DNA from: Ferrovibrio sp. | Lineage (GTDB): Bacteria; Pseudomonadota; Alphaproteobacteria; Ferrovibrionales; Ferrovibrionaceae | Reading direction: 5' to 3' | DNA: 52,910 nt | Assembly (NCBI RefSeq): GCF_029255545.1 | Contig: NZ_JANLJJ010000035.1 | Coordinates: 8,790 to 61,699 of the forward strand | Part shown: one piece after another, positions 1 through 52,910 of the stretch | How the letters are laid out: each line of letters begins with the position of its first letter | Numbering within the stretch: position 1 is the stretch's first letter | The notes under the pieces: model-generated | Told to the model about the DNA's origin: nothing | Database searches by the model: none | What the model saw: only the letters and a program-made list of their open reading frames with translations | Program-made: the position numbers and the translations under genes

Positions 1-720
1 ATCTGCGACGACGACGTCGCCACCTGCTCGGCCATCGGCGACCACGGCCTGAAGATCATCGAAGACCTGTACGAAAAAGCCGGCCGCAAGCGGACCATCA
101 ACATCCTGACCCATTGCAACGCCGGCTGGCTGGCTACCGTGGACTGGGGTACGGCGATCGCGCCGATCTACAAGGCGCATGACAAGGGCATTCCGGTGCA
201 TGTCTGGGTCGACGAGACCCGGCCGCGCAACCAGGGCGCCTCGCTTACGGCCTGGGAGCTGAACAGCCACGGCGTGCCGCATACCGTGATCGTCGACAAT
301 GCCGGCGGCCACCTGATGCAGCATGGCAGCGTCGACATGTGCATTGTCGGCACCGACCGCACCACCCGCGAGGGCGATGTGTGCAACAAGATCGGCACGT
401 ATCTCAAGGCGCTGGCGGCAAAGGACAACGGCGTGCCCTTCTACGTCGCGCTGCCGCATTCCACCATCGACTGGACGATCCGCGACGGCGTGAAGGAAAT
501 CCCCATCGAGGAACGCGCGCAGGAAGAGGTGACGGTGATGAGTGGCCGTACGGCAACGGGCGAGGTGGTGCCCGTCACCATCACGCCCGAAGGCACCAAG
601 GCCGCCAATTTCGGCTTCGACGTCACGCCCGCGCGCCTTGTCACCGGCCTGGTCACCGAACGCGGCGTCTGCGCCGCGAGTGAGTCGGGCCTCACCAGGC
701 TCTATCCCGAATTCGCCTGA
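1..720 (+). CDS. mtnA: S-methyl-5-thioribose-1-phosphate isomerase, 3' part (start lies outside the window)
   Basis: The reading frame is open from base 1, so the N-terminal part of the protein is missing; 239 residues are visible. MtnA isomerises 5-methylthioribose-1-phosphate to 5-methylthioribulose-1-phosphate in salvage of the methylthioadenosine left by polyamine and homoserine-lactone synthesis. Visible family motifs are THCNAG with the catalytic Cys (visible residue 39), [15 protein letters not shown] with the catalytic Asp (residue 119) and [13 protein letters not shown]. The related eIF2B-alpha-like fold is expected. The next gene starts 19 bp downstream on the same strand and encodes an aldolase/dehydrogenase that could act on the product of MtnA (inference). 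The family assignment is secure; only the start is unseen. Confidence 0.93.
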
Positions 721-739
721 TTACAGCAGGAACTGCCCC

Positions 740-2794
740 ATGAAGAATCTCTGGTCCGATCGCGACGCCAAGGCCGCCATTGCCCATTACGCCCGCCAAG
801 GCGTGAACGAGGACCTGGCTTTGCGCACCTATACCACGCGTCTGCTCGGTGGCGTGCCGGACCTGGTGCAGCATGGCGGCGGCAATACCTCGGTGAAGAC
901 CACGATGCCCGACCCGCTGGGCAAGCCAGTCGAAGTTCTGTGCGTGAAGGGCTCGGGCTGGGACATGGCGGTGATCGAACCGCCGGGGCTCCCCGCCGTG
1001 AAGCTGAAGCCGCTGCAGGAGCTGATCGCGCTGAAAAACCTGACCGACGAGGACATGGTCAACATCCAGCGCTGCAACCTGCTGGACAGCACCTCGCCGA
1101 ACCCCTCGGTCGAGACGCTGTTCCACGCCTTCCTGCCGCACAAGTTCATCGACCACACCCATGCCTCGGCCGTGCTGGCCATCACCGACCAGCCGGATGG
1201 TGCGGAAATCTGCCGCAAGCTCTACGGAAAGCGCGTCGCGCTGGTCGATTACGAAATGCCGGGCTTCGGCCTCGCCAAGAAAGCGGCGGCCGCCTTCAAG
1301 GCCAATCCGCAGGCCCAGGGCCTGATCCTGCTCAAGCACGGCATCTTCACCTTCGCCGAGACGGCGAAGGAGGCCTATGATCTGATGATCGAATTCGTTT
1401 CCAAGGCCGAGCGCCATCTGGCCAAGGGCAAAAAGACGGTGTTCGTACCGGGCAAGGTGCTGCCGAAGAAACTGGCGACGGCGGAAGACGTGCTGCCGAT
1501 CCTGCGTGGCCTGCTCAGCATTCCGGCTGGTGATGACGGCGCCTATACGCGCTGGGTCTTCAACCTGCGCGACAGCGCCGAGATCCAGGCCTTTGCGCGC
1601 GGCAAGGATGTGATGCGCTACAGCCAGGCCGGCACGGTTACGCCCGACCATGTGATCCGCACCAAGCCCTGGCCACTGGTGCTGCCGGCACCGGAAGTCG
1701 GCAAACTCGATGCCTTCAAGGCGGCGGCGCAGAAGGCGGTGGATGGCTATATCAAAAAGTACAAGGCGTATTTCGAACGCCACAATGCCAAGGCGCAGCC
1801 GAAGAAGATCATGCTCGATCCGATGCCGCGCGCCCTGCTGATCCCGGGCCTTGGTCTGGTCGGCGTGGGCAAGACGCGCAAGGATGCGGTGATCGCCGGC
1901 GACGTGGCCGAGATGGCGGTGAGCATCATCACCAGGGCCGAGGCGATTGGAAAGTTCACCAGCATCCGGGAACGCGACATCTTCGACGTCGAATACTGGT
2001 CGCTGGAACAGGCCAAGCTGGGCAAGGGTGGCGAGAAGCCGCTGTCGCGCCAGGTTGTCGTGATTACCGGCGGCGCGGGTGCCATCGGGGCGGCGACGGC
2101 CAAAGCTTTCGCTGCCGAGGGCGCGGAAGTGGCGGTGTTTGATCTCGATGGCGCCAAGGCCGCTGAAGTGGCCAAGAAGCTGGGCGGCATCGGCATTGCC
2201 TGCGACGTGACCAAACCCGAAACCGTGCAGGCGGCCTTCGCCCGGGTCGTGCAGCATTTTGGTGGCGTCGACATCGTAATCTCAAACGCCGGCAATGCCT
2301 GGGGCGGCCGGATCGGCGAGGTACCTGACGCGTTGCTGCGCAAGTCGTTCGAACTGAACTTCTTCAGCCATCAATACGTGGCGCAGGCGGCCGTGAAGAT
2401 CATGCTGGCGCAGAAGACCGGCGGCTGCCTGCTGTTCAATGCCTCCAAGCAGGCGGTGAATCCGGGCCCCGATTTCGGCCCCTATGGCCTGCCCAAGGCG
2501 GCCACGCTGTTCCTGTCGCGCCAGTATGCGCTGGATTACGGCGACCAGGGCATCCGTTCCTCGGCGGTGAATGCCGACCGCATCCGCTCGGGGCTTCTCA
2601 CCGACGAGATGGTGGCCAAGCGCTCCAAGGCGCGCGGCGTGTCGGAAAAGGACTACATGGCGGGCAACCTGCTGAAACGCGAAGTGAAGGCCGCCGACGT
2701 CGCCCAGGCTTTCGTGCAGCTTGCCGTGGCGGCCAAGACCACGGCGGCCGTGGCGACGGTGGACGGCGGCAACATCGCGGCCGCATTGCGGTAA
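740..2794 (+). CDS. Bifunctional class II aldolase / short-chain dehydrogenase
   Basis: A 684-residue fusion. Residues about 1-400 form a class II (zinc) aldolase like rhamnulose-1-phosphate and fuculose-1-phosphate aldolases: HGGGNTSVK at 45-53, metal-binding His139 and His141 (DHTHAS) and a third His200 (LLKHGIF). Residues about 437-684 form a Rossmann short-chain dehydrogenase with TGGAGAIG near 441 and the catalytic pair Tyr582/Lys586 (YGLPK). Fused or paired proteins of this type (RhaE-RhaW like) cleave a ketose-1-phosphate to dihydroxyacetone phosphate plus an aldehyde and oxidise or reduce the aldehyde. No rhamnose genes are nearby. The gene follows mtnA by 19 bp, so 5-methylthioribulose-1-phosphate is a plausible substrate (inference). 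ATG 740 was chosen because earlier in-frame starts lie inside mtnA. The domain calls are firm; the substrate is not known. Confidence 0.88.
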   Translation: MKNLWSDRDAKAAIAHYARQGVNEDLALRTYTTRLLGGVPDLVQHGGGNTSVKTTMPDPLGKPVEVLCVKGSGWDMAVIEPPGLPAVKLKPLQELIALKNLTDEDMVNIQRCNLLDSTSPNPSVETLFHAFLPHKFIDHTHASAVLAITDQPDGAEICRKLYGKRVALVDYEMPGFGLAKKAAAAFKANPQAQGLILLKHGIFTFAETAKEAYDLMIEFVSKAERHLAKGKKTVFVPGKVLPKKLATAEDVLPILRGLLSIPAGDDGAYTRWVFNLRDSAEIQAFARGKDVMRYSQAGTVTPDHVIRTKPWPLVLPAPEVGKLDAFKAAAQKAVDGYIKKYKAYFERHNAKAQPKKIMLDPMPRALLIPGLGLVGVGKTRKDAVIAGDVAEMAVSIITRAEAIGKFTSIRERDIFDVEYWSLEQAKLGKGGEKPLSRQVVVITGGAGAIGAATAKAFAAEGAEVAVFDLDGAKAAEVAKKLGGIGIACDVTKPETVQAAFARVVQHFGGVDIVISNAGNAWGGRIGEVPDALLRKSFELNFFSHQYVAQAAVKIMLAQKTGGCLLFNASKQAVNPGPDFGPYGLPKAATLFLSRQYALDYGDQGIRSSAVNADRIRSGLLTDEMVAKRSKARGVSEKDYMAGNLLKREVKAADVAQAFVQLAVAAKTTAAVATVDGGNIAAALR

Positions 2795-2803
2795 AGACGC
2801 TTC

Positions 2804-3382
2804 ATGCACCGCACCGCGCCGCGCTGGCTCAAGCCCGCCACCGAATACGGGCCGCTGGCGCTGTTCTTCATCGCCTACAGCGCGGCAGGGCTGCTGCCGG
2901 CAACGGCCGTGCTGCTGGCGGCGACCGCTGTGGGTTTGCTGCTGTCGCTGTTTTTCCTGCGCCGCGTGCCGGTGATGCCGCTGGTCACCGCCGTGGTGGT
3001 GGGCATCTTCGGCGGCCTGACCCTGTGGCTGCAGGATGAGACCTTCATCAAGATGAAACCCACCATCATCAATGCCATTTTCGCCGCCGTTTTGCTCGGT
3101 GGCCATGCCTTCCACCGGTATCCGCTGCAATACGTGCTCGGCACGTCATTGCAGATGACGAAGACCGGTTGGCGCACGCTTTCCCTGCGGCTCGGCCTGT
3201 TCTTCGCCGTGCTGGCCGGCCTGAACGAACTGGTCTGGCGCACCCAGAGCACGGATGTCTGGGTCGCCTTCAAGGTCTTTGGCCTGATCGGCCTCAGTGT
3301 TGCCTTCATGATGGCGCAGACGCCGCTGATCCTGCGCCATCGGCCCAGAGAGAGCTCGCGGCAGAACTCGCGGGAAAACTGA
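2804..3382 (+). CDS. yciB: YciB/IspZ-type inner-membrane septation protein
   Basis: A 192-residue, very hydrophobic protein with about five membrane segments, matching the YciB (intracellular septation protein A) family in length and in motifs such as the conserved DETFIKMKPT stretch between membrane helices and NELVWR near the end. Members sit in the inner membrane, are linked to cell-envelope integrity and interact with division and elongation proteins, but have no known enzymatic activity. The charged C-terminal tail is rich in Arg and Ser. It starts 9 bp after the aldolase/dehydrogenase gene, so it is probably co-transcribed with it, although no functional link is evident. Confidence 0.85.
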   Translation: MHRTAPRWLKPATEYGPLALFFIAYSAAGLLPATAVLLAATAVGLLLSLFFLRRVPVMPLVTAVVVGIFGGLTLWLQDETFIKMKPTIINAIFAAVLLGGHAFHRYPLQYVLGTSLQMTKTGWRTLSLRLGLFFAVLAGLNELVWRTQSTDVWVAFKVFGLIGLSVAFMMAQTPLILRHRPRESSRQNSREN

Positions 3383-4845
<1,463 letters not shown>

Positions 4846-4846
<1 letters not shown>

Positions 4847-5184
4847 TGCGGCGCGCGGCGGCAATCGCGATGGCGGCGGCGCTGGTTGCCGGCGCCGCCA
4901 TCGCGCAGGCTTCGTTGCCGGTGCAGGGCAAATGGGCGGTGAGCCAGGAGCGCTGCGCCAGCGAAAGCATCGAGTTCGGGGCGGATGGCCGCTTCAAATC
5001 AACGCTGGACGAGGCCGAAGCGCGGTATGGCAATTACAAGACCGGGGCCGACCGCATCATCCTGGTCGACGAGGCCGAGCCCGACCGCGAACTGGCGCTG
5101 ATCATTCTCGATCTCACGCCCAGCCGTCTCGTCGCCTTCGACGAAACCATCGAGGCCGACCGCCGCCTGGTGAAATGCCGCTGA
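4846..5184 (+). CDS. Small exported protein of unknown function
   Basis: A 112-residue protein with a clear signal peptide: positively charged start (MRRAAA), an alanine-rich hydrophobic core and a likely cleavage after AQA near residue 22. The mature part is about 90 residues and contains two cysteines (ERCASE and the C-terminal VKCR) that could form a disulfide in the periplasm. The N-terminal half resembles small domains that start with a GKW segment, but I recognise no named family. The start codon overlaps the eno stop codon (TGATG), so translation is probably coupled to eno. It converges with the DUF350 gene, with one base between the stop codons. Confidence 0.7.
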
Positions 5185-5185
5185 A

Positions 5186-5611
5186 TCAGTAGGTCATGCT
5201 GGCAGCGTTCAGCAGGCCCACCGTCAGCGACAATGCTGCCGTGACGATGGCGGCGGCGGTTTCGCCGCGGCTGATCCGCTCGGGCAGGCGCGGGAACAGC
5301 ATCCGCGCCGCGATGAACGTGACGGACTGAATCAGCAGCGCCACGGCGCCCCAGACCAGCATGTCGATCAGGCTCTGCGAGTTCATGATCGCGCTGCCCA
5401 GCGGCATGGCGAAGCCAAGCATGGCGCCGCCCAGCGAGATCGCGGCCGCGGCATTGCCATCCTTGATCAGGCGCCATTCGCGCTGCGGCGTCAGGCGGGT
5501 ATAGATCGCCAGGAACAGCATCAGCATGATCAGCGCGCACACGAAATACAGCGCAAAGTCGGGCAGCGTCACGAGATAGCGGCTGAAATTCGGCGGCGTC
5601 GTGCTGATCAT
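5186..5611 (-). CDS. DUF350 (YjfL-type) membrane protein
   Basis: A 141-residue protein with four predicted membrane segments arranged as two similar halves, typical of the DUF350/YjfL family. The start MISTTPPNF was chosen because upstream extension runs into non-conserved Arg/Ser-rich sequence. It is the last gene of a minus-strand set: DUF1190 lipoprotein, glutathionylspermidine-synthase-like protein, DUF350. The same three families occur together in enterobacteria (yjfL-yjfM-yjfC; ygiB-ygiC), which supports a joint role at the cell envelope, but the molecular function is unknown. The gap to the preceding gene is 37 bp. Confidence 0.82.
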   Translation of the reverse strand: MISTTPPNFSRYLVTLPDFALYFVCALIMLMLFLAIYTRLTPQREWRLIKDGNAAAAISLGGAMLGFAMPLGSAIMNSQSLIDMLVWGAVALLIQSVTFIAARMLFPRLPERISRGETAAAIVTAALSLTVGLLNAASMTY

Positions 5612-5648
5612 CGATGTCCCCAAAATCCTTATGGATTGTTGCGTATGC

Positions 5649-6779
5649 TTATTCGAACAGGTGCGGCACGAAGCGGCTGGTGTTGCGGGTGATCGGACTG
5701 CGATCCTCGCGGATGCCAAGCCCGCAGGCGCGGGAGGCGATCACCCAGACGCCGAGGACGGGATAGAAGCCGTCGAAGCAGGGCATCTCGATGGCCTGCT
5801 GATAGATCTGGAAATCCGGGGCGGGATCGCCCTGTACCGGCACGCTGTCCAGTACGACGCCGGTTTCCGACAGGCGGCTGATGCCGGCGCCTTCGCGGCC
5901 CCAGAAGGGCTTGGCGATGCAGGCGCCCCTGATATCGGCGCGGTCAAAGCTGGCGGGCAGCAGGTTCTCGTGGTCCGGGAAAGCCTGCCACAGCAGCGGC
6001 AGGATCGCCTTGGTGGACAGCAGCATCTTCCAGGCCGGCTCGATCATGCGGATGCCGGAGGGCTGGATATTGGCGGCGAAATCCTCCTGCAGCAGCCATT
6101 CCCAGGGATAGAGCTTGAACAGCACGGTGATCGGCTTGGCCGCCAGATCGACGAAGCGTTTGCCGTTCCAGCCGATCTCGTCGATATACAGACGCTCGGT
6201 GTCCAGTCCGGCCTGGATGGCGGTATCACGCAGATATTCGACGGTGCCGAAATCCTCCTCGTGATTGCGCACGCAGGTGAAATGCACCCGATGGCCCCAG
6301 AGACCAAAATGCTTCCAGGCCTCGATCAGGGTTTCGTGGATGCCGTTGAACTGGTCGCAGTGATTGCAGAAGCTGTCGAGCCACTCCCACTGCACCACGC
6401 TGGCTTCATACAGCGCCGTCGGCGTATCAGCATTGTATTCGAGCAGTTTCGGCGCGCCCGCGCCGTTCCAGGCCAGATCGAAGCGGCCATAGAGGTTCTT
6501 GTCCTGGCGCTGCCAGGATTGCTCGATCAGGGCGATGGCGGTGTCGGTCAGGCGGAAGGCGCCATAATCGCCGCGCCTGATGATGCCGTCGACCAGTTCG
6601 AGGCACATATCCTCCAGCCGCTGGGCGGCATCATCCAGTTCGTCGATCTGTCCGGGCGTGAAGCTGTAGGCCGCATCCTCGCACCAGTAAGGCTCGCCAT
6701 CGATGGTGTGAAAGGCGAAGCCGATCTTTTCGGCGCGTTCGCGCCAGTCGGGACGGGGCTCGACGGCAAGACGCTCCAT
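5649..6779 (-). CDS. Glutathionylspermidine synthase family ATP-grasp protein (YgiC/YjfC type)
   Basis: A 376-residue protein resembling the synthetase (C-terminal) domain of glutathionylspermidine synthase. It belongs to the ATP-grasp group that joins a carboxylate to an amine at the expense of ATP. Visible conserved segments include RFDLAWNG, LLEYNADTPTALYEAS, KLYPWEW and the late motif KPFWGREGAGI followed by YQQ. There is no amidase domain, so this is the short YgiC/YjfC form, whose substrate is not known; true glutathionylspermidine synthesis should not be assumed. ATG 6779 lies 14 bp after the DUF1190 stop codon, which indicates one transcript. Confidence 0.86.
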   Translation of the reverse strand: MERLAVEPRPDWRERAEKIGFAFHTIDGEPYWCEDAAYSFTPGQIDELDDAAQRLEDMCLELVDGIIRRGDYGAFRLTDTAIALIEQSWQRQDKNLYGRFDLAWNGAGAPKLLEYNADTPTALYEASVVQWEWLDSFCNHCDQFNGIHETLIEAWKHFGLWGHRVHFTCVRNHEEDFGTVEYLRDTAIQAGLDTERLYIDEIGWNGKRFVDLAAKPITVLFKLYPWEWLLQEDFAANIQPSGIRMIEPAWKMLLSTKAILPLLWQAFPDHENLLPASFDRADIRGACIAKPFWGREGAGISRLSETGVVLDSVPVQGDPAPDFQIYQQAIEMPCFDGFYPVLGVWVIASRACGLGIREDRSPITRNTSRFVPHLFE

Positions 6780-6793
6780 GCTGGGAATGCCCG

Positions 6794-7432
6794 CTAGCTG
6801 GCGGCGGAATAGCTGGTGCCGGTGCGCCCGAAACCGCTGCGGCTGACATAGCCCGGGGCTGCCTTGGGGGCATCAGGGAAGCGATTGGCGCTGAGCTGGC
6901 CGAGCGGCTTGCTGCCTGAATAGGCCGTGTTGCCCGGATCGCGATACAGCGGCCGGGCGGCGCCGGGGGTGTTCCAGGGGCTGGGGCCACCCAGGCTGCG
7001 GCCGATCATGTAGCCCATCAGCAGCGGCATGAACATGCCGCCGCCCGATGAAGCCTGCTGCTGGGCCTGTTCGCCCGACAGCGGCGCGGTCGGCGTGGTC
7101 TGCTGCGTGGTCTGGGCCGCATCACCGGCCGGCTGGGCGGCCGAGAAGGCGTCGTTACCGCTGAGGATCTGCTGCGGGGTGCCGCAGTTGCCGAGCCCGA
7201 ACTGGGTTTCGCATTCCTCGCGGTTGGCGAAGCGGGGGGCCGTCTGCACATGCTGGGCGCGGGCGTCAGCCAGGGCGATGCGGCAGCCATCCGGGTCCGG
7301 GCGGGAGGCGCATTCCTTCTGGTCGCGCAGCACGTCATGGCCGGCGAGGGGATCTGTGTCGTCGCAGCCGGCGAGGCCGACCAGTCCGACGGTTCCGAGC
7401 AGGGCTAAACGGATGACACGGGATTTGCGCAT
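6794..7432 (-). CDS. DUF1190 (YgiB/YjfM-type) lipoprotein
   Basis: A 212-residue protein beginning with a lipoprotein signal peptide: MRKSR, a hydrophobic stretch and the lipobox LAGC, making Cys23 the lipidated residue. Residues 24-90 carry several Cys in the spacing typical of DUF1190 (ECASRPDPDGC, ECETQFGLGNC). A Gln/Thr/Pro/Ala linker follows, then a Gly-rich stretch and a low-complexity C-terminus with Tyr, Arg, Ser and Gly. It is the first gene of the minus-strand set with the ATP-grasp enzyme and DUF350, matching ygiB-ygiC and yjfM-yjfC pairs elsewhere. It shares the 157-bp divergent region (7433-7589) with ftsB. Confidence 0.84.
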   Translation of the reverse strand: MRKSRVIRLALLGTVGLVGLAGCDDTDPLAGHDVLRDQKECASRPDPDGCRIALADARAQHVQTAPRFANREECETQFGLGNCGTPQQILSGNDAFSAAQPAGDAAQTTQQTTPTAPLSGEQAQQQASSGGGMFMPLLMGYMIGRSLGGPSPWNTPGAARPLYRDPGNTAYSGSKPLGQLSANRFPDAPKAAPGYVSRSGFGRTGTSYSAAS

Positions 7433-7510
7433 GGGCGTGAAGATAATGGTCCCATGCCGGCAAGGGAAGGGCAGCTATCGCCCTGAACCGGCAATTTCGC
7501 CTAATTCGTT

Positions 7511-7586
7511 GACTCTCTGAGAAGAATCTCTGTCGCGACTCGGAAACGCGTTGACCCCGCGACTCGGATGTGATTCGATTCGAATC
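7511..7586. promoter_or_regulatory. Cluster of seven GANTC (CcrM-type methylation) sites before ftsB
   Basis: GANTC occurs at 7511, 7524, 7537, 7561, 7572, 7577 and 7582 (first base of each), ending 4 bp before the ftsB start codon. An 11-bp direct repeat, CGCGACTCGGA, at 7534-7544 and 7558-7568 carries two of the sites. A palindromic block, TGATTCG-ATT-CGAATCA, at 7571-7587 carries the last three. In alphaproteobacteria GANTC is methylated by CcrM and read by GcrA at cell-cycle promoters; a regulatory role here is inferred. Confidence 0.7.
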
Positions 7587-7589
7587 ACA

Positions 7590-7901
7590 ATGAGCGCCCT
7601 GCACGAAATCCGCCGTCATTCCCTTGCCGCCGTCATTCCGGTGATCTGCTTCGCGGCGATTGGCTATTTTGCCTACCATGCCATGGAGGGTGAGCATGGC
7701 ATCAATGCCTATACCCGCCTCGTGCTGCAGATCCAGGAAACCAAGGCGGCGCTGGCCGAAGTGACGGCCGAACGCCGCATTCTCGAGCGCCGGGTTGGCC
7801 TGCTGCAGGCTGATCAGCTGGATGCCGATATGCTGGATGAACAGGGGCGGCGTGTCCTGGGGCTTGTCCAGCCGGGTGATCTGGTAATTCTTGGACGTTG
7901 A
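7590..7901 (+). CDS. ftsB: FtsB/DivIC-type septum formation initiator protein
   Basis: A 103-residue bitopic protein: a short basic cytoplasmic start, one membrane segment (about residues 9-29) and a periplasmic coiled coil (about 38-75, with the heptad-like run LQIQETKAALAEVTAERRI), then a short tail with LGLVQPGDLVIL. This is the layout of FtsB, which bridges FtsL and FtsQ in the divisome. In alphaproteobacteria this gene usually sits between eno and pdhA, as here. ATG 7590 was chosen over the TTG at 7551 because it opens just before the membrane helix; no strong Shine-Dalgarno sequence is visible. The start is preceded by a dense GANTC cluster, so cell-cycle control is plausible. Confidence 0.85.
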   Translation: MSALHEIRRHSLAAVIPVICFAAIGYFAYHAMEGEHGINAYTRLVLQIQETKAALAEVTAERRILERRVGLLQADQLDADMLDEQGRRVLGLVQPGDLVILGR

Positions 7902-7931
7902 GTCCGGGGTTGCAGGAAATGGAATTACCCG

Positions 7932-7985
7932 AATTAACTGAAATCAAGTTAATTTTAGAAAAATCCTTGTTTTAACTAAAGTTAG
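7932..7985. promoter_or_regulatory. Two TTAACT/AGTT inverted repeats before pdhA
   Basis: AATTAACT (7932-7939) and AGTTAATT (7947-7954) form a perfect 8-bp inverted repeat with a 7-nt spacer. A second, tighter repeat, TTAACT-AA-AGTTAG, lies at 7972-7985. The region is markedly AT-rich against its GC-rich surroundings and lies 70-120 bp before the pdhA start, the expected position of a pdh operator or promoter. The regulator is unknown. Confidence 0.5.
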
Positions 7986-8012
7986 CCGCCATCTTCCGAC
8001 CCCGTCAGTGGT

Positions 8013-8026
8013 ATTGATCAATCAAT
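8013..8026. promoter_or_regulatory. ATTGAT-CA-ATCAAT inverted repeat before the pdhA ribosome-binding site
   Basis: Perfect 6-bp arms with a 2-nt spacer, 27 bp before the pdhA ATG and just upstream of its GGGAGG. The arms resemble FNR half-sites, but the spacing (2 rather than 4) does not fit FNR. It may be an operator for a different regulator. Confidence 0.35.
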
Positions 8027-8053
8027 GCCGTAAGGGAAGTCGGGAGGAAAACC

Positions 8054-9070
8054 ATGGCGAAACCGGGCAAGGCGGCTGAAGCCGCCGCGGGCAAGAAGGC
8101 GAAACTGCCGCCCGCCCAGGAGATGCTCCGTTATTACCGCGACATGCTGCTGATCCGCCGGTTCGAGGAGAAGGCCGGCCAGCTTTACGGCATGGGCCTG
8201 ATCGGCGGCTTCTGCCACCTCTATATCGGCCAGGAAGCCGTGGTCGTGGGCCTGCAGGCCTGTGCCAAGCTGGGCGATGCCGTCATCACCTCCTATCGCG
8301 ACCATGGCCATATGCTGGCCACCGGCATGGATGCCGGCGGCGTGATGGCCGAGCTGACGGGCCGCATCGGCGGCTATTCCAAAGGCAAGGGCGGCTCGAT
8401 GCACATGTTCAGCCGCGAGAAGCATTTCTACGGCGGCCACGGCATCGTCGGCGCCCAGGTGCCGCTGGGTACCGGCCTGGCCTTTGCCCAGAAGTACAAC
8501 AAGACCGACAACGTCACCTTCTGCTATTTCGGCGACGGCTCTGCCAATCAGGGCCAGGTCTACGAAAGCTTCAATATGGCCGAGTTGTGGAAACTGCCGG
8601 TCATCTACGTGATCGAGAACAACCAGTATGCCATGGGCACCGCGATCGCGCGGTCCTCGGCGCAGCCCGCGTTATACAAGCGCGGCGAAAGCTTTGGCGT
8701 GCCCGGGCGGCAGGTGGATGGCATGAACGTGCTGGCGGTGAAGGAAGCCGGCGAGGACGCCGTGGCGCATTGCCGTGCCGGAAAAGGACCGATCATCCTG
8801 GAGATGATGACCTACCGCTATCGCGGCCATTCCATGTCAGACCCGGCGAAATACCGCAGCAAGGAAGAGGTCAACAAGATGCGGGCCGAGCATGACCCGA
8901 TCGACCAGGTCCGCAGCATGCTGCTGGGCAACAGCCTGGCCGATGAAGAGGCGCTGAAGGCCATCGACAAGGAAGTGAAGGATATCGTGCAGAAAGCTGC
9001 CGATTTCGCGCAGGAGAGTCCTGAGCCCGATCCGTCGGAATTGTGGACCGACGTGTATGTCGAAGCATAA
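8054..9070 (+). CDS. pdhA: Pyruvate dehydrogenase E1 component, alpha subunit
   Basis: A 338-residue thiamine-diphosphate subunit that, with PdhB, decarboxylates pyruvate and passes the acetyl group to lipoyl-E2. Visible features are the N-terminal LIRRFEEKAGQLYG, the substrate-site GGKGGSMHMF-like segment (SKGKGGSMHMFS), the thiamine-diphosphate motif starting FGDGSANQGQ and ending ENN, and the RYRGHSMSDP loop. Length is typical of the alphaproteobacterial heterotetrameric E1. A short Ala/Lys-rich N-terminal tail precedes the domain. GGGAGG before ATG 8054 is a strong ribosome-binding site. It is the first gene of pdhA-pdhB-pdhC-SDR-lpdA. Confidence 0.97.
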   Translation: MAKPGKAAEAAAGKKAKLPPAQEMLRYYRDMLLIRRFEEKAGQLYGMGLIGGFCHLYIGQEAVVVGLQACAKLGDAVITSYRDHGHMLATGMDAGGVMAELTGRIGGYSKGKGGSMHMFSREKHFYGGHGIVGAQVPLGTGLAFAQKYNKTDNVTFCYFGDGSANQGQVYESFNMAELWKLPVIYVIENNQYAMGTAIARSSAQPALYKRGESFGVPGRQVDGMNVLAVKEAGEDAVAHCRAGKGPIILEMMTYRYRGHSMSDPAKYRSKEEVNKMRAEHDPIDQVRSMLLGNSLADEEALKAIDKEVKDIVQKAADFAQESPEPDPSELWTDVYVEA

Positions 9071-9092
9071 GCGGGCCGGGAGGATTTAAGCG

Positions 9093-10448
9093 ATGACGAT
9101 TGAGATTCTGATGCCGGCCCTGTCGCCGACCATGACCGAGGGCAAGCTGGCCAAGTGGTTCGTCCGCGCAGGCGATACGGTGAAGGCCGGCGACATCATG
9201 GCCGAGATCGAAACCGACAAGGCCACGATGGAATTCGAGGCGGTGGACGAGGGCGTGATCGAAAAGATCCTGGTGCCCGAAGGTACCGAGGGCGTCGCGG
9301 TCAACACGCCGATCGCCATGCTGCGCGGCGAGGGTGAGGCCGCGAGCGCCGCGCCAGCTGCACCGAAGACAGAAGTGAAGGCGCCGGCGGCTCCGGCTGC
9401 GGTCGCGGTGGCGACGCCGACTGTGACCAAAGACCTGGCCGATCCCGATATCCCGGCCGGCACGCAGTTCGTCACCATGACGGTGCGCGAGGCGATCCGC
9501 GAGGGCATGTCGGAAGAGATGCGCCGCGACCCGAAGGTGTATCTGATGGGCGAGGAAGTCGCGCAGTATCAGGGCGCCTACAAGGTCAGCCAGGGCATGC
9601 TGGACGAATTCGGCCCCGACCGCGTGATCGATACGCCGATCACCGAGCAGGGTTTTGCCGGCATCGGCATCGGCGCCGCTTTCGGCGGCCTGCGTCCCAT
9701 CGTCGAGTTCATGACCTTCAATTTCTCGATGCAGGCGATCGACCAGATCGTCAACTCGGCGGCCAAGACGCTCTACATGTCTGGTGGCCAGATGGGCTGT
9801 CCCATCGTGTTCCGCGGCCCCAACGGCGCCGCTGCCCGCGTCGCGGCGCAGCACAGCCAGGATTACGCCGCCTGGTATTCGCATATCCCGGGCCTGAAAG
9901 TCGTGGCGCCGTATTCGGCGGCCGACTTCAAGGGCCTGATCAAGGCCGCGATCCGCGACCCGAACCCGGTCGTGTTCCTGGAAAACGAAATCCTCTATGG
10001 CCGCAGCTTCGAGGTGCCGAAGCTGGATGACTATGTCGTGCCCATCGGCAAGGCGCGCATCGCCCGCGCCGGCAAGGATGTCACCCTGGTCGGCTATTCG
10101 ATTGCAGTCGGCCATGCGCTGGCGGCCGCCGAGAAACTGGCGGAAGAGGGTATCCAGGCCGAGGTGATCGACCTGCGCACCATCCGCCCGATGGATCGCG
10201 CCACCATCGTCGAGTCGGTGAAAAAGACCAACCGCATTGTCACCGTGGAAGAGGGCTTCCCGCAATCGGGCATCGGCGCCGAGATCGCCGCCATGCTCAT
10301 GGAAGAGGCCTTCGACTATCTCGATGCGCCGGTGACGCGCGTGACCGGCAAGGATGTGCCGATGCCCTATGCCGCCAACCTGGAAAAGCTGGCCCTGGTC
10401 ACCATTCCCGAAATCGTGGCGGCGGCGAAAGCCGTCTGCTACCGCTGA
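9093..10448 (+). CDS. pdhB: Pyruvate dehydrogenase E1 component, beta subunit with N-terminal lipoyl domain
   Basis: A 451-residue protein. Residues 1-80 form a biotinyl/lipoyl domain with the lipoylated lysine in [11 protein letters not shown]; an Ala/Pro linker spans about 81-125; the E1-beta transketolase-like domain follows ([13 protein letters not shown], the [15 protein letters not shown] motif, and a C-terminal domain with DLRTIRPMD). The lipoyl-bearing E1-beta is typical of alphaproteobacteria. Its lipoyl domain is nearly identical, also at DNA level, to that of PdhC 1.37 kb downstream. The start codon follows pdhA by 22 bp and a GGGAGG. Confidence 0.97.
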
Positions 10449-10462
10449 GGGGAGGTCGCGTC

Positions 10463-11755
10463 ATGCCGATAGACATCCTGATGCCGGCCCTGTCGCCGAC
10501 CATGACCGAGGGCAAACTCGGCAAATGGCTGGTGAAGGAGGGCGACACGGTCAAGGCCGGCGACATCATGGCCGAGATCGAGACCGACAAGGCCACCATG
10601 GAATTCGAGGCCGTGGATGAAGGCCGGATCGGCAAAATCCTGGTGCCCGAGGGCACCGAGGGTATCGCCGTCAACACGCCGATTGCCGTGCTGCTGGAAG
10701 AGGGCGAATCCGCCGGCGATGTGAAGGCTGCTCCGGTGGCCCAGCCTGTGCCCAAGCCGGCTGCCGCCGCGCCGGTCGTGCCGCTGGCGCCGGCCGCTGC
10801 CACGGCTGCGCCGGCTCCTGCCGCTGCCGCACCGAAGCCGGCCACGGCGCCGGTGAAAACCGGGGATCGCGTTTTCGCCTCGCCGCTGGCCCGCCGTATC
10901 GCCGCGCAGAACAATATCGACCTGAAAGCCGTGACGGGCAGTGGCCCGCATGGCCGCATCGTGAAGGCCGATGTCGAGAAGGCGCCAAAAGGTGCGGCGG
11001 CTCCGGCTGCGAAGGCCGCGGCCGCGCCGGTTGCCGCCGGCCCGGGCGCGCGCCAGCTCGCCGACCTGCTCAAGATGCCGTATCGCGTCGAGCCGCTGTC
11101 GGGCATGCGCAAGACCATCGCGCGTCGCCTGACCGAATCCAAGCAGACGGTGCCGCATTTCTACCTCACCATCGACACCGAGATCGACGAGCTGCTCTCC
11201 CTGCGCAAGCGGCTGAACGACAAGTCGGAAGCCAAGATCAGCGTCAATGACTTCATCATCCGCGCCGTGGCGCTGGCGCTGAAGAAGGTGCCGACTGCCA
11301 ATGCCAGCTATGACGACAGCGGCATGCTGTATTACGAGCATGCCGATATCTCGGTGGCGGTGGCCACCCCGAATGGCCTGATCACGCCGATCATCAAGCA
11401 GGCCGAGGGCAAGGGCCTGACGCAGATCGCGGCCGAGATGAAGGATCTGGCGGCGCGCGCCCGCGATGGCAAGCTGAAGCCGGACGAATACCAGGGCGGC
11501 ACCTTCTCGATTTCCAATCTCGGCATGTTCGGCATCAAGCAGTTCGAGGCGGTGATCAATCCGCCGCAGGGCTGCATCCTCGCCATCGGCGCCGGCGAAC
11601 AGCGTCCGGTGGTTCGAGGAGGCCAGGTCGTGCCGGCCACCATCATGACCTGCACGCTCTCGGTCGATCACCGTGCCGTCGATGGCGCGGTCGGCGCCGA
11701 GTTCCTGCAGGCCTTCAAGGGCTTCATCGACGACCCGCTGACCATGCTGCTGTGA
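10463..11755 (+). CDS. pdhC: Dihydrolipoamide acetyltransferase (E2) of pyruvate dehydrogenase
   Basis: A 430-residue core protein of the complex. It has one lipoyl domain (1-80, lysine in [11 protein letters not shown]), a long Ala/Pro-rich flexible linker, a peripheral-subunit-binding domain (about 133-168, ASPLARRIA through GRIVKADVE), a second Ala-rich linker, and the catalytic acyltransferase domain with [22 protein letters not shown] and the active-site DHRAVDGA. It transfers acetyl groups from lipoyl to coenzyme A. GGGGAGG precedes the start, 14 bp after pdhB. Length is normal for a single-lipoyl alphaproteobacterial E2. Confidence 0.97.
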
Positions 11756-11765
11756 GGCCGTGACG

Positions 11766-12470
11766 ATGGTTGAGAAGGTTGCCATCGTTACCGGCGCCGG
11801 CAAGGGCATGGGCGCGGCGGTGCTGAAGAAGCTGGCTGCCGATGGTTATCGCGTGGCGGCCATGTCGCCCTCGGGCGCGGCCAGGACCTTGGCGGAATCG
11901 CTCGGCGGCGTTGGCCTCGCCGGCTCGAATGCCAAGGCCGCTGACGTCAAGGCGCTGGTCGACCTCACGCTCGACACATACGGCCGCATCGATGCGGTGG
12001 TGAACAACACCGGCCATCCGCCCAAAGGTAATCTGCTGGAGCTGGACGATGCCGCCTGGCTCACCGGCTTCGAACTGGTGCATCTGGCGGTGATCCGCAT
12101 GGTGCGGCTGGTGACGCCTGTCATGCTGAAGCAGAAGACGGGTGGCGCGTTCGTGAACCTGCTCACCTATGCCACCTTCGAGCCGGAAGCCGATTTCCCG
12201 ATCTCCGGGCCGGTGCGCGCCGCCGTGGCCAGTTTCTCGAAAGTCTATGCCGACCAGTATGCCGCGCAGGGCATCCGCATGAACAACGTGCTGCCCGGCT
12301 TCATCGACAGCCTGCCAGCCAAGGAACAGCGCGTCGCGCGCATCCCGATGAAGCGGTATGGCCATGTGCGCGAGATCGCCGATGCGGTGGCTTTCCTGCT
12401 GTCGGAACAGGCCAGCTACATCACCGGCCAGAATCTGCGCGTCGATGGCGGCATCACGCGCTCGGTTTGA
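11766..12470 (+). CDS. Atypical short-chain dehydrogenase/reductase inside the pdh operon (no YxxxK)
   Basis: A 234-residue Rossmann-fold protein with a normal nucleotide-binding TGAGKGMG at residues 9-16, an NNTG segment at 80-83 and a normal C-terminal ITGQNLRVDGG. At the catalytic position, where most family members have Tyr-x-x-x-Lys, the sequence is Ser147-Gly-Pro-Val-Arg151 (PISGPVRAAV), and the usual catalytic Ser region reads NLLTYATF. Noncanonical SDRs with this kind of substitution are known as a subgroup without an agreed mechanism. It may bind a cofactor without standard reductase activity. ATG 11766 was chosen over GTG 11760 because the GAGG lies 8 bp upstream of it. The gene lies between pdhC and lpdA in one transcript. 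Confidence 0.85.
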   Translation: MVEKVAIVTGAGKGMGAAVLKKLAADGYRVAAMSPSGAARTLAESLGGVGLAGSNAKAADVKALVDLTLDTYGRIDAVVNNTGHPPKGNLLELDDAAWLTGFELVHLAVIRMVRLVTPVMLKQKTGGAFVNLLTYATFEPEADFPISGPVRAAVASFSKVYADQYAAQGIRMNNVLPGFIDSLPAKEQRVARIPMKRYGHVREIADAVAFLLSEQASYITGQNLRVDGGITRSV

Positions 12471-12481
12471 GGAGAGCCACC

Positions 12482-13903
12482 ATGTCTGACACCAGTTTTG
12501 ACCTGATCGTGGTCGGCAGCGGCCCGGGCGGCTACACCACGGCGATCCGCGCCAGCCAGCTCGGCATGAAGACGGCGATCATCGAGCGTGAGCATCTGGG
12601 CGGCATCTGCCTGAACTGGGGCTGCATCCCGACCAAGGCTTTGCTGCGCTCGGCCGAGATCTATTCCAACATCAAGCATGCCGAGGCTTTTGGCTTCACG
12701 GTCGAGGGCAAGGTGACGATCAACGCCGCCAAGGTGGTGGAGCGGTCGCGCAAGGTGGCGGCGCAGCTCTCGAACGGCGTCAAGTTCCTGATGAAGAAAC
12801 ACAAGGTCACGGTGTTCGACGGCCATGGTACGCTCAATGGTCGGTCTTCTGATGGTTTGGGCAAGGTGAAGGTGACCAAGGACGGCAAGCCGGTGGCCGA
12901 CCTGACCGCCAAACACATCATTCTGGCCACCGGCGCCCGCGCCCGCGCGCTGCCCGGCCTGGAGCCGGACGGCAAGCTGGTCTGGACCTACAAGGAAGCC
13001 ATGGTGCCGCAATCGCTGCCAAAAAGCCTTCTCGTGATCGGCTCGGGCGCCATCGGCATCGAATTCGCCAGCTTCTACCGCACGCTCGGCGCCGAAGTGA
13101 CCGTGGTCGAGGTGATGGACCGCGTGCTGCCGGTGGAGGACGAGGAAATCTCCGGCCTCGCCAAGAAAGCCTTCGAGAAGCAGGGCATGAAGATTTTCAC
13201 CGGCACGACGGTCACGGCCCTCAAGAAGGGTGCAGACAGCGTGACGGCGACGCTGAAGGACAAGGCCGGCAAGGAAAGCCAGGTCACCGTCGAGCGCGTG
13301 ATCCTCGCTGTCGGCATTGTCGGCAATGTCGAGAATATTGGCCTGGAGACCACCAAGGTGAAGGTCGAGAAGACCCATGTGGTCATTGATGAATACAGCC
13401 GCACGGCGGAGCCCGGCATCTATGCCATCGGCGACCTGACCGGTCCACCCTGGCTGGCGCACAAGGCCGGCCATGAAGGCGTGATCTGCGTCGAGAAGAT
13501 CGCCGGCGTGAAGGACGTACATCCGCTGAATGTCAGCAACATCCCGGGCTGCACCTATTGCACGCCGCAGATCGCCAGCGTCGGCTTGACCGAGGCGGCG
13601 GCCAAGGCCAAGGGGCATGAGGTGCGCGTCGGCCGTTATCCCTTCCTCGCCAACGGCAAGGCGATTGCGCTGGGCGAGCCGGAAGGCCTGGTCAAGACGG
13701 TGTTCGACGCCAAGACCGGCGAATTGCTGGGTGCCCATATGATCGGCGCCGAAGTGACCGAGATGATCCAGGGCTTCGGCATCGCCAAAACCCTGGAGAC
13801 CACCGAGGCCGAGCTGATGCATGCCATCTTCCCGCATCCGACCTTAAGCGAGATGATGCATGAATCGGTGCTGGACGCTTACGGCAAGGCGCTGAATTAC
13901 TAG
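12482..13903 (+). CDS. lpdA: Dihydrolipoyl dehydrogenase (E3)
   Basis: A 473-residue FAD flavoprotein that reoxidises dihydrolipoyl groups with NAD+. It shows an N-terminal FAD-binding [13 protein letters not shown], the redox-active pair in [16 protein letters not shown] (Cys-x4-Cys), an NAD-binding [15 protein letters not shown], an FAD-binding [15 protein letters not shown], and the C-terminal His-Glu pair in [12 protein letters not shown]. The residue before the first redox Cys is Ile where Thr or Val is usual, a conservative variation. ATG 12482 follows GAGGAGAG; an earlier in-frame ATG lies before that ribosome-binding site and overlaps the SDR gene end. It serves PDH and probably other 2-oxoacid complexes. 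Confidence 0.97.
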
Positions 13904-13940
13904 TATTTTGCCGCCAGGTGCGGGGGCGGGGCCTTTTCTG

Positions 13941-13946
13941 TATACT
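13941..13946 (+). promoter_or_regulatory. Possible -10 box before lipA
   Basis: TATACT matches five of six bases of the sigma-70 -10 consensus and lies 49 bp before the lipA GTG, in an otherwise GC-rich gap. No convincing -35 hexamer is seen 16-18 bp upstream, so the call is weak. Confidence 0.3.
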
Positions 13947-13994
13947 GGGCCCGCGCTACCTCAATCCCAGAGGTTGGCAGAAGGTTTTGCAATC

Positions 13995-14954
13995 GTGACC
14001 GTCAATATCCATCCCGTTCCCGTCCGCCATCCCGAGAAGGCGCATAAGCCGGATACGCCCGTGCTGCGCAAGCCGGACTGGATTCGCGTCAAGGCGCCGA
14101 CTTCGGAAGAGGCGGCCGAGACGCGCCGGCTGATGCGCGACCTGAAGCTGCACACTGTCTGCGAGGAAGCCGCCTGCCCGAACCTGGGCGAGTGCTGGAA
14201 GCAGAAACACGCCACCTTCATGATCCTCGGCGCGATCTGCACCCGCGCCTGCTCCTTCTGCAACGTCGCCACCGGCAAGCCGCTGGCGGTGGATGCCGAC
14301 GAGCCGCAGCATGTGGCCGAGGCGGTGGGCCAGCTTGGCCTGCATCATGTGGTGATCACCTCGGTCGACCGCGACGACCTGCCCGATGGCGGCGCTGCGC
14401 AGTTCGTGCGCACCATCGAGGAAATCCGTAAGGCCTCGCCCGGCACCACCATCGAGATCCTGACGCCCGATTTCATCCGCAAGCCCGGCGCCATCGAGGC
14501 CGTCGTGGCGGCCAGGCCAGACGTGTTCAACCACAATCTGGAGACCGTGCCGCGGCTTTATCCCACCATCCGGCCCGGCGCGCGCTATTTCGGTTCGCTG
14601 CAATTGCTGGCCAAGGTGAAGGAGCTCGATCCTTCGATGTTCACCAAATCCGGCCTGATGGTCGGTCTGGGCGAGGAGAAGATCGAGATCATGCAGGTGA
14701 TGGACGACCTGCGCGCCGCCGACGTGGATTTCCTCACCATCGGGCAATACCTGCAGCCGACCCGCAAGCATGCCGAGGTCAAGAGCTTCGTCACGCCCGA
14801 CGAGTTCGAGACCTACAAGACGCTGGCTGGCGCCAAGGGTTTCCTGATGGTGTCGGCGTCGCCGCTGACCCGGTCGTCGCACCATGCCGGCGCGGATTTC
14901 GCCCGGCTGAAGGCGAACCGCGCGGCGAAGCTGGCGGCGCGGGCCGGGGCCTGA
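13995..14954 (+). CDS. lipA: Lipoyl synthase
   Basis: A 319-residue radical-SAM enzyme that inserts two sulfurs into octanoyl groups on E2 and other carrier proteins. It has the auxiliary cluster motif [13 protein letters not shown] (Cys-x4-Cys-x5-Cys), the radical-SAM motif CTRACSFC, and the C-terminal RSSHHAG with the serine ligand. The likely start is the GTG at 13995, preceded at about 10 bp by AGAAGG; longer in-frame extension lacks conservation. It lies directly after lpdA, so lipoyl synthesis and lipoyl-using enzymes are clustered. A possible -10 box (TATACT, 13941-13946) lies in the 91-bp gap, so it may also have its own promoter. Confidence 0.96.
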
Positions 14955-14961
14955 CCGGGCC

Positions 14962-15438
14962 GTGCCGACCCACGCCGAAAAACGCATCCTGCCTTACACG
15001 CCGGACCAGCTTTATGCGCTGGTGGCCGGCGTGGAGCATTATCCGAAATTCCTGCCCTGGTGCATCGGCGCACGCATCCGCGAACGCAGCGAACGGCTGA
15101 TGGTGGCCGACCTGATCATCGGCTTCAAGATGTTCCGCGAGCGTTTCACGTCCCGCGTGACGCTGAATCCGGAAGCCATGCGGATCGACGTCGAATATAC
15201 CGACGGCCCATTCAAGTATCTCAAGAATCACTGGATATTCCTGCCGCACGGCCAGGGCTGCGAGATCGACTTCTATGTCGATTTCGAATTCCGCTCGAAA
15301 CTGCTGCAGAAGACCATCGAGCTGCTGTTTAACGAAGCTGTCAAACGCATGGTCGGCGCCTTCGAGACCCGGGCGCGCCAGCTTTACGGCGAGAATGGAT
15401 TATCCCTGGCGCCAGGTGCTACGATAACGGCACTCTGA
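14962..15438 (+). CDS. Coq10/RatA-type START-domain protein
   Basis: A 158-residue protein of the polyketide-cyclase/START superfamily, in the group that includes mitochondrial Coq10 and bacterial RatA-like proteins. Visible conserved parts are the N-terminal PYTPDQLYALVAGVEHYPKF, LPWC, the middle FTSRVTL and GPFKYLKNHW, and the final FEFRSKLLQ. Coq10 binds ubiquinone and supports respiration; the toxin label attached to RatA is doubtful for alphaproteobacterial members, which commonly sit beside lipA as here. The probable start is GTG 14962, 7 bp after lipA. Function as a quinone-binding chaperone is inferred from the family. Confidence 0.87.
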   Translation: MPTHAEKRILPYTPDQLYALVAGVEHYPKFLPWCIGARIRERSERLMVADLIIGFKMFRERFTSRVTLNPEAMRIDVEYTDGPFKYLKNHWIFLPHGQGCEIDFYVDFEFRSKLLQKTIELLFNEAVKRMVGAFETRARQLYGENGLSLAPGATITAL

Positions 15439-15443
15439 AACGT

Positions 15444-15462
15444 CCCGGACGTTCCATCCGGG
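15444..15462 (+). other. Small hairpin between the START-protein gene and the decarboxylase gene
   Basis: CCCGGA and TCCGGG arms with a 7-nt loop lie 6 bp after the upstream stop codon and 18 bp before the next start. There is no T-run, so intrinsic termination is unlikely to be efficient. Confidence 0.35.
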
Positions 15463-15480
15463 TCCACAACGGAGAGCCCG

Positions 15481-16920
15481 ATGGTTGCCCTGCCTGCCTT
15501 GCCCAATCTTTCGATGTCCGGTTCATTGCTGGAACGCGGCCTGCGCGGTCTGGTCGGGGCCTGGCGTGGCATTGCCGGCGGCGACGAAACAGCCCAGCTT
15601 GGCCGGGACGGCATTCTGGAAGCCAAGGATATCGAGCGGCTGCGCAGCCTGTTCAACGATTGTCTGGAAGCGCGTGGCGGCGAGGTTTCGGCCCGCGCCC
15701 GTGCTGCTGCCCTCGGCCGGCTTTATCTCAGCCTGAACGACGCCGGCAAGCGCAGCTTCCTGCAGGTGCTGGCCGGCGGTTTTGGCGGCGACCCCGCCGT
15801 GCTGAACAAGACCATCGAAGATGTGCAGAAAGCGGCCGACCCCGTGGCGCGGCACAAGGCCGAGCGTCGGCTGCGCCTGGCGCTGACGCCGCCGCGGCAG
15901 CGGCTGCTGACCCAGTTCACGGCCCTGCCGCAGGGCGTGAAATTCCTGGTCGACCTGCGCGCCGATGCTTTGCGCTTCCATAAGGAAGCGCCGGAACTCG
16001 CCATCGTCGAGGCCGACCTGGAAGACCTGTTCGTCGCCTGGTTCGATGTCGGTTTTCTTGAGCTGCAGCGCATCTCGTGGAACAGCCCGGCGGCTTTACT
16101 GGAAAAGCTGATCGCCTATGAGGCGGTGCATGCCATCGAAAGCTGGGATGATCTGCGCAACCGGCTGGATGCCGACCGGCGCTGCTATGCCTTCTTCCAT
16201 CCACGCATGCCGCTGGAGCCGCTGATCTTCGTCGAGGTGGCGCTGGTCAAGGGCATTGCCGGCAATGTGCAGGCATTGCTTGACCAGTCGCAGCCGGTGC
16301 TCGATCCGCGCGAGGCGGATACGGCGATTTTCTATTCGATTTCCAACACCCAGACCGGCCTGCGCGGCATTTCCTTCGGCAATTTCCTGATCAAGCGCGT
16401 CGTCGACGACCTCAGTCGCGAATTGCCGCATCTGAAGCAGTTCTCCACCCTGTCGCCGATTCCGGGTTTCCGCGCCTGGCTGGAAGAAACCATTGCTGCC
16501 GGCACGCCGGATATGGTGGAGGCAAAAGCGCGCGACAGCCTGCGCGAGATTCTGGGGCAGCGTTTCTCCAAGGGCATGCTGCCCGGGTTGCTGCAGGACC
16601 GATCCTGGGCCGACAATCCGGCGCTGGCCGATGCGCTGCGGCCCGTGCTGCTGCGGCTCTGCGCCCGCTATCTGCTGAGCGCGCAGAACAAGGCCGGCAA
16701 ACCGCGCGACCCGGTGGCGCGTTTCCATTTGAGCAATGGCGCAACGGTGCATCGGCTGAACTGGCTGGGCGACCGCTCGAAAAACGGCATGAAGCAGTCG
16801 GCCGGCATGATGGTGAACTACCTCTACCGGCTGGACGATATCGACCAGAACCATGAGCGTTTCGTGCGCGACGGCACCATCGCAGCATCCGGCGAAGTCA
16901 GGCGGCTGGCCGATCTTTAA
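15481..16920 (+). CDS. Malonyl-CoA decarboxylase
   Basis: A 479-residue protein of the eukaryotic-type malonyl-CoA decarboxylase family, which converts malonyl-CoA to acetyl-CoA and CO2. An N-terminal helical domain (about 90-180) is followed by a GNAT-like catalytic domain with the conserved [38 protein letters not shown], and the C-terminal [14 protein letters not shown] with the catalytic His, then [14 protein letters not shown]. Length is normal. ATG 15481 follows GGAGAG. No malonate-activation or transport genes are adjacent; the link to its neighbours may be acetyl-CoA supply. Its stop codon overlaps the convergent pncC stop by three bases. Confidence 0.93.
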
Positions 16921-17426
16921 TCGGCGGCAGCCACCATCTGCTTCAGCATCTCGCCGGCCAGGGTGAGGGCATCCTCCACGGTGGCGGCGCGCACGGCCGC
17001 GCGGCCGATATCACCGTAGGTCATGCGCTGGTGCATGGTTTCCTGCCCCGTGCCGGCGACGGCGATATGCACCAGGCCAACCGGTTTCTCGACACTGCCG
17101 CCGCCGGGGCCGGCTATGCCGGTGCAGGCAATGGCGATGTCGGCCTCGCTTTTGCGCAGGGCACCTTCCGCCATGGCGCGCGCCACGGCTTCCGACACCG
17201 CGCCATGGCCGGCAATGATCTCGGCCGGCACGCCCAGCGCGGCCGATTTCGCCGCGTTGGAATAAGTGACGAAGCCGCGCTCGAATACGGCGGACGAGCC
17301 GGCGATTTCGGTCAGCGTCGCGGCGATCAGGCCGCCGGTGCAGGATTCCGCCGTGGCCAGCATGGCACCGTGCCTGCGGCAATCGGCCAGCAGGGCTTCG
17401 GCAAGGCGCAGCAGGGTGTCGTCCAT
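16917..17426 (-). CDS. pncC: Nicotinamide-nucleotide amidohydrolase (CinA C-terminal family)
   Basis: A 169-residue single-domain CinA/PncC protein. It deamidates nicotinamide mononucleotide to nicotinate mononucleotide in the pyridine-nucleotide cycle. The signature TAESCTGG (catalytic Ser), [24 protein letters not shown] and [11 protein letters not shown] are all visible. The molybdopterin-like N-terminal domain of full CinA is absent, as in the short PncC form. ATG 17426 lies 5 bp after the pgpA stop codon. It is the last gene of the minus-strand run ispDF-pgpA-pncC, an order common in alphaproteobacteria. Confidence 0.93.
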
Positions 17427-17431
17427 CGTTG

Positions 17432-17887
17432 TCACCACCAGAAATGCACGAGCGTCAGCATCACCGCCATGCCATAGAGGCCGGCGAACAAGTCGTCGAT
17501 CAAAACGCCGGGCGCGCCGTGCAGGTTGCGGTCGGCCCATGAGGCCGGCCAGATTTTTGTGATGTCGAAAAAGCGGAAGGCGATGAAGCCGATCAGATAG
17601 AGCAGCGGATCGGCCGGCACAAAAACCAGCGTCAGCCATTGGCCCGCCACCTCGTCGATCACGATTTCGCCGGGATCCTCACCGGGCCAGTGCGACAGAA
17701 ATTCCCGGATGGCCCACAGCGACAGCAGAGCCAGCAGCATGACTGCCGCCGCCAGCAGCCAGGGGCCGCCATATACCTGCATCAGCCATGCGAAGGGCAG
17801 GGCACCGGCCGAACCCCAGGTGCCGGGCGTTTTCGGCAGCTTGCCGAGGCCGAACCAGGTGCAGAGCAGAAAGGCGATATTGCGCAT
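17432..17887 (-). CDS. pgpA: Phosphatidylglycerophosphatase A
   Basis: A 151-residue membrane phosphatase that removes the phosphate from phosphatidylglycerophosphate to give phosphatidylglycerol. Family motifs [11 protein letters not shown] near the start, [14 protein letters not shown] in the middle, [13 protein letters not shown] and the final [12 protein letters not shown] are present, with about four hydrophobic helices. The ATG overlaps the ispDF stop codon (ATGA), indicating translational coupling. Confidence 0.93.
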
Positions 17888-19056
17888 CACGCCGGCAACC
17901 GGATGGTGGCGACGGCCTGCGCGGCGATGCCTTCGCGACGGCCGGTGAAGCCAAGCTTCTCCGTTGTTGTCGCTTTCATGCTCACGCGATCGATGGCGAT
18001 GCCGAGGATTTCCGCGATGCGGGCGCGGATCGCTTCGCGATGCGGGCCGATTTTCGGCGCCTCGCAGATCACGGTGACGTCGCAATGGCCGATGATGCCG
18101 TTACGCTGGATCACCATATCGGCGGCATGACGCAGGAAAGCGGCGGAGTCGGCATTCTTCCAGCGCGGATCGCTGGGTGGGAAATGCTGGCCGATATCGC
18201 CATCGCCCAGCGCGCCGAGGATGGCGTCGGTCAGGGCATGCAGGGCCACATCGGCATCGGAATGGCCGGCCAGCCCGCGGTCATGGGCGATCTCGATGCC
18301 GCCGATCATCAGCCGGCGGCCCGGTTCGTCACTGAAGGCATGCACGTCAAAACCCTGGCCGGTGCGGATATCGGCCAGCTGCAGCAGCAACTGGCGTTCG
18401 GCACGGGCAAAATCCTCGGGCTCGGTCACCTTGAAATTCTCCTCGCTGCCGGGCACCAGCCGCACGCCAAGACCGGCATGCTCGGCCACGGCGGCGTCGT
18501 CGGTCAGGGCAAGGCCGGCGCATTGGCGGTGAGCGGTCAGGATATCGCTGAAATGGAATGCCTGCGGCGTCTGGGCGCGCCACAGCCCCTGACGCTCCAC
18601 GCCGCCATGCGCCATGCCGCTGTCCTCCCGTTTCAGGGTATCGACAACCGGAATGGCCAGAACGGCGCCTGGCGCTTGTTTGAGCATTTCGAGCAGGACA
18701 TCGACTCGATCCTGACGCAGAAACGGGCGGGCTGCGTCATGGATCAGCACCATGTCGGGTGGATCATGGGCAAGTGTTTCAAGCCCCAGACGCACGCTGT
18801 CCTGCCGGGCGGCTCCGCCGAGGCAGGGTGGAGCCAGCTTCGGCTGGTTTTCCAGCCCTGTTGTCGCAGCGCGGTATTCATCCATATCGTCGGGGTGGAT
18901 CACTACCACGACCCGTGCTATTGCCGCGTGACGCAGACATGCCTCGATGCTGTGACGGAGCAGGGGCTTTCCACCAAGCAATTGATATTGCTTCGGTTTA
19001 CCTCCTCCCGCGCGGCTTCCGCGGCCGGCGGCGACAATCAGGGCGCATGTGGTCAT
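17887..19056 (-). CDS. ispDF: Bifunctional IspD/IspF (MEP pathway cytidylyltransferase and cyclodiphosphate synthase)
   Basis: A 389-residue fusion of two non-consecutive enzymes of the methylerythritol-phosphate route to isoprenoids. Residues 1-230 are IspD: the Gly-rich CTP-binding [16 protein letters not shown], the IHDAARPF segment and a Thr-Pro-Gln-Ala-Phe motif. Residues about 232-389 are Isp[26 protein letters not shown] with metal ligands, and the [10 protein letters not shown] loop. Fused IspDF is common in alphaproteobacteria and epsilonproteobacteria. It is transcribed away from dusB. Confidence 0.96.
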
Positions 19057-19146
19057 GGCCGCACCCTACCCGACAGGCCGGTCTCGGCAAAGGCTCGCCA
19101 GTCGCCCGACCGGCCGGCCGCGATTTGATCCGGTCGCGGAATGATG

Positions 19147-19175
19147 TTGCGGCGCAGTACGAAACCGCCTAGAGT
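19147..19175 (+). promoter_or_regulatory. Possible sigma-70 promoter for the dusB-ntr genes
   Basis: TTGCGG (19147-19152), a 17-bp spacer and TAGAGT (19170-19175) lie in the divergent ispDF/dusB region, 37 bp before the dusB ATG. Both hexamers are imperfect. Confidence 0.35.
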
Positions 19176-19211
19176 GAACAACAACTGGGCATCCAGGGCT
19201 TTGTGCAAAAA

Positions 19212-20198
19212 ATGAGCATAAAAATCGGTCCCGTCTCCATTGAAGACCCCGTCATCCTGGCACCGATGTCAGGGGTCACCGACCTGCCTTTCCGCCGCTT
19301 GGTCAAGCGCAGCGGAGCAGGCCTCGTCGTGTCCGAGATGATTGCCTCGGAGGCGATGGTGCGCGCCTCGCGGCAGTCGCTGAAGATGGCCGAAAGCGTG
19401 CCGGAAGAATTCCCCATGTCGGTACAGCTTGCCGGCTGTGAAGGGCACGTGATGGCCGAGGCCGCGCGGCTGAACGAGGATCGTGGCGCGGCAATCATCG
19501 ACATCAACATGGGCTGCCCGGTGAAAAAGGTGGTCAACGGCCATGCCGGCTCCGCGCTGATGCGCGATCTGGAGCATGCCAAAGGCCTGCTGACGGCGAC
19601 GGTGAAGGCCGTGAAGGTCCCGGTGACGCTGAAAATGCGCACGGGCTGGGACGAGGCCAACCGCAATGCGCCGGAGCTGGCCCGCATCGCCGAAGGCGAG
19701 GGCATCAGGATGCTCACCGTGCACGGCCGGACCCGGAACCAGATGTATAATGGCCGCGCCGACTGGGCCTTCGTGCGCGAGGTGAAAAAGGCCGTGTCGA
19801 TCCCGGTGATCGTCAACGGCGATATCACCACGCTGGAAGAGGCAAAGGATGCGCTGACGCAGTCTGGTGCCGACGGCGTGATGATCGGTCGTGGCGCCTA
19901 TGGTCGGCCGTGGTTCCTGCGGCAGGTGATGGAATTCCTGAAATCCGGCACGCGGCTGGCCGATCCGGCGCTGGATGAACAGCGCGACACCGTTCTCGAA
20001 CATTATGACGCGATGCTGGAGCATTATGGCGTGCGGACCGGCCTGAAAATCGCCCGCAAGCATGTCGCCTGGTATTCCAAGGGCCTGCCGGGGTCAGCCG
20101 AATTCCGCACCCGCATCATGCAGATCGACGAGCCGGCCCAGGTGCGCCAGGCGGTGCGGGATTTCTATGCACCACAACTCGACAGGATGGCGGCCTGA
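19212..20198 (+). CDS. dusB: tRNA-dihydrouridine synthase (DusB/NifR3 type)
   Basis: A 328-residue FMN enzyme that reduces uridine to dihydrouridine in tRNA. It has a TIM-barrel start [14 protein letters not shown], the active-site Cys in NMGCPVKKV, the phosphate-binding [10 protein letters not shown], the [12 protein letters not shown] segment and a C-terminal helical tRNA-binding region. ATG 19212 gives the usual MSIKIGP start; GTG 19203, 4 bp after AGGG, is an alternative. As nifR3 it classically precedes ntrB-ntrC in alphaproteobacteria, and its stop overlaps the ntrB start (TGATG). Confidence 0.94.
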
Positions 20199-21318
20199 TG
20201 CAGTCTGCCGACCAGCAGCTTATGGCGCCGCCAATCGATGCCGCCCAGGTTCTGGGCGCCATTCCCAACCCGATCCTTGTGGTGGGGCGGCAGGGTGATA
20301 TCACCTATGCCAATCCCGCCGCCGAGCAGTTTTTCGACTCCGGAGCGGCCGTGCTGTGCCGGCAGAATCTGCGCGACCTGGTTCCCTTTGGCAGCCCAGT
20401 GCTGCAACTCTTCGCCCAGGTCTTTCGCGAACGCTACAACGTAGCGGAATATGATGTCGACCTGGGCTCGCCACGGCTTGGCGAACGGCTGGTGGATGTG
20501 CAGATATCGCCGGTTCCCGAAGCGCCTGATCATGTCATCGTGCGCTTCGACGAGCGCAGCATGGCGGCCAAGATCGGCCGCGCGCTGACTCATCGTGGCG
20601 CTGCCCGCTCGGTCACCGGCATGGCCGCCATACTTGCGCATGAAGTGAAGAATCCATTAAGCGGCATTCGCGGCGCCGCGCAGCTGCTGGAGCTGAATGC
20701 CAGTCCGGCGGATCGCGAATTGACCCGCCTGATCTGCGATGAGACCGACCGCATCTGCGCCCTGGTCGACAGCATGGAAGTGTTTTCCGACAAGCGACCG
20801 ATCGAACGTGGTCCGGTCAACATCCATCAGGTGCTGGAGCGTGTGCGCAAAGTCGCGCAGGCAGGCTTTGGCAAGCACATCCGTTTCGTCGAGCGCTACG
20901 ATCCCTCCCTGCCGCCGGTTTACGGCAACCGCGACCAATTGGTGCAGGTCTTCCTCAATCTGGTGAAGAATGCAGCAGAGGCGATCGGCGACGATACAGG
21001 CGGCGAGATTGTGCTGACCACGGCATATCGCCATGGCGTCCGGCTCGCCGTGCGGGGATCGCGCGACAGGCTGCATCTGCCGCTGGAAGTTTCCGTTCAG
21101 GATAACGGCCCCGGCGTGCCGGAAGAGATACGGCCGCATCTGTTCGATCCTTTTGTGACAACCAAGATCAGCGGCTCTGGCCTCGGTCTTGCATTGGTTG
21201 CCAAGATCATCGGCGACCATGGCGGCGTGATCGAGTGCGACAGCCGCCCGCGCCGAACCGTTTTCAGTGCGCGTTTGCCGGTTCACAACCCGGCCGTGGA
21301 AGCATCCGGAGAGTCTGA

Positions 21319-21322
<4 letters not shown>
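20198..21322 (+). CDS. ntrB: Nitrogen regulation sensor kinase/phosphatase NtrB
   Basis: A 374-residue cytoplasmic histidine kinase. An N-terminal PAS domain (about 20-110: [10 protein letters not shown] and following) precedes the dimerisation domain with the phospho-accepting His in [19 protein letters not shown], and a HATPase domain with [10 protein letters not shown] (N box), VQDNGPGVP (G1) and [13 protein letters not shown] (G2). It phosphorylates or dephosphorylates NtrC according to nitrogen status, normally through PII protein. Start and stop codons overlap those of dusB and ntrC, so the three genes are translationally coupled. Confidence 0.95.
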
Positions 21323-22767
<1,445 letters not shown>

Positions 22768-22842
22768 GCGTTTCCGGACTGGTGCTAGCCGGGCCGGGCT
22801 GGGGTATGATCCGGCCATGCCCAGGCGACTGATTCACGAGTC

Positions 22843-25176
22843 ATGACCGACGAGACGATCCCTGCTGCCAGCGGGCAACCGGTCGGCCCCCGGGCCCTGC
22901 GTCTGCTGCGGCGTGCCGCGGACTGGTTCCGGCGTCACCGGCTGATCCGTCATCTGGAAATCTCGCTGGCGGTCGCCGCCCTGGTGGTGGGTACGCTGAC
23001 CTACCTGGCCATGACACCCGGCGCCAATCGCGAACTGACCCCGCGCGACGTCCAGATTCTGCTGCTGACCGATCTGGTTGTCCTCCTGGGACTGACCAGT
23101 CTGGTGGCGCGGCGCATGGTCGTGCTCTGGATGCAGCGGCGCCGCGGTGCGGCCGGTTCGCGCCTCCATGCCCGCATGGTGATGCTGTTCGCCGGCGTTA
23201 CCGCGCTGCCAACGGTCATGATGACCGTCTTTGCCGTGCTGTTTTTCAATCTTGGCCTGCAAACCTGGTTCAGCGAGCGGGTCAACTCCGCGGTCAAGGC
23301 CTCGGTTGCGATTGCGGAGGCCTATATCCAGGAGCATCGCAAGACAATTCGCGCCGATCTTCTGGCGATGGCCGTGGATCTGAACCGAGAAGCGCCGCGT
23401 CTGACCCGCAATCCCCCTGCGTTCCAGCAGGCAGTGCGGCAGCTGTCGCGCCTGCGCGGCCTGGGCGAAGCGATTGTGTTTACATCCACCGGTGAAATCC
23501 TGGCCCGGAATGAACTCAGCCTGCTGATGGAATTCGATCGCATTCCAACCCGGGCGATCCAGGATGCCAATGCAGGCCAGGTGGTCATCATCACGGCTGA
23601 AACGGATGACCGGGTGCGGGCCCTGGTGCGCCTCGACGCCTATCTGGATGCCTACCTGTATGTGGGCCGTTTCATCGACGCCAAGGTGCTGGGCGAACTG
23701 GAGCGCACCCGCATGGCGGCATTGCAGTATAACCGCCTGGAGCAGGCCCGCTCGGCGCTGGAGATCAATTTTGCCATCCTGTTTCTGCTGATATCACTGC
23801 TGCTGCTGCTGGCGGCGATCTGGTTCGCGCTGCTGATCGCCAACCGTCTGGTCACGCCGATCGGCGAGGTGGTGGGGGCTGCGGAGCGCATACGCAGCGG
23901 AGACCTGACCGCCCGCGTTACCGAGCGTGCCGATGACGATGAAATTGCCACGTTGGGGCGCACTTTCAACCGCATGACCGGGCAGCTTGCGGCACAGCAG
24001 GCTGAGCTGATCGCCGCCAACCGCCAGCTCGACGAGCGGCGCCGCTTCACGGAAACAGTGCTGGGCGGCGTGTCGGCAGGTGTGATCGGCATCGACCCGC
24101 AGGGGCTTGTGACCCTGCCGAATCCATCGGCGCAGAGCATGCTGCAGAAAGACTACGAGGAGATGGTCGGCCGGCCTTTTGCCGAAGTGGCGCCGGAAAT
24201 GGCCGAGTTGTTTGATCGCCTGGCCAGCAATGCCAGCGAAGCAGTGGAGCGGGGACAGGTTGTTGTTTCCCGGCCAGGCGGCAATCGCACCCTGCTCGTG
24301 CGGATCGCGCGTGAATCGACGGGCAACGAGTTGCTGGGCTATGTGGCCACGTTTGACGATGTCAGCGAGCTTATGGCGGCGCAGCGCAATGCGGCCTGGG
24401 CTGACATCGCGCGGCGGATCGCGCATGAGATCAAGAATCCGCTCACTCCGATCCAGCTTTCGGCCGAGCGTCTGAAGCGGAAATATATGAAGGAAGTGCA
24501 GACCGATCCGGAGATTTTTGCCCAATGCACGGATACGATCATTCGCCAGGTTGGCGATATCGGGCGTATGGTTGACGAATTCTCGACTTTTGCCCGGATG
24601 CCGCGGCCAGTATACCGCGAAGAGGACCTGGGGCAGCTGGTGCGGCAGGGCGTATTCATGCAGCAGGTCGCCCGGAATGACATCCGGTTTGAAAGCATCG
24701 TTCCCGCCGAGCCGGTGCGTTTAAGTTGCGATGCGCGCCAAATCGCCCAGGTGCTGACGAATATCCTGCAGAACGCCATTGATGCGATCGATGGCCGCGA
24801 ACGCCAGCCCGGCGAGGCCCTGCCTCCAGGCCGGATTGTCGTTTCCCTGATGGCGGAAGCCGGCATTGCGGAAGTAACCGTGCTCGATAATGGGCGGGGC
24901 CTGCCGGTGGAAAACCGGGACCGTCTGTTCGAGCCTTATGTCACGACCCGCAGCAAGGGTACCGGCCTCGGACTGGCTATCGTGAAGAAAATCATCGAAG
25001 AGCATGGCGGCAGCATAACGCTGATCGATGCCGCAACCGTTGATCCGGCGGCGGGAAGTGGTAGTTTGGCGCGGATTCGTCTGCCGCATCTCGTTGTTGG
25101 CGATGCCATGGCGGCACAGTCGACCGTCCAGGCGGAGGCGGGGCGGAAGCTGGGATCGGGTAGTCATGGCGCGTGA
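22843..25176 (+). CDS. ntrY: Nitrogen/redox sensor kinase NtrY
   Basis: A 777-residue membrane histidine kinase. It has three membrane segments near residues 45-65, 70-88 and 108-132, a periplasmic sensor loop, another membrane segment near 307-333, a HAMP domain (about 335-385), a PAS domain (about 400-510), a HisKA domain with the phospho-accepting His in IAHEIKNPLTPIQLSAERLK, and a HATPase domain (ILQNAIDAI, LDNGRGLP, GTGLGLAIVKKI). NtrY partners NtrX and in alphaproteobacteria is linked to nitrogen, oxygen and envelope control. Two GANTC sites abut the start codon. It overlaps ntrX by 11 bp. Confidence 0.95.
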   Translation: MTDETIPAASGQPVGPRALRLLRRAADWFRRHRLIRHLEISLAVAALVVGTLTYLAMTPGANRELTPRDVQILLLTDLVVLLGLTSLVARRMVVLWMQRRRGAAGSRLHARMVMLFAGVTALPTVMMTVFAVLFFNLGLQTWFSERVNSAVKASVAIAEAYIQEHRKTIRADLLAMAVDLNREAPRLTRNPPAFQQAVRQLSRLRGLGEAIVFTSTGEILARNELSLLMEFDRIPTRAIQDANAGQVVIITAETDDRVRALVRLDAYLDAYLYVGRFIDAKVLGELERTRMAALQYNRLEQARSALEINFAILFLLISLLLLLAAIWFALLIANRLVTPIGEVVGAAERIRSGDLTARVTERADDDEIATLGRTFNRMTGQLAAQQAELIAANRQLDERRRFTETVLGGVSAGVIGIDPQGLVTLPNPSAQSMLQKDYEEMVGRPFAEVAPEMAELFDRLASNASEAVERGQVVVSRPGGNRTLLVRIARESTGNELLGYVATFDDVSELMAAQRNAAWADIARRIAHEIKNPLTPIQLSAERLKRKYMKEVQTDPEIFAQCTDTIIRQVGDIGRMVDEFSTFARMPRPVYREEDLGQLVRQGVFMQQVARNDIRFESIVPAEPVRLSCDARQIAQVLTNILQNAIDAIDGRERQPGEALPPGRIVVSLMAEAGIAEVTVLDNGRGLPVENRDRLFEPYVTTRSKGTGLGLAIVKKIIEEHGGSITLIDAATVDPAAGSGSLARIRLPHLVVGDAMAAQSTVQAEAGRKLGSGSHGA

Positions 25177-26557
25177 CATTCTTATCGTCGACGACGAGGC
25201 GGACATCCGGAACCTGATTGCCGGAATCCTGCAGGACGAGGGTTATGAAACCCGCATGGCCTCTGATTCCGACAGTGCTCTCCGGGAGATTGAGGCGCGG
25301 CGGCCGAATGCGGTGATCCTGGATATCTGGCTGCAGGGCAGCAAGCTGGATGGCCTGGAGATACTCGACCGTATCATCCGCGACCACGCCAATGTGCCGG
25401 TGATCATGATTTCCGGCCATGGCAATATTGAAACTGCCGTATCGGCGATCAAGCGCGGCGCTTACGATTACATCGAAAAGCCGTTCAAGAGCGACCGCCT
25501 GCTGCTGCTGGTCGAGCGTGCGCTGGAGCAGGCGCGCCTGAAGCGCGAAAATGAAGACCTTCGCCAGCGTTCGGGCGCCGTGGCGGAGCTGATCGGTTCC
25601 TCGTCCGCCATTGCGGCGCTTCGCCAGGCCATCGAGCGCGTTGCGCCAACCAACAGCCGCGTGCTGATCTGCGGCCCGGCCGGTACCGGCAAGGAACTGG
25701 TTGCGCGCCTCCTGCATCAACGCTCGCGCCGGGCCGGCGGCCCTTTCGTGACACTGAGCGTGGCATCGATGATGTCCGACCGGATCGAAGCCCAGCTTTT
25801 CGGCGTTGAGGAATCCGTGAATGGCCAGCGCCAGCACAGTATTGGCGTGCTGGAGGAGGCACATGGCGGCACGCTGTTCCTCGACGAAGTGGCCGAAATG
25901 TCTCCTGAGGCGCAGGCCAAGCTGCTGCGTGTGCTGACCGAGCAGGGTTTTGAGCGCGTCGGCGGGCGGACCCGCGTGCAGGTTGACGTGCGGATCATAT
26001 CCGGCACGGCGCATGATCTTGCCGTGCGTGTCGGCCAGGGGCAGTTCCGCCAGGATCTGTTTCACCGGCTGAACGTCGTACCGCTGAAAGTCGCCGCCCT
26101 GCGTGACCGTCGTGAAGACATTCCTTTGTTGGCCCGGCATTTTGCCCGTATCGAAGCCCAGCGCCAGGGAGTGCCCGAGCGCGATCTGGCGGAAGACGCC
26201 CTGCTTGCCCTGCAATCCGCGGAATGGCCTGGCAATGTGCGCGAACTGCGTAACGCCATCGCCCGGCTTCTGATCATGCTGCCTGCGGACCAGAAGGGCG
26301 CCATTCATGCCGACATGATGCCGTCCGATCTTGGCGCCACGCCGCCGGTGGCGCTGCGGCCCGAGACCACCACGGAGGTTATGGGCCTGTCGTTGCGGGA
26401 TGCGCGTGAAATGTTCGAGCGCGAGTATCTCCTGGCGCAGATCAGCCGGTTTGGCGGCAATGTCTCGCGCACGGCCAGTTTCATCGGCATGGAACGGTCT
26501 GCCCTGCATCGCAAGCTGAAAGCACTTGGCGTCGTCAATCTCGACCGTAACGGATAG
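25166..26557 (+). CDS. ntrX: Response regulator NtrX (AAA+ domain with degenerate sigma-54 loop)
   Basis: A 463-residue NtrC-like protein: receiver domain (1-120, Asp53 in VILDIWLQG), AAA+ domain with Walker A GPAGTGKEL and Walker [12 protein letters not shown], and a C-terminal Fis-type helix-turn-helix (SFIGMERSALHRKL). Where NtrC has GAFTGA, this protein reads GVEESVNGQ, so contact with sigma-54 is not expected; this is a recognised trait of alphaproteobacterial NtrX, which acts with other sigma factors. ATG 25166 gives the canonical MARDILIVDDE; it lies inside the end of ntrY. Confidence 0.95.
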   Translation: MARDILIVDDEADIRNLIAGILQDEGYETRMASDSDSALREIEARRPNAVILDIWLQGSKLDGLEILDRIIRDHANVPVIMISGHGNIETAVSAIKRGAYDYIEKPFKSDRLLLLVERALEQARLKRENEDLRQRSGAVAELIGSSSAIAALRQAIERVAPTNSRVLICGPAGTGKELVARLLHQRSRRAGGPFVTLSVASMMSDRIEAQLFGVEESVNGQRQHSIGVLEEAHGGTLFLDEVAEMSPEAQAKLLRVLTEQGFERVGGRTRVQVDVRIISGTAHDLAVRVGQGQFRQDLFHRLNVVPLKVAALRDRREDIPLLARHFARIEAQRQGVPERDLAEDALLALQSAEWPGNVRELRNAIARLLIMLPADQKGAIHADMMPSDLGATPPVALRPETTTEVMGLSLRDAREMFEREYLLAQISRFGGNVSRTASFIGMERSALHRKLKALGVVNLDRNG

Positions 26558-26575
26558 CGGGAGCGGAGATTCCCC

Positions 26576-27952
26576 ATGAAAGTGATTGTCTGCGGCGCCG
26601 GTCTGGTCGGCACCACCATTGCGCGGCAGCTTGCTGCCGAAGGCAATGAAGTGACGATGATCGATGTCTCGCCCGATCGCGCGAACAAGGCAGCTGAAAG
26701 CTACGATCTGCGTGGCATAGTGGGGCATGCCTCGCATCCCAACGTCCTTGAGCAGGCTGGCGCGGCCGATTCCGACATGCTCATCGCGGTCACCTTCGCT
26801 GACGAAGTGAATATGGTCGCCTGCGAAGTGGCGCATGCCCTGTTCAACGTGCCAACCAAGATCGCCCGCATCCGGGCGCAGAGCTACCTGAAGCCGGAAT
26901 GGGCTGATCTGTTCAACGACAAGCATATTTCAATTGACTATATCATCTCACCCGAGATCGAGGTGGCACGCGCGATCCATCGCCGCATCATGACGCCGGG
27001 CGCTTTCGATATGATTCCGTTCGCCGATGATAAGTTGCGTCTGATCGGCGTTCGACTGGATGATGATTGCCCGGTGCTGAACACCCCTCTGCGGCAGCTT
27101 ACCGAGTTGTTTCCCGATCTGGCGATCAATATCTGCGGGATCAATCGCAATGGGGCCTTGCTGGTCCCCGATGCCGATGATCGCCTGGAGGCCGGTGATG
27201 AGATCTATTTCTGCGCCCTGAAAGATCATGTCCAGCGCGGCATGCGTCTGTTCGGGCATGAGGAACGCGAGGCGCGCCGGATTGTCCTGTGCGGCGGCGG
27301 CAATATCGGCGTGTTCCTGGCCCGCGAAATCGAGGCAGCGCAGCCTTCGGTTCTGCTGAAGGTGGTGGAAGCGAACAAGGACCGCGCCGAGTTTGTCGCC
27401 GGCCAGTTGAAGAACGCTGTCGTGCTGAATGGCGATTCGCTTGATATGGATATCCTCAACGAGGCGAAAATCGGCTCTGCTGAGGCGATTATCGCGTTGA
27501 CGAATGATGATGAGGTCAACATCCTGACCTCGCTCCTGGCCAAGCGGGCGGGGGCGCAGCGCGCCATCACTCTCGTCAATAATCCGGCCTACGAGCCGCT
27601 GATTGGGTCGCTGGGCGTCGATGTGGTGGTGAATCCCCGGTCCACGACCGTGTCGTCAATTCTGCAGCACGTGCGGCGCGGCCGCATCCGCGGCGTCTAT
27701 TCCCTGATGGATGGCGCTGCGGAAGTGATGGAAGCCGTGGCCGTGGAGACCAGTGCCCTGGTCGGCCGCCCGCTGGCCGAGCTGAATCTTCCGGATGGCA
27801 TTATGATTGGGGCAATCATCCGCGGAGAAGCCGTGATGATCGCCCGCGGCGACAGCGAGATCGAGGCTGGCGACCGGGTTATTCTGTTCGTTCGTCGCGA
27901 TGCGGTGAAAAAAGTCGAGAAACTGTTCGCTGTACGCCTCGAATTCTTCTGA
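26576..27952 (+). CDS. trkA: Trk potassium uptake regulatory protein TrkA
   Basis: A 458-residue cytoplasmic protein with two RCK repeats. Each has an NAD-binding Rossmann half (first VCGAGLVGTTIARQLAAEG; second VLCGGGNIGVFLAREIE) followed by a TrkA-C domain. It gates the TrkH/TrkG potassium channel in response to nucleotides. No trkH gene is in the window. It follows ntrX by 18 bp behind GGGAGCGGAG, as in many alphaproteobacteria (ntrYX-trkA-dat-hfq-hflX), so K+ uptake may be co-expressed with the NtrYX system. Confidence 0.95.
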   Translation: MKVIVCGAGLVGTTIARQLAAEGNEVTMIDVSPDRANKAAESYDLRGIVGHASHPNVLEQAGAADSDMLIAVTFADEVNMVACEVAHALFNVPTKIARIRAQSYLKPEWADLFNDKHISIDYIISPEIEVARAIHRRIMTPGAFDMIPFADDKLRLIGVRLDDDCPVLNTPLRQLTELFPDLAINICGINRNGALLVPDADDRLEAGDEIYFCALKDHVQRGMRLFGHEEREARRIVLCGGGNIGVFLAREIEAAQPSVLLKVVEANKDRAEFVAGQLKNAVVLNGDSLDMDILNEAKIGSAEAIIALTNDDEVNILTSLLAKRAGAQRAITLVNNPAYEPLIGSLGVDVVVNPRSTTVSSILQHVRRGRIRGVYSLMDGAAEVMEAVAVETSALVGRPLAELNLPDGIMIGAIIRGEAVMIARGDSEIEAGDRVILFVRRDAVKKVEKLFAVRLEFF

Positions 27953-27980
27953 TCCCCAGCAGACAAGAAGGTATCGCGCG

Positions 27981-28877
27981 ATGTCACGCGTTGTTTACGT
28001 CAATGGCCAATACGTCCCCTACGGCCAGGCCGCCGTTCATGTCGAGGACCGTGGCTTCCAGTTCGCCGACGGCGTCTATGAGGTGATTGCCATCCTTAAC
28101 GGCCGCCTGGTCGATCCCGAGGGGCATCTGGTGCGCCTGGAACGCAGCCTGGACGAACTGCGCATCCGCCATCCGATGACGAGGGCCGCGCTGACCGTTG
28201 TGCTGACTGAAACGGTTCGGCGCAACCGCGTGAAGCAGGGCAATATCTATCTGCAGATCACCCGTGGCGCGGCACGGCGCGAATTCGCCTTTCCGGTCGA
28301 TATTCCGCCAACCGTGGTGGCGATTGCCCGCAGCGTCGACATGACCAGGGCGGCGGCCAATGCGGCGAAGGGGGTGGCGGCGATCACCCGGCCGGATATC
28401 CGGTGGGGCCGCTGCGACATCAAGTCGGTGGGTCTGCTGCCGGCGGCATTGGCCAAGCAGGCGGCGAAAGAGGCGGGGGCTTATGAGGCCTGGCTGGTCG
28501 ATCGCGAGGGTTATGTCACCGAAGGCAGTTCCTCGAACGCCTGGATCGTGACGAAGGACAACGTGCTGGTGACCCGCGCGCTCAGCACAGCCATCCTCGG
28601 CGGCATCACGCGCAGCGCCGTGCTGGAACTTGCCCGTCGTGAAGGGCTGACAATCGAGAACCGTGCTTTCACGGTTGCCGAAGCCCTGGCCGCGAAAGAA
28701 GCTTTCGTCACTTCGACCACCTCTTATGTCATGCCGGTGGTCAGCCTGGATGACCGGCCGATCGGCAATGGCGGCCCGGGCGTGGTGGCGGCCAGGCTGC
28801 GGGCTGTCTATGAAGCCCATGCCCAGAGCCATGGGGCTGGTAAGGCGGACTGGGAGGCCGGTTTCCTGGCGCCTTGA
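27981..28877 (+). CDS. dat: D-amino-acid transaminase
   Basis: A 298-residue fold-type IV pyridoxal-phosphate aminotransferase. The N-terminus VEDRGFQFADGVYEVI, the catalytic lysine in CDIKSVGLLP, the adjacent LAKQAAKEAGAYEAWLVD and the phosphate-binding VTEGSSSNAW match bacterial D-alanine aminotransferase closely. It interconverts D-alanine and 2-oxoglutarate with pyruvate and D-glutamate, feeding peptidoglycan. Branched-chain aminotransferase is the main alternative, but the VTEGSSSN context and short length favour the D-specific type. It lies 28 bp after trkA. Confidence 0.88.
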   Translation: MSRVVYVNGQYVPYGQAAVHVEDRGFQFADGVYEVIAILNGRLVDPEGHLVRLERSLDELRIRHPMTRAALTVVLTETVRRNRVKQGNIYLQITRGAARREFAFPVDIPPTVVAIARSVDMTRAAANAAKGVAAITRPDIRWGRCDIKSVGLLPAALAKQAAKEAGAYEAWLVDREGYVTEGSSSNAWIVTKDNVLVTRALSTAILGGITRSAVLELARREGLTIENRAFTVAEALAAKEAFVTSTTSYVMPVVSLDDRPIGNGGPGVVAARLRAVYEAHAQSHGAGKADWEAGFLAP

Positions 28878-28886
28878 TCATGGCCG

Positions 28887-28900
28887 GTGACGGCCGTCAC
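28887..28900. other. 14-bp perfect palindrome after dat
   Basis: GTGACGGCCGTCAC lies 9 bp after the dat stop codon. It could be a weak terminator hairpin for the preceding operon or a protein-binding site; no T-run follows. Confidence 0.35.
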
Positions 28901-28949
28901 AGGTGGTCTGGCTGACGCGCAAAGGCCCGCAGCCCGAGGCGCCATTGTT

Positions 28950-28978
28950 TTGCCACTTTCGCGAATTAGTGGTTTAAT
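28950..28978 (+). promoter_or_regulatory. Sigma-70 promoter for hfq
   Basis: TTGCCA (28950-28955), a 17-bp spacer and TTTAAT (28973-28978) each match five of six consensus bases. Transcription would begin near 28985 and give a leader of about 110 nt, which contains a GGGGC/GCCCC stem (28990-29009) and then an A-rich tract. Confidence 0.6.
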
Positions 28979-29046
28979 CTCAGATGCGTGGGGCTGCGGC
29001 CGCCGCCCCTGCGGATGCAGCTCGGTGCGACTTGGCCGGGTTGTAT

Positions 29047-29084
29047 AAAAAACAAAACAAAGACAACAAGATAAGAAAAGAAAG
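29047..29084 (+). promoter_or_regulatory. A-rich leader tract before hfq
   Basis: Of these 38 bases 28 are A, with one T, in a GC-rich genome. The tract ends just before the hfq ribosome-binding site. A-rich, purine-spaced RNA is the preferred ligand of the Hfq distal face, so binding of Hfq to its own mRNA is a reasonable inference. Confidence 0.45.
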
Positions 29085-29095
29085 GTCCAACAACT

Positions 29096-29371
29096 ATGGC
29101 CGCCGACAAGCCTCAGAACGTCCAGGATGTCTTCCTTAACCACATCCGCAAAACCAAGACCCCCGTCACCGTCTTCCTCGTAAATGGCGTCAAGCTGCAG
29201 GGCATCATCAGCTGGTTTGACAATTTCTCGGTGCTGCTGCGCCGCGATGGCCACATGCAACTGGTCTACAAGCATGCCATTTCCACGGTGATGCCGTCCG
29301 GCCCGATCCAGCTCTTCGACCCGGCCGCCCAGGGTGGCGGCGCCGGTCAGGCGCAGGGAGAGCAGGGCTAA
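29096..29371 (+). CDS. hfq: RNA chaperone Hfq
   Basis: A 91-residue Sm-like protein that forms a hexameric ring and pairs small RNAs with mRNAs. Sm1 motif ([20 protein letters not shown]), the second motif with the uridine-binding Tyr-Lys-His (YKHAIS, residues 58-62) and the rim arginines (LLRRDGH) are intact. The C-terminal tail is short, Gly/Gln-rich and lacks the acidic end typical of enterobacteria. The hfq-hflX pairing is conserved. Translation starts at ATG 29096 after AAAGG. Confidence 0.97.
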
Positions 29372-29388
29372 GCTATTTTGCTCTTAAC

Positions 29389-29424
29389 GACCCTGTTCCG
29401 GTTGGTTATCCCGCGAACAGGGTC
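29389..29424 (+). promoter_or_regulatory. Hairpin covering the hflX ribosome-binding site
   Basis: GACCCTGTTC (29389-29398) and GAACAGGGTC (29415-29424) form a perfect 10-bp stem, extendable by CGG/CCG with one bulged base. The 3' arm contains the hflX Shine-Dalgarno sequence AGGGT (29419-29423), three bases before ATG 29428. A U-rich stretch after the hfq stop precedes the stem. It probably lowers hflX translation unless opened; there is no terminal T-run. Confidence 0.65.
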
Positions 29425-29427
29425 CAT

Positions 29428-30765
29428 ATGACGGTAATGTCAGATCACATTGAAAACGGCGACGAGCGCACCCGGCGTGCGCTCGTCCTGCATCCCACCC
29501 TGAAGTCCCCCGGCCCGAAAGCGACGGCTGCGGATTTGCGCCGGCGCCCCGAGGCCCGGCTGGCCGAGGCCGTTGGACTGGCGGCGGCCATCGATCTGCA
29601 GGTCGTGCATGCCGAGGTCGTCTGGCTGTCGTCCTGGCGGCCCTCGACCCTGATCGGCAGCGGCAAGACCGAGGAACTGGCGGCCTGGATCGCCGAGAAT
29701 CCGGTCGATGTCGTGATCGTCGACGCGGCGGTGACGCCGGTGCAGCAGCGTAACCTGGAGCGCGCCCTGGAGGCCAAGGTGATCGATCGCACCGGCCTCA
29801 TTCTGGAGATTTTTGGCGCCCGCGCCCGCACCAGGGAAGGTCGCCTGCAGGTCGAACTGGCGCATCTGAATTACCAGCGTTCGCGCCTGGTGCGGTCCTG
29901 GACCCACCTGGAACGCCAGCGTGGCGGCTTCGGCTTCCTCGGCGGTCCCGGCGAAAGCCAGTTGGAAATCGATCGTCGCCTGATCGGCGAACGCATCGCC
30001 CGCATCAAGCTTGATCTCGAGCATGTGGTGAATACCCGTTCGCTGCATCGTCGGGCACGGCAGAAGGTGCCCTATCCGGTGGTGGCGCTGGTCGGCTATA
30101 CCAATGCCGGCAAATCCACCCTGTTCAACCGGCTGACCGAGGCTGAAGTGCTGGCCAAGGATCTGCTGTTCGCGACGCTGGATCCCACCATGCGCACGGT
30201 GCGGCTGCCATCCGGGCGGAACGTGATCCTCAGCGATACCGTGGGGTTCATCTCGGAATTGCCGACCCATCTGGTGGCGGCTTTCCGCGCCACCCTGGAA
30301 GAGGTGATCTCGGCCGACCTGATCCTGCATGTGCGGGACATGTCGCATCCCGACTGCGAGGCCCAGGCCGCCGATGTGCGGGATGTCCTGACTTCGCTGG
30401 GTGTTACAGAGGAGACGGGCCATCGCCTGCTGGAAGCCTGGAACAAGGCCGACCAGCTTGATCCGGAAGCGCGTGAGACGCTGGTGAACCAGGCGGCGCG
30501 CCAGCAGGGCGCGATTGTCATTTCGGCGCTGGATGGCAGTGGCTGTGACACATTGCTGCAACGGATCGATGCCATGCTGGGCGGTGACCGGGTCGAGCTT
30601 GCCGTCACGCTGGATGCCGGCGACGGGGCCGCCGTCGCCTGGCTGCACCGTCATGGCGAAGTGCTCGACATGCAGGAACAGGATGGTCATCTGAAGCTGT
30701 CGGTTGCGCTGTCGCAGGCCGAAGCCGGAAAATGGCTCAAACGGCAGGAAGGACAACGGGCATGA
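29428..30765 (+). CDS. hflX: Ribosome-associated GTPase HflX
   Basis: A 445-residue GTPase that splits stalled or hibernating ribosomes. The N-terminal HflX domain (about 20-185) contains IGSGKTEELA and the Gly-rich GFLGGPGESQLEID linker; the GTPase domain follows with G1 GYTNAGKST, G3 DTVGF and G4 NKAD. Start at ATG 29428 sits 4 bp after AGGGT, which is buried in the hairpin at 29389-29424; ATG 29437 is an alternative. It overlaps the next gene by four bases (ATGA). Confidence 0.95.
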   Translation: MTVMSDHIENGDERTRRALVLHPTLKSPGPKATAADLRRRPEARLAEAVGLAAAIDLQVVHAEVVWLSSWRPSTLIGSGKTEELAAWIAENPVDVVIVDAAVTPVQQRNLERALEAKVIDRTGLILEIFGARARTREGRLQVELAHLNYQRSRLVRSWTHLERQRGGFGFLGGPGESQLEIDRRLIGERIARIKLDLEHVVNTRSLHRRARQKVPYPVVALVGYTNAGKSTLFNRLTEAEVLAKDLLFATLDPTMRTVRLPSGRNVILSDTVGFISELPTHLVAAFRATLEEVISADLILHVRDMSHPDCEAQAADVRDVLTSLGVTEETGHRLLEAWNKADQLDPEARETLVNQAARQQGAIVISALDGSGCDTLLQRIDAMLGGDRVELAVTLDAGDGAAVAWLHRHGEVLDMQEQDGHLKLSVALSQAEAGKWLKRQEGQRA

Positions 30766-31592
30766 CCGCAAGGATCGACATGGATGCGGTGCGGCTGTTG
30801 ATGGAAGAGGCCGCCCGCACGGCGATCATGCCGCGCTTCCGCCAGCTCAAGACCGGCGACATCGACCAGAAAGCCGGGCCGCATGACGTGGTCACCATTG
30901 CCGACAAGGATTCCGAGGCTTTCCTGGCGCCACGGCTGCAGGCCCTGATTCCGGGCTCCACCGTGGTGGGCGAGGAAGCCGCCAGCGCCGACGAGACGAT
31001 CATGGATGCGCTGCGCCGGCCCGGCGCCGCCTGGCTGATCGATCCGGTGGACGGCACCGCCAATTTCGCCGTGGGCAACGCCCTGTTCGCCGTGATGGTG
31101 TCCCTGGTGCAGGATGGCGACGCGGTGGCGAGCTGGATTCACGATCCGGTGCGCGGCATCACGGCTATGGCCGAAAAGGGCGCCGGCGCCTGGATGCGCG
31201 AGGCCGATGGCAGCCTGCGCCGGCTCAGCACCCCGAAACCACCTTCGCTGGCGCATCTGTCTGGTGCGCCCAATATCCGCTACGGCGACCGCGATTTCGC
31301 CGCCCGCATCGGTCACCGCATCGACAAGACCGCCGGCGTCCTGATCCTGCGCTGCGCCGGTCAGGAATACCTCGCCATCGCCGATGGCCATATCCACTAT
31401 GCGGTCTATAACCGCGCCCTGCCATGGGATCACGCGGCCGGCTGCCTGCTGATCACCGAGGCGGGTGGCGTGGCCAAACGCCTGGACGGCAGCCTTTATC
31501 GCGCCGCCGACAAACCCTGGGGCAGCCCCCTGGTTGCCGCCTGTGGCACCGAGCAGTGGGACTGGCTCAAGACCGGCATCTTCGACGCCTGA
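30762..31592 (+). CDS. Inositol monophosphatase family protein
   Basis: A 276-residue Mg-dependent phosphatase of the inositol monophosphatase/fructose-bisphosphatase superfamily. The metal-binding motifs GEEAA, DPVDGTANF and the late WDHAAGCLL with a catalytic Asp are intact. The substrate could be inositol phosphate, histidinol phosphate or 3'-phosphoadenosine phosphate; sequence alone does not decide. It is translationally coupled to hflX. Its last 49 codons are echoed by a decayed copy immediately downstream (31608-31766). Confidence 0.9.
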   Translation: MTARIDMDAVRLLMEEAARTAIMPRFRQLKTGDIDQKAGPHDVVTIADKDSEAFLAPRLQALIPGSTVVGEEAASADETIMDALRRPGAAWLIDPVDGTANFAVGNALFAVMVSLVQDGDAVASWIHDPVRGITAMAEKGAGAWMREADGSLRRLSTPKPPSLAHLSGAPNIRYGDRDFAARIGHRIDKTAGVLILRCAGQEYLAIADGHIHYAVYNRALPWDHAAGCLLITEAGGVAKRLDGSLYRAADKPWGSPLVAACGTEQWDWLKTGIFDA

Positions 31593-31607
31593 TCTTTCCC
31601 GCCCGAG

Positions 31608-31766
31608 CGTGCTTGCTGCCTGCTGGTTTCCGAGGCCGGCGGGGTAGCCCGCCAGTTGAATGGGCAGGACTATCGGGCCGCCGATCCGCTGGGCGGCAGC
31701 CCCTTGGTGGCAGCCTGCGGCGAAGACCAGTGGAATTGGCTGAAAACCGGTATTTTTGACCCCTGA
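31608..31766 (+). pseudogene. Relic of a second inositol-monophosphatase gene (3' end only)
   Basis: Directly after the intact gene, an in-frame stretch ending at TGA 31764-31766 encodes a second version of the last 49 residues: by hand alignment 35 of 49 are identical, including EAGGVA, GSPLVAACG and WLKTGIFD. There is no start codon, no N-terminal part and none of the metal-site motifs except the region after WDHAAG. DNA divergence shows it is not a recent duplication. It is probably what remains of a tandem paralogue after deletion. Confidence 0.75.
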
Positions 31767-31840
31767 TTTCCCCCCTGCAAGAGGGGCTCCCGGCATTGCT
31801 GCGGCAGCCCCCGCCATGGTAGTTTCCGGAGCCTGATTCC

Positions 31841-31858
31841 AGGGCTGGAAACAGCCCT
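31841..31858 (+). other. GAAA-tetraloop hairpin before gyrA
   Basis: AGGGCTG and CAGCCCT form a perfect 7-bp stem closed by GAAA (a GNRA loop), followed by TT. It lies 51 bp before the gyrA start. It could end the hflX transcript weakly or form a stable gyrA leader structure. A weaker CCCCT/AGGGG hairpin lies at 31772-31786. Between the relic and gyrA I see no other feature. Confidence 0.45.
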
Positions 31859-31909
31859 TTCGGGCGCCCCGATTCGTCCCATCAAACCCTTATTCCGGAC
31901 GCCCGTTTC

Positions 31910-34645
31910 GTGACCGATCAGCCGCAGCTTCCGCACGACATTCAGCCCATCTCCATCGAAGAGGAGATGCAGCGTTCGTATCTCGGTTACGCCATGAGCG
32001 TGATCGTGTCGCGCGCGCTGCCCGATGCGCGCGACGGGCTGAAACCCGTGCATCGCCGCATCCTCTATTCGATGCACGAGAATGGTTACCTGTCCGACAA
32101 ACCCTACCGCAAATCGGCCCGCGTGGTTGGTGACGTGATGGGTAAATACCATCCGCATGGCGACCAGTCGATTTACGACGCCATGGTGCGCATGGCGCAG
32201 CCTTTCTCGATGAGCCAGCTGCTGCTCGACGGCCAGGGCAATTTCGGCTCGATGGATGGCGATAAGGCTGCCGCCATGCGTTATACCGAAATCCGCCTGG
32301 AAAAGGCGGCGGAAGCGCTGCTCACCGATATCGACAAGGACACGATCGATTTCCAGCCGAACTATGACGACAGCACGAAGGAACCCACCGTGCTGCCGGC
32401 GCAGTTTCCCAATCTGCTGGTCAATGGCGCCAACGGCATCGCCGTTGGCATGGCAACCAACATCCCGCCGCATAACATGGGCGAGGTGATCGACGCCTGC
32501 TGCGCCTATGTCGACAATCCCGATGTGACCCTGGAGCAGCTGCTCGAAATCCTGCCGGCGCCCGATTTTCCCACCGGCGGCATCATCCTGGGGCGCGCCG
32601 GCGCCAAGGCGGCGATGTGGACCGGCCGCGGCTCCGTCGTGGTGCGCGGCAAGGTGCATATCGAGGAAATCCGCAAGGACCGCGAGGCCATCATCGTCAC
32701 CGAGATCCCGTATCAGGTGAACAAGGCCTCGATGATCGAGAAGATCGCCGAGCATGTGCGGTCGAAGAAGATCGAGGGCATTTCCGACCTGCGCGACGAG
32801 TCTGACCGCGACGGCGTGCGCGTGGTGATCGAGATCAAGCGCGACGCCATGGCCGACGTGGTGCTGAACCAGCTTTACCGCTTCACGCCGCTGCAGACCT
32901 CCTTTGGCGTCAACATGCTGGCGCTGAATGCCGGCAAGCCGGAACTGCTCAACATCAAGCAGCTGATTGGCGCCTTCATCAATTTCCGCGAGGAGGTCAT
33001 CCTCCGCCGCACCCGCTTCCTGCTCGGCAAGGCGCGCGATCGCGCCCATGTTTTGGTTGGCCTCGCCATCGCGGTCGCCAATATCGACGAGGTGATCCGC
33101 ACCATCCGTGCCGCGCCCGATCCGCAGACCGCCCGCGAACAGCTGATGACCCGCGAATGGCCGGCCGCCGACGTGGCCGACATGATCGGCCTGATCGACG
33201 ACCTCAGCCACAAGGTGATCGACGGCAAGTACAGGCTGTCGGAAACCCAGGCGCGCGCCATCCTCGACCTGCGCCTGCAGCGCCTGACCGCGCTGGGGCG
33301 CGACGAGATCGGCGACGAGATGAAGACCCTGGCCGAGGAGATCAACGAATATCTCTCCGTCCTTGGCAGCCGCGAGAAGCTGATGGGCATCCTGCGGGCC
33401 GAGCTGGTGGCGATGCGCGAGAAATTCTCGGTGCCGCGCCGGACCCAGATCGCCGAGATGGAATTCGAGCAGGACGACGAGGACCTGATCCAGCGCGAGG
33501 ACATGGTGGTCACCGTCAGCTTCGGCGGCTATGTCAAGCGCACGCCGCTCTCGACCTACCGCCTGCAGAAGCGCGGTGGCAAAGGCCGCACCGGCATGAG
33601 TACCAAGGACGAGGATTTCGTCACCCGCGTGCTGGTCGCCAGCACGCACACGCCGGTGCTGTTCTTCTCCAACATCGGCCGCGTCTACAAGCTGAAGGTC
33701 TACCGCCTGCCGGAAGGTACGCCGCAGTCGCGTGGCAAGGCCTTCGTCAACCTGCTGCCGCTGGCGGAGGGCGAGAAGATCACGCAGGTGCTGCCGCTGC
33801 CCGAGGACGAGGCGCGCTGGGGCGACCTGCATGTCATGTTCGCCACCGCCAAGGGCTATGTCCGCCGCAACGACCTGAGCGATTTCGTCACCATCAACGC
33901 CAATGGCAAGATCGCCATGAAGTTCGAGGGCGAGGATGCCGATGACAGCCTGGTCGGCGTGCTGCCCTGCACCGAGCAGGACGATATCCTGCTGGCCTCC
34001 TTCGAGGGCAAGTGCGTGCGCTTCCCGGTCGCCGATGTCCGCACCTTCCAGAGCCGTGCCTCCACCGGCGTGCGCGGCATGAAGCTGGCCGAAGGCGATC
34101 GCGTCATCTCGATGTCGGTGCTGCGCCATATCGAGACCTCGGCCGAAGAGCGCGAGGCCTATCTCAAATATGCCACCGCCCAGCGGCGCATCCGCGAAGG
34201 CGAGACCGGCGTGGAACTGGTCTCCGAGCTGCCGATGGAGCGGATCACCGAGCTGCAGGCGGCCGAGCAGTTCATCCTTACCGCAACGGAAAAGGGCTAC
34301 GGCAAGCGCAGCTCGGCCTATGAATACCGCATCACCAGCCGTGGCGGGTCGGGCATCATCAATATCGAGACCACCCCGAAGAACGGCAATGTCACCGCGG
34401 CCTTCCCGGTCGAGCATGACGACCAGATCATGCTGGTCACCGATGGCGGGCAGGTGATCCGCTGCCCGGTCGACGGCATCCGCATCGCCGGCCGCAATAC
34501 CCAGGGCGTCATCATCTTCAAGCTGAGCGAGGGCGAGAAGGTTGCGTCGGTCGCGCATTTGCCGGAAAGTGGCCCCGCGCAGGACGAGGGCCAGGATGAT
34601 GGCTTGTCCGCGAATGACGATGCAGGTGACTCTGGGGAGGAGTGA
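31910..34645 (+). CDS. gyrA: DNA gyrase subunit A
   Basis: A 911-residue type II topoisomerase subunit that cuts and rejoins DNA during negative supercoiling. It has the winged-helix/tower N-domain with [18 protein letters not shown], the catalytic Tyr125 in [11 protein letters not shown], and a C-terminal beta-pinwheel whose GyrA box reads [10 protein letters not shown]. In the quinolone region [13 protein letters not shown]. coli Ser83 corresponds to Gln86 and Asp87 to Asp90. The tail is acidic. The start is GTG 31910, chosen because it opens with the family N-terminus. It overlaps coaD by one base. Confidence 0.97.
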
Positions 34646-35166
34646 TGACCAAGCAGCGCATCGGGTTGTACCCGGGCACGTTCGATCCGGTAACCAAGGG
34701 CCATTACGACATCATCAAGCGCGCCGGCAAGCTGGTCGACAAGCTGGTGGTCGGCGTTGCCGTCAATATCGGCAAGGGACCGTTCTTCTCGATGGAAGAG
34801 CGCGTCGAGATGGTGCGCGAGGAAATCGGGCCGCTGATGCCCGGCGCCACCGAATTCGAGGTCAAGCCGTTCTCCAACCTGCTGATGCATTTCGCCATGG
34901 AGATCGGCGCGGTGATGATCATCCGCGGCCTGCGCGCGGTGTCTGACTTCGAATACGAGTTCCAGATGGTTGGCATGAATGCCCGCCTGAATGCCGAGAT
35001 CGAGACCGTGTTCCTGATGGCTTCCGATAACCACCAGTTCATCGCCTCGCGCCTGGTGAAGGAAATCGCCATGCTGGGGGGCGATATCAACCCATTCGTG
35101 TCGCCTCGCGTGGCTGAACGTATGCGCGCCCGGGTGGCGGCGCTGAAGGCCAATGGCGATGCCTGA
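34645..35166 (+). CDS. coaD: Phosphopantetheine adenylyltransferase
   Basis: A 173-residue nucleotidyltransferase, fourth step of coenzyme A synthesis: 4'-phosphopantetheine plus ATP gives dephospho-CoA. The family motif GTFDPVTKGHYDII, the RGLRAVSDFEYEFQM segment and ASRLVKEIAMLGGDI are present. ATG 34645 overlaps the gyrA stop codon and follows GGGGAGG at ideal spacing. gyrA-coaD-cyclophilin order is common in alphaproteobacteria. Confidence 0.97.
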   Translation: MTKQRIGLYPGTFDPVTKGHYDIIKRAGKLVDKLVVGVAVNIGKGPFFSMEERVEMVREEIGPLMPGATEFEVKPFSNLLMHFAMEIGAVMIIRGLRAVSDFEYEFQMVGMNARLNAEIETVFLMASDNHQFIASRLVKEIAMLGGDINPFVSPRVAERMRARVAALKANGDA

Positions 35167-35728
35167 GATGACGATACTGCGCCGGCATGTGCTCTCGCTG
35201 GCCCTGGCGGCCGCCCTGGTTCTGCCGTCTGCCGCCTTTGCCCAGCGCATCGATGATCCGGAAAACACCCTGATCATGGAGCTGAAGGATGGCGGCCGGG
35301 TGGTGATTGCCATGCGGCCCGACCTGGCGCCCAAGCATGTCGCCCGGATCAAGGAGCTGGTGCGCAAAGGCTTTTATGACGGCATCGTGTTCCATCGCGT
35401 GATCCGTGGTTTCATGGCCCAGACCGGCGATCCCACCGGCACCGGCATGGGCGGCTCGGGCCAGAAGCTGAATGCGGAATTCAACCGCGAACCGCATAAG
35501 CGCGGCACCGTGTCGATGGCCCGGGCCCAGAGCCCGAACAGCGCCGACAGCCAGTTCTTCATCTGCTTCGAGGACGCGCCTTTCCTGGATGGCCAGTACA
35601 CCGTCTGGGGCAAGGTGACGTCCGGCATGGAAGCCGTTGACCGCATCAAGAAGGGTGCGCCCGGCAGCGGGCAGGTCGATGGTCCAGACAAGATCATCCG
35701 GCTGCGGGTCGCAGCCGACGTCAAGTAA
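35159..35728 (+). CDS. Exported cyclophilin-type peptidyl-prolyl isomerase
   Basis: A 189-residue cyclophilin with an N-terminal signal peptide (LRRHVLSLALAAALVLPSAAFA, cleaved near residue 28), so it acts in the periplasm, catalysing proline cis-trans isomerisation during folding. Core motifs FHRVIRGFMAQTGDP, GGSGQK, and the segment ending SQFFICFED are intact. ATG 35159 lies 9 bp after GAAGG and overlaps the coaD end; ATG 35153 and 35168 are alternatives. It is the twin of the cytoplasmic cyclophilin encoded 16 bp downstream. Confidence 0.93.
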   Translation: MPEMTILRRHVLSLALAAALVLPSAAFAQRIDDPENTLIMELKDGGRVVIAMRPDLAPKHVARIKELVRKGFYDGIVFHRVIRGFMAQTGDPTGTGMGGSGQKLNAEFNREPHKRGTVSMARAQSPNSADSQFFICFEDAPFLDGQYTVWGKVTSGMEAVDRIKKGAPGSGQVDGPDKIIRLRVAADVK

Positions 35729-35744
35729 TTCCGAGGAGTTTCCC

Positions 35745-36227
35745 ATGAGCGCGGATATCGAAAACACCCTGTATCTGGAGCTGAAGGATGGTCGTGTGAC
35801 CATCATGCTGCGTCCCGATCTGGCGCCCAATCATGTTACCCGCATCAAGGAGCTGGCGCGCCAGCATTTCTACGACGGCCTGAAATTCCATCGCGTGATC
35901 GAGGGTTTCATGGCCCAGACCGGCGATCCGCGCGGCGACGGCACCGGCGGCTCGGGCCAGAAGCTGGACGCCGAATTCAACGATGCGCCGCATAAGCGCG
36001 GCACCTGCTCGATGGCGCGGGCCCAGAATCCGAACAGCGCCGACAGCCAGTTCTTCATCTGCTTCGCCGATGCCCGTTTCCTCGACCGGCAATACACGGT
36101 CTGGGGAGAAGTGACGGAAGGCATGGAGCATGTCGACGCGATCAAGCGTGGCGATCAGGCCCGCAACGGCAGCGTAAGCGATCCGGACAAGATCGTGTCC
36201 CTGCGCGTCGCTGCCGACGTCGCCTGA
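35745..36227 (+). CDS. Cytoplasmic cyclophilin-type peptidyl-prolyl isomerase
   Basis: A 160-residue cyclophilin without a signal peptide, closely similar over its full length to the exported protein encoded just upstream (shared FMAQTGDP, GGSGQKL, PNSADSQFFICF, RVAADV ending). Catalytic Arg in FHRVIEGFMAQ is present. GAGGAG precedes ATG 35745. The pair looks like a tandem duplication followed by sorting to two compartments; the pair is common in alphaproteobacteria, so the duplication is old. Confidence 0.94.
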   Translation: MSADIENTLYLELKDGRVTIMLRPDLAPNHVTRIKELARQHFYDGLKFHRVIEGFMAQTGDPRGDGTGGSGQKLDAEFNDAPHKRGTCSMARAQNPNSADSQFFICFADARFLDRQYTVWGEVTEGMEHVDAIKRGDQARNGSVSDPDKIVSLRVAADVA

Positions 36228-36257
36228 GCTTCGGCCCTCCATGGGGAGGGCAAAGCC

Positions 36258-37310
36258 ATGCTGGTTTCCGACTTCGACTTCACCCTGCCGCCCGCGCTGA
36301 TCGCCGAGCGGCCGGCAGTGCCGCGCGAGGCGGCGCGGCTGCTGCATTTCAGCCAGGGGCGGATCGATCTGAAAGACTGGGTCGTGCGCGACCTGCCGCT
36401 GTTGCTGCGGCCGCGCGACCTGCTGGTGTTCAATGATACCAAAGTGATCCCCGCGCGGCTGTTCGGCCGGCGTGAGCGCGGCCCGGCCGAGGTGAAGGTC
36501 GAGGCCCTGCTGCTGAAAAGCCAGGGCAACCGGCGCTGGACTGCCATGGCGAAACCGGCCCGGCGCCTCAAGCCCGGCGATGTAATTGCCTTTGATGGCG
36601 GCATCGCTGCCGAGACGGTTGGTCGTGAGGGCGACCAGCTCGTGCTGGCCTTCGACCGCGACGACGGCGAGCTGCTGGCGGCGCTTGAGAAGGCTGGCTC
36701 CATGCCGTTGCCGCCCTATATCGCGGCCCAGCGTCCCGCCGATGCGCGCGATCGCAGCGATTACCAGACCGTGTTTGCCGAAAAGGCCGGGGCGGTGGCC
36801 GCGCCGACCGCCGGCCTGCATTTCACGCCCGGGCTGATCAGCCAGCTGAAGGATATCGGCATTGCCTTTGCCCGCGTCACCCTGCATGTCGGCGCCGGTA
36901 CCTTCCTGCCGGTCAAGGCCGAGCGGGTCGAAGAGCATAAAATGCATGCCGAATGGGGGCAGGTGACGCCGGAGACCGTGGCGGCGGTGCAGGCGGCGAA
37001 GGCCGCCGGCGGCCGGGTGATCGCCATCGGCACCACCTCGCTGCGCCTGCTGGAAACGGCGGCACGCGCCACCGGCAGCCTCCAGCCGTTTGCCGGCGAG
37101 ACCGATATTTTCATTACCCCGGGCTTCGACTTTCGCGTCGCCGACGGGCTGATGACCAATTTCCACCTGCCCAAATCCACCCTGCTGATGCTGGTGGCGG
37201 CTTTCGTCGGGCTGGAAAACCAGCGGGCCATCTACCGTCACGCGGTGGAGAAGGGCTTCCGTTTCTATTCCTACGGCGATACAAGCCTGCTGTTCAGACA
37301 GCCAGTCTAA
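36258..37310 (+). CDS. queA: S-adenosylmethionine:tRNA ribosyltransferase-isomerase
   Basis: A 350-residue enzyme that transfers and rearranges the ribosyl group of S-adenosylmethionine onto 7-aminomethyl-7-deazaguanine in tRNA, giving epoxyqueuosine. Family features are the N-terminal FDFTLPPALIAERP, LVFNDTKVIPARL, the PTAGLHFTP motif, HVGAGTFLPVK, and the late MTNFHLPKSTLLMLVAAF. It is followed 18 bp later by tgt, the preceding enzyme of the same queuosine pathway. Confidence 0.96.
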   Translation: MLVSDFDFTLPPALIAERPAVPREAARLLHFSQGRIDLKDWVVRDLPLLLRPRDLLVFNDTKVIPARLFGRRERGPAEVKVEALLLKSQGNRRWTAMAKPARRLKPGDVIAFDGGIAAETVGREGDQLVLAFDRDDGELLAALEKAGSMPLPPYIAAQRPADARDRSDYQTVFAEKAGAVAAPTAGLHFTPGLISQLKDIGIAFARVTLHVGAGTFLPVKAERVEEHKMHAEWGQVTPETVAAVQAAKAAGGRVIAIGTTSLRLLETAARATGSLQPFAGETDIFITPGFDFRVADGLMTNFHLPKSTLLMLVAAFVGLENQRAIYRHAVEKGFRFYSYGDTSLLFRQPV

Positions 37311-37328
37311 TTTGATAATTGGCCCAAA

Positions 37329-38453
37329 ATGACCCTCCGTTTTTCCGTCAGCGCCAGCGACGGCGCCGCCCGCCGCGGTCGCCTGGAAACCGCCCATGGC
37401 GTGATCGACACGCCGACCTTCATGCCGGTCGGCACCGCCGCCACCGTGAAGGCGATGACGCCGGAGGCCGTGCGCGAGACCGGCGCCCAGATCATCCTGG
37501 GCAACACCTATCATCTGATGCTGCGGCCGACGGCCGAGCGCGTGGCAAAGCTGGGCGGCCTGCACAGGTTCATGAACTGGCCCGGCCCGATCCTGACCGA
37601 TTCCGGCGGCTTCCAGGTGATGTCGCTGTCGCAGCTCAACAAGGTGACCGAGCAGGGCGTCACCTTCCAGTCGCATATTGACGGCGCGCGCCACGAGCTG
37701 ACGCCGGAACGCTCGATTGAGATCCAGCATCTGCTGGATGCCACCATCACCATGCAACTGGACGAATGCGTCAAGCTGCCCGCCACCGAGCAGCGCGCAG
37801 CGGAAGCGATGCGGCTTTCCATCCGTTGGGCCGAGCGCTGCAGGACGGCGTTCCGGCAACGCGAGGGTTATGGCCTGTTTGGCATCGTTCAGGGTGGAAC
37901 GAACGCTGCCCTGAGGGAAGAATCCGCCAAGGGCCTGCTGGGCATCGGCTTCGACGGCTATGCCGTTGGCGGCCTGGCGGTGGGCGAAACGCAGGAAGAG
38001 ATGTTTGCCACGCTGGATGTGACCGTGCCGCATCTGCCGGCCGATCGTCCGCGCTACCTGATGGGCGTCGGCAAGCCGTCTGACCTCGTGGGCGCCGTGA
38101 TGCGCGGCATCGACATGTTCGACTGCGTGATGCCGACCCGCTCGGGCCGCACCGGCCAGGCCTTCACTCGGCGCGGCAGCATCAACATCCGCAATGCCCG
38201 CCATGCCGAGGATCCCCGGCCACTGGACGAGCATTGCCGTTGCCCCGCCTGCCGCGACTACAGCCGCGCCTACCTGCATCATCTGGTGCGCTCGGACGAA
38301 ATTCTCGGCGCCATGCTGATGACCCAGCATAACCTGACCTATTACCAGGACCTGATGATCGGCATGCGCGCGGCCATCGCTGAAGGGCGGCTGCAGGCCT
38401 TCGCCGCCGACTTCCAGGCAGGCCAGACACTCGGCGACATCGAGCCGCTTTAG
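37329..38453 (+). CDS. tgt: Queuine/preQ1 tRNA-guanine transglycosylase
   Basis: A 374-residue enzyme that replaces guanine 34 by preQ1 in tRNAs with GUN anticodons. It shows the proton-acceptor Asp in [12 protein letters not shown], the nucleophile region in [13 protein letters not shown], the GGLAVGE motif, and a zinc site of Cys-x-Cys-x2-Cys (CRCPAC) followed by His in YLHHL. ATG 37329 gives the canonical start. Position after queA supports a queuosine operon. Confidence 0.96.
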
Positions 38454-38455
38454 CC

Positions 38456-38557
38456 ATGCTGCGGCGGCATCTGAAGGTCTTCGGCATCGCTGCCATCTTC
38501 GCCGCCATCGCTTACGGCGTCGCAATTCTGCTCTTCCGCCTCGTGCAGCATTGGTGA
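38456..38557 (+). CDS. Possible 33-residue single-span membrane protein
   Basis: An open frame of 33 codons starting 2 bp after the tgt stop codon. It reads as a positively charged start (MLRRHLK), one membrane helix (about residues 9-28: GIAAIFAAIAYGVAILLF) and a short tail RLVQHW. It has no clear ribosome-binding site, but its position would allow coupling to tgt. It resembles the small hydrophobic proteins often missed by annotation. No family is recognised; it may not be expressed. Confidence 0.4.
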   Translation: MLRRHLKVFGIAAIFAAIAYGVAILLFRLVQHW

Positions 38558-38592
38558 TCGCGCCTGCGTGAAGGGAGGCGCGTCGCCATTGC

Positions 38593-38904
38593 TCAGGCGT
38601 CGTCGGAGCCGTCGTCCTTGTGATTATGCAGGAACCGCGCGATCTGGGTTTTCAGTTCGAGCGGATCGTAGGAAGCCCTGACGGCGGTGGCGCGCAGGAA
38701 CAGGGCGCGCTGGATTGGCATTGGCAGGTCATTCCAGGTCAGGACGGCCGCCGCACCCAGGCATTGCAGGATGTTGCGTTCGGCGTCACCCAGCACCAGA
38801 CCGGCAGCCTCCGTTGCCAGATGACCGCCTTCGCCTTCCCAGCGGCGAAGCGCGCGGGCCATCTGCCGATCTGCTTCCGTCTGTTCCGGTTTCCGATCAG
38901 GCAT
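38593..38904 (-). CDS. Hypothetical protein (103 residues)
   Basis: A soluble, charged protein with no signal peptide or membrane segment. Helical segments are likely around EADRQMARALRRWEGEG and DAERNILQCLGAAAVLTW; the C-terminus is very acidic (HKDDGSDDA). I do not recognise the family. It is preceded by a short inverted repeat, GCAGTG-TAG-CACTGC (38909-38923), right before its start codon, and lies convergent with tgt. Real coding status is supported by frame length and GC pattern only. Confidence 0.6.
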   Translation of the reverse strand: MPDRKPEQTEADRQMARALRRWEGEGGHLATEAAGLVLGDAERNILQCLGAAAVLTWNDLPMPIQRALFLRATAVRASYDPLELKTQIARFLHNHKDDGSDDA

Positions 38905-38984
38905 GGCGGCAGTGTAGCACTGCGGAGCTGTTTTCCGTCGGAAAATCTGGCGTGAGCGGGCGCCTGAACCGGGGGGAACGCCGG

Positions 38985-39479
38985 TTATTCAGCCTCGTCG
39001 TCATAATACGTCACATTGAGAAGCTGCTCGATCCGCTCGCCGCCATCCACGGTCAGCGGCATCGTGATCGACTCAAACTGCACGAAGCTGCGATCGACGA
39101 AATAATAGCTGCCGACCGCGCGGAGCGGTTTTTTCTCATCGGCGATCCATGACAGGCCCTGATTGAAATCGGCATAGGCCGGCTCGCTCATGATCTCGTC
39201 GACGAATCTGCCGGTCGGGTCGCGGCCGGAATACTGGCTGATCAGCGTGCCATAGAGCCGGATGCGGAACCGCTGGCCCGTTTCGGTGCGCACCACTTCG
39301 TAAATCAGGATGCGCGGCAGGTAGGGGCGCAGCACGAAGGGGGAGAGGTCGGCGCGGTCAGGCGCAATCCGGCCGGCGCGTTTTTCCTCCCATAAAGCCG
39401 CCAGCTCATGCAGCTCGGGCCGGATGAAACGCAGGCTGGGATCGAGGCGGAATCTGCTCTCGACGATCTGCCGGTTCAC
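38985..39479 (-). CDS. PAS-domain protein of the PAS_5 type
   Basis: A 164-residue soluble protein in which residues about 15-150 resemble the single-PAS proteins (PAS_5) abundant in Rhodospirillales: LRFIRPELHELAALWEEKR, the LPRILIYEVV strand, the FRIRLYGT strand with YSGRDPTGRF, and a C-terminal YYFVDRSFVQFESITMPL. There is no output domain, so it could be a sensory partner, a ligand-binding protein, or an uncharacterised relative. It lies 82 bp downstream of the tRNA-Lys gene on the same strand. Confidence 0.78.
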   Translation of the reverse strand: MNRQIVESRFRLDPSLRFIRPELHELAALWEEKRAGRIAPDRADLSPFVLRPYLPRILIYEVVRTETGQRFRIRLYGTLISQYSGRDPTGRFVDEIMSEPAYADFNQGLSWIADEKKPLRAVGSYYFVDRSFVQFESITMPLTVDGGERIEQLLNVTYYDDEAE

Positions 39480-39561
39480 GGAGTTTCCTCCTGTTTGCCG
39501 TCAGCATAGCCGAAAGGGCAATCGGAGGGCGAAAGAATTGCTGGTTGTGGGGAGGCAGAAG

Positions 39562-39637
39562 TGGTGAGCCCGCCGGGATTCGAACCCGGGACCTCTCGAT
39601 TAAAAGTCGCTTGCTCTACCAGCTGAGCTACGGGCTC
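39562..39637 (-). tRNA. tRNA-Lys (anticodon UUU)
   Basis: A 76-nt cloverleaf on the minus strand with encoded CCA. Acceptor stem GAGCCCG/CGGGCTC, D arm GCTCAGCTGGTAGAGC, anticodon loop CTTTTAA (anticodon UUU, bases 39603-39605 on the plus strand approximately), and T arm CCGGGTTCGAATCCCGG are all recognisable. The anticodon stem pairs only its lower three positions; the upper two are A27-G43 and G28-A42. Confidence 0.93.
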
Positions 39638-39786
39638 ACAGAGGTCTGTCAGACAGGAGTCTGTCAGTGATCCTTCGGGCGGGCATGCCGCGCCCGAAAG
39701 CGCGGCGACCATAGGTCGGTCGTCCGTCCCCGTCAACCTACTCGATCTCGCGAAAAATCAGGATGTTGCGCCAGCCGGACCGGGTT
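39638..39786. other. Gap beside tRNA-Lys
   Basis: This 149-bp stretch holds the upstream region of tRNA-Lys. TCTGTCAG occurs twice (39645-39652 and 39660-39667) and CTGTC-A-GACAG is a small palindrome (39646-39656). At 39774-39808 nested inverted repeats (GCCGGACC/GGTCCGGC and CCGGGT/ACCCGG) mark the left end of the inverted TPR gene half. Confidence 0.5.
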
Positions 39787-40713
39787 TCAGACCCGGCTGC
39801 GGTCCGGCGGCAGGCCGCGCGCGAACAGCCTGAGGGGCAGGCTGCCGATCTCGATCCAGGCATCCACCGGCCCATGATCCTTCAGCCAGGCGTAGTCAAG
39901 GACATGTCGTTGCCCGACCCGTTCCTGCCGGCTGGCAACGACGACGGCTCCGGGCAAGCTGCGGGCCAGCAGGGGGGCCAGCCGCGCCTCGCATTCCACA
40001 ACCAGTTTTCCGCAGAGCGGCTGCAGATCACGCAGGTCGCTGGCGAAGCGGATCTGGTCGCCGATTCCTTGCTCCGCCGTCACCAGCAGGCACCGTCCGC
40101 CCATATCCTCGCCCTGCCAGCGCGGCGCGGTGAGGCCGGTGCGGATGACCTCCGGATTGGCATCGGGGCGCAGGCGGTATTCATAGTCATCCAGCCCGGG
40201 TTGCCAGATGCCCAGGCTGAGCAGCATGGTGGCCCGCGCCATGCGCAGGCTGCGGTTGTCTGGCTCCAGCGTCACGGCCCGATCCAGCCGGGCGCGGGCG
40301 AGGGGCATATCGCCGCAGCGGTAAGCGGCTTCGGCAGCCTGGCTGAGCATTTCCGGCCAGTCGGGATGCAGGGCCAGCGCCTGCTCCAGCCAGGGCCCAG
40401 CTTCCGCCGCGGCGCCCTGTTGCAGCAGCAGGCTGCCCAGCGCGGCCGCGCGGGCCGCGGCAAACCCGACATCGGCAGGATAAAGCCGCAGGCCGGTTTC
40501 CGCCGCCGACCAGGCTTCGGCCCAGCGGCGGTCCTGCCGGTACAGCATGGCCAGGCTGCGCAGCAGGCCGGCATCGGCCGGCGCCAGCCGTCGGGCGCCG
40601 GCGAAGTGCGATATCGCGGCCCCGACATCGCCGGCCTGCAAGGCGGCAAGGCCGACCTGTGTCAGCGCGGCGGCGGAGTTTTGCGGAAGTGGTGTCATCT
40701 CTGGCGCCAGCAT
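39787..40713 (-). CDS. TPR protein: N-terminal half of a split TPR/glycosyltransferase-9-like gene
   Basis: The 308-residue product has tetratricopeptide repeats over about residues 10-180 (repeat cores such as GLAALQAGDVGAAISHF and LYPADVGFAA) and then the first part of the glycosyltransferase-9-like domain that usually follows them: WQGEDMGGRCLLVTAEQGIGDQIRFA, VECEARLAPLLAR and IGSLPLRLF. It stops just there, where relatives go on. The missing continuation is encoded on the opposite strand, beginning 24 bp beyond this gene's start (40737-41300). Starts at 40713 or 40698 are possible, neither with a good ribosome-binding site. Read as the product of an inversion; whether it is expressed is unknown. 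Confidence 0.7.
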   Translation of the reverse strand: MLAPEMTPLPQNSAAALTQVGLAALQAGDVGAAISHFAGARRLAPADAGLLRSLAMLYRQDRRWAEAWSAAETGLRLYPADVGFAAARAAALGSLLLQQGAAAEAGPWLEQALALHPDWPEMLSQAAEAAYRCGDMPLARARLDRAVTLEPDNRSLRMARATMLLSLGIWQPGLDDYEYRLRPDANPEVIRTGLTAPRWQGEDMGGRCLLVTAEQGIGDQIRFASDLRDLQPLCGKLVVECEARLAPLLARSLPGAVVVASRQERVGQRHVLDYAWLKDHGPVDAWIEIGSLPLRLFARGLPPDRSRV

Positions 40714-40736
40714 GAGGGGATGCTTAAGCTGCCGCA

Positions 40737-41300
40737 ATGCTTTCCGGATTCCTTCAGGCTGATCCGGCCGCCATCGACGCCCAGCGCCGCCGTATGGGCG
40801 CCATGGCCGGCGGACGGCCCCGCATCGGCCTGTCTTGGCGCAGCGCCAATGCCGATTTCGGCCCGCAGAAATCACTGCGCCTCGACGATTTCACGCCGCT
40901 GTTCGCCGCCGTCGATGCGTTCTGGGTCGACCTGCAATACGGCGACACGACTGCTGAACGGACGGCCCTGCAGGCCGGGCAGGACATTGCCCTGTGGCGC
41001 GATCCCGCCATCGATCCGCTGCGCGACATGGATGCCGCCGCGGCCCAGTATGCCGCCCTCGATCTGGTGATCACCACCAGCAACACCGCCGCCCATCTGG
41101 CCGGGGCGCTGGGCCTGCCGGTCTGGCTGCTGCTGCCGGCGCCGGGTTACGGGCTGCTCTGGTACTGGTTCCTGGATCGGCCAGACAGTCCGTTTTACTC
41201 CAGTTTGCAATGTTTTCGGCAGGAGAGGCCCGGCGACTGGACCGGACCGGTGGGGCTGGTCGCCATGGCCCTGAAGGCCCGGTTCGGGCCGAAACCGTAG
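40737..41300 (+). CDS. C-terminal half of the split TPR/glycosyltransferase-9-like gene
   Basis: The 187-residue frame begins with what is normally internal sequence (FLQADPAAIDAQRRRM) and continues with the last part of the glycosyltransferase-9-like domain: RIGLSWRS, SLRLDDFTPLF, LVITTSNTAAHLAGALGLPVW, LLPAPGYGLLWYW and FRQERPGDW. The complementary first half is the minus-strand gene at 39787-40713. The frame is closed by TAA at 40725-40727 and no Shine-Dalgarno sequence stands at a useful distance from ATG 40737, as expected for an internal fragment. Possibly not translated in this arrangement. Confidence 0.7.
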   Translation: MLSGFLQADPAAIDAQRRRMGAMAGGRPRIGLSWRSANADFGPQKSLRLDDFTPLFAAVDAFWVDLQYGDTTAERTALQAGQDIALWRDPAIDPLRDMDAAAAQYAALDLVITTSNTAAHLAGALGLPVWLLLPAPGYGLLWYWFLDRPDSPFYSSLQCFRQERPGDWTGPVGLVAMALKARFGPKP

Positions 41301-41394
41301 CGTCCGTTACCAGATTACAACCTTCGGGGGCCTGTTTTTTGCTTCGCAGTTGCGGAATAATGTCCTGCATCCGGAAGAAGGCCGGAGGATGAGG

Positions 41395-41586
41395 ATGATG
41401 CCCGTGTTTTACGTTGAAGGCGGTATTTTCAAGGACTTGGCCGACCCGGCGCCGATCGCGGGTACCGAGGAGCGCTACGGTCCGTTCCAGACCGAGCGGG
41501 AGGCCGACCAGATCTGGCGCGCCCGCATGGCCGACAAGATCGATATCTGCAATCACCGCCTGCGGGTCATCCAGCGCGACGCCTGA
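41395..41586 (+). CDS. DUF4170-type small protein
   Basis: A 63-residue soluble protein beginning FYVEGGIFKD and continuing with a GPFQTEREADQIWRARM segment, the pattern of DUF4170 proteins found widely in alphaproteobacteria. Function is unknown. GGAGG at 41384-41388 stands 6 bp before ATG 41395; ATG 41398 is a near-equal alternative, giving the same protein less one Met. Confidence 0.7.
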   Translation: MMPVFYVEGGIFKDLADPAPIAGTEERYGPFQTEREADQIWRARMADKIDICNHRLRVIQRDA

Positions 41587-41646
41587 TGGCCGGCCCGCCC
41601 CGCTCACCCGGTCGGGCCTGCGCTTTCCCAGTTGCTAACTGTTTCG

Positions 41647-41671
41647 CCTGCCACGATGATTTCATGGCAGG
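41647..41671 (+). other. CCTGCCA/TGGCAGG inverted repeat
   Basis: Perfect 7-bp arms with an 11-nt loop, 36 bp before the start of the next hypothetical gene. The same arm core (CTGCCA/TGGCAG) recurs at 42798-42813. Confidence 0.4.
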
Positions 41672-41706
41672 TCGGCCCGATTCGGCCTGCACGGAGCGAG
41701 GAAGCG

Positions 41707-42351
41707 ATGTTCGATCCCCACGCCGCCGGCCGGCTGATCGCCAACCGGGGTGATCTGAAGCGCAAGGCTGTGAATTACAAGCGCGGACAGGATCTGCGCC
41801 TGACGCCAGAACTGCGCGGCCAGATCGAAAAGGTGATTGTCGAAAACCAGGCGGATTTCGAACGCGCCGCGCGTGACACCATGCAGACGATCAAGGAAGC
41901 CTGGGGATCGGCGGCGTTCAACTCCATTGGCCGCGCCCGGTACTACGAATGGATTCACGATCTGGCGCTGGAACTGAAAGGGCAGGGCAGCCTGTTCGGT
42001 TATCCGCTGGTCACACTTTATGCCGACAACCTGAAGAATCTCTGCGGTGGCCTGACCAGTCCGACGCCACGGCTGCATGCCATCATTGGCCTGAATGTTG
42101 ATGCCCTGAACATCATTATCCGTCGCCGCATCACCGGGCCGGGCAGCGTTCTGGAACGCCGGGTTGCCGAAGCCCTGCGCGAAGCCTATGTGAAGATGCG
42201 GCTGCGCGCGCCGTCGGAAGTGGCCGTCGAGCACAAGGTGGCCAGCGCGGTGCGCCAGCTTGACAGCAAGCGTGGCGCGCCGGTCAAACAGCCCGAACTG
42301 AAGGAAACCGGCCGGCAATGGCCGAACGGCGTGCGCCTGCCGGCCAATTGA
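41707..42351 (+). CDS. Hypothetical helical protein (214 residues)
   Basis: A soluble, mostly helical protein with a basic first third (GDLKRKAVNYKRGQDLRL), a central segment with many hydrophobic positions (GYPLVTLYADNLKNL, LHAIIGLNVDALNIII) and a charged tail. The central part could form a helical bundle. I do not recognise a family. GGAAGCG precedes ATG 41707; a longer upstream extension is poorly supported. Followed at 18 bp by another unknown gene, so probably co-transcribed. Confidence 0.62.
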   Translation: MFDPHAAGRLIANRGDLKRKAVNYKRGQDLRLTPELRGQIEKVIVENQADFERAARDTMQTIKEAWGSAAFNSIGRARYYEWIHDLALELKGQGSLFGYPLVTLYADNLKNLCGGLTSPTPRLHAIIGLNVDALNIIIRRRITGPGSVLERRVAEALREAYVKMRLRAPSEVAVEHKVASAVRQLDSKRGAPVKQPELKETGRQWPNGVRLPAN

Positions 42352-42369
42352 GCAGCGGGTTTACACGCC

Positions 42370-42705
42370 ATGGCATCTTCCGACGATCGCAACAATCCCA
42401 ATGGCCCACCCGAGGGGTATAACTGGCGGCCGCAGGCGATCAAGCCGATCCCGGCCGTCGAGGTGATCTCGGACGCCATCAAGGATGCCGACAAAAGCTA
42501 TTTTTTCGAGAACTACACCAAGCAGGCCAATGCGGTGATCGCGGCCCTGCGCAAGCATGGCTACGTGATCGTGCCGTATTATCCCACCGTCGAGATGGTG
42601 AAGGCGGCGATGGATGAACTGCAATACGGCCAGAACCGCTTCACCAACGTGGTGATGCCGATGTATCTCGCCATGATGAAGTCGGCGCCGAAGCCCAAGG
42701 GTTGA
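42370..42705 (+). CDS. Hypothetical protein (111 residues)
   Basis: A soluble protein with a polar start (MASSDDRNNPNGPPEGYNWRP), an acidic/helical middle and a compact segment VIAALRKHGYVIVPYYPTVE followed by a helix with MDELQYGQNRF. No transmembrane segment and no known domain recognised. It follows the preceding hypothetical gene by 18 bp. Confidence 0.6.
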   Translation: MASSDDRNNPNGPPEGYNWRPQAIKPIPAVEVISDAIKDADKSYFFENYTKQANAVIAALRKHGYVIVPYYPTVEMVKAAMDELQYGQNRFTNVVMPMYLAMMKSAPKPKG

Positions 42706-42752
42706 GCAACCGGGGCTGAGCAGCTGGGACTGGCAGCGGCTGGTCGCGGAAT

Positions 42753-42813
42753 AACCGGTCTTTAATCCGGTTCTGCTAAAGGCGTTGCGACGTTATACTG
42801 CCAGCCATGGCAG
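42753..42813 (+). promoter_or_regulatory. Inverted repeats and a possible -10 before a small hypothetical gene
   Basis: AACCGG (42753-42758) and CCGGTT (42767-42772) form a 6-bp inverted repeat around TCTTTAAT. TATACT (42794-42799) resembles a -10 box, with only a weak -35 (TTCTGC, 17 bp upstream), and CTGCCA-GCCA-TGGCAG (42798-42813) forms a hairpin. Together they suggest a promoter/operator region for 42830-43563. Confidence 0.35.
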
Positions 42814-42829
42814 GGAATGGAACACAGGG

Positions 42830-43030
42830 ATGAGCCGGGAAAAGCTGGTGGCTTTCCTGCGCGTGGCAGGGCCAGAGCGCACGACCGAGATACTCAAGCG
42901 GTTGCCGCCGCAGGAGGCTCTCGCCGTGCGTCAGGCGCTTGACCAGATGCCCGCCGTGCCGTCTGCCCATGTCGATCAGGCCGCCGATGCCGCAGCCACC
43001 TTCGTGGCGGCGATCACGCATAAACGGTGA
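42830..43030 (+). CDS. Hypothetical small helical protein (66 residues)
   Basis: A short soluble protein, predominantly helical, with the segment LVAFLRVAGPERTTEILKRLPPQEALAV near its start, resembling a FliG-like or armadillo-type helical hairpin but too short to assign. ATG 42830 follows CAGGG. Its GTGA stop overlap couples it to the exported protein downstream. Function unknown. Confidence 0.5.
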   Translation: MSREKLVAFLRVAGPERTTEILKRLPPQEALAVRQALDQMPAVPSAHVDQAADAAATFVAAITHKR

Positions 43031-43563
43031 CACCGCTGCTGCTGTTGCGCGGCATCGCCGCTTTGGTCGTTGCGGCTGTCGCGCTGCCGGTCCTGGCCCA
43101 GGACGGCCTGGGACCGGGCCGCCGTCCCCAGGCCCCGCGGATCTGCATGACACCACCGCAAATGGAGGCCGAGGCGATTGTGCGTGCCGGCATGATCATC
43201 CGCGCCTATGCGCGCGACTGCGCGCGACTGGGACATGATGCCACCATCCTGCCGCTCTGGGGGGCTTTCGATCAGGCCAATGCGCAGCGGTTCCGCGATG
43301 CCGTGCAGTTGCGGTCAGAGGCTTACAAACTCAACTATCCTGACGACCCCTATGCCGAGCAGCGTGCGACCAATGAGGTGCTGGCTTCGCGCCAGATGAG
43401 CGAATTCGCGCCGCAGGAATGCATGGCGCTGGCCGATCTGGTCGGCTCGTTCAACGATTGGGATGCCTTCATGCGGCATGTGCGCACGACGGTGCTGGGG
43501 CAGGTGAAGACGGCGTTCAAGCTGTGCCCGAAGAAACGCGCGGGTGCTGCGGCCGGACAATAA
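43027..43563 (+). CDS. Hypothetical exported protein (178 residues)
   Basis: Starts with GTG 43027, overlapping the stop codon of the preceding gene (GTGA). A signal peptide (MTPLLLLRGIAALVVAAVAL, cleaved near residue 24 after VLA) is clear. The mature protein contains four Cys (ICMTPP, RDCARL, QECMAL, KLCPKK), which may form two disulfides, and long helical segments. No family recognised. It converges with the OB-fold protein gene, with 3 bp between stops. Confidence 0.62.
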   Translation: MTPLLLLRGIAALVVAAVALPVLAQDGLGPGRRPQAPRICMTPPQMEAEAIVRAGMIIRAYARDCARLGHDATILPLWGAFDQANAQRFRDAVQLRSEAYKLNYPDDPYAEQRATNEVLASRQMSEFAPQECMALADLVGSFNDWDAFMRHVRTTVLGQVKTAFKLCPKKRAGAAAGQ

Positions 43564-43566
43564 CGC

Positions 43567-44088
43567 TCACCCGTTCGGCACCACCACGATCTTGTTGTTT
43601 TCCAGCACCACGCTGCCGGCCCGGAATACCGACGAGCCATAGGGGTCCATCTGGCCGATCACGCGCACGCGGTCGCCAGCCTTCACTTTTGTCAACTCGC
43701 GCCAGCTTGGCCCCAGATTGATCACCTGGCTGGCATTGCCGTCGTTGAGCACGAAGGTGGTGGCCTGTGGCGACAGCACCACGCCCTGCAGCATCACCGC
43801 CTTGCCGCGCGGGATTTCCGCGATCGGCACCAGATCGGGCAGGGTGAAAGCCATGGTCTGGTTGCGCGGCGCATTGGGGTTTTTCGCCGCCGGTTTAGGC
43901 GCGGCTTTAGGCTTGATCGGCTGCGTCTCGGGCTCGGCGGCCGCGCGCGGATCGGTGGTGCTGGGCGTCGACGGCGTGGAGCCCTGCATCTTGGCTGGCG
44001 GCTGGGCAGCCGGGGCCTGTTGCTGGGCCATGGCCGGCCCTGCCAGAAGCAGGGCCGCCATCAGCGGAAAGGATTTTGTTATATGCAT
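43567..44088 (-). CDS. Exported protein with a possible OB-fold domain
   Basis: A 173-residue protein with a signal peptide (cleaved near residue 22, AMA/QQQ), then a low-complexity Ala/Pro/Gln/Thr linker to about residue 80, and a C-terminal domain of about 85 residues of alternating beta-like strands (AVMLQGVVLSPQATTFVLND, ITVRVIGQMDP-like VRVIGQMDPYG) that looks like a small OB fold, similar in outline to the BOF/YgiW proteins. This is a weak structural guess. It overlaps the end of the upstream SDR gene by 10 bp, so the two are coupled. Confidence 0.6.
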   Translation of the reverse strand: MHITKSFPLMAALLLAGPAMAQQQAPAAQPPAKMQGSTPSTPSTTDPRAAAEPETQPIKPKAAPKPAAKNPNAPRNQTMAFTLPDLVPIAEIPRGKAVMLQGVVLSPQATTFVLNDGNASQVINLGPSWRELTKVKAGDRVRVIGQMDPYGSSVFRAGSVVLENNKIVVVPNG

Positions 44089-44837
44089 CGGCCGCCATCG
44101 ACCTCCATGCAGACGCCGGTGATGAAATTCGCCTCGTCGGAGGCGAAATAGAGCGCTGCGTTGGCGATATCCTGCGGCGTCGAGAAGCGGCCGATCGGGA
44201 TCGTGCTGACGAACTTGGCCTTCATCTCCTCGGTCTCCTGGCCGCCCATGAATTCCTTCAGCATCGGGGTGAGGCCGGCCACGGGGTTCAACGCGTTGAC
44301 GCGAATCTGTTCCGGCGCCAGTTCCACCGCCATTGCTTTTGTCAGGGTGATCACCGCGCCCTTGCTGCCATTATACCAGACCAGGCCAGGGCGGGGCCGC
44401 ACGCCGGCGGTGGAGGCGATGTTGATGAAGGCGCCGGCGCCGCGCTTGCGCATCGCGGGCACGGCATACATGGCCGAGTTGTAGATGCTCTTCACATTGA
44501 CGGCGAAGATCTTGTCGAAGGTGGCTTCGTCGGTTTCCAGCAACGGCGCATTGCGCTGCGGCATGCCGGCATTGTTGACCATGATGTCGAGACCGCCGAA
44601 GGCCTCCACCGCCTTGTCGACCAGGCTCTTCATCTGTTTGTTCTGGGAGACATCGACCGCCACGGGCAGCGCCTTGTGGCCGGCCTTGTTGATTTCGCCA
44701 GCGACTTTCTCGGCGGCCGCGAGGTTCAGGTCGCCGATTACCACGGCGGCGCCTTCCAGGGCGAATCGCTTGGCGATACCTTCGCCAAAGCCCGAGCCAC
44801 CACCGGTCACGATTGCCACCTTGTTCGCCAGACGCAT
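44079..44837 (-). CDS. Short-chain dehydrogenase/reductase
   Basis: A 252-residue classical SDR, likely NAD(P)-dependent, acting on an unknown alcohol or ketone. TGGGSGFGEGIA (cofactor), NNAG, the catalytic Ser in NIASTAG, Tyr-x-x-x-Lys in WYNGSKGA and the C-terminal ITGVCMEVDGG are all intact, unlike the SDR inside the pdh operon. ATG 44837 stands 8 bp after GGAGG; an in-frame TTG at 44843 is less likely. No adjacent gene suggests the substrate. Confidence 0.9.
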   Translation of the reverse strand: MRLANKVAIVTGGGSGFGEGIAKRFALEGAAVVIGDLNLAAAEKVAGEINKAGHKALPVAVDVSQNKQMKSLVDKAVEAFGGLDIMVNNAGMPQRNAPLLETDEATFDKIFAVNVKSIYNSAMYAVPAMRKRGAGAFINIASTAGVRPRPGLVWYNGSKGAVITLTKAMAVELAPEQIRVNALNPVAGLTPMLKEFMGGQETEEMKAKFVSTIPIGRFSTPQDIANAALYFASDEANFITGVCMEVDGGRCI

Positions 44838-44980
44838 GCTCAAATCCTCCCGGAAGCCTATGTTGAACGGTTCCGGGCCACTCTAGCCCGGCAGCAAGCC
44901 CGCGCAAGTGATTCGCAGACGGCGGAAAATCGCCTTTCCGGCGACAATTCGGCCGGTTGAAAGCGGGCGGTAAGCTTGCG

Positions 44981-45009
44981 CCAGTAACAAACTTGCGCGA
45001 TTTTACTGG
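44981..45009. promoter_or_regulatory. CCAGTAA/TTACTGG inverted repeat in the SDR/GT2 divergent region
   Basis: Perfect 7-bp arms 15 bp apart, ending 37 bp before the GT2 start. A CTTGCGC direct repeat (44975-44981 and 44992-44998) lies across the left arm and loop. The placement suits an operator for one or both divergent genes. The rest of this 209-bp gap shows nothing recognisable. Confidence 0.4.
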
Positions 45010-45046
45010 CCTCCTCCGTGACCCCCTGCCATAAACACCCCCCATC

Positions 45047-45847
45047 ATGAATGGCGTTTCCCCAATCCCTGCCGGGCAGAATTCCGCTTCGGCCAGCCCC
45101 CCGACTCAACCAGCCGAGGCCTGCGACCTGTCGGTCGTGATTCCCGTGCATAATGAGGCGGCGAATATCCGGGTCCTGCTGGAGGAAATCTGCGCCGCCC
45201 TGCGGGGCAGGATGAGCTTCGAGATCCTGGCGGTGGACGACTGCTCGACCGACGAGACGCCGGCGATTTTGCGCAGTTGCACGGCGGCGATGCCGGAACT
45301 TCGACCGCTGCGGCATCGCCGCAATGCCGGCCAGTCGATGGCTGTCGTCACCGGCGCCTATGCCGCCCGTGGCGCCGTACTGGTGACCCTGGACGGCGAT
45401 GGCCAGAACGACCCTGCCGATATTCCGGCGCTTTGGGCGGCTTTGCAGGCAGCGCCGGATGGCGGCGCCGGATTGCTGCTCGCCGGTCATCGGGTGAGGC
45501 GGCAGGACAGCTGGGTGAAGAAACTGTCGTCGAAGATTGCCAATGCGGTGCGGTCGCGCCTGCTGGGCGACGCCACGCCGGATACCGGCTGTGGCCTGAA
45601 GATGCTGCGCCGCGACCTGTTCCTGCGCCTGCCGGCCTTCGATCACATGCATCGTTTTCTGCCCGCCCTGGTGCTGCGCGCCGGCGGCAAAGTGCGCTCA
45701 GTGCCGGTGCATCACCGGCATCGCCGTGGCGGCGTCTCGCATTACGGCACCTGGGGGCGGCTGAAAGTCGGTCTGGTCGATCTGGCCGGCGTGATGTGGC
45801 TGAAGCGCCGCTGGCGTGACAGCGGCGGCAGTGACCCGCTTGTGTAA
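45047..45847 (+). CDS. Glycosyltransferase family 2 (polyprenyl-phosphate sugar transferase type)
   Basis: A 266-residue GT2 enzyme resembling dolichol-/undecaprenyl-phosphate sugar transferases (ArnC-like). It shows VVIPVHNEAANI at the nucleotide-binding start, VDDCSTDETP, the metal-binding LDGDGQNDP (Asp-x-Asp) and DTGCGLKMLRRD. Unlike ArnC it has no C-terminal membrane pair, so it is probably peripheral. Its position before a LABN protein and a GT39 transferase suggests it charges undecaprenyl phosphate with a sugar, which GT39 uses (inference). Confidence 0.88.
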   Translation: MNGVSPIPAGQNSASASPPTQPAEACDLSVVIPVHNEAANIRVLLEEICAALRGRMSFEILAVDDCSTDETPAILRSCTAAMPELRPLRHRRNAGQSMAVVTGAYAARGAVLVTLDGDGQNDPADIPALWAALQAAPDGGAGLLLAGHRVRRQDSWVKKLSSKIANAVRSRLLGDATPDTGCGLKMLRRDLFLRLPAFDHMHRFLPALVLRAGGKVRSVPVHHRHRRGGVSHYGTWGRLKVGLVDLAGVMWLKRRWRDSGGSDPLV

Positions 45848-45859
45848 GGAAAGAGTGTC

Positions 45860-46183
45860 ATGATTGCGCAATTGCTGGCCGAATACTGGGACCGCCTTGA
45901 GGACAGCCTGAATTTCTGGGCTGTCATCGGCTTTCTCGGTCAGGCCGTGTTCGCCTCGCGGTTCATCATCCAGTGGCTGCATGCCGAGCGGGTGAAGCGC
46001 AGCGAGATCCCGGTGATCTTCTGGTACATCAGCATCGCCGGCGGCATCATTCTGCTGGCCTATGCCATCCATATCGCCAACGTGGTGTTCATCATCGGCC
46101 AGGTGTCCGGGCTGGTGGTCTATCTGCGCAACCTTCACCTGATCTACAAGGCGCGGCGCGAAGGCCGGGAAGCCGCCGTATGA
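45860..46183 (+). CDS. LABN-domain small membrane protein
   Basis: A 107-residue protein of the lipid A biosynthesis N-terminal (LABN) family: WAVIGFLGQAVFASRFIIQW, then SEIPVIFWYISIAGG and a VVFIIGQVSGLVVYLRNLHLIYK segment, giving three membrane helices. LABN occurs alone or fused at the N-terminus of some LpxB proteins. It lies 12 bp after the GT2 gene and overlaps the GT39 start (ATGA), so the three act together. It may assist transfer or flipping of the lipid-linked sugar (speculative). Confidence 0.88.
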   Translation: MIAQLLAEYWDRLEDSLNFWAVIGFLGQAVFASRFIIQWLHAERVKRSEIPVIFWYISIAGGIILLAYAIHIANVVFIIGQVSGLVVYLRNLHLIYKARREGREAAV

Positions 46184-47841
46184 CTGCGTCGCCGCTGGGC
46201 AACCGCAACGCCTTCACCTTCACGGCGCTGCTCTGGCTTGTCGTGGTCGCTGCCGCGCTTTATGCGCGGCCGCTGATGCCGATTGACGAGACGCGGTATG
46301 TCACCGTCGCCTGGGAGATGCATCTGGCCGATCACTGGCTGGTGCCGCTGCTGAATGGCGAGGCCTATCACCACAAGCCGCCTCTGTTGTTCTGGATCAT
46401 CCGGCTCGGCTGGCTGGCCTTTGGCGTGAGCGAGACCTGGGCGCGGCTGGTGGCCCCGCTGTTTGGCTTGGGCGCCCTGGGGCTCACGGCATGGCTTGGC
46501 CGTCTGCTGTGGCCGGGCGAACAGGGCCGGGCTGCCGGCAATGTCGCGCCCCTGCTGCTGCTGACGGCGGCCTGGTGGATGCTGTTTGCCACGCTCAGCA
46601 TGTTCGACCTGATCATGGCCTTCTTCGCCGTGCTGGGCTGGATCGGCCTGACGCTCAACCTGCATTACCGCAAACGCTGGACCGGCATCCTGATCACCGG
46701 CCTGGCCATCGGGCTGGGCGTGCTGGGCAAGGGCCCGGTGATCCTGGTCTACATCCTGCCGCCAGCCCTGTTCGCGCCGTTATGGATGCGGCGCGAGACG
46801 AAACCCGGCTGGCTCGGCTGGTATGGCGGCGTGCTGCTCTCGATGGTGATCGGGGCTGCCATCGGCCTGGCCTGGGCCCTGCCGGCGGCCGAAGCCGGCG
46901 GCGCGGCCTACAAGCAGGCTTTGCTCTGGGGCCAGACGGCCGGCCGGGTGCGCGACAGCTTCGCCCATCGCCGGCCCTTCTGGTGGTATCTGCCGCTGCT
47001 GCCGCTGCTGCTGTTCCCATGGTCGCTGTGGCCACCGGCCTGGCGGGCGCTGGCGCTGTGGCGCCGGGCGGCCGAGCCGGGCCTGCGTTTTGGCCTGGTG
47101 GCCAGCCTGACCGGCCTGCTGGTGTTTTCCATGATCAGCGGCAAGCAGCCGCATTACCTGCTGCCGCTGGCGCCGGCCTTCATGCTTGTGCTGGCCCGCA
47201 GCCTGACGGCCGAATGGGCCGCGCCGGCGAAAGCCCGCGATGCCTGGTGGCTGGCGGCCGCTTTTGTCCTGCTAGCGGCAGCCATACTGGCTCTCCCGGT
47301 CGGGATGGCGGCGCTGCCGAAACTCGCGGCCAAGCTCGACCTGCCTGACTGGGCGCTGGAGAACCTGCTCGAGATTGCAGCATTGCTGCTGTTGGGGCTG
47401 CTTGCCGCGTTGTGGCTGGGCCGGCGCGGCAGTTTTTTGGCATCGCTGGGCGCCATGGTGGTGCCGGCAACGCTGCTGTTCCTCGCCGTGCACCTGTTCG
47501 GTTTCATACCGGCCCGGCCGGCCTATGACCTGGCGCCAGCCGGCGCGGTGATCAGGCGCGGGCAGGATGAGGGACGGCCGATTGCCTATGCCGGCGATTA
47601 TCACGGCGAATACCAGTTTCTCGGCCGGCTGGAAAAGCCGCTGCAGGAAATCGACTATGCGGCGATTCCCGCCTGGCTGGCGACGCACCCGAATGGCTGG
47701 GTGGTGGCGCGCTACCGGGAGGAGCATCTCGACAGCGCCCCCAAACCGGTATACGCACAACAGAAGCGTGGTCGCATGATGGTGATCTGGGATGCAGCGG
47801 CTCCGACTGGCAACCCGGAGTTTTTCCGCCAGCCACGCTAG
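46180..47841 (+). CDS. ArnT-like glycosyltransferase family 39 membrane protein
   Basis: A 553-residue polytopic membrane protein (about 12 hydrophobic segments) with a short periplasmic C-terminal domain. The first periplasmic loop contains the catalytic acidic motif PIDETRYVTVAWEM and the HHKPPLLFW segment characteristic of GT39/PMT and ArnT. Such enzymes transfer a sugar from an undecaprenyl-phosphate carrier to lipid A or another envelope acceptor. ATG 46180 overlaps the LABN stop codon. The sugar and acceptor are unknown. Confidence 0.9.
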   Translation: MTASPLGNRNAFTFTALLWLVVVAAALYARPLMPIDETRYVTVAWEMHLADHWLVPLLNGEAYHHKPPLLFWIIRLGWLAFGVSETWARLVAPLFGLGALGLTAWLGRLLWPGEQGRAAGNVAPLLLLTAAWWMLFATLSMFDLIMAFFAVLGWIGLTLNLHYRKRWTGILITGLAIGLGVLGKGPVILVYILPPALFAPLWMRRETKPGWLGWYGGVLLSMVIGAAIGLAWALPAAEAGGAAYKQALLWGQTAGRVRDSFAHRRPFWWYLPLLPLLLFPWSLWPPAWRALALWRRAAEPGLRFGLVASLTGLLVFSMISGKQPHYLLPLAPAFMLVLARSLTAEWAAPAKARDAWWLAAAFVLLAAAILALPVGMAALPKLAAKLDLPDWALENLLEIAALLLLGLLAALWLGRRGSFLASLGAMVVPATLLFLAVHLFGFIPARPAYDLAPAGAVIRRGQDEGRPIAYAGDYHGEYQFLGRLEKPLQEIDYAAIPAWLATHPNGWVVARYREEHLDSAPKPVYAQQKRGRMMVIWDAAAPTGNPEFFRQPR

Positions 47842-47873
47842 CCGGCAGGGTCGGCCGCAGAGGAGGCGAGGGC

Positions 47874-48752
47874 GTGCTGTTTCCGGGATTCGAGCAGAAG
47901 CGGGTAAACGGCGCCGGCGCCGAAATCAATCTGCGCATCGGCGGCAAGGGGCCGGCTTTGCTGCTGTTGCACGGCTATCCGCAGACCCACGCGATGTGGC
48001 ATCGGATCGCGCCAAAGCTGGCCGAGGATTTCACCGTGGTCTGCGCCGACCTGCGCGGCTATGGCGACAGTTCCAAGCCGGCCACGCTGCCCGACCATTC
48101 CTCCTATTCCAAACGCGCCACCGCCGCCGACATGGCGACGGTGATGACAACTTTGGGGTTCGAAACCTTCCGGCTGGCCGGCCATGACCGCGGCGGCCGC
48201 GTGTCGCACCGCCTGGCGCTGGATTTCCCCGGGCGCGTGGAAAAGCTGGCGGTGCTGGACATCATTCCGACCCGCACGCTGTTCGAGACCGTCAACCAGC
48301 AGGTCGCCACCGGCTATTACCACTGGTTCTTCCTGATCCAGCCCTTCGACATGCCCGAGCGCATGATCGGCGCCGATCCGGAATACTATTTCCGCAAGAA
48401 GACCGGCCAATGGTCGGCCGCCGGCCACAAATTCGACGACGAGGCGATGGCGGAATACCTGCGTTGCTTCAGCGATCCGGCCACCATCCATGCCTCCTGC
48501 GAGGACTATCGCGCCGCCGCCGGCATCGACCTTGAGCATGACCGCGCCGACGAGGACCAGCGCATCCGCTGTCCACTGCTGGTGCTGTGGGGCGAGAAGG
48601 GGCTGATGCACAAGGCCTACAATGTGCTCGACACCTGGCGCGACAAGGCCGCGGGCAGCGTGGAAGGCCATGCGGTGCCGAGCGGGCATTTCCTGCCCGA
48701 GGAAGCGCCCGGGGAAACCTATGCGGCCCTGCGCCGTTTCTTTGCGAGTTGA
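47874..48752 (+). CDS. Alpha/beta hydrolase of the fluoroacetate dehalogenase type
   Basis: A 292-residue alpha/beta hydrolase. Its residues align with the fluoroacetate dehalogenase set: nucleophile Asp105 and Arg106/Arg109 (GHDRGGRV), Asp129, the halide-binding His150 and Trp151 (YYHWFF), Tyr212 and catalytic His272 (SGHFLPEE). In characterised enzymes the equivalents bind the carboxylate and fluoride and open the carbon-halogen bond. Full retention suggests real haloacetate dehalogenase activity rather than an epoxide hydrolase. GTG 47874 follows AGGAGG by 7 bp. Confidence 0.85.
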   Translation: MLFPGFEQKRVNGAGAEINLRIGGKGPALLLLHGYPQTHAMWHRIAPKLAEDFTVVCADLRGYGDSSKPATLPDHSSYSKRATAADMATVMTTLGFETFRLAGHDRGGRVSHRLALDFPGRVEKLAVLDIIPTRTLFETVNQQVATGYYHWFFLIQPFDMPERMIGADPEYYFRKKTGQWSAAGHKFDDEAMAEYLRCFSDPATIHASCEDYRAAAGIDLEHDRADEDQRIRCPLLVLWGEKGLMHKAYNVLDTWRDKAAGSVEGHAVPSGHFLPEEAPGETYAALRRFFAS

Positions 48753-48757
48753 CAGCG

Positions 48758-49543
48758 ATGAACGAGACGCCGCCACCCGGTGAACAGCCCCAACACGAGT
48801 TGCCGCCGATCATCGCGCCGGTGCCGAAGCTGAGCCTGTTCGCGCGACTGCGGAACTATTTCCTCGCCGGCATCATCGTCACGGCGCCGATCGGCCTCAC
48901 CATCTATCTGGTCGTCATCACCATCCAGGCGATTGACCGCAATGTGCGCGGCCTGGTGCCGGAAGGCTATCAGCCGGAACGCTTCATTCCCTACGACCTG
49001 CCTTATGGCCTGCCCGGCCTGGGTGTCATCGCCGCCCTCGTGCTGCTCACGCTGATCGGGTTCCTCGCCACCAACCTGCTCGGCAGAACCCTGCTGCGGC
49101 TGAGCGAACGGCTGGTCGCCCGCATGCCGGTGATCCGTGGCCTCTATTCGGCGCTGAAGCAGATTTTCGAAACCGTGTTCAGCCAGTCGGGCCAGTCCTT
49201 CCGCCAGGTCGCATTGGTGCCCTGGCCCTCGCCGGGGTCCTGGACCGTCGCCTTCGTCACCAATTACGTGCAGGGCGATGAGGTCTCCCGGCATCTGGGC
49301 GAGGACATGGTCACCGTTTATGTGCCGACCACGCCGAACCCGACCGGCGGCTACATGGTGTATTACCGCCGCAAGGATATCGTGATCCTGTCGACCTCGG
49401 TCGACCAGGCGATGAAGCTGATCATTTCCTGCGGCGTGATCGTGCCGCCAGAACTGGCGGCGGGTAAAACGGCCGCGAAGACGGCCGACGGAGGAAACGG
49501 CAATGTCCAACCCGGGAATGGCAACGGCGGCTTCACGCCCTGA
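48758..49543 (+). CDS. DUF502 family membrane protein
   Basis: A 261-residue protein with two membrane helices (about residues 32-54 and 84-106) and a conserved soluble part, the layout of DUF502 proteins. Motifs include the LRNYFLAGIIVTAPIGLTIYL start and the C-terminal region with VYVPTTPNPTGGYM, ending in a Gly/Asn-rich tail. Function is unknown. The next gene (P450) begins within it, 41 bp before its end, in another frame. Confidence 0.88.
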   Translation: MNETPPPGEQPQHELPPIIAPVPKLSLFARLRNYFLAGIIVTAPIGLTIYLVVITIQAIDRNVRGLVPEGYQPERFIPYDLPYGLPGLGVIAALVLLTLIGFLATNLLGRTLLRLSERLVARMPVIRGLYSALKQIFETVFSQSGQSFRQVALVPWPSPGSWTVAFVTNYVQGDEVSRHLGEDMVTVYVPTTPNPTGGYMVYYRRKDIVILSTSVDQAMKLIISCGVIVPPELAAGKTAAKTADGGNGNVQPGNGNGGFTP

Positions 49544-50822
49544 AGCCGCTCTGAATGCCCTGCATCTTGGCCGCTTTGCCGGGACCGGCGAGGCGGCGCA
49601 ACGCGCGGCCGTCGCGGCTTTCGACCTGCGCGCGCTGGATCAGGGCTTTCTTGACGATCCCTATCCCCTTTATCACCTGCTGCGCCATTACGATCCGGTG
49701 CGGCGGATGCCGGACGGCAGCTATTTTCTGACCCGCTACGACGACCTGCAGGCGGTCTATCGCGACAACAGGCGGTTCAGCTCCGACAAGAAGATCGAGT
49801 TCAAGCCGAAATTCGGCGACACGCCGCTCTATCGCCATCACACCACCAGCCTGGTATTCAACGATCCGCCGCTGCACACGCGGGTACGCCGCCTGCTGGC
49901 GCCGGCCTTCACGCCGCGTGCGCTGAAACTGCTGGAGGCGCGCTTCGCCGCCCTGGTCGACCGGCTGCTGGATCGCGCCGCGAAGCAGGGCGGCATGGAT
50001 GTGGTGACTGATTACGCCGCCGCGCTGCCGGTAGAGATCATCGGCGACATGCTGGCAGTGCCGCCGGCTGATCGCCACCTGCTGCGCGACTGGTCGCTGG
50101 CCATCCTGGGCGCTCTGGAGCCGGTGCTGACGCCGGAGCGCGCGGCGGCCGGCAACAGGGCCATGCTGGAATTCGAGGCCTATCTCGATGGCCATCTGGC
50201 CGAATGGCACCGCCGCGTCGAGCAGGATGCGAATGCCGGCAGCGATGGTTTCGGTGACGTGCTGGCCGGCCTGATCCGTGGCGAGAATGGCGAGCGCCTG
50301 ACTGCCGACGAACTGGTGCAGAACTGCATCTTCCTGCTCAATGCCGGCCATGAAACCACGGCCAACCTGATCGGCAATGGCGCTGCCGCGCTGCTGGACT
50401 GGCCCGACCAGAAGCAGCGCCTGATCGACGATCCCGGCCTGATGAAAACGGCGGTGGAGGAATTCCTGCGCTTTGAATCCTCCAACCAGCTCGGCAACCG
50501 CCGCGTGGTGGAAGAGGTGGAGGTCGGCGGCGTGACATTTGAGCCCGGTACGCTGGTCACGCTGTGCATCGGCGCGGCCAACCGCGACCCGGCGCAGTTT
50601 CCAGATCCTGACCGCCTGGATGTCGGCCGCCAGCCGAACCGCCATCTCGCCTTCGGTGCCGGCATCCATGCCTGTGCCGGCATGTCGCTGGCGCGTATCG
50701 AGGGACTGATCGCCATCGGTCGCCTGCTGGCGCGCTTCCCGAACTATCGCCGCAGCGGCGAGCCGGTGCGCGGTGGCAGGGCGCGGTTCCGGGGGTATCT
50801 GAGCTATCCGGTCGAATTCTGA
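49503..50822 (+). CDS. Cytochrome P450
   Basis: A 439-residue soluble bacterial P450 (class I type; needs ferredoxin and reductase, neither seen here). The I-helix oxygen-binding motif AGHETTAN (near 280-287), ExxR as EFLR, and the heme-binding FGAGIHACAG (near 384-393) with the thiolate Cys are intact. ATG 49503 is supported by GGAGG at good spacing, although it lies inside the DUF502 gene; a later ATG at 49518 is possible. Substrate unknown; its neighbourhood with TetR and a Rieske oxygenase suggests oxidative metabolism of an aromatic or xenobiotic compound. Confidence 0.93.
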   Translation: MSNPGMATAASRPEAALNALHLGRFAGTGEAAQRAAVAAFDLRALDQGFLDDPYPLYHLLRHYDPVRRMPDGSYFLTRYDDLQAVYRDNRRFSSDKKIEFKPKFGDTPLYRHHTTSLVFNDPPLHTRVRRLLAPAFTPRALKLLEARFAALVDRLLDRAAKQGGMDVVTDYAAALPVEIIGDMLAVPPADRHLLRDWSLAILGALEPVLTPERAAAGNRAMLEFEAYLDGHLAEWHRRVEQDANAGSDGFGDVLAGLIRGENGERLTADELVQNCIFLLNAGHETTANLIGNGAAALLDWPDQKQRLIDDPGLMKTAVEEFLRFESSNQLGNRRVVEEVEVGGVTFEPGTLVTLCIGAANRDPAQFPDPDRLDVGRQPNRHLAFGAGIHACAGMSLARIEGLIAIGRLLARFPNYRRSGEPVRGGRARFRGYLSYPVEF

Positions 50823-50867
50823 GGCGCCCGCCCTACGGGGAGGGTGGTATTTTTGCCCTCGACATTG

Positions 50868-50881
50868 AATTGAATTCAATT
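50868..50881. promoter_or_regulatory. 14-bp perfect palindrome before tetR-type gene
   Basis: AATTGAATTCAATT is a perfect palindrome, AT-rich in a GC-rich genome, ending directly before AAGGTG (the ribosome-binding site) of the TetR gene. The size and position are what is expected of an operator for TetR self-regulation; the P450 gene lies just upstream and reads the same way. Confidence 0.55.
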
Positions 50882-50892
50882 AAGGTGTCGCC

Positions 50893-51552
50893 ATGCCTCC
50901 GCGTCTCCGTGTTTCTGCCGCCCAGCTGCTGCCGCCCGAACTGCCCGCCACTCCGCGTGGCGGCGATACCCGCCAGCGCATTCTCGCCGCCGCCGCAAAA
51001 GTGCTGCTGGCCGGGCAGGGCGAATGCGAGATCGCCGACGTGGCGCGCGCCGCCGGCATCTCGGCAGGCCTGAGCTATCACTATTTTGGCTCCAAGGCCG
51101 GCCTGATCGCTGCCGTCGTCGAGACTTTCTACGACCGCTTCGAGGCCGCGGTGATGGACGTGAATCCGAAGCCGGGCGTCAGCTGGGGCGAGCGCGAGAA
51201 GCTGCGGCTGGAGCGCATGGTCGCCTTCCATTATGCCGAACCGCTGGCCTCGCTGATCCTCACGCGGCTGAGCCGCACGCCGGAAGTTGCGGCCGTGGAG
51301 GCCACCCGGCTGGCCCGGCATATCGAACTCGCCGCCCGCAACATCGAGATCGCGCAAAAACGCGGCGAGATTCCTGATGAACTCGACGCCCATCTGCTCG
51401 GCGCCATGATCCTGGGTGGCCTGCGCCAGGCGATCGGGCAGGCTCTGGCCGCGCCGAAACGGCCGACGCAGGCGCGGCTGGCCGAGCAGCTCTGGCAGTT
51501 CATCGCCGGCACGGCGCGGTTCAGGGCCGCAACAAAAAGAAAAAGCAGATAG
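50893..51552 (+). CDS. TetR family transcriptional regulator
   Basis: A 219-residue regulator. After a short basic N-terminal tail of about 25 residues comes the helix-turn-helix: RQRILAAAAKVLLAGQG, then IADVARAAGISAGLSYHYFGSKAGLIAAVV. The C-terminal two-thirds (about 75-215) is a helical ligand domain that differs among members, so the inducer is unknown. ATG 50893 follows AAGGTG. It lies between the P450 and Rieske oxygenase genes and probably controls one or both; a palindrome stands at its start. Confidence 0.92.
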   Translation: MPPRLRVSAAQLLPPELPATPRGGDTRQRILAAAAKVLLAGQGECEIADVARAAGISAGLSYHYFGSKAGLIAAVVETFYDRFEAAVMDVNPKPGVSWGEREKLRLERMVAFHYAEPLASLILTRLSRTPEVAAVEATRLARHIELAARNIEIAQKRGEIPDELDAHLLGAMILGGLRQAIGQALAAPKRPTQARLAEQLWQFIAGTARFRAATKRKSR

Positions 51553-51561
51553 GGAAACGCC

Positions 51562-52713
51562 ATGCAGCCCGCCCAGCAGATCGAATGGCTTGAGCGCACC
51601 CGGCGCAACATCGCGGCCGGCACCACCGACATGGCGGACGACATCGCCCGTGTCGATGTGGTGCGCTACACCGATCCGGTTCGGCTGGCCGCCGAGCAGG
51701 ACCTGCTGTTCCGGCGCCATCCCATCGCGGTGAGCTTTTCCTCCAAGCTGGCCCGGCCCGGCGATGTGGTGACGCATGACCTGCTCGGCCTGCCGATCCT
51801 GCTGACCCGCGACCGCGAGGGCCGGCTGAATGCCTTCCTCAATGTCTGCCGCCATCGCGGCGCGAAACTGGTCTGGCAGCGCGAAGCCTGCGGCCAGCGC
51901 GCGTTGGCCTGCCCCTATCATGCCTGGACCTATGATCTGGCTGGCAGCCTGCGCGGCATTCCGCACGAGGCCGGTTTCGCCCAGCTCGACAAGGCGACCC
52001 ACGGCCTGGTTCGCCTGCCGGTGGCGGAAGCCTTCGGCATCGTCTTCGTCGTGCCGCAGCCTGGCGACAGCTACGACTTCAACGGCTTCTTCGCCTCGGT
52101 GCGCGGCGATCTCGAAGGCTTTGGCCTCGGCAGCCATGTGCTCTATGACGAACGCGAGATCGGCATCGCCGGCAACTGGAAGCTGGTGGTGGAAGGCGGC
52201 CTGGAGACCTATCACGTCCGCCAGGCGCATCGCGCCACCATAGCGCCGATGTTCGCCGACAATGTCGCGGTGGCTGATCGGCTCGGCCGCCATGCGCGGC
52301 TGTATTTCACCAAACGCAACGCGACCGAGCTGCAGGGGCAACCACTGGAGGGCAGGTCGGTGCGCGACTACGGCAACCCGCTCTATTACATCTTTCCCAA
52401 CCTGGTCATCCTGGTGCAGCCCGACCATGCCACGGTGATGGCGGTGTTTCCGCAGGGCACCGATGCCAGCATCGTGCAGGGCGGCGCGCTGATCCCCGAA
52501 CCGCCGCAGAGCGACAAGGCGCGTCAACACTGGGACAGGAACGTGAAGATTTTCTGGGATGCGCTGGACGAGGATTTCCAGATGGCCCAGGCGATCCAGC
52601 CCGGCTTTCGCTCGGGCGCCAACAGCCATGTCACCTTCGGCCGCTTTGAGCAGGGCTGCACATGGTTCCATGAGGAAATGGACCGCGTGCTGGCGGCCGG
52701 CCATGGAAGGTGA
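51562..52713 (+). CDS. Rieske non-heme iron oxygenase, alpha subunit
   Basis: A 383-residue ring-hydroxylating-type oxygenase. The Rieske cluster ligands are Cys96/His98 (CRHRG) and Cys117/His120 (CPYHAW). The mononuclear iron site is formed by His218 and His223 (ETYHVRQAH), with Glu215 in the position where Asp usually bridges the two centres, and a probable third ligand in the C-terminal EDFQMAQ segment. No beta subunit is adjacent; the enzyme may be an alpha-only type like those acting on choline-type or stachydrine-type substrates. Substrate unknown. It follows tetR by 9 bp. Confidence 0.9.
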   Translation: MQPAQQIEWLERTRRNIAAGTTDMADDIARVDVVRYTDPVRLAAEQDLLFRRHPIAVSFSSKLARPGDVVTHDLLGLPILLTRDREGRLNAFLNVCRHRGAKLVWQREACGQRALACPYHAWTYDLAGSLRGIPHEAGFAQLDKATHGLVRLPVAEAFGIVFVVPQPGDSYDFNGFFASVRGDLEGFGLGSHVLYDEREIGIAGNWKLVVEGGLETYHVRQAHRATIAPMFADNVAVADRLGRHARLYFTKRNATELQGQPLEGRSVRDYGNPLYYIFPNLVILVQPDHATVMAVFPQGTDASIVQGGALIPEPPQSDKARQHWDRNVKIFWDALDEDFQMAQAIQPGFRSGANSHVTFGRFEQGCTWFHEEMDRVLAAGHGR

Positions 52714-52722
52714 TCAGGCGGC

Positions 52723-52736
52723 TTGATTTAGGTCAA
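52723..52736. promoter_or_regulatory. FNR/FixK-type box
   Basis: TTGATTTAGGTCAA matches the alphaproteobacterial FNR/FixK consensus TTGAY-N4-RTCAA exactly. It is centred about 41 bp upstream of the transcription start expected from the -10 box at 52757-52762, the position used for activation. Confidence 0.6.
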
Positions 52737-52756
52737 GCTAAAACACAAATTTAGTG

Positions 52757-52764
52757 TATAAAAT
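52757..52764 (+). promoter_or_regulatory. -10 box before the YeeE/YedE gene
   Basis: TATAAAAT in an AT-rich run. A small inverted repeat, ACAC-AAATTTA-GTGT (52743-52757), overlaps its left end and the spacer. No separate -35 hexamer is needed if the FNR-type box activates. Confidence 0.5.
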
Positions 52765-52807
52765 ACCTTCAGATGGCCGATGCCCTGATTCGGCCAGGGA
52801 GGTGGAC

Positions 52808-52910
52808 ATGTACTCGCTTCGTGAAAAAGCCTGGTCGCCCTACGCGGCCGGCATCCTGATCGGCCTGCTGCAGATACCGGCATTCCTGCTGATCAACACG
52901 GCGCTCGGCG
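52808..52910 (+). CDS. YeeE/YedE-type sulfur transport protein, 5' end
   Basis: Thirty-four codons are visible before the window ends. The start MYSLREKAWSPYAAGILIGLLQIPAF and LLINTALG are those of YeeE/YedE family membrane proteins, which import thiosulfate or related sulfur compounds. GGGAGG precedes ATG 52808. An FNR/FixK-type box lies 72 bp upstream of the start codon, so it may be induced under low oxygen. The rest of the gene is outside the window, so subtype cannot be judged. Confidence 0.7.
   Translation, partial: MYSLREKAWSPYAAGILIGLLQIPAFLLINTALG

Follow-up and report, generated by a model that had tools for sequence, protein, structure and literature searches.

The window analyzed here is a stretch of 52,910 nucleotides from Ferrovibrio sp. 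(genome G000; 4.11 Mb in 116 contigs), in which two half-genes lie on opposite strands with their start codons facing one another across a short spacer (Table 1). The N-half reading frame ends in ...GSLPLRLFARGLPPDRSRV, the C-half frame starts with MLSGFLQADP and ends with FGPKP, and the two together encode 490 residues. A preliminary description of this DNA had read the minus-strand frame as TPRs followed by the first part of a glycosyltransferase, and the plus-strand frame as the missing remainder of a protein of about 500 residues. Both readings were borne out, the former by Pfam TPR families, fold matches, and alignment, and the latter by the combined length and by the position at which the halves meet, a linker between two domains. 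The start proposed there for the minus-strand frame, the ATG at 40713, is indeed in frame, but the ATG at 40698 is the start that aligns with the relative in another genome of the genus (G005) and is favored here.

Table 1. Features of the divergent pair and its immediate surroundings, with positions as numbered in the window
Feature	Position	Strand	Length	Remarks
tRNA-Lys(ttt) gene	39562..39637	-		left neighbor; context
Nested hairpin over the N-half stop codon	39775..39807	-		strong fold; probable 3'-end element
N-half	39787..40698	-	303 aa	TPR repeats and predicted N-terminal (acceptor-side) Rossmann domain of a GT-B glycosyltransferase
Spacer	40699..40736		38 bp	separates both start codons
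Palindrome CTGGCGCCAG	40701..40710		10 bp	perfect; also in the G005 spacer, not in that of G007; read by eye
TANNNT box TAAGCT	40725..40730	+		6 nt before the C-half ATG; possible -10 element of a leaderless transcript
C-half	40737..41300	+	187 aa	predicted C-terminal (sugar-donor) Rossmann domain; fold match to E. coli heptosyltransferase II
DUF4170 gene	41392..41586	+		adjoins the C-half; Pfam; context

The preliminary description had also placed nested inverted repeats at the left boundary of a supposed inversion and a 14-bp imperfect inverted repeat near both of its ends. The nested repeats are present. Instead of marking an inversion boundary, they form the hairpin over the N-half stop codon, which looks like a 3'-end hairpin and not like a recombination site. 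We rejected this hairpin as a dispersed repeat: its core, allowing up to three mismatches, occurs at three sites elsewhere in the genome, compared with eight for a control pattern. The 14-bp repeat exists as well, with 12 of 14 positions matching, but it is no better than chance. Between the junction zones, the highest-scoring ungapped inverted match reached 8, and 103 of 300 random draws of window pairs did at least as well (a few draws less than 200 bases apart were skipped yet counted among the 300). A nearby invertase gene, proposed as something to look for, was not found: there was no recombinase among 19 window proteins examined with Pfam, five of which matched no family, in the part of the neighborhood that was scanned.

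Other genes of the window were noted in passing. A PAS_5-domain gene (38985-39479) adjoins the tRNA-Lys gene, an adjacency found in four of the five species of one clade (G000, G002, G005, and G006); in G001 the two genes are approximately 2.9 kb apart. Tandem cyclophilin-type peptidyl-prolyl isomerase genes are located at 35153-35728 and 35754-36227, and two copies are present in six of nine congener stretches, the remaining three being shorter on that side or lacking the region. Within the conserved block adjoining the split pair, a 65-residue ORF (42833-43030) scores 23.5 bits against the FliG N-terminal domain, which is below the cut-off of 25. The names queA, tgt, and SDR gene, used for other genes, are presumptive.

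Complementary halves of a GT-B glycosyltransferase

Placed end to end, the two proteins were aligned with 27 full-length TPR-glycosyltransferases, the closer ones, hand-picked from 75 different ORF sequences that match the C-domain (in some cases, overlapping pieces of one gene are counted separately). In the alignment columns filled in at least 40% of rows, the halves are complementary and meet in the inter-domain linker, adjacent to the YLxADP stretch with which the second domain begins. A match to the N-half is also present in 68 of the 75 ORFs, mostly with the N-half part first, and a single PHROG family matches both proteins, the N-half at 319-374 and the C-half at 438-560. Pfam TPRs, fold matches, and the 68 ORFs matching both parts place the TPRs upstream of the GT-B part, as in FlmG-like enzymes. 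The genome of the window itself carries six fused paralogs, with open frames of 511-753 residues and C-domain identities of 45-47%. One near-copy (L046) was removed before trees and conservation counts, leaving 26 fused rows.

Pfam TPR families are matched in the N-half. Neither half matches any Pfam glycosyltransferase family, and the C-half has no Pfam, NCBIfam, or PDB sequence match up to E = 1. Structures predicted separately for the two halves were confident, with mean pLDDT values of 90.3 (N) and 89.4 (C). Residues 155-344 of E. coli heptosyltransferase II (1psw), the C-terminal half of that enzyme, align with the C-half model (Z 14.3, 167 residues, 3.6 Å, 17% identity), as does the bacterial OGT homolog XcOGT (Z ~10). 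For the N-half model, matches to O-GlcNAc transferase and SPINDLY extend over the TPRs and the start of the catalytic part, at identities of 13-20% and with the TPRs dominating the match. A search of plasmid DNA returned 20 records, 17 of them from Azospirillum, with matches covering 3-11% of the query.

Selection, conservation, and rarity of the pair

Of nine congeneric genomes besides that of the window, two have the pair in the same head-to-head orientation beside the DUF4170 gene: G005 (61% identity to the window protein for the N-half and 69% for the C-half) and G007 (47% and 53%). The preliminary description had set its reading of one gene broken in two against the case in which homologs in relatives are naturally two divergent genes, and this latter arrangement is the one present in both relatives. 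No internal stops occur in the six half-genes of the three species. Ratios of dN/dS (Nei-Gojobori, pairwise alignments, 95% limits from codon bootstrap), of which single values are rough because synonymous divergence is high (0.64-1.18), were 0.47 (0.35-0.62), 0.51 (0.38-0.68), and 0.58 (0.43-0.76) for the N-half and 0.37 (0.25-0.55), 0.39 (0.24-0.57), and 0.33 (0.21-0.48) for the C-half in the three species pairs. Three-way instead of pairwise alignments shift these ratios slightly (0.56 vs. 0.51 for the N-half in G000/G007, 0.30 vs. 0.33 for the C-half in G005/G007). With all upper limits at or below 0.76, both halves are under purifying selection, the N-half being less constrained than the C-half. 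For three fused ortholog pairs of G000 and G005, the ratios were 0.48, 0.32, and 0.32 in the N part and 0.37, 0.34, and 0.41 in the C part. Constraint on the C-half equals that on the intact enzymes, and the N-half is at or slightly above the top of the fused dN/dS range. Other frames of the same DNA (G000/G005) gave ratios of 1.35-1.69 for both N and C. The exception was one antisense frame (0.47 for N, 0.52 for C), with ratios equal or close to those of the coding frame, which we rejected as a gene because it contains 3-5 stops per sequence (5 and 3 in N, 3 and 3 in C).

Residues conserved among fused proteins are largely retained. The C-halves keep 37, 37, and 34 of 40 fused-conserved columns, within the range of left-out fused proteins (33-40 of 40-46), and the N-halves keep 27, 28, and 28 of 36, toward the bottom of the corresponding range (25-36 of 36-39). 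The low retention in the N-half results in part from missing TPR columns; the N-half of the window has about one TPR fewer than that of G005. Every split pair retains the same 18 of the 21 columns that are invariant among the 26 fused proteins; those not retained throughout are one alanine of the TPR part (a gap) and positions N169 and C153. All three pairs contain EQGxGD and arginines 239 and 246 in the first domain, as well as the stretches WRS, KS, QYG, and SNTxxHLAGxLGxP in the second.

Across the ten congeners, both halves are together at the site in three genomes and both absent in seven; given this absence, the pair is dispensable. The DUF4170 gene and the genes beyond it adjoin the C-half in G000, G005, and G007. 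The pair is missing at the site in G001, G002, and G006, and in the latter two the tRNA-Lys gene lies approximately 300 bp from the DUF4170 gene. In G003, G004, G008, and G009, a gene that we take from its sequence to be MscS-like and a flagellin gene (Pfam) occupy the site in place of the pair, and G007 has the pair plus MscS-like and flagellin genes. The G007 C-half additionally carries an N-terminal extension of short SHIAG/PHIAG repeats (L067:6250-6307, minus strand), which is not present in G000 or G005.

A midpoint-rooted tree of four neighboring genes separates two deep clades, one with G000 and G005 and one with G007. Provided that this root holds, the pair would be as old as the genus and would have been lost twice. 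The three split proteins cluster in both domain trees, with support of 93/89 (C) and 100/100 (N), and they have two replacements in common, N169 being leucine and C153 phenylalanine in place of the tryptophan present in all 26 fused proteins. This grouping, together with the two shared tryptophan replacements, makes a single origin of the split likely. The N- and C-domain trees do not agree with good support on a nearest fused relative of the split clade. We found no outgroup with a fused gene at precisely this position; elsewhere in the family, the other genera have only distant matches to the anchor neighbor (23-36% identity), so that a fused ancestor at the site is not traceable there.

The split appears to be rare. 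Among 18 genomes of the family, only the C-domains of G000, G005, and G007 lie in frames of 187-210 residues, and the other matches listed lie in frames of at least 477. In a sample of the class (385 genomes, 30 with a match; E <= 1e-30), no other C-domain among the matches listed lies in a frame shorter than 436 aa. The corresponding frames in a sample of the phylum (398 genomes, at least 81 with a match; E <= 1e-20, at most eight candidates per genome scored) are, among the matches listed, at least 338 aa long save one. This exception, a 123-aa frame (G547:C94), was rejected as another short split C-domain, as it extends to the edge of a 5,242-base contig.

Relation to FlmG and to other GT-B enzymes

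GT-B enzymes bind acceptor and donor through separate Rossmann domains, and alignment and models place the two domains of the pair on separate chains, as in Alg13/14. Alg13/Alg14 is related to MurG and acts in lipid-linked glycan synthesis, unlike the split pair, and it is not known to contain TPRs. This UDP-GlcNAc transferase is described as likewise a GT-B protein split between its Rossmann domains, with the donor domain as a chain of its own, and the few natural separate-domain GT-B enzymes reported are stated to be all close to it (PMC10937113). The same study describes an engineered precedent, in which one pair of separately made GT-B domains assembles and is active, and another artificially split pair, NB1//CB1, that is inactive (PMC10937113). 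If our reading is true, the pair would represent a second natural GT-B split unrelated to Alg13/14, a test bed for mutual GT-B domain recognition, and a natural example for the mix-and-match GT-B engineering treated in that study (PMC10937113). It would thus be relevant to research on both gene fission and GT-B enzymes.

Two other groups of enzymes resemble the pair in part. The C-half model shares its fold with the C-terminal half of 1psw, a member of the GT9 heptosyltransferases (1psw, WaaC), although the C-half fails the Pfam Glyco_transf_9 (GT9) sequence model; GT9 heptosyltransferases are single chains that are not known to contain TPRs and have a lipopolysaccharide acceptor. O-GlcNAc transferase and SPINDLY likewise combine TPRs with a catalytic start resembling the N-half, and XcOGT resembles the C-half, but these are single-chain proteins. 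As a case of fission, cox2a/cox2b of Campsomeris mitochondria are reported to derive from one gene that became two complementary genes, with an apparent heterodimer (PMC5374615). That was an insertional fission in an animal mitochondrion with halves 3 kb apart, compared with 38 bp here (PMC5374615). Among the open-access papers listed (preprints aside) on gene fission with inversion and on head-to-head genes, judged by titles and abstract openings, there was no head-to-head split enzyme, and nothing was found in the open-access literature for intragenic inversion or Cps14F/G.

By its architecture the pair can be likened to FlmG of Caulobacter crescentus, which has N-terminal TPRs and a C-terminal GT-B part and which is described as a flagellin O-glycosyltransferase whose TPR part alone interacts with flagellins in a two-hybrid test (PMC7591256). 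FlmG is one chain of 596 residues (PMC7591256), whereas the GT-B domain is here shared between two divergent genes, with two ORFs on opposite strands in each of three species. The relatives in this genus stand among flagellin genes. Such genes lie inside or beside tandem fused paralogs in six genomes (G000, G003, G004, G005, G007, and G009), and in G007 also close to the pair; beside the pair in G000 and G005 there is none. Based on these positions, flagellin is probably the acceptor, and the comparison suggests that the pair is an FlmG-like protein O-glycosyltransferase with flagellin as its likeliest substrate.

Tandem arrays of at least two fused TPR-glycosyltransferase genes are located at G000:C99 (L140), G005:C53 (L070), G007:C85 (L071), G003:C1 (L069), G009:C2, and G004:C148. 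Their copy number varies among species of the genus, and the arrays suggest an expanded flagellin glycosylation.

A NeuB-family match is present in the three pair-bearing genomes and also in G001, G002, and G006 (six of ten congeners), which would fit a nonulosonic acid as the sugar donor. Such a donor is not implied by the family, since no NeuB match was found in G003, G004, and G009 (G004 and G009 being incomplete genomes) despite fused paralogs beside flagellin.

Proposed origin and expression of the pair

We consider it probable that this arrangement, conserved in three species under purifying selection and with its motifs retained, goes back to an ancient fission by inversion that gave rise to a working, natural two-subunit TPR-GT-B glycosyltransferase, probably FlmG-like. 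The break in an ancestral TPR-GT-B gene would have fallen in the linker that joins its Rossmann domains, with in-place inversion of the 5' part as the simplest cause, and both pieces would have stayed functional as divergent genes. One subunit with the TPRs and the acceptor domain and another with the sugar-donor domain probably rejoin as a heterodimer to form the active site, and the C-half would be made leaderless. Inversion is the likely, simplest origin because the pair consists of complementary parts of a single gene in head-to-head arrangement, and to this extent the preliminary description holds. The meanings that it attached to the inversion do not. The presumed event is old, not recent; the pair is conserved and constrained in three species, not disabled; and recurrence of the arrangement in three separate genomes contradicts an assembly artifact. 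Should the midpoint root hold, an enzyme presumably divided by flipping half its gene has been maintained by selection since a time before the earliest divergence within the genus.

It is conceivable, though unlikely, that the halves have parted in function, with the TPR half alone serving as a flagellin binder or regulator, the donor half taking another role, and the transferase not being rebuilt. The two-hybrid interaction reported for the FlmG TPR part alone with flagellins (PMC7591256) and the different constraint on N and C are in line with such a divergence. Yet EQGxGD and arginines 239 and 246 of the N-half would be superfluous for a mere TPR binder, and the halves are co-present or co-absent at the site in all ten genomes. 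We assign a similarly low probability to an origin without inversion, from two divergent duplicate glycosyltransferase genes that each lost a complementary half. Tandem paralog arrays in six genomes of the genus and the lack of a well-supported common fused neighbor of the split clade in the N and C trees would be compatible with duplicates, but two independent complementary deletions would have to end at one linker point, and the halves meet in the linker across a spacer of just 38 bp.

A pseudogene decaying after a disabling inversion is very improbable: no half-gene has an internal stop, the dN/dS limits are below 1 with ratios near those of intact paralogs and with no sign of relaxed selection (other frames 1.35-1.69, the stop-ridden antisense frame excepted), and the motifs persist, even though the pair is missing from the site in seven congeners, the N-half is about one TPR short, and Pfam assigns neither half to a glycosyltransferase family. 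A reversible switch toggling the enzyme, suggested by the geometry alone, can be dismissed almost entirely, as species 31-53% divergent in protein all show the split state in one orientation, the flanking inverted repeats do not exceed chance (103 of 300 random draws as good), and the 19 scanned proteins include no recombinase. Overall, the comparative sequence data make a functional, naturally split glycosyltransferase the most likely identity of the pair.

Tentatively, the two subunits may be expressed from the single 38-bp head-to-head control region, with a leaderless donor subunit and with parts that could be dosed or exchanged separately, for example, with fused paralogs. In G000 (TAAGCT), G005 (TAAGCT), and G007 (TAAACT), exactly 6 nt separate a TANNNT box from the C-half ATG, a spacing found at only 8 of the window's 1,872 ATGs, both strands counted. 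This is the position reported for leaderless bacterial genes in a survey, approximately 12 bp upstream when counted from the first T (PMC3160421), and the same -10 motif was reported for Mycobacterium tuberculosis in a second study (PMC3898074). The conserved TANNNT-N6-ATG suggests that the C-half is expressed leaderless, which would explain its missing ribosome-binding site; this reading is a lead only, as the survey detected leaderless genes in just 2 of 117 alphaproteobacterial genomes (PMC3160421). Read by eye, the spacer of G000 also contains two blocks that are conserved in G005. In G005 (L066), the palindrome CTGGCGCCAG lies within a short reading frame of five codons, the stop of which overlaps the start of the N-half.
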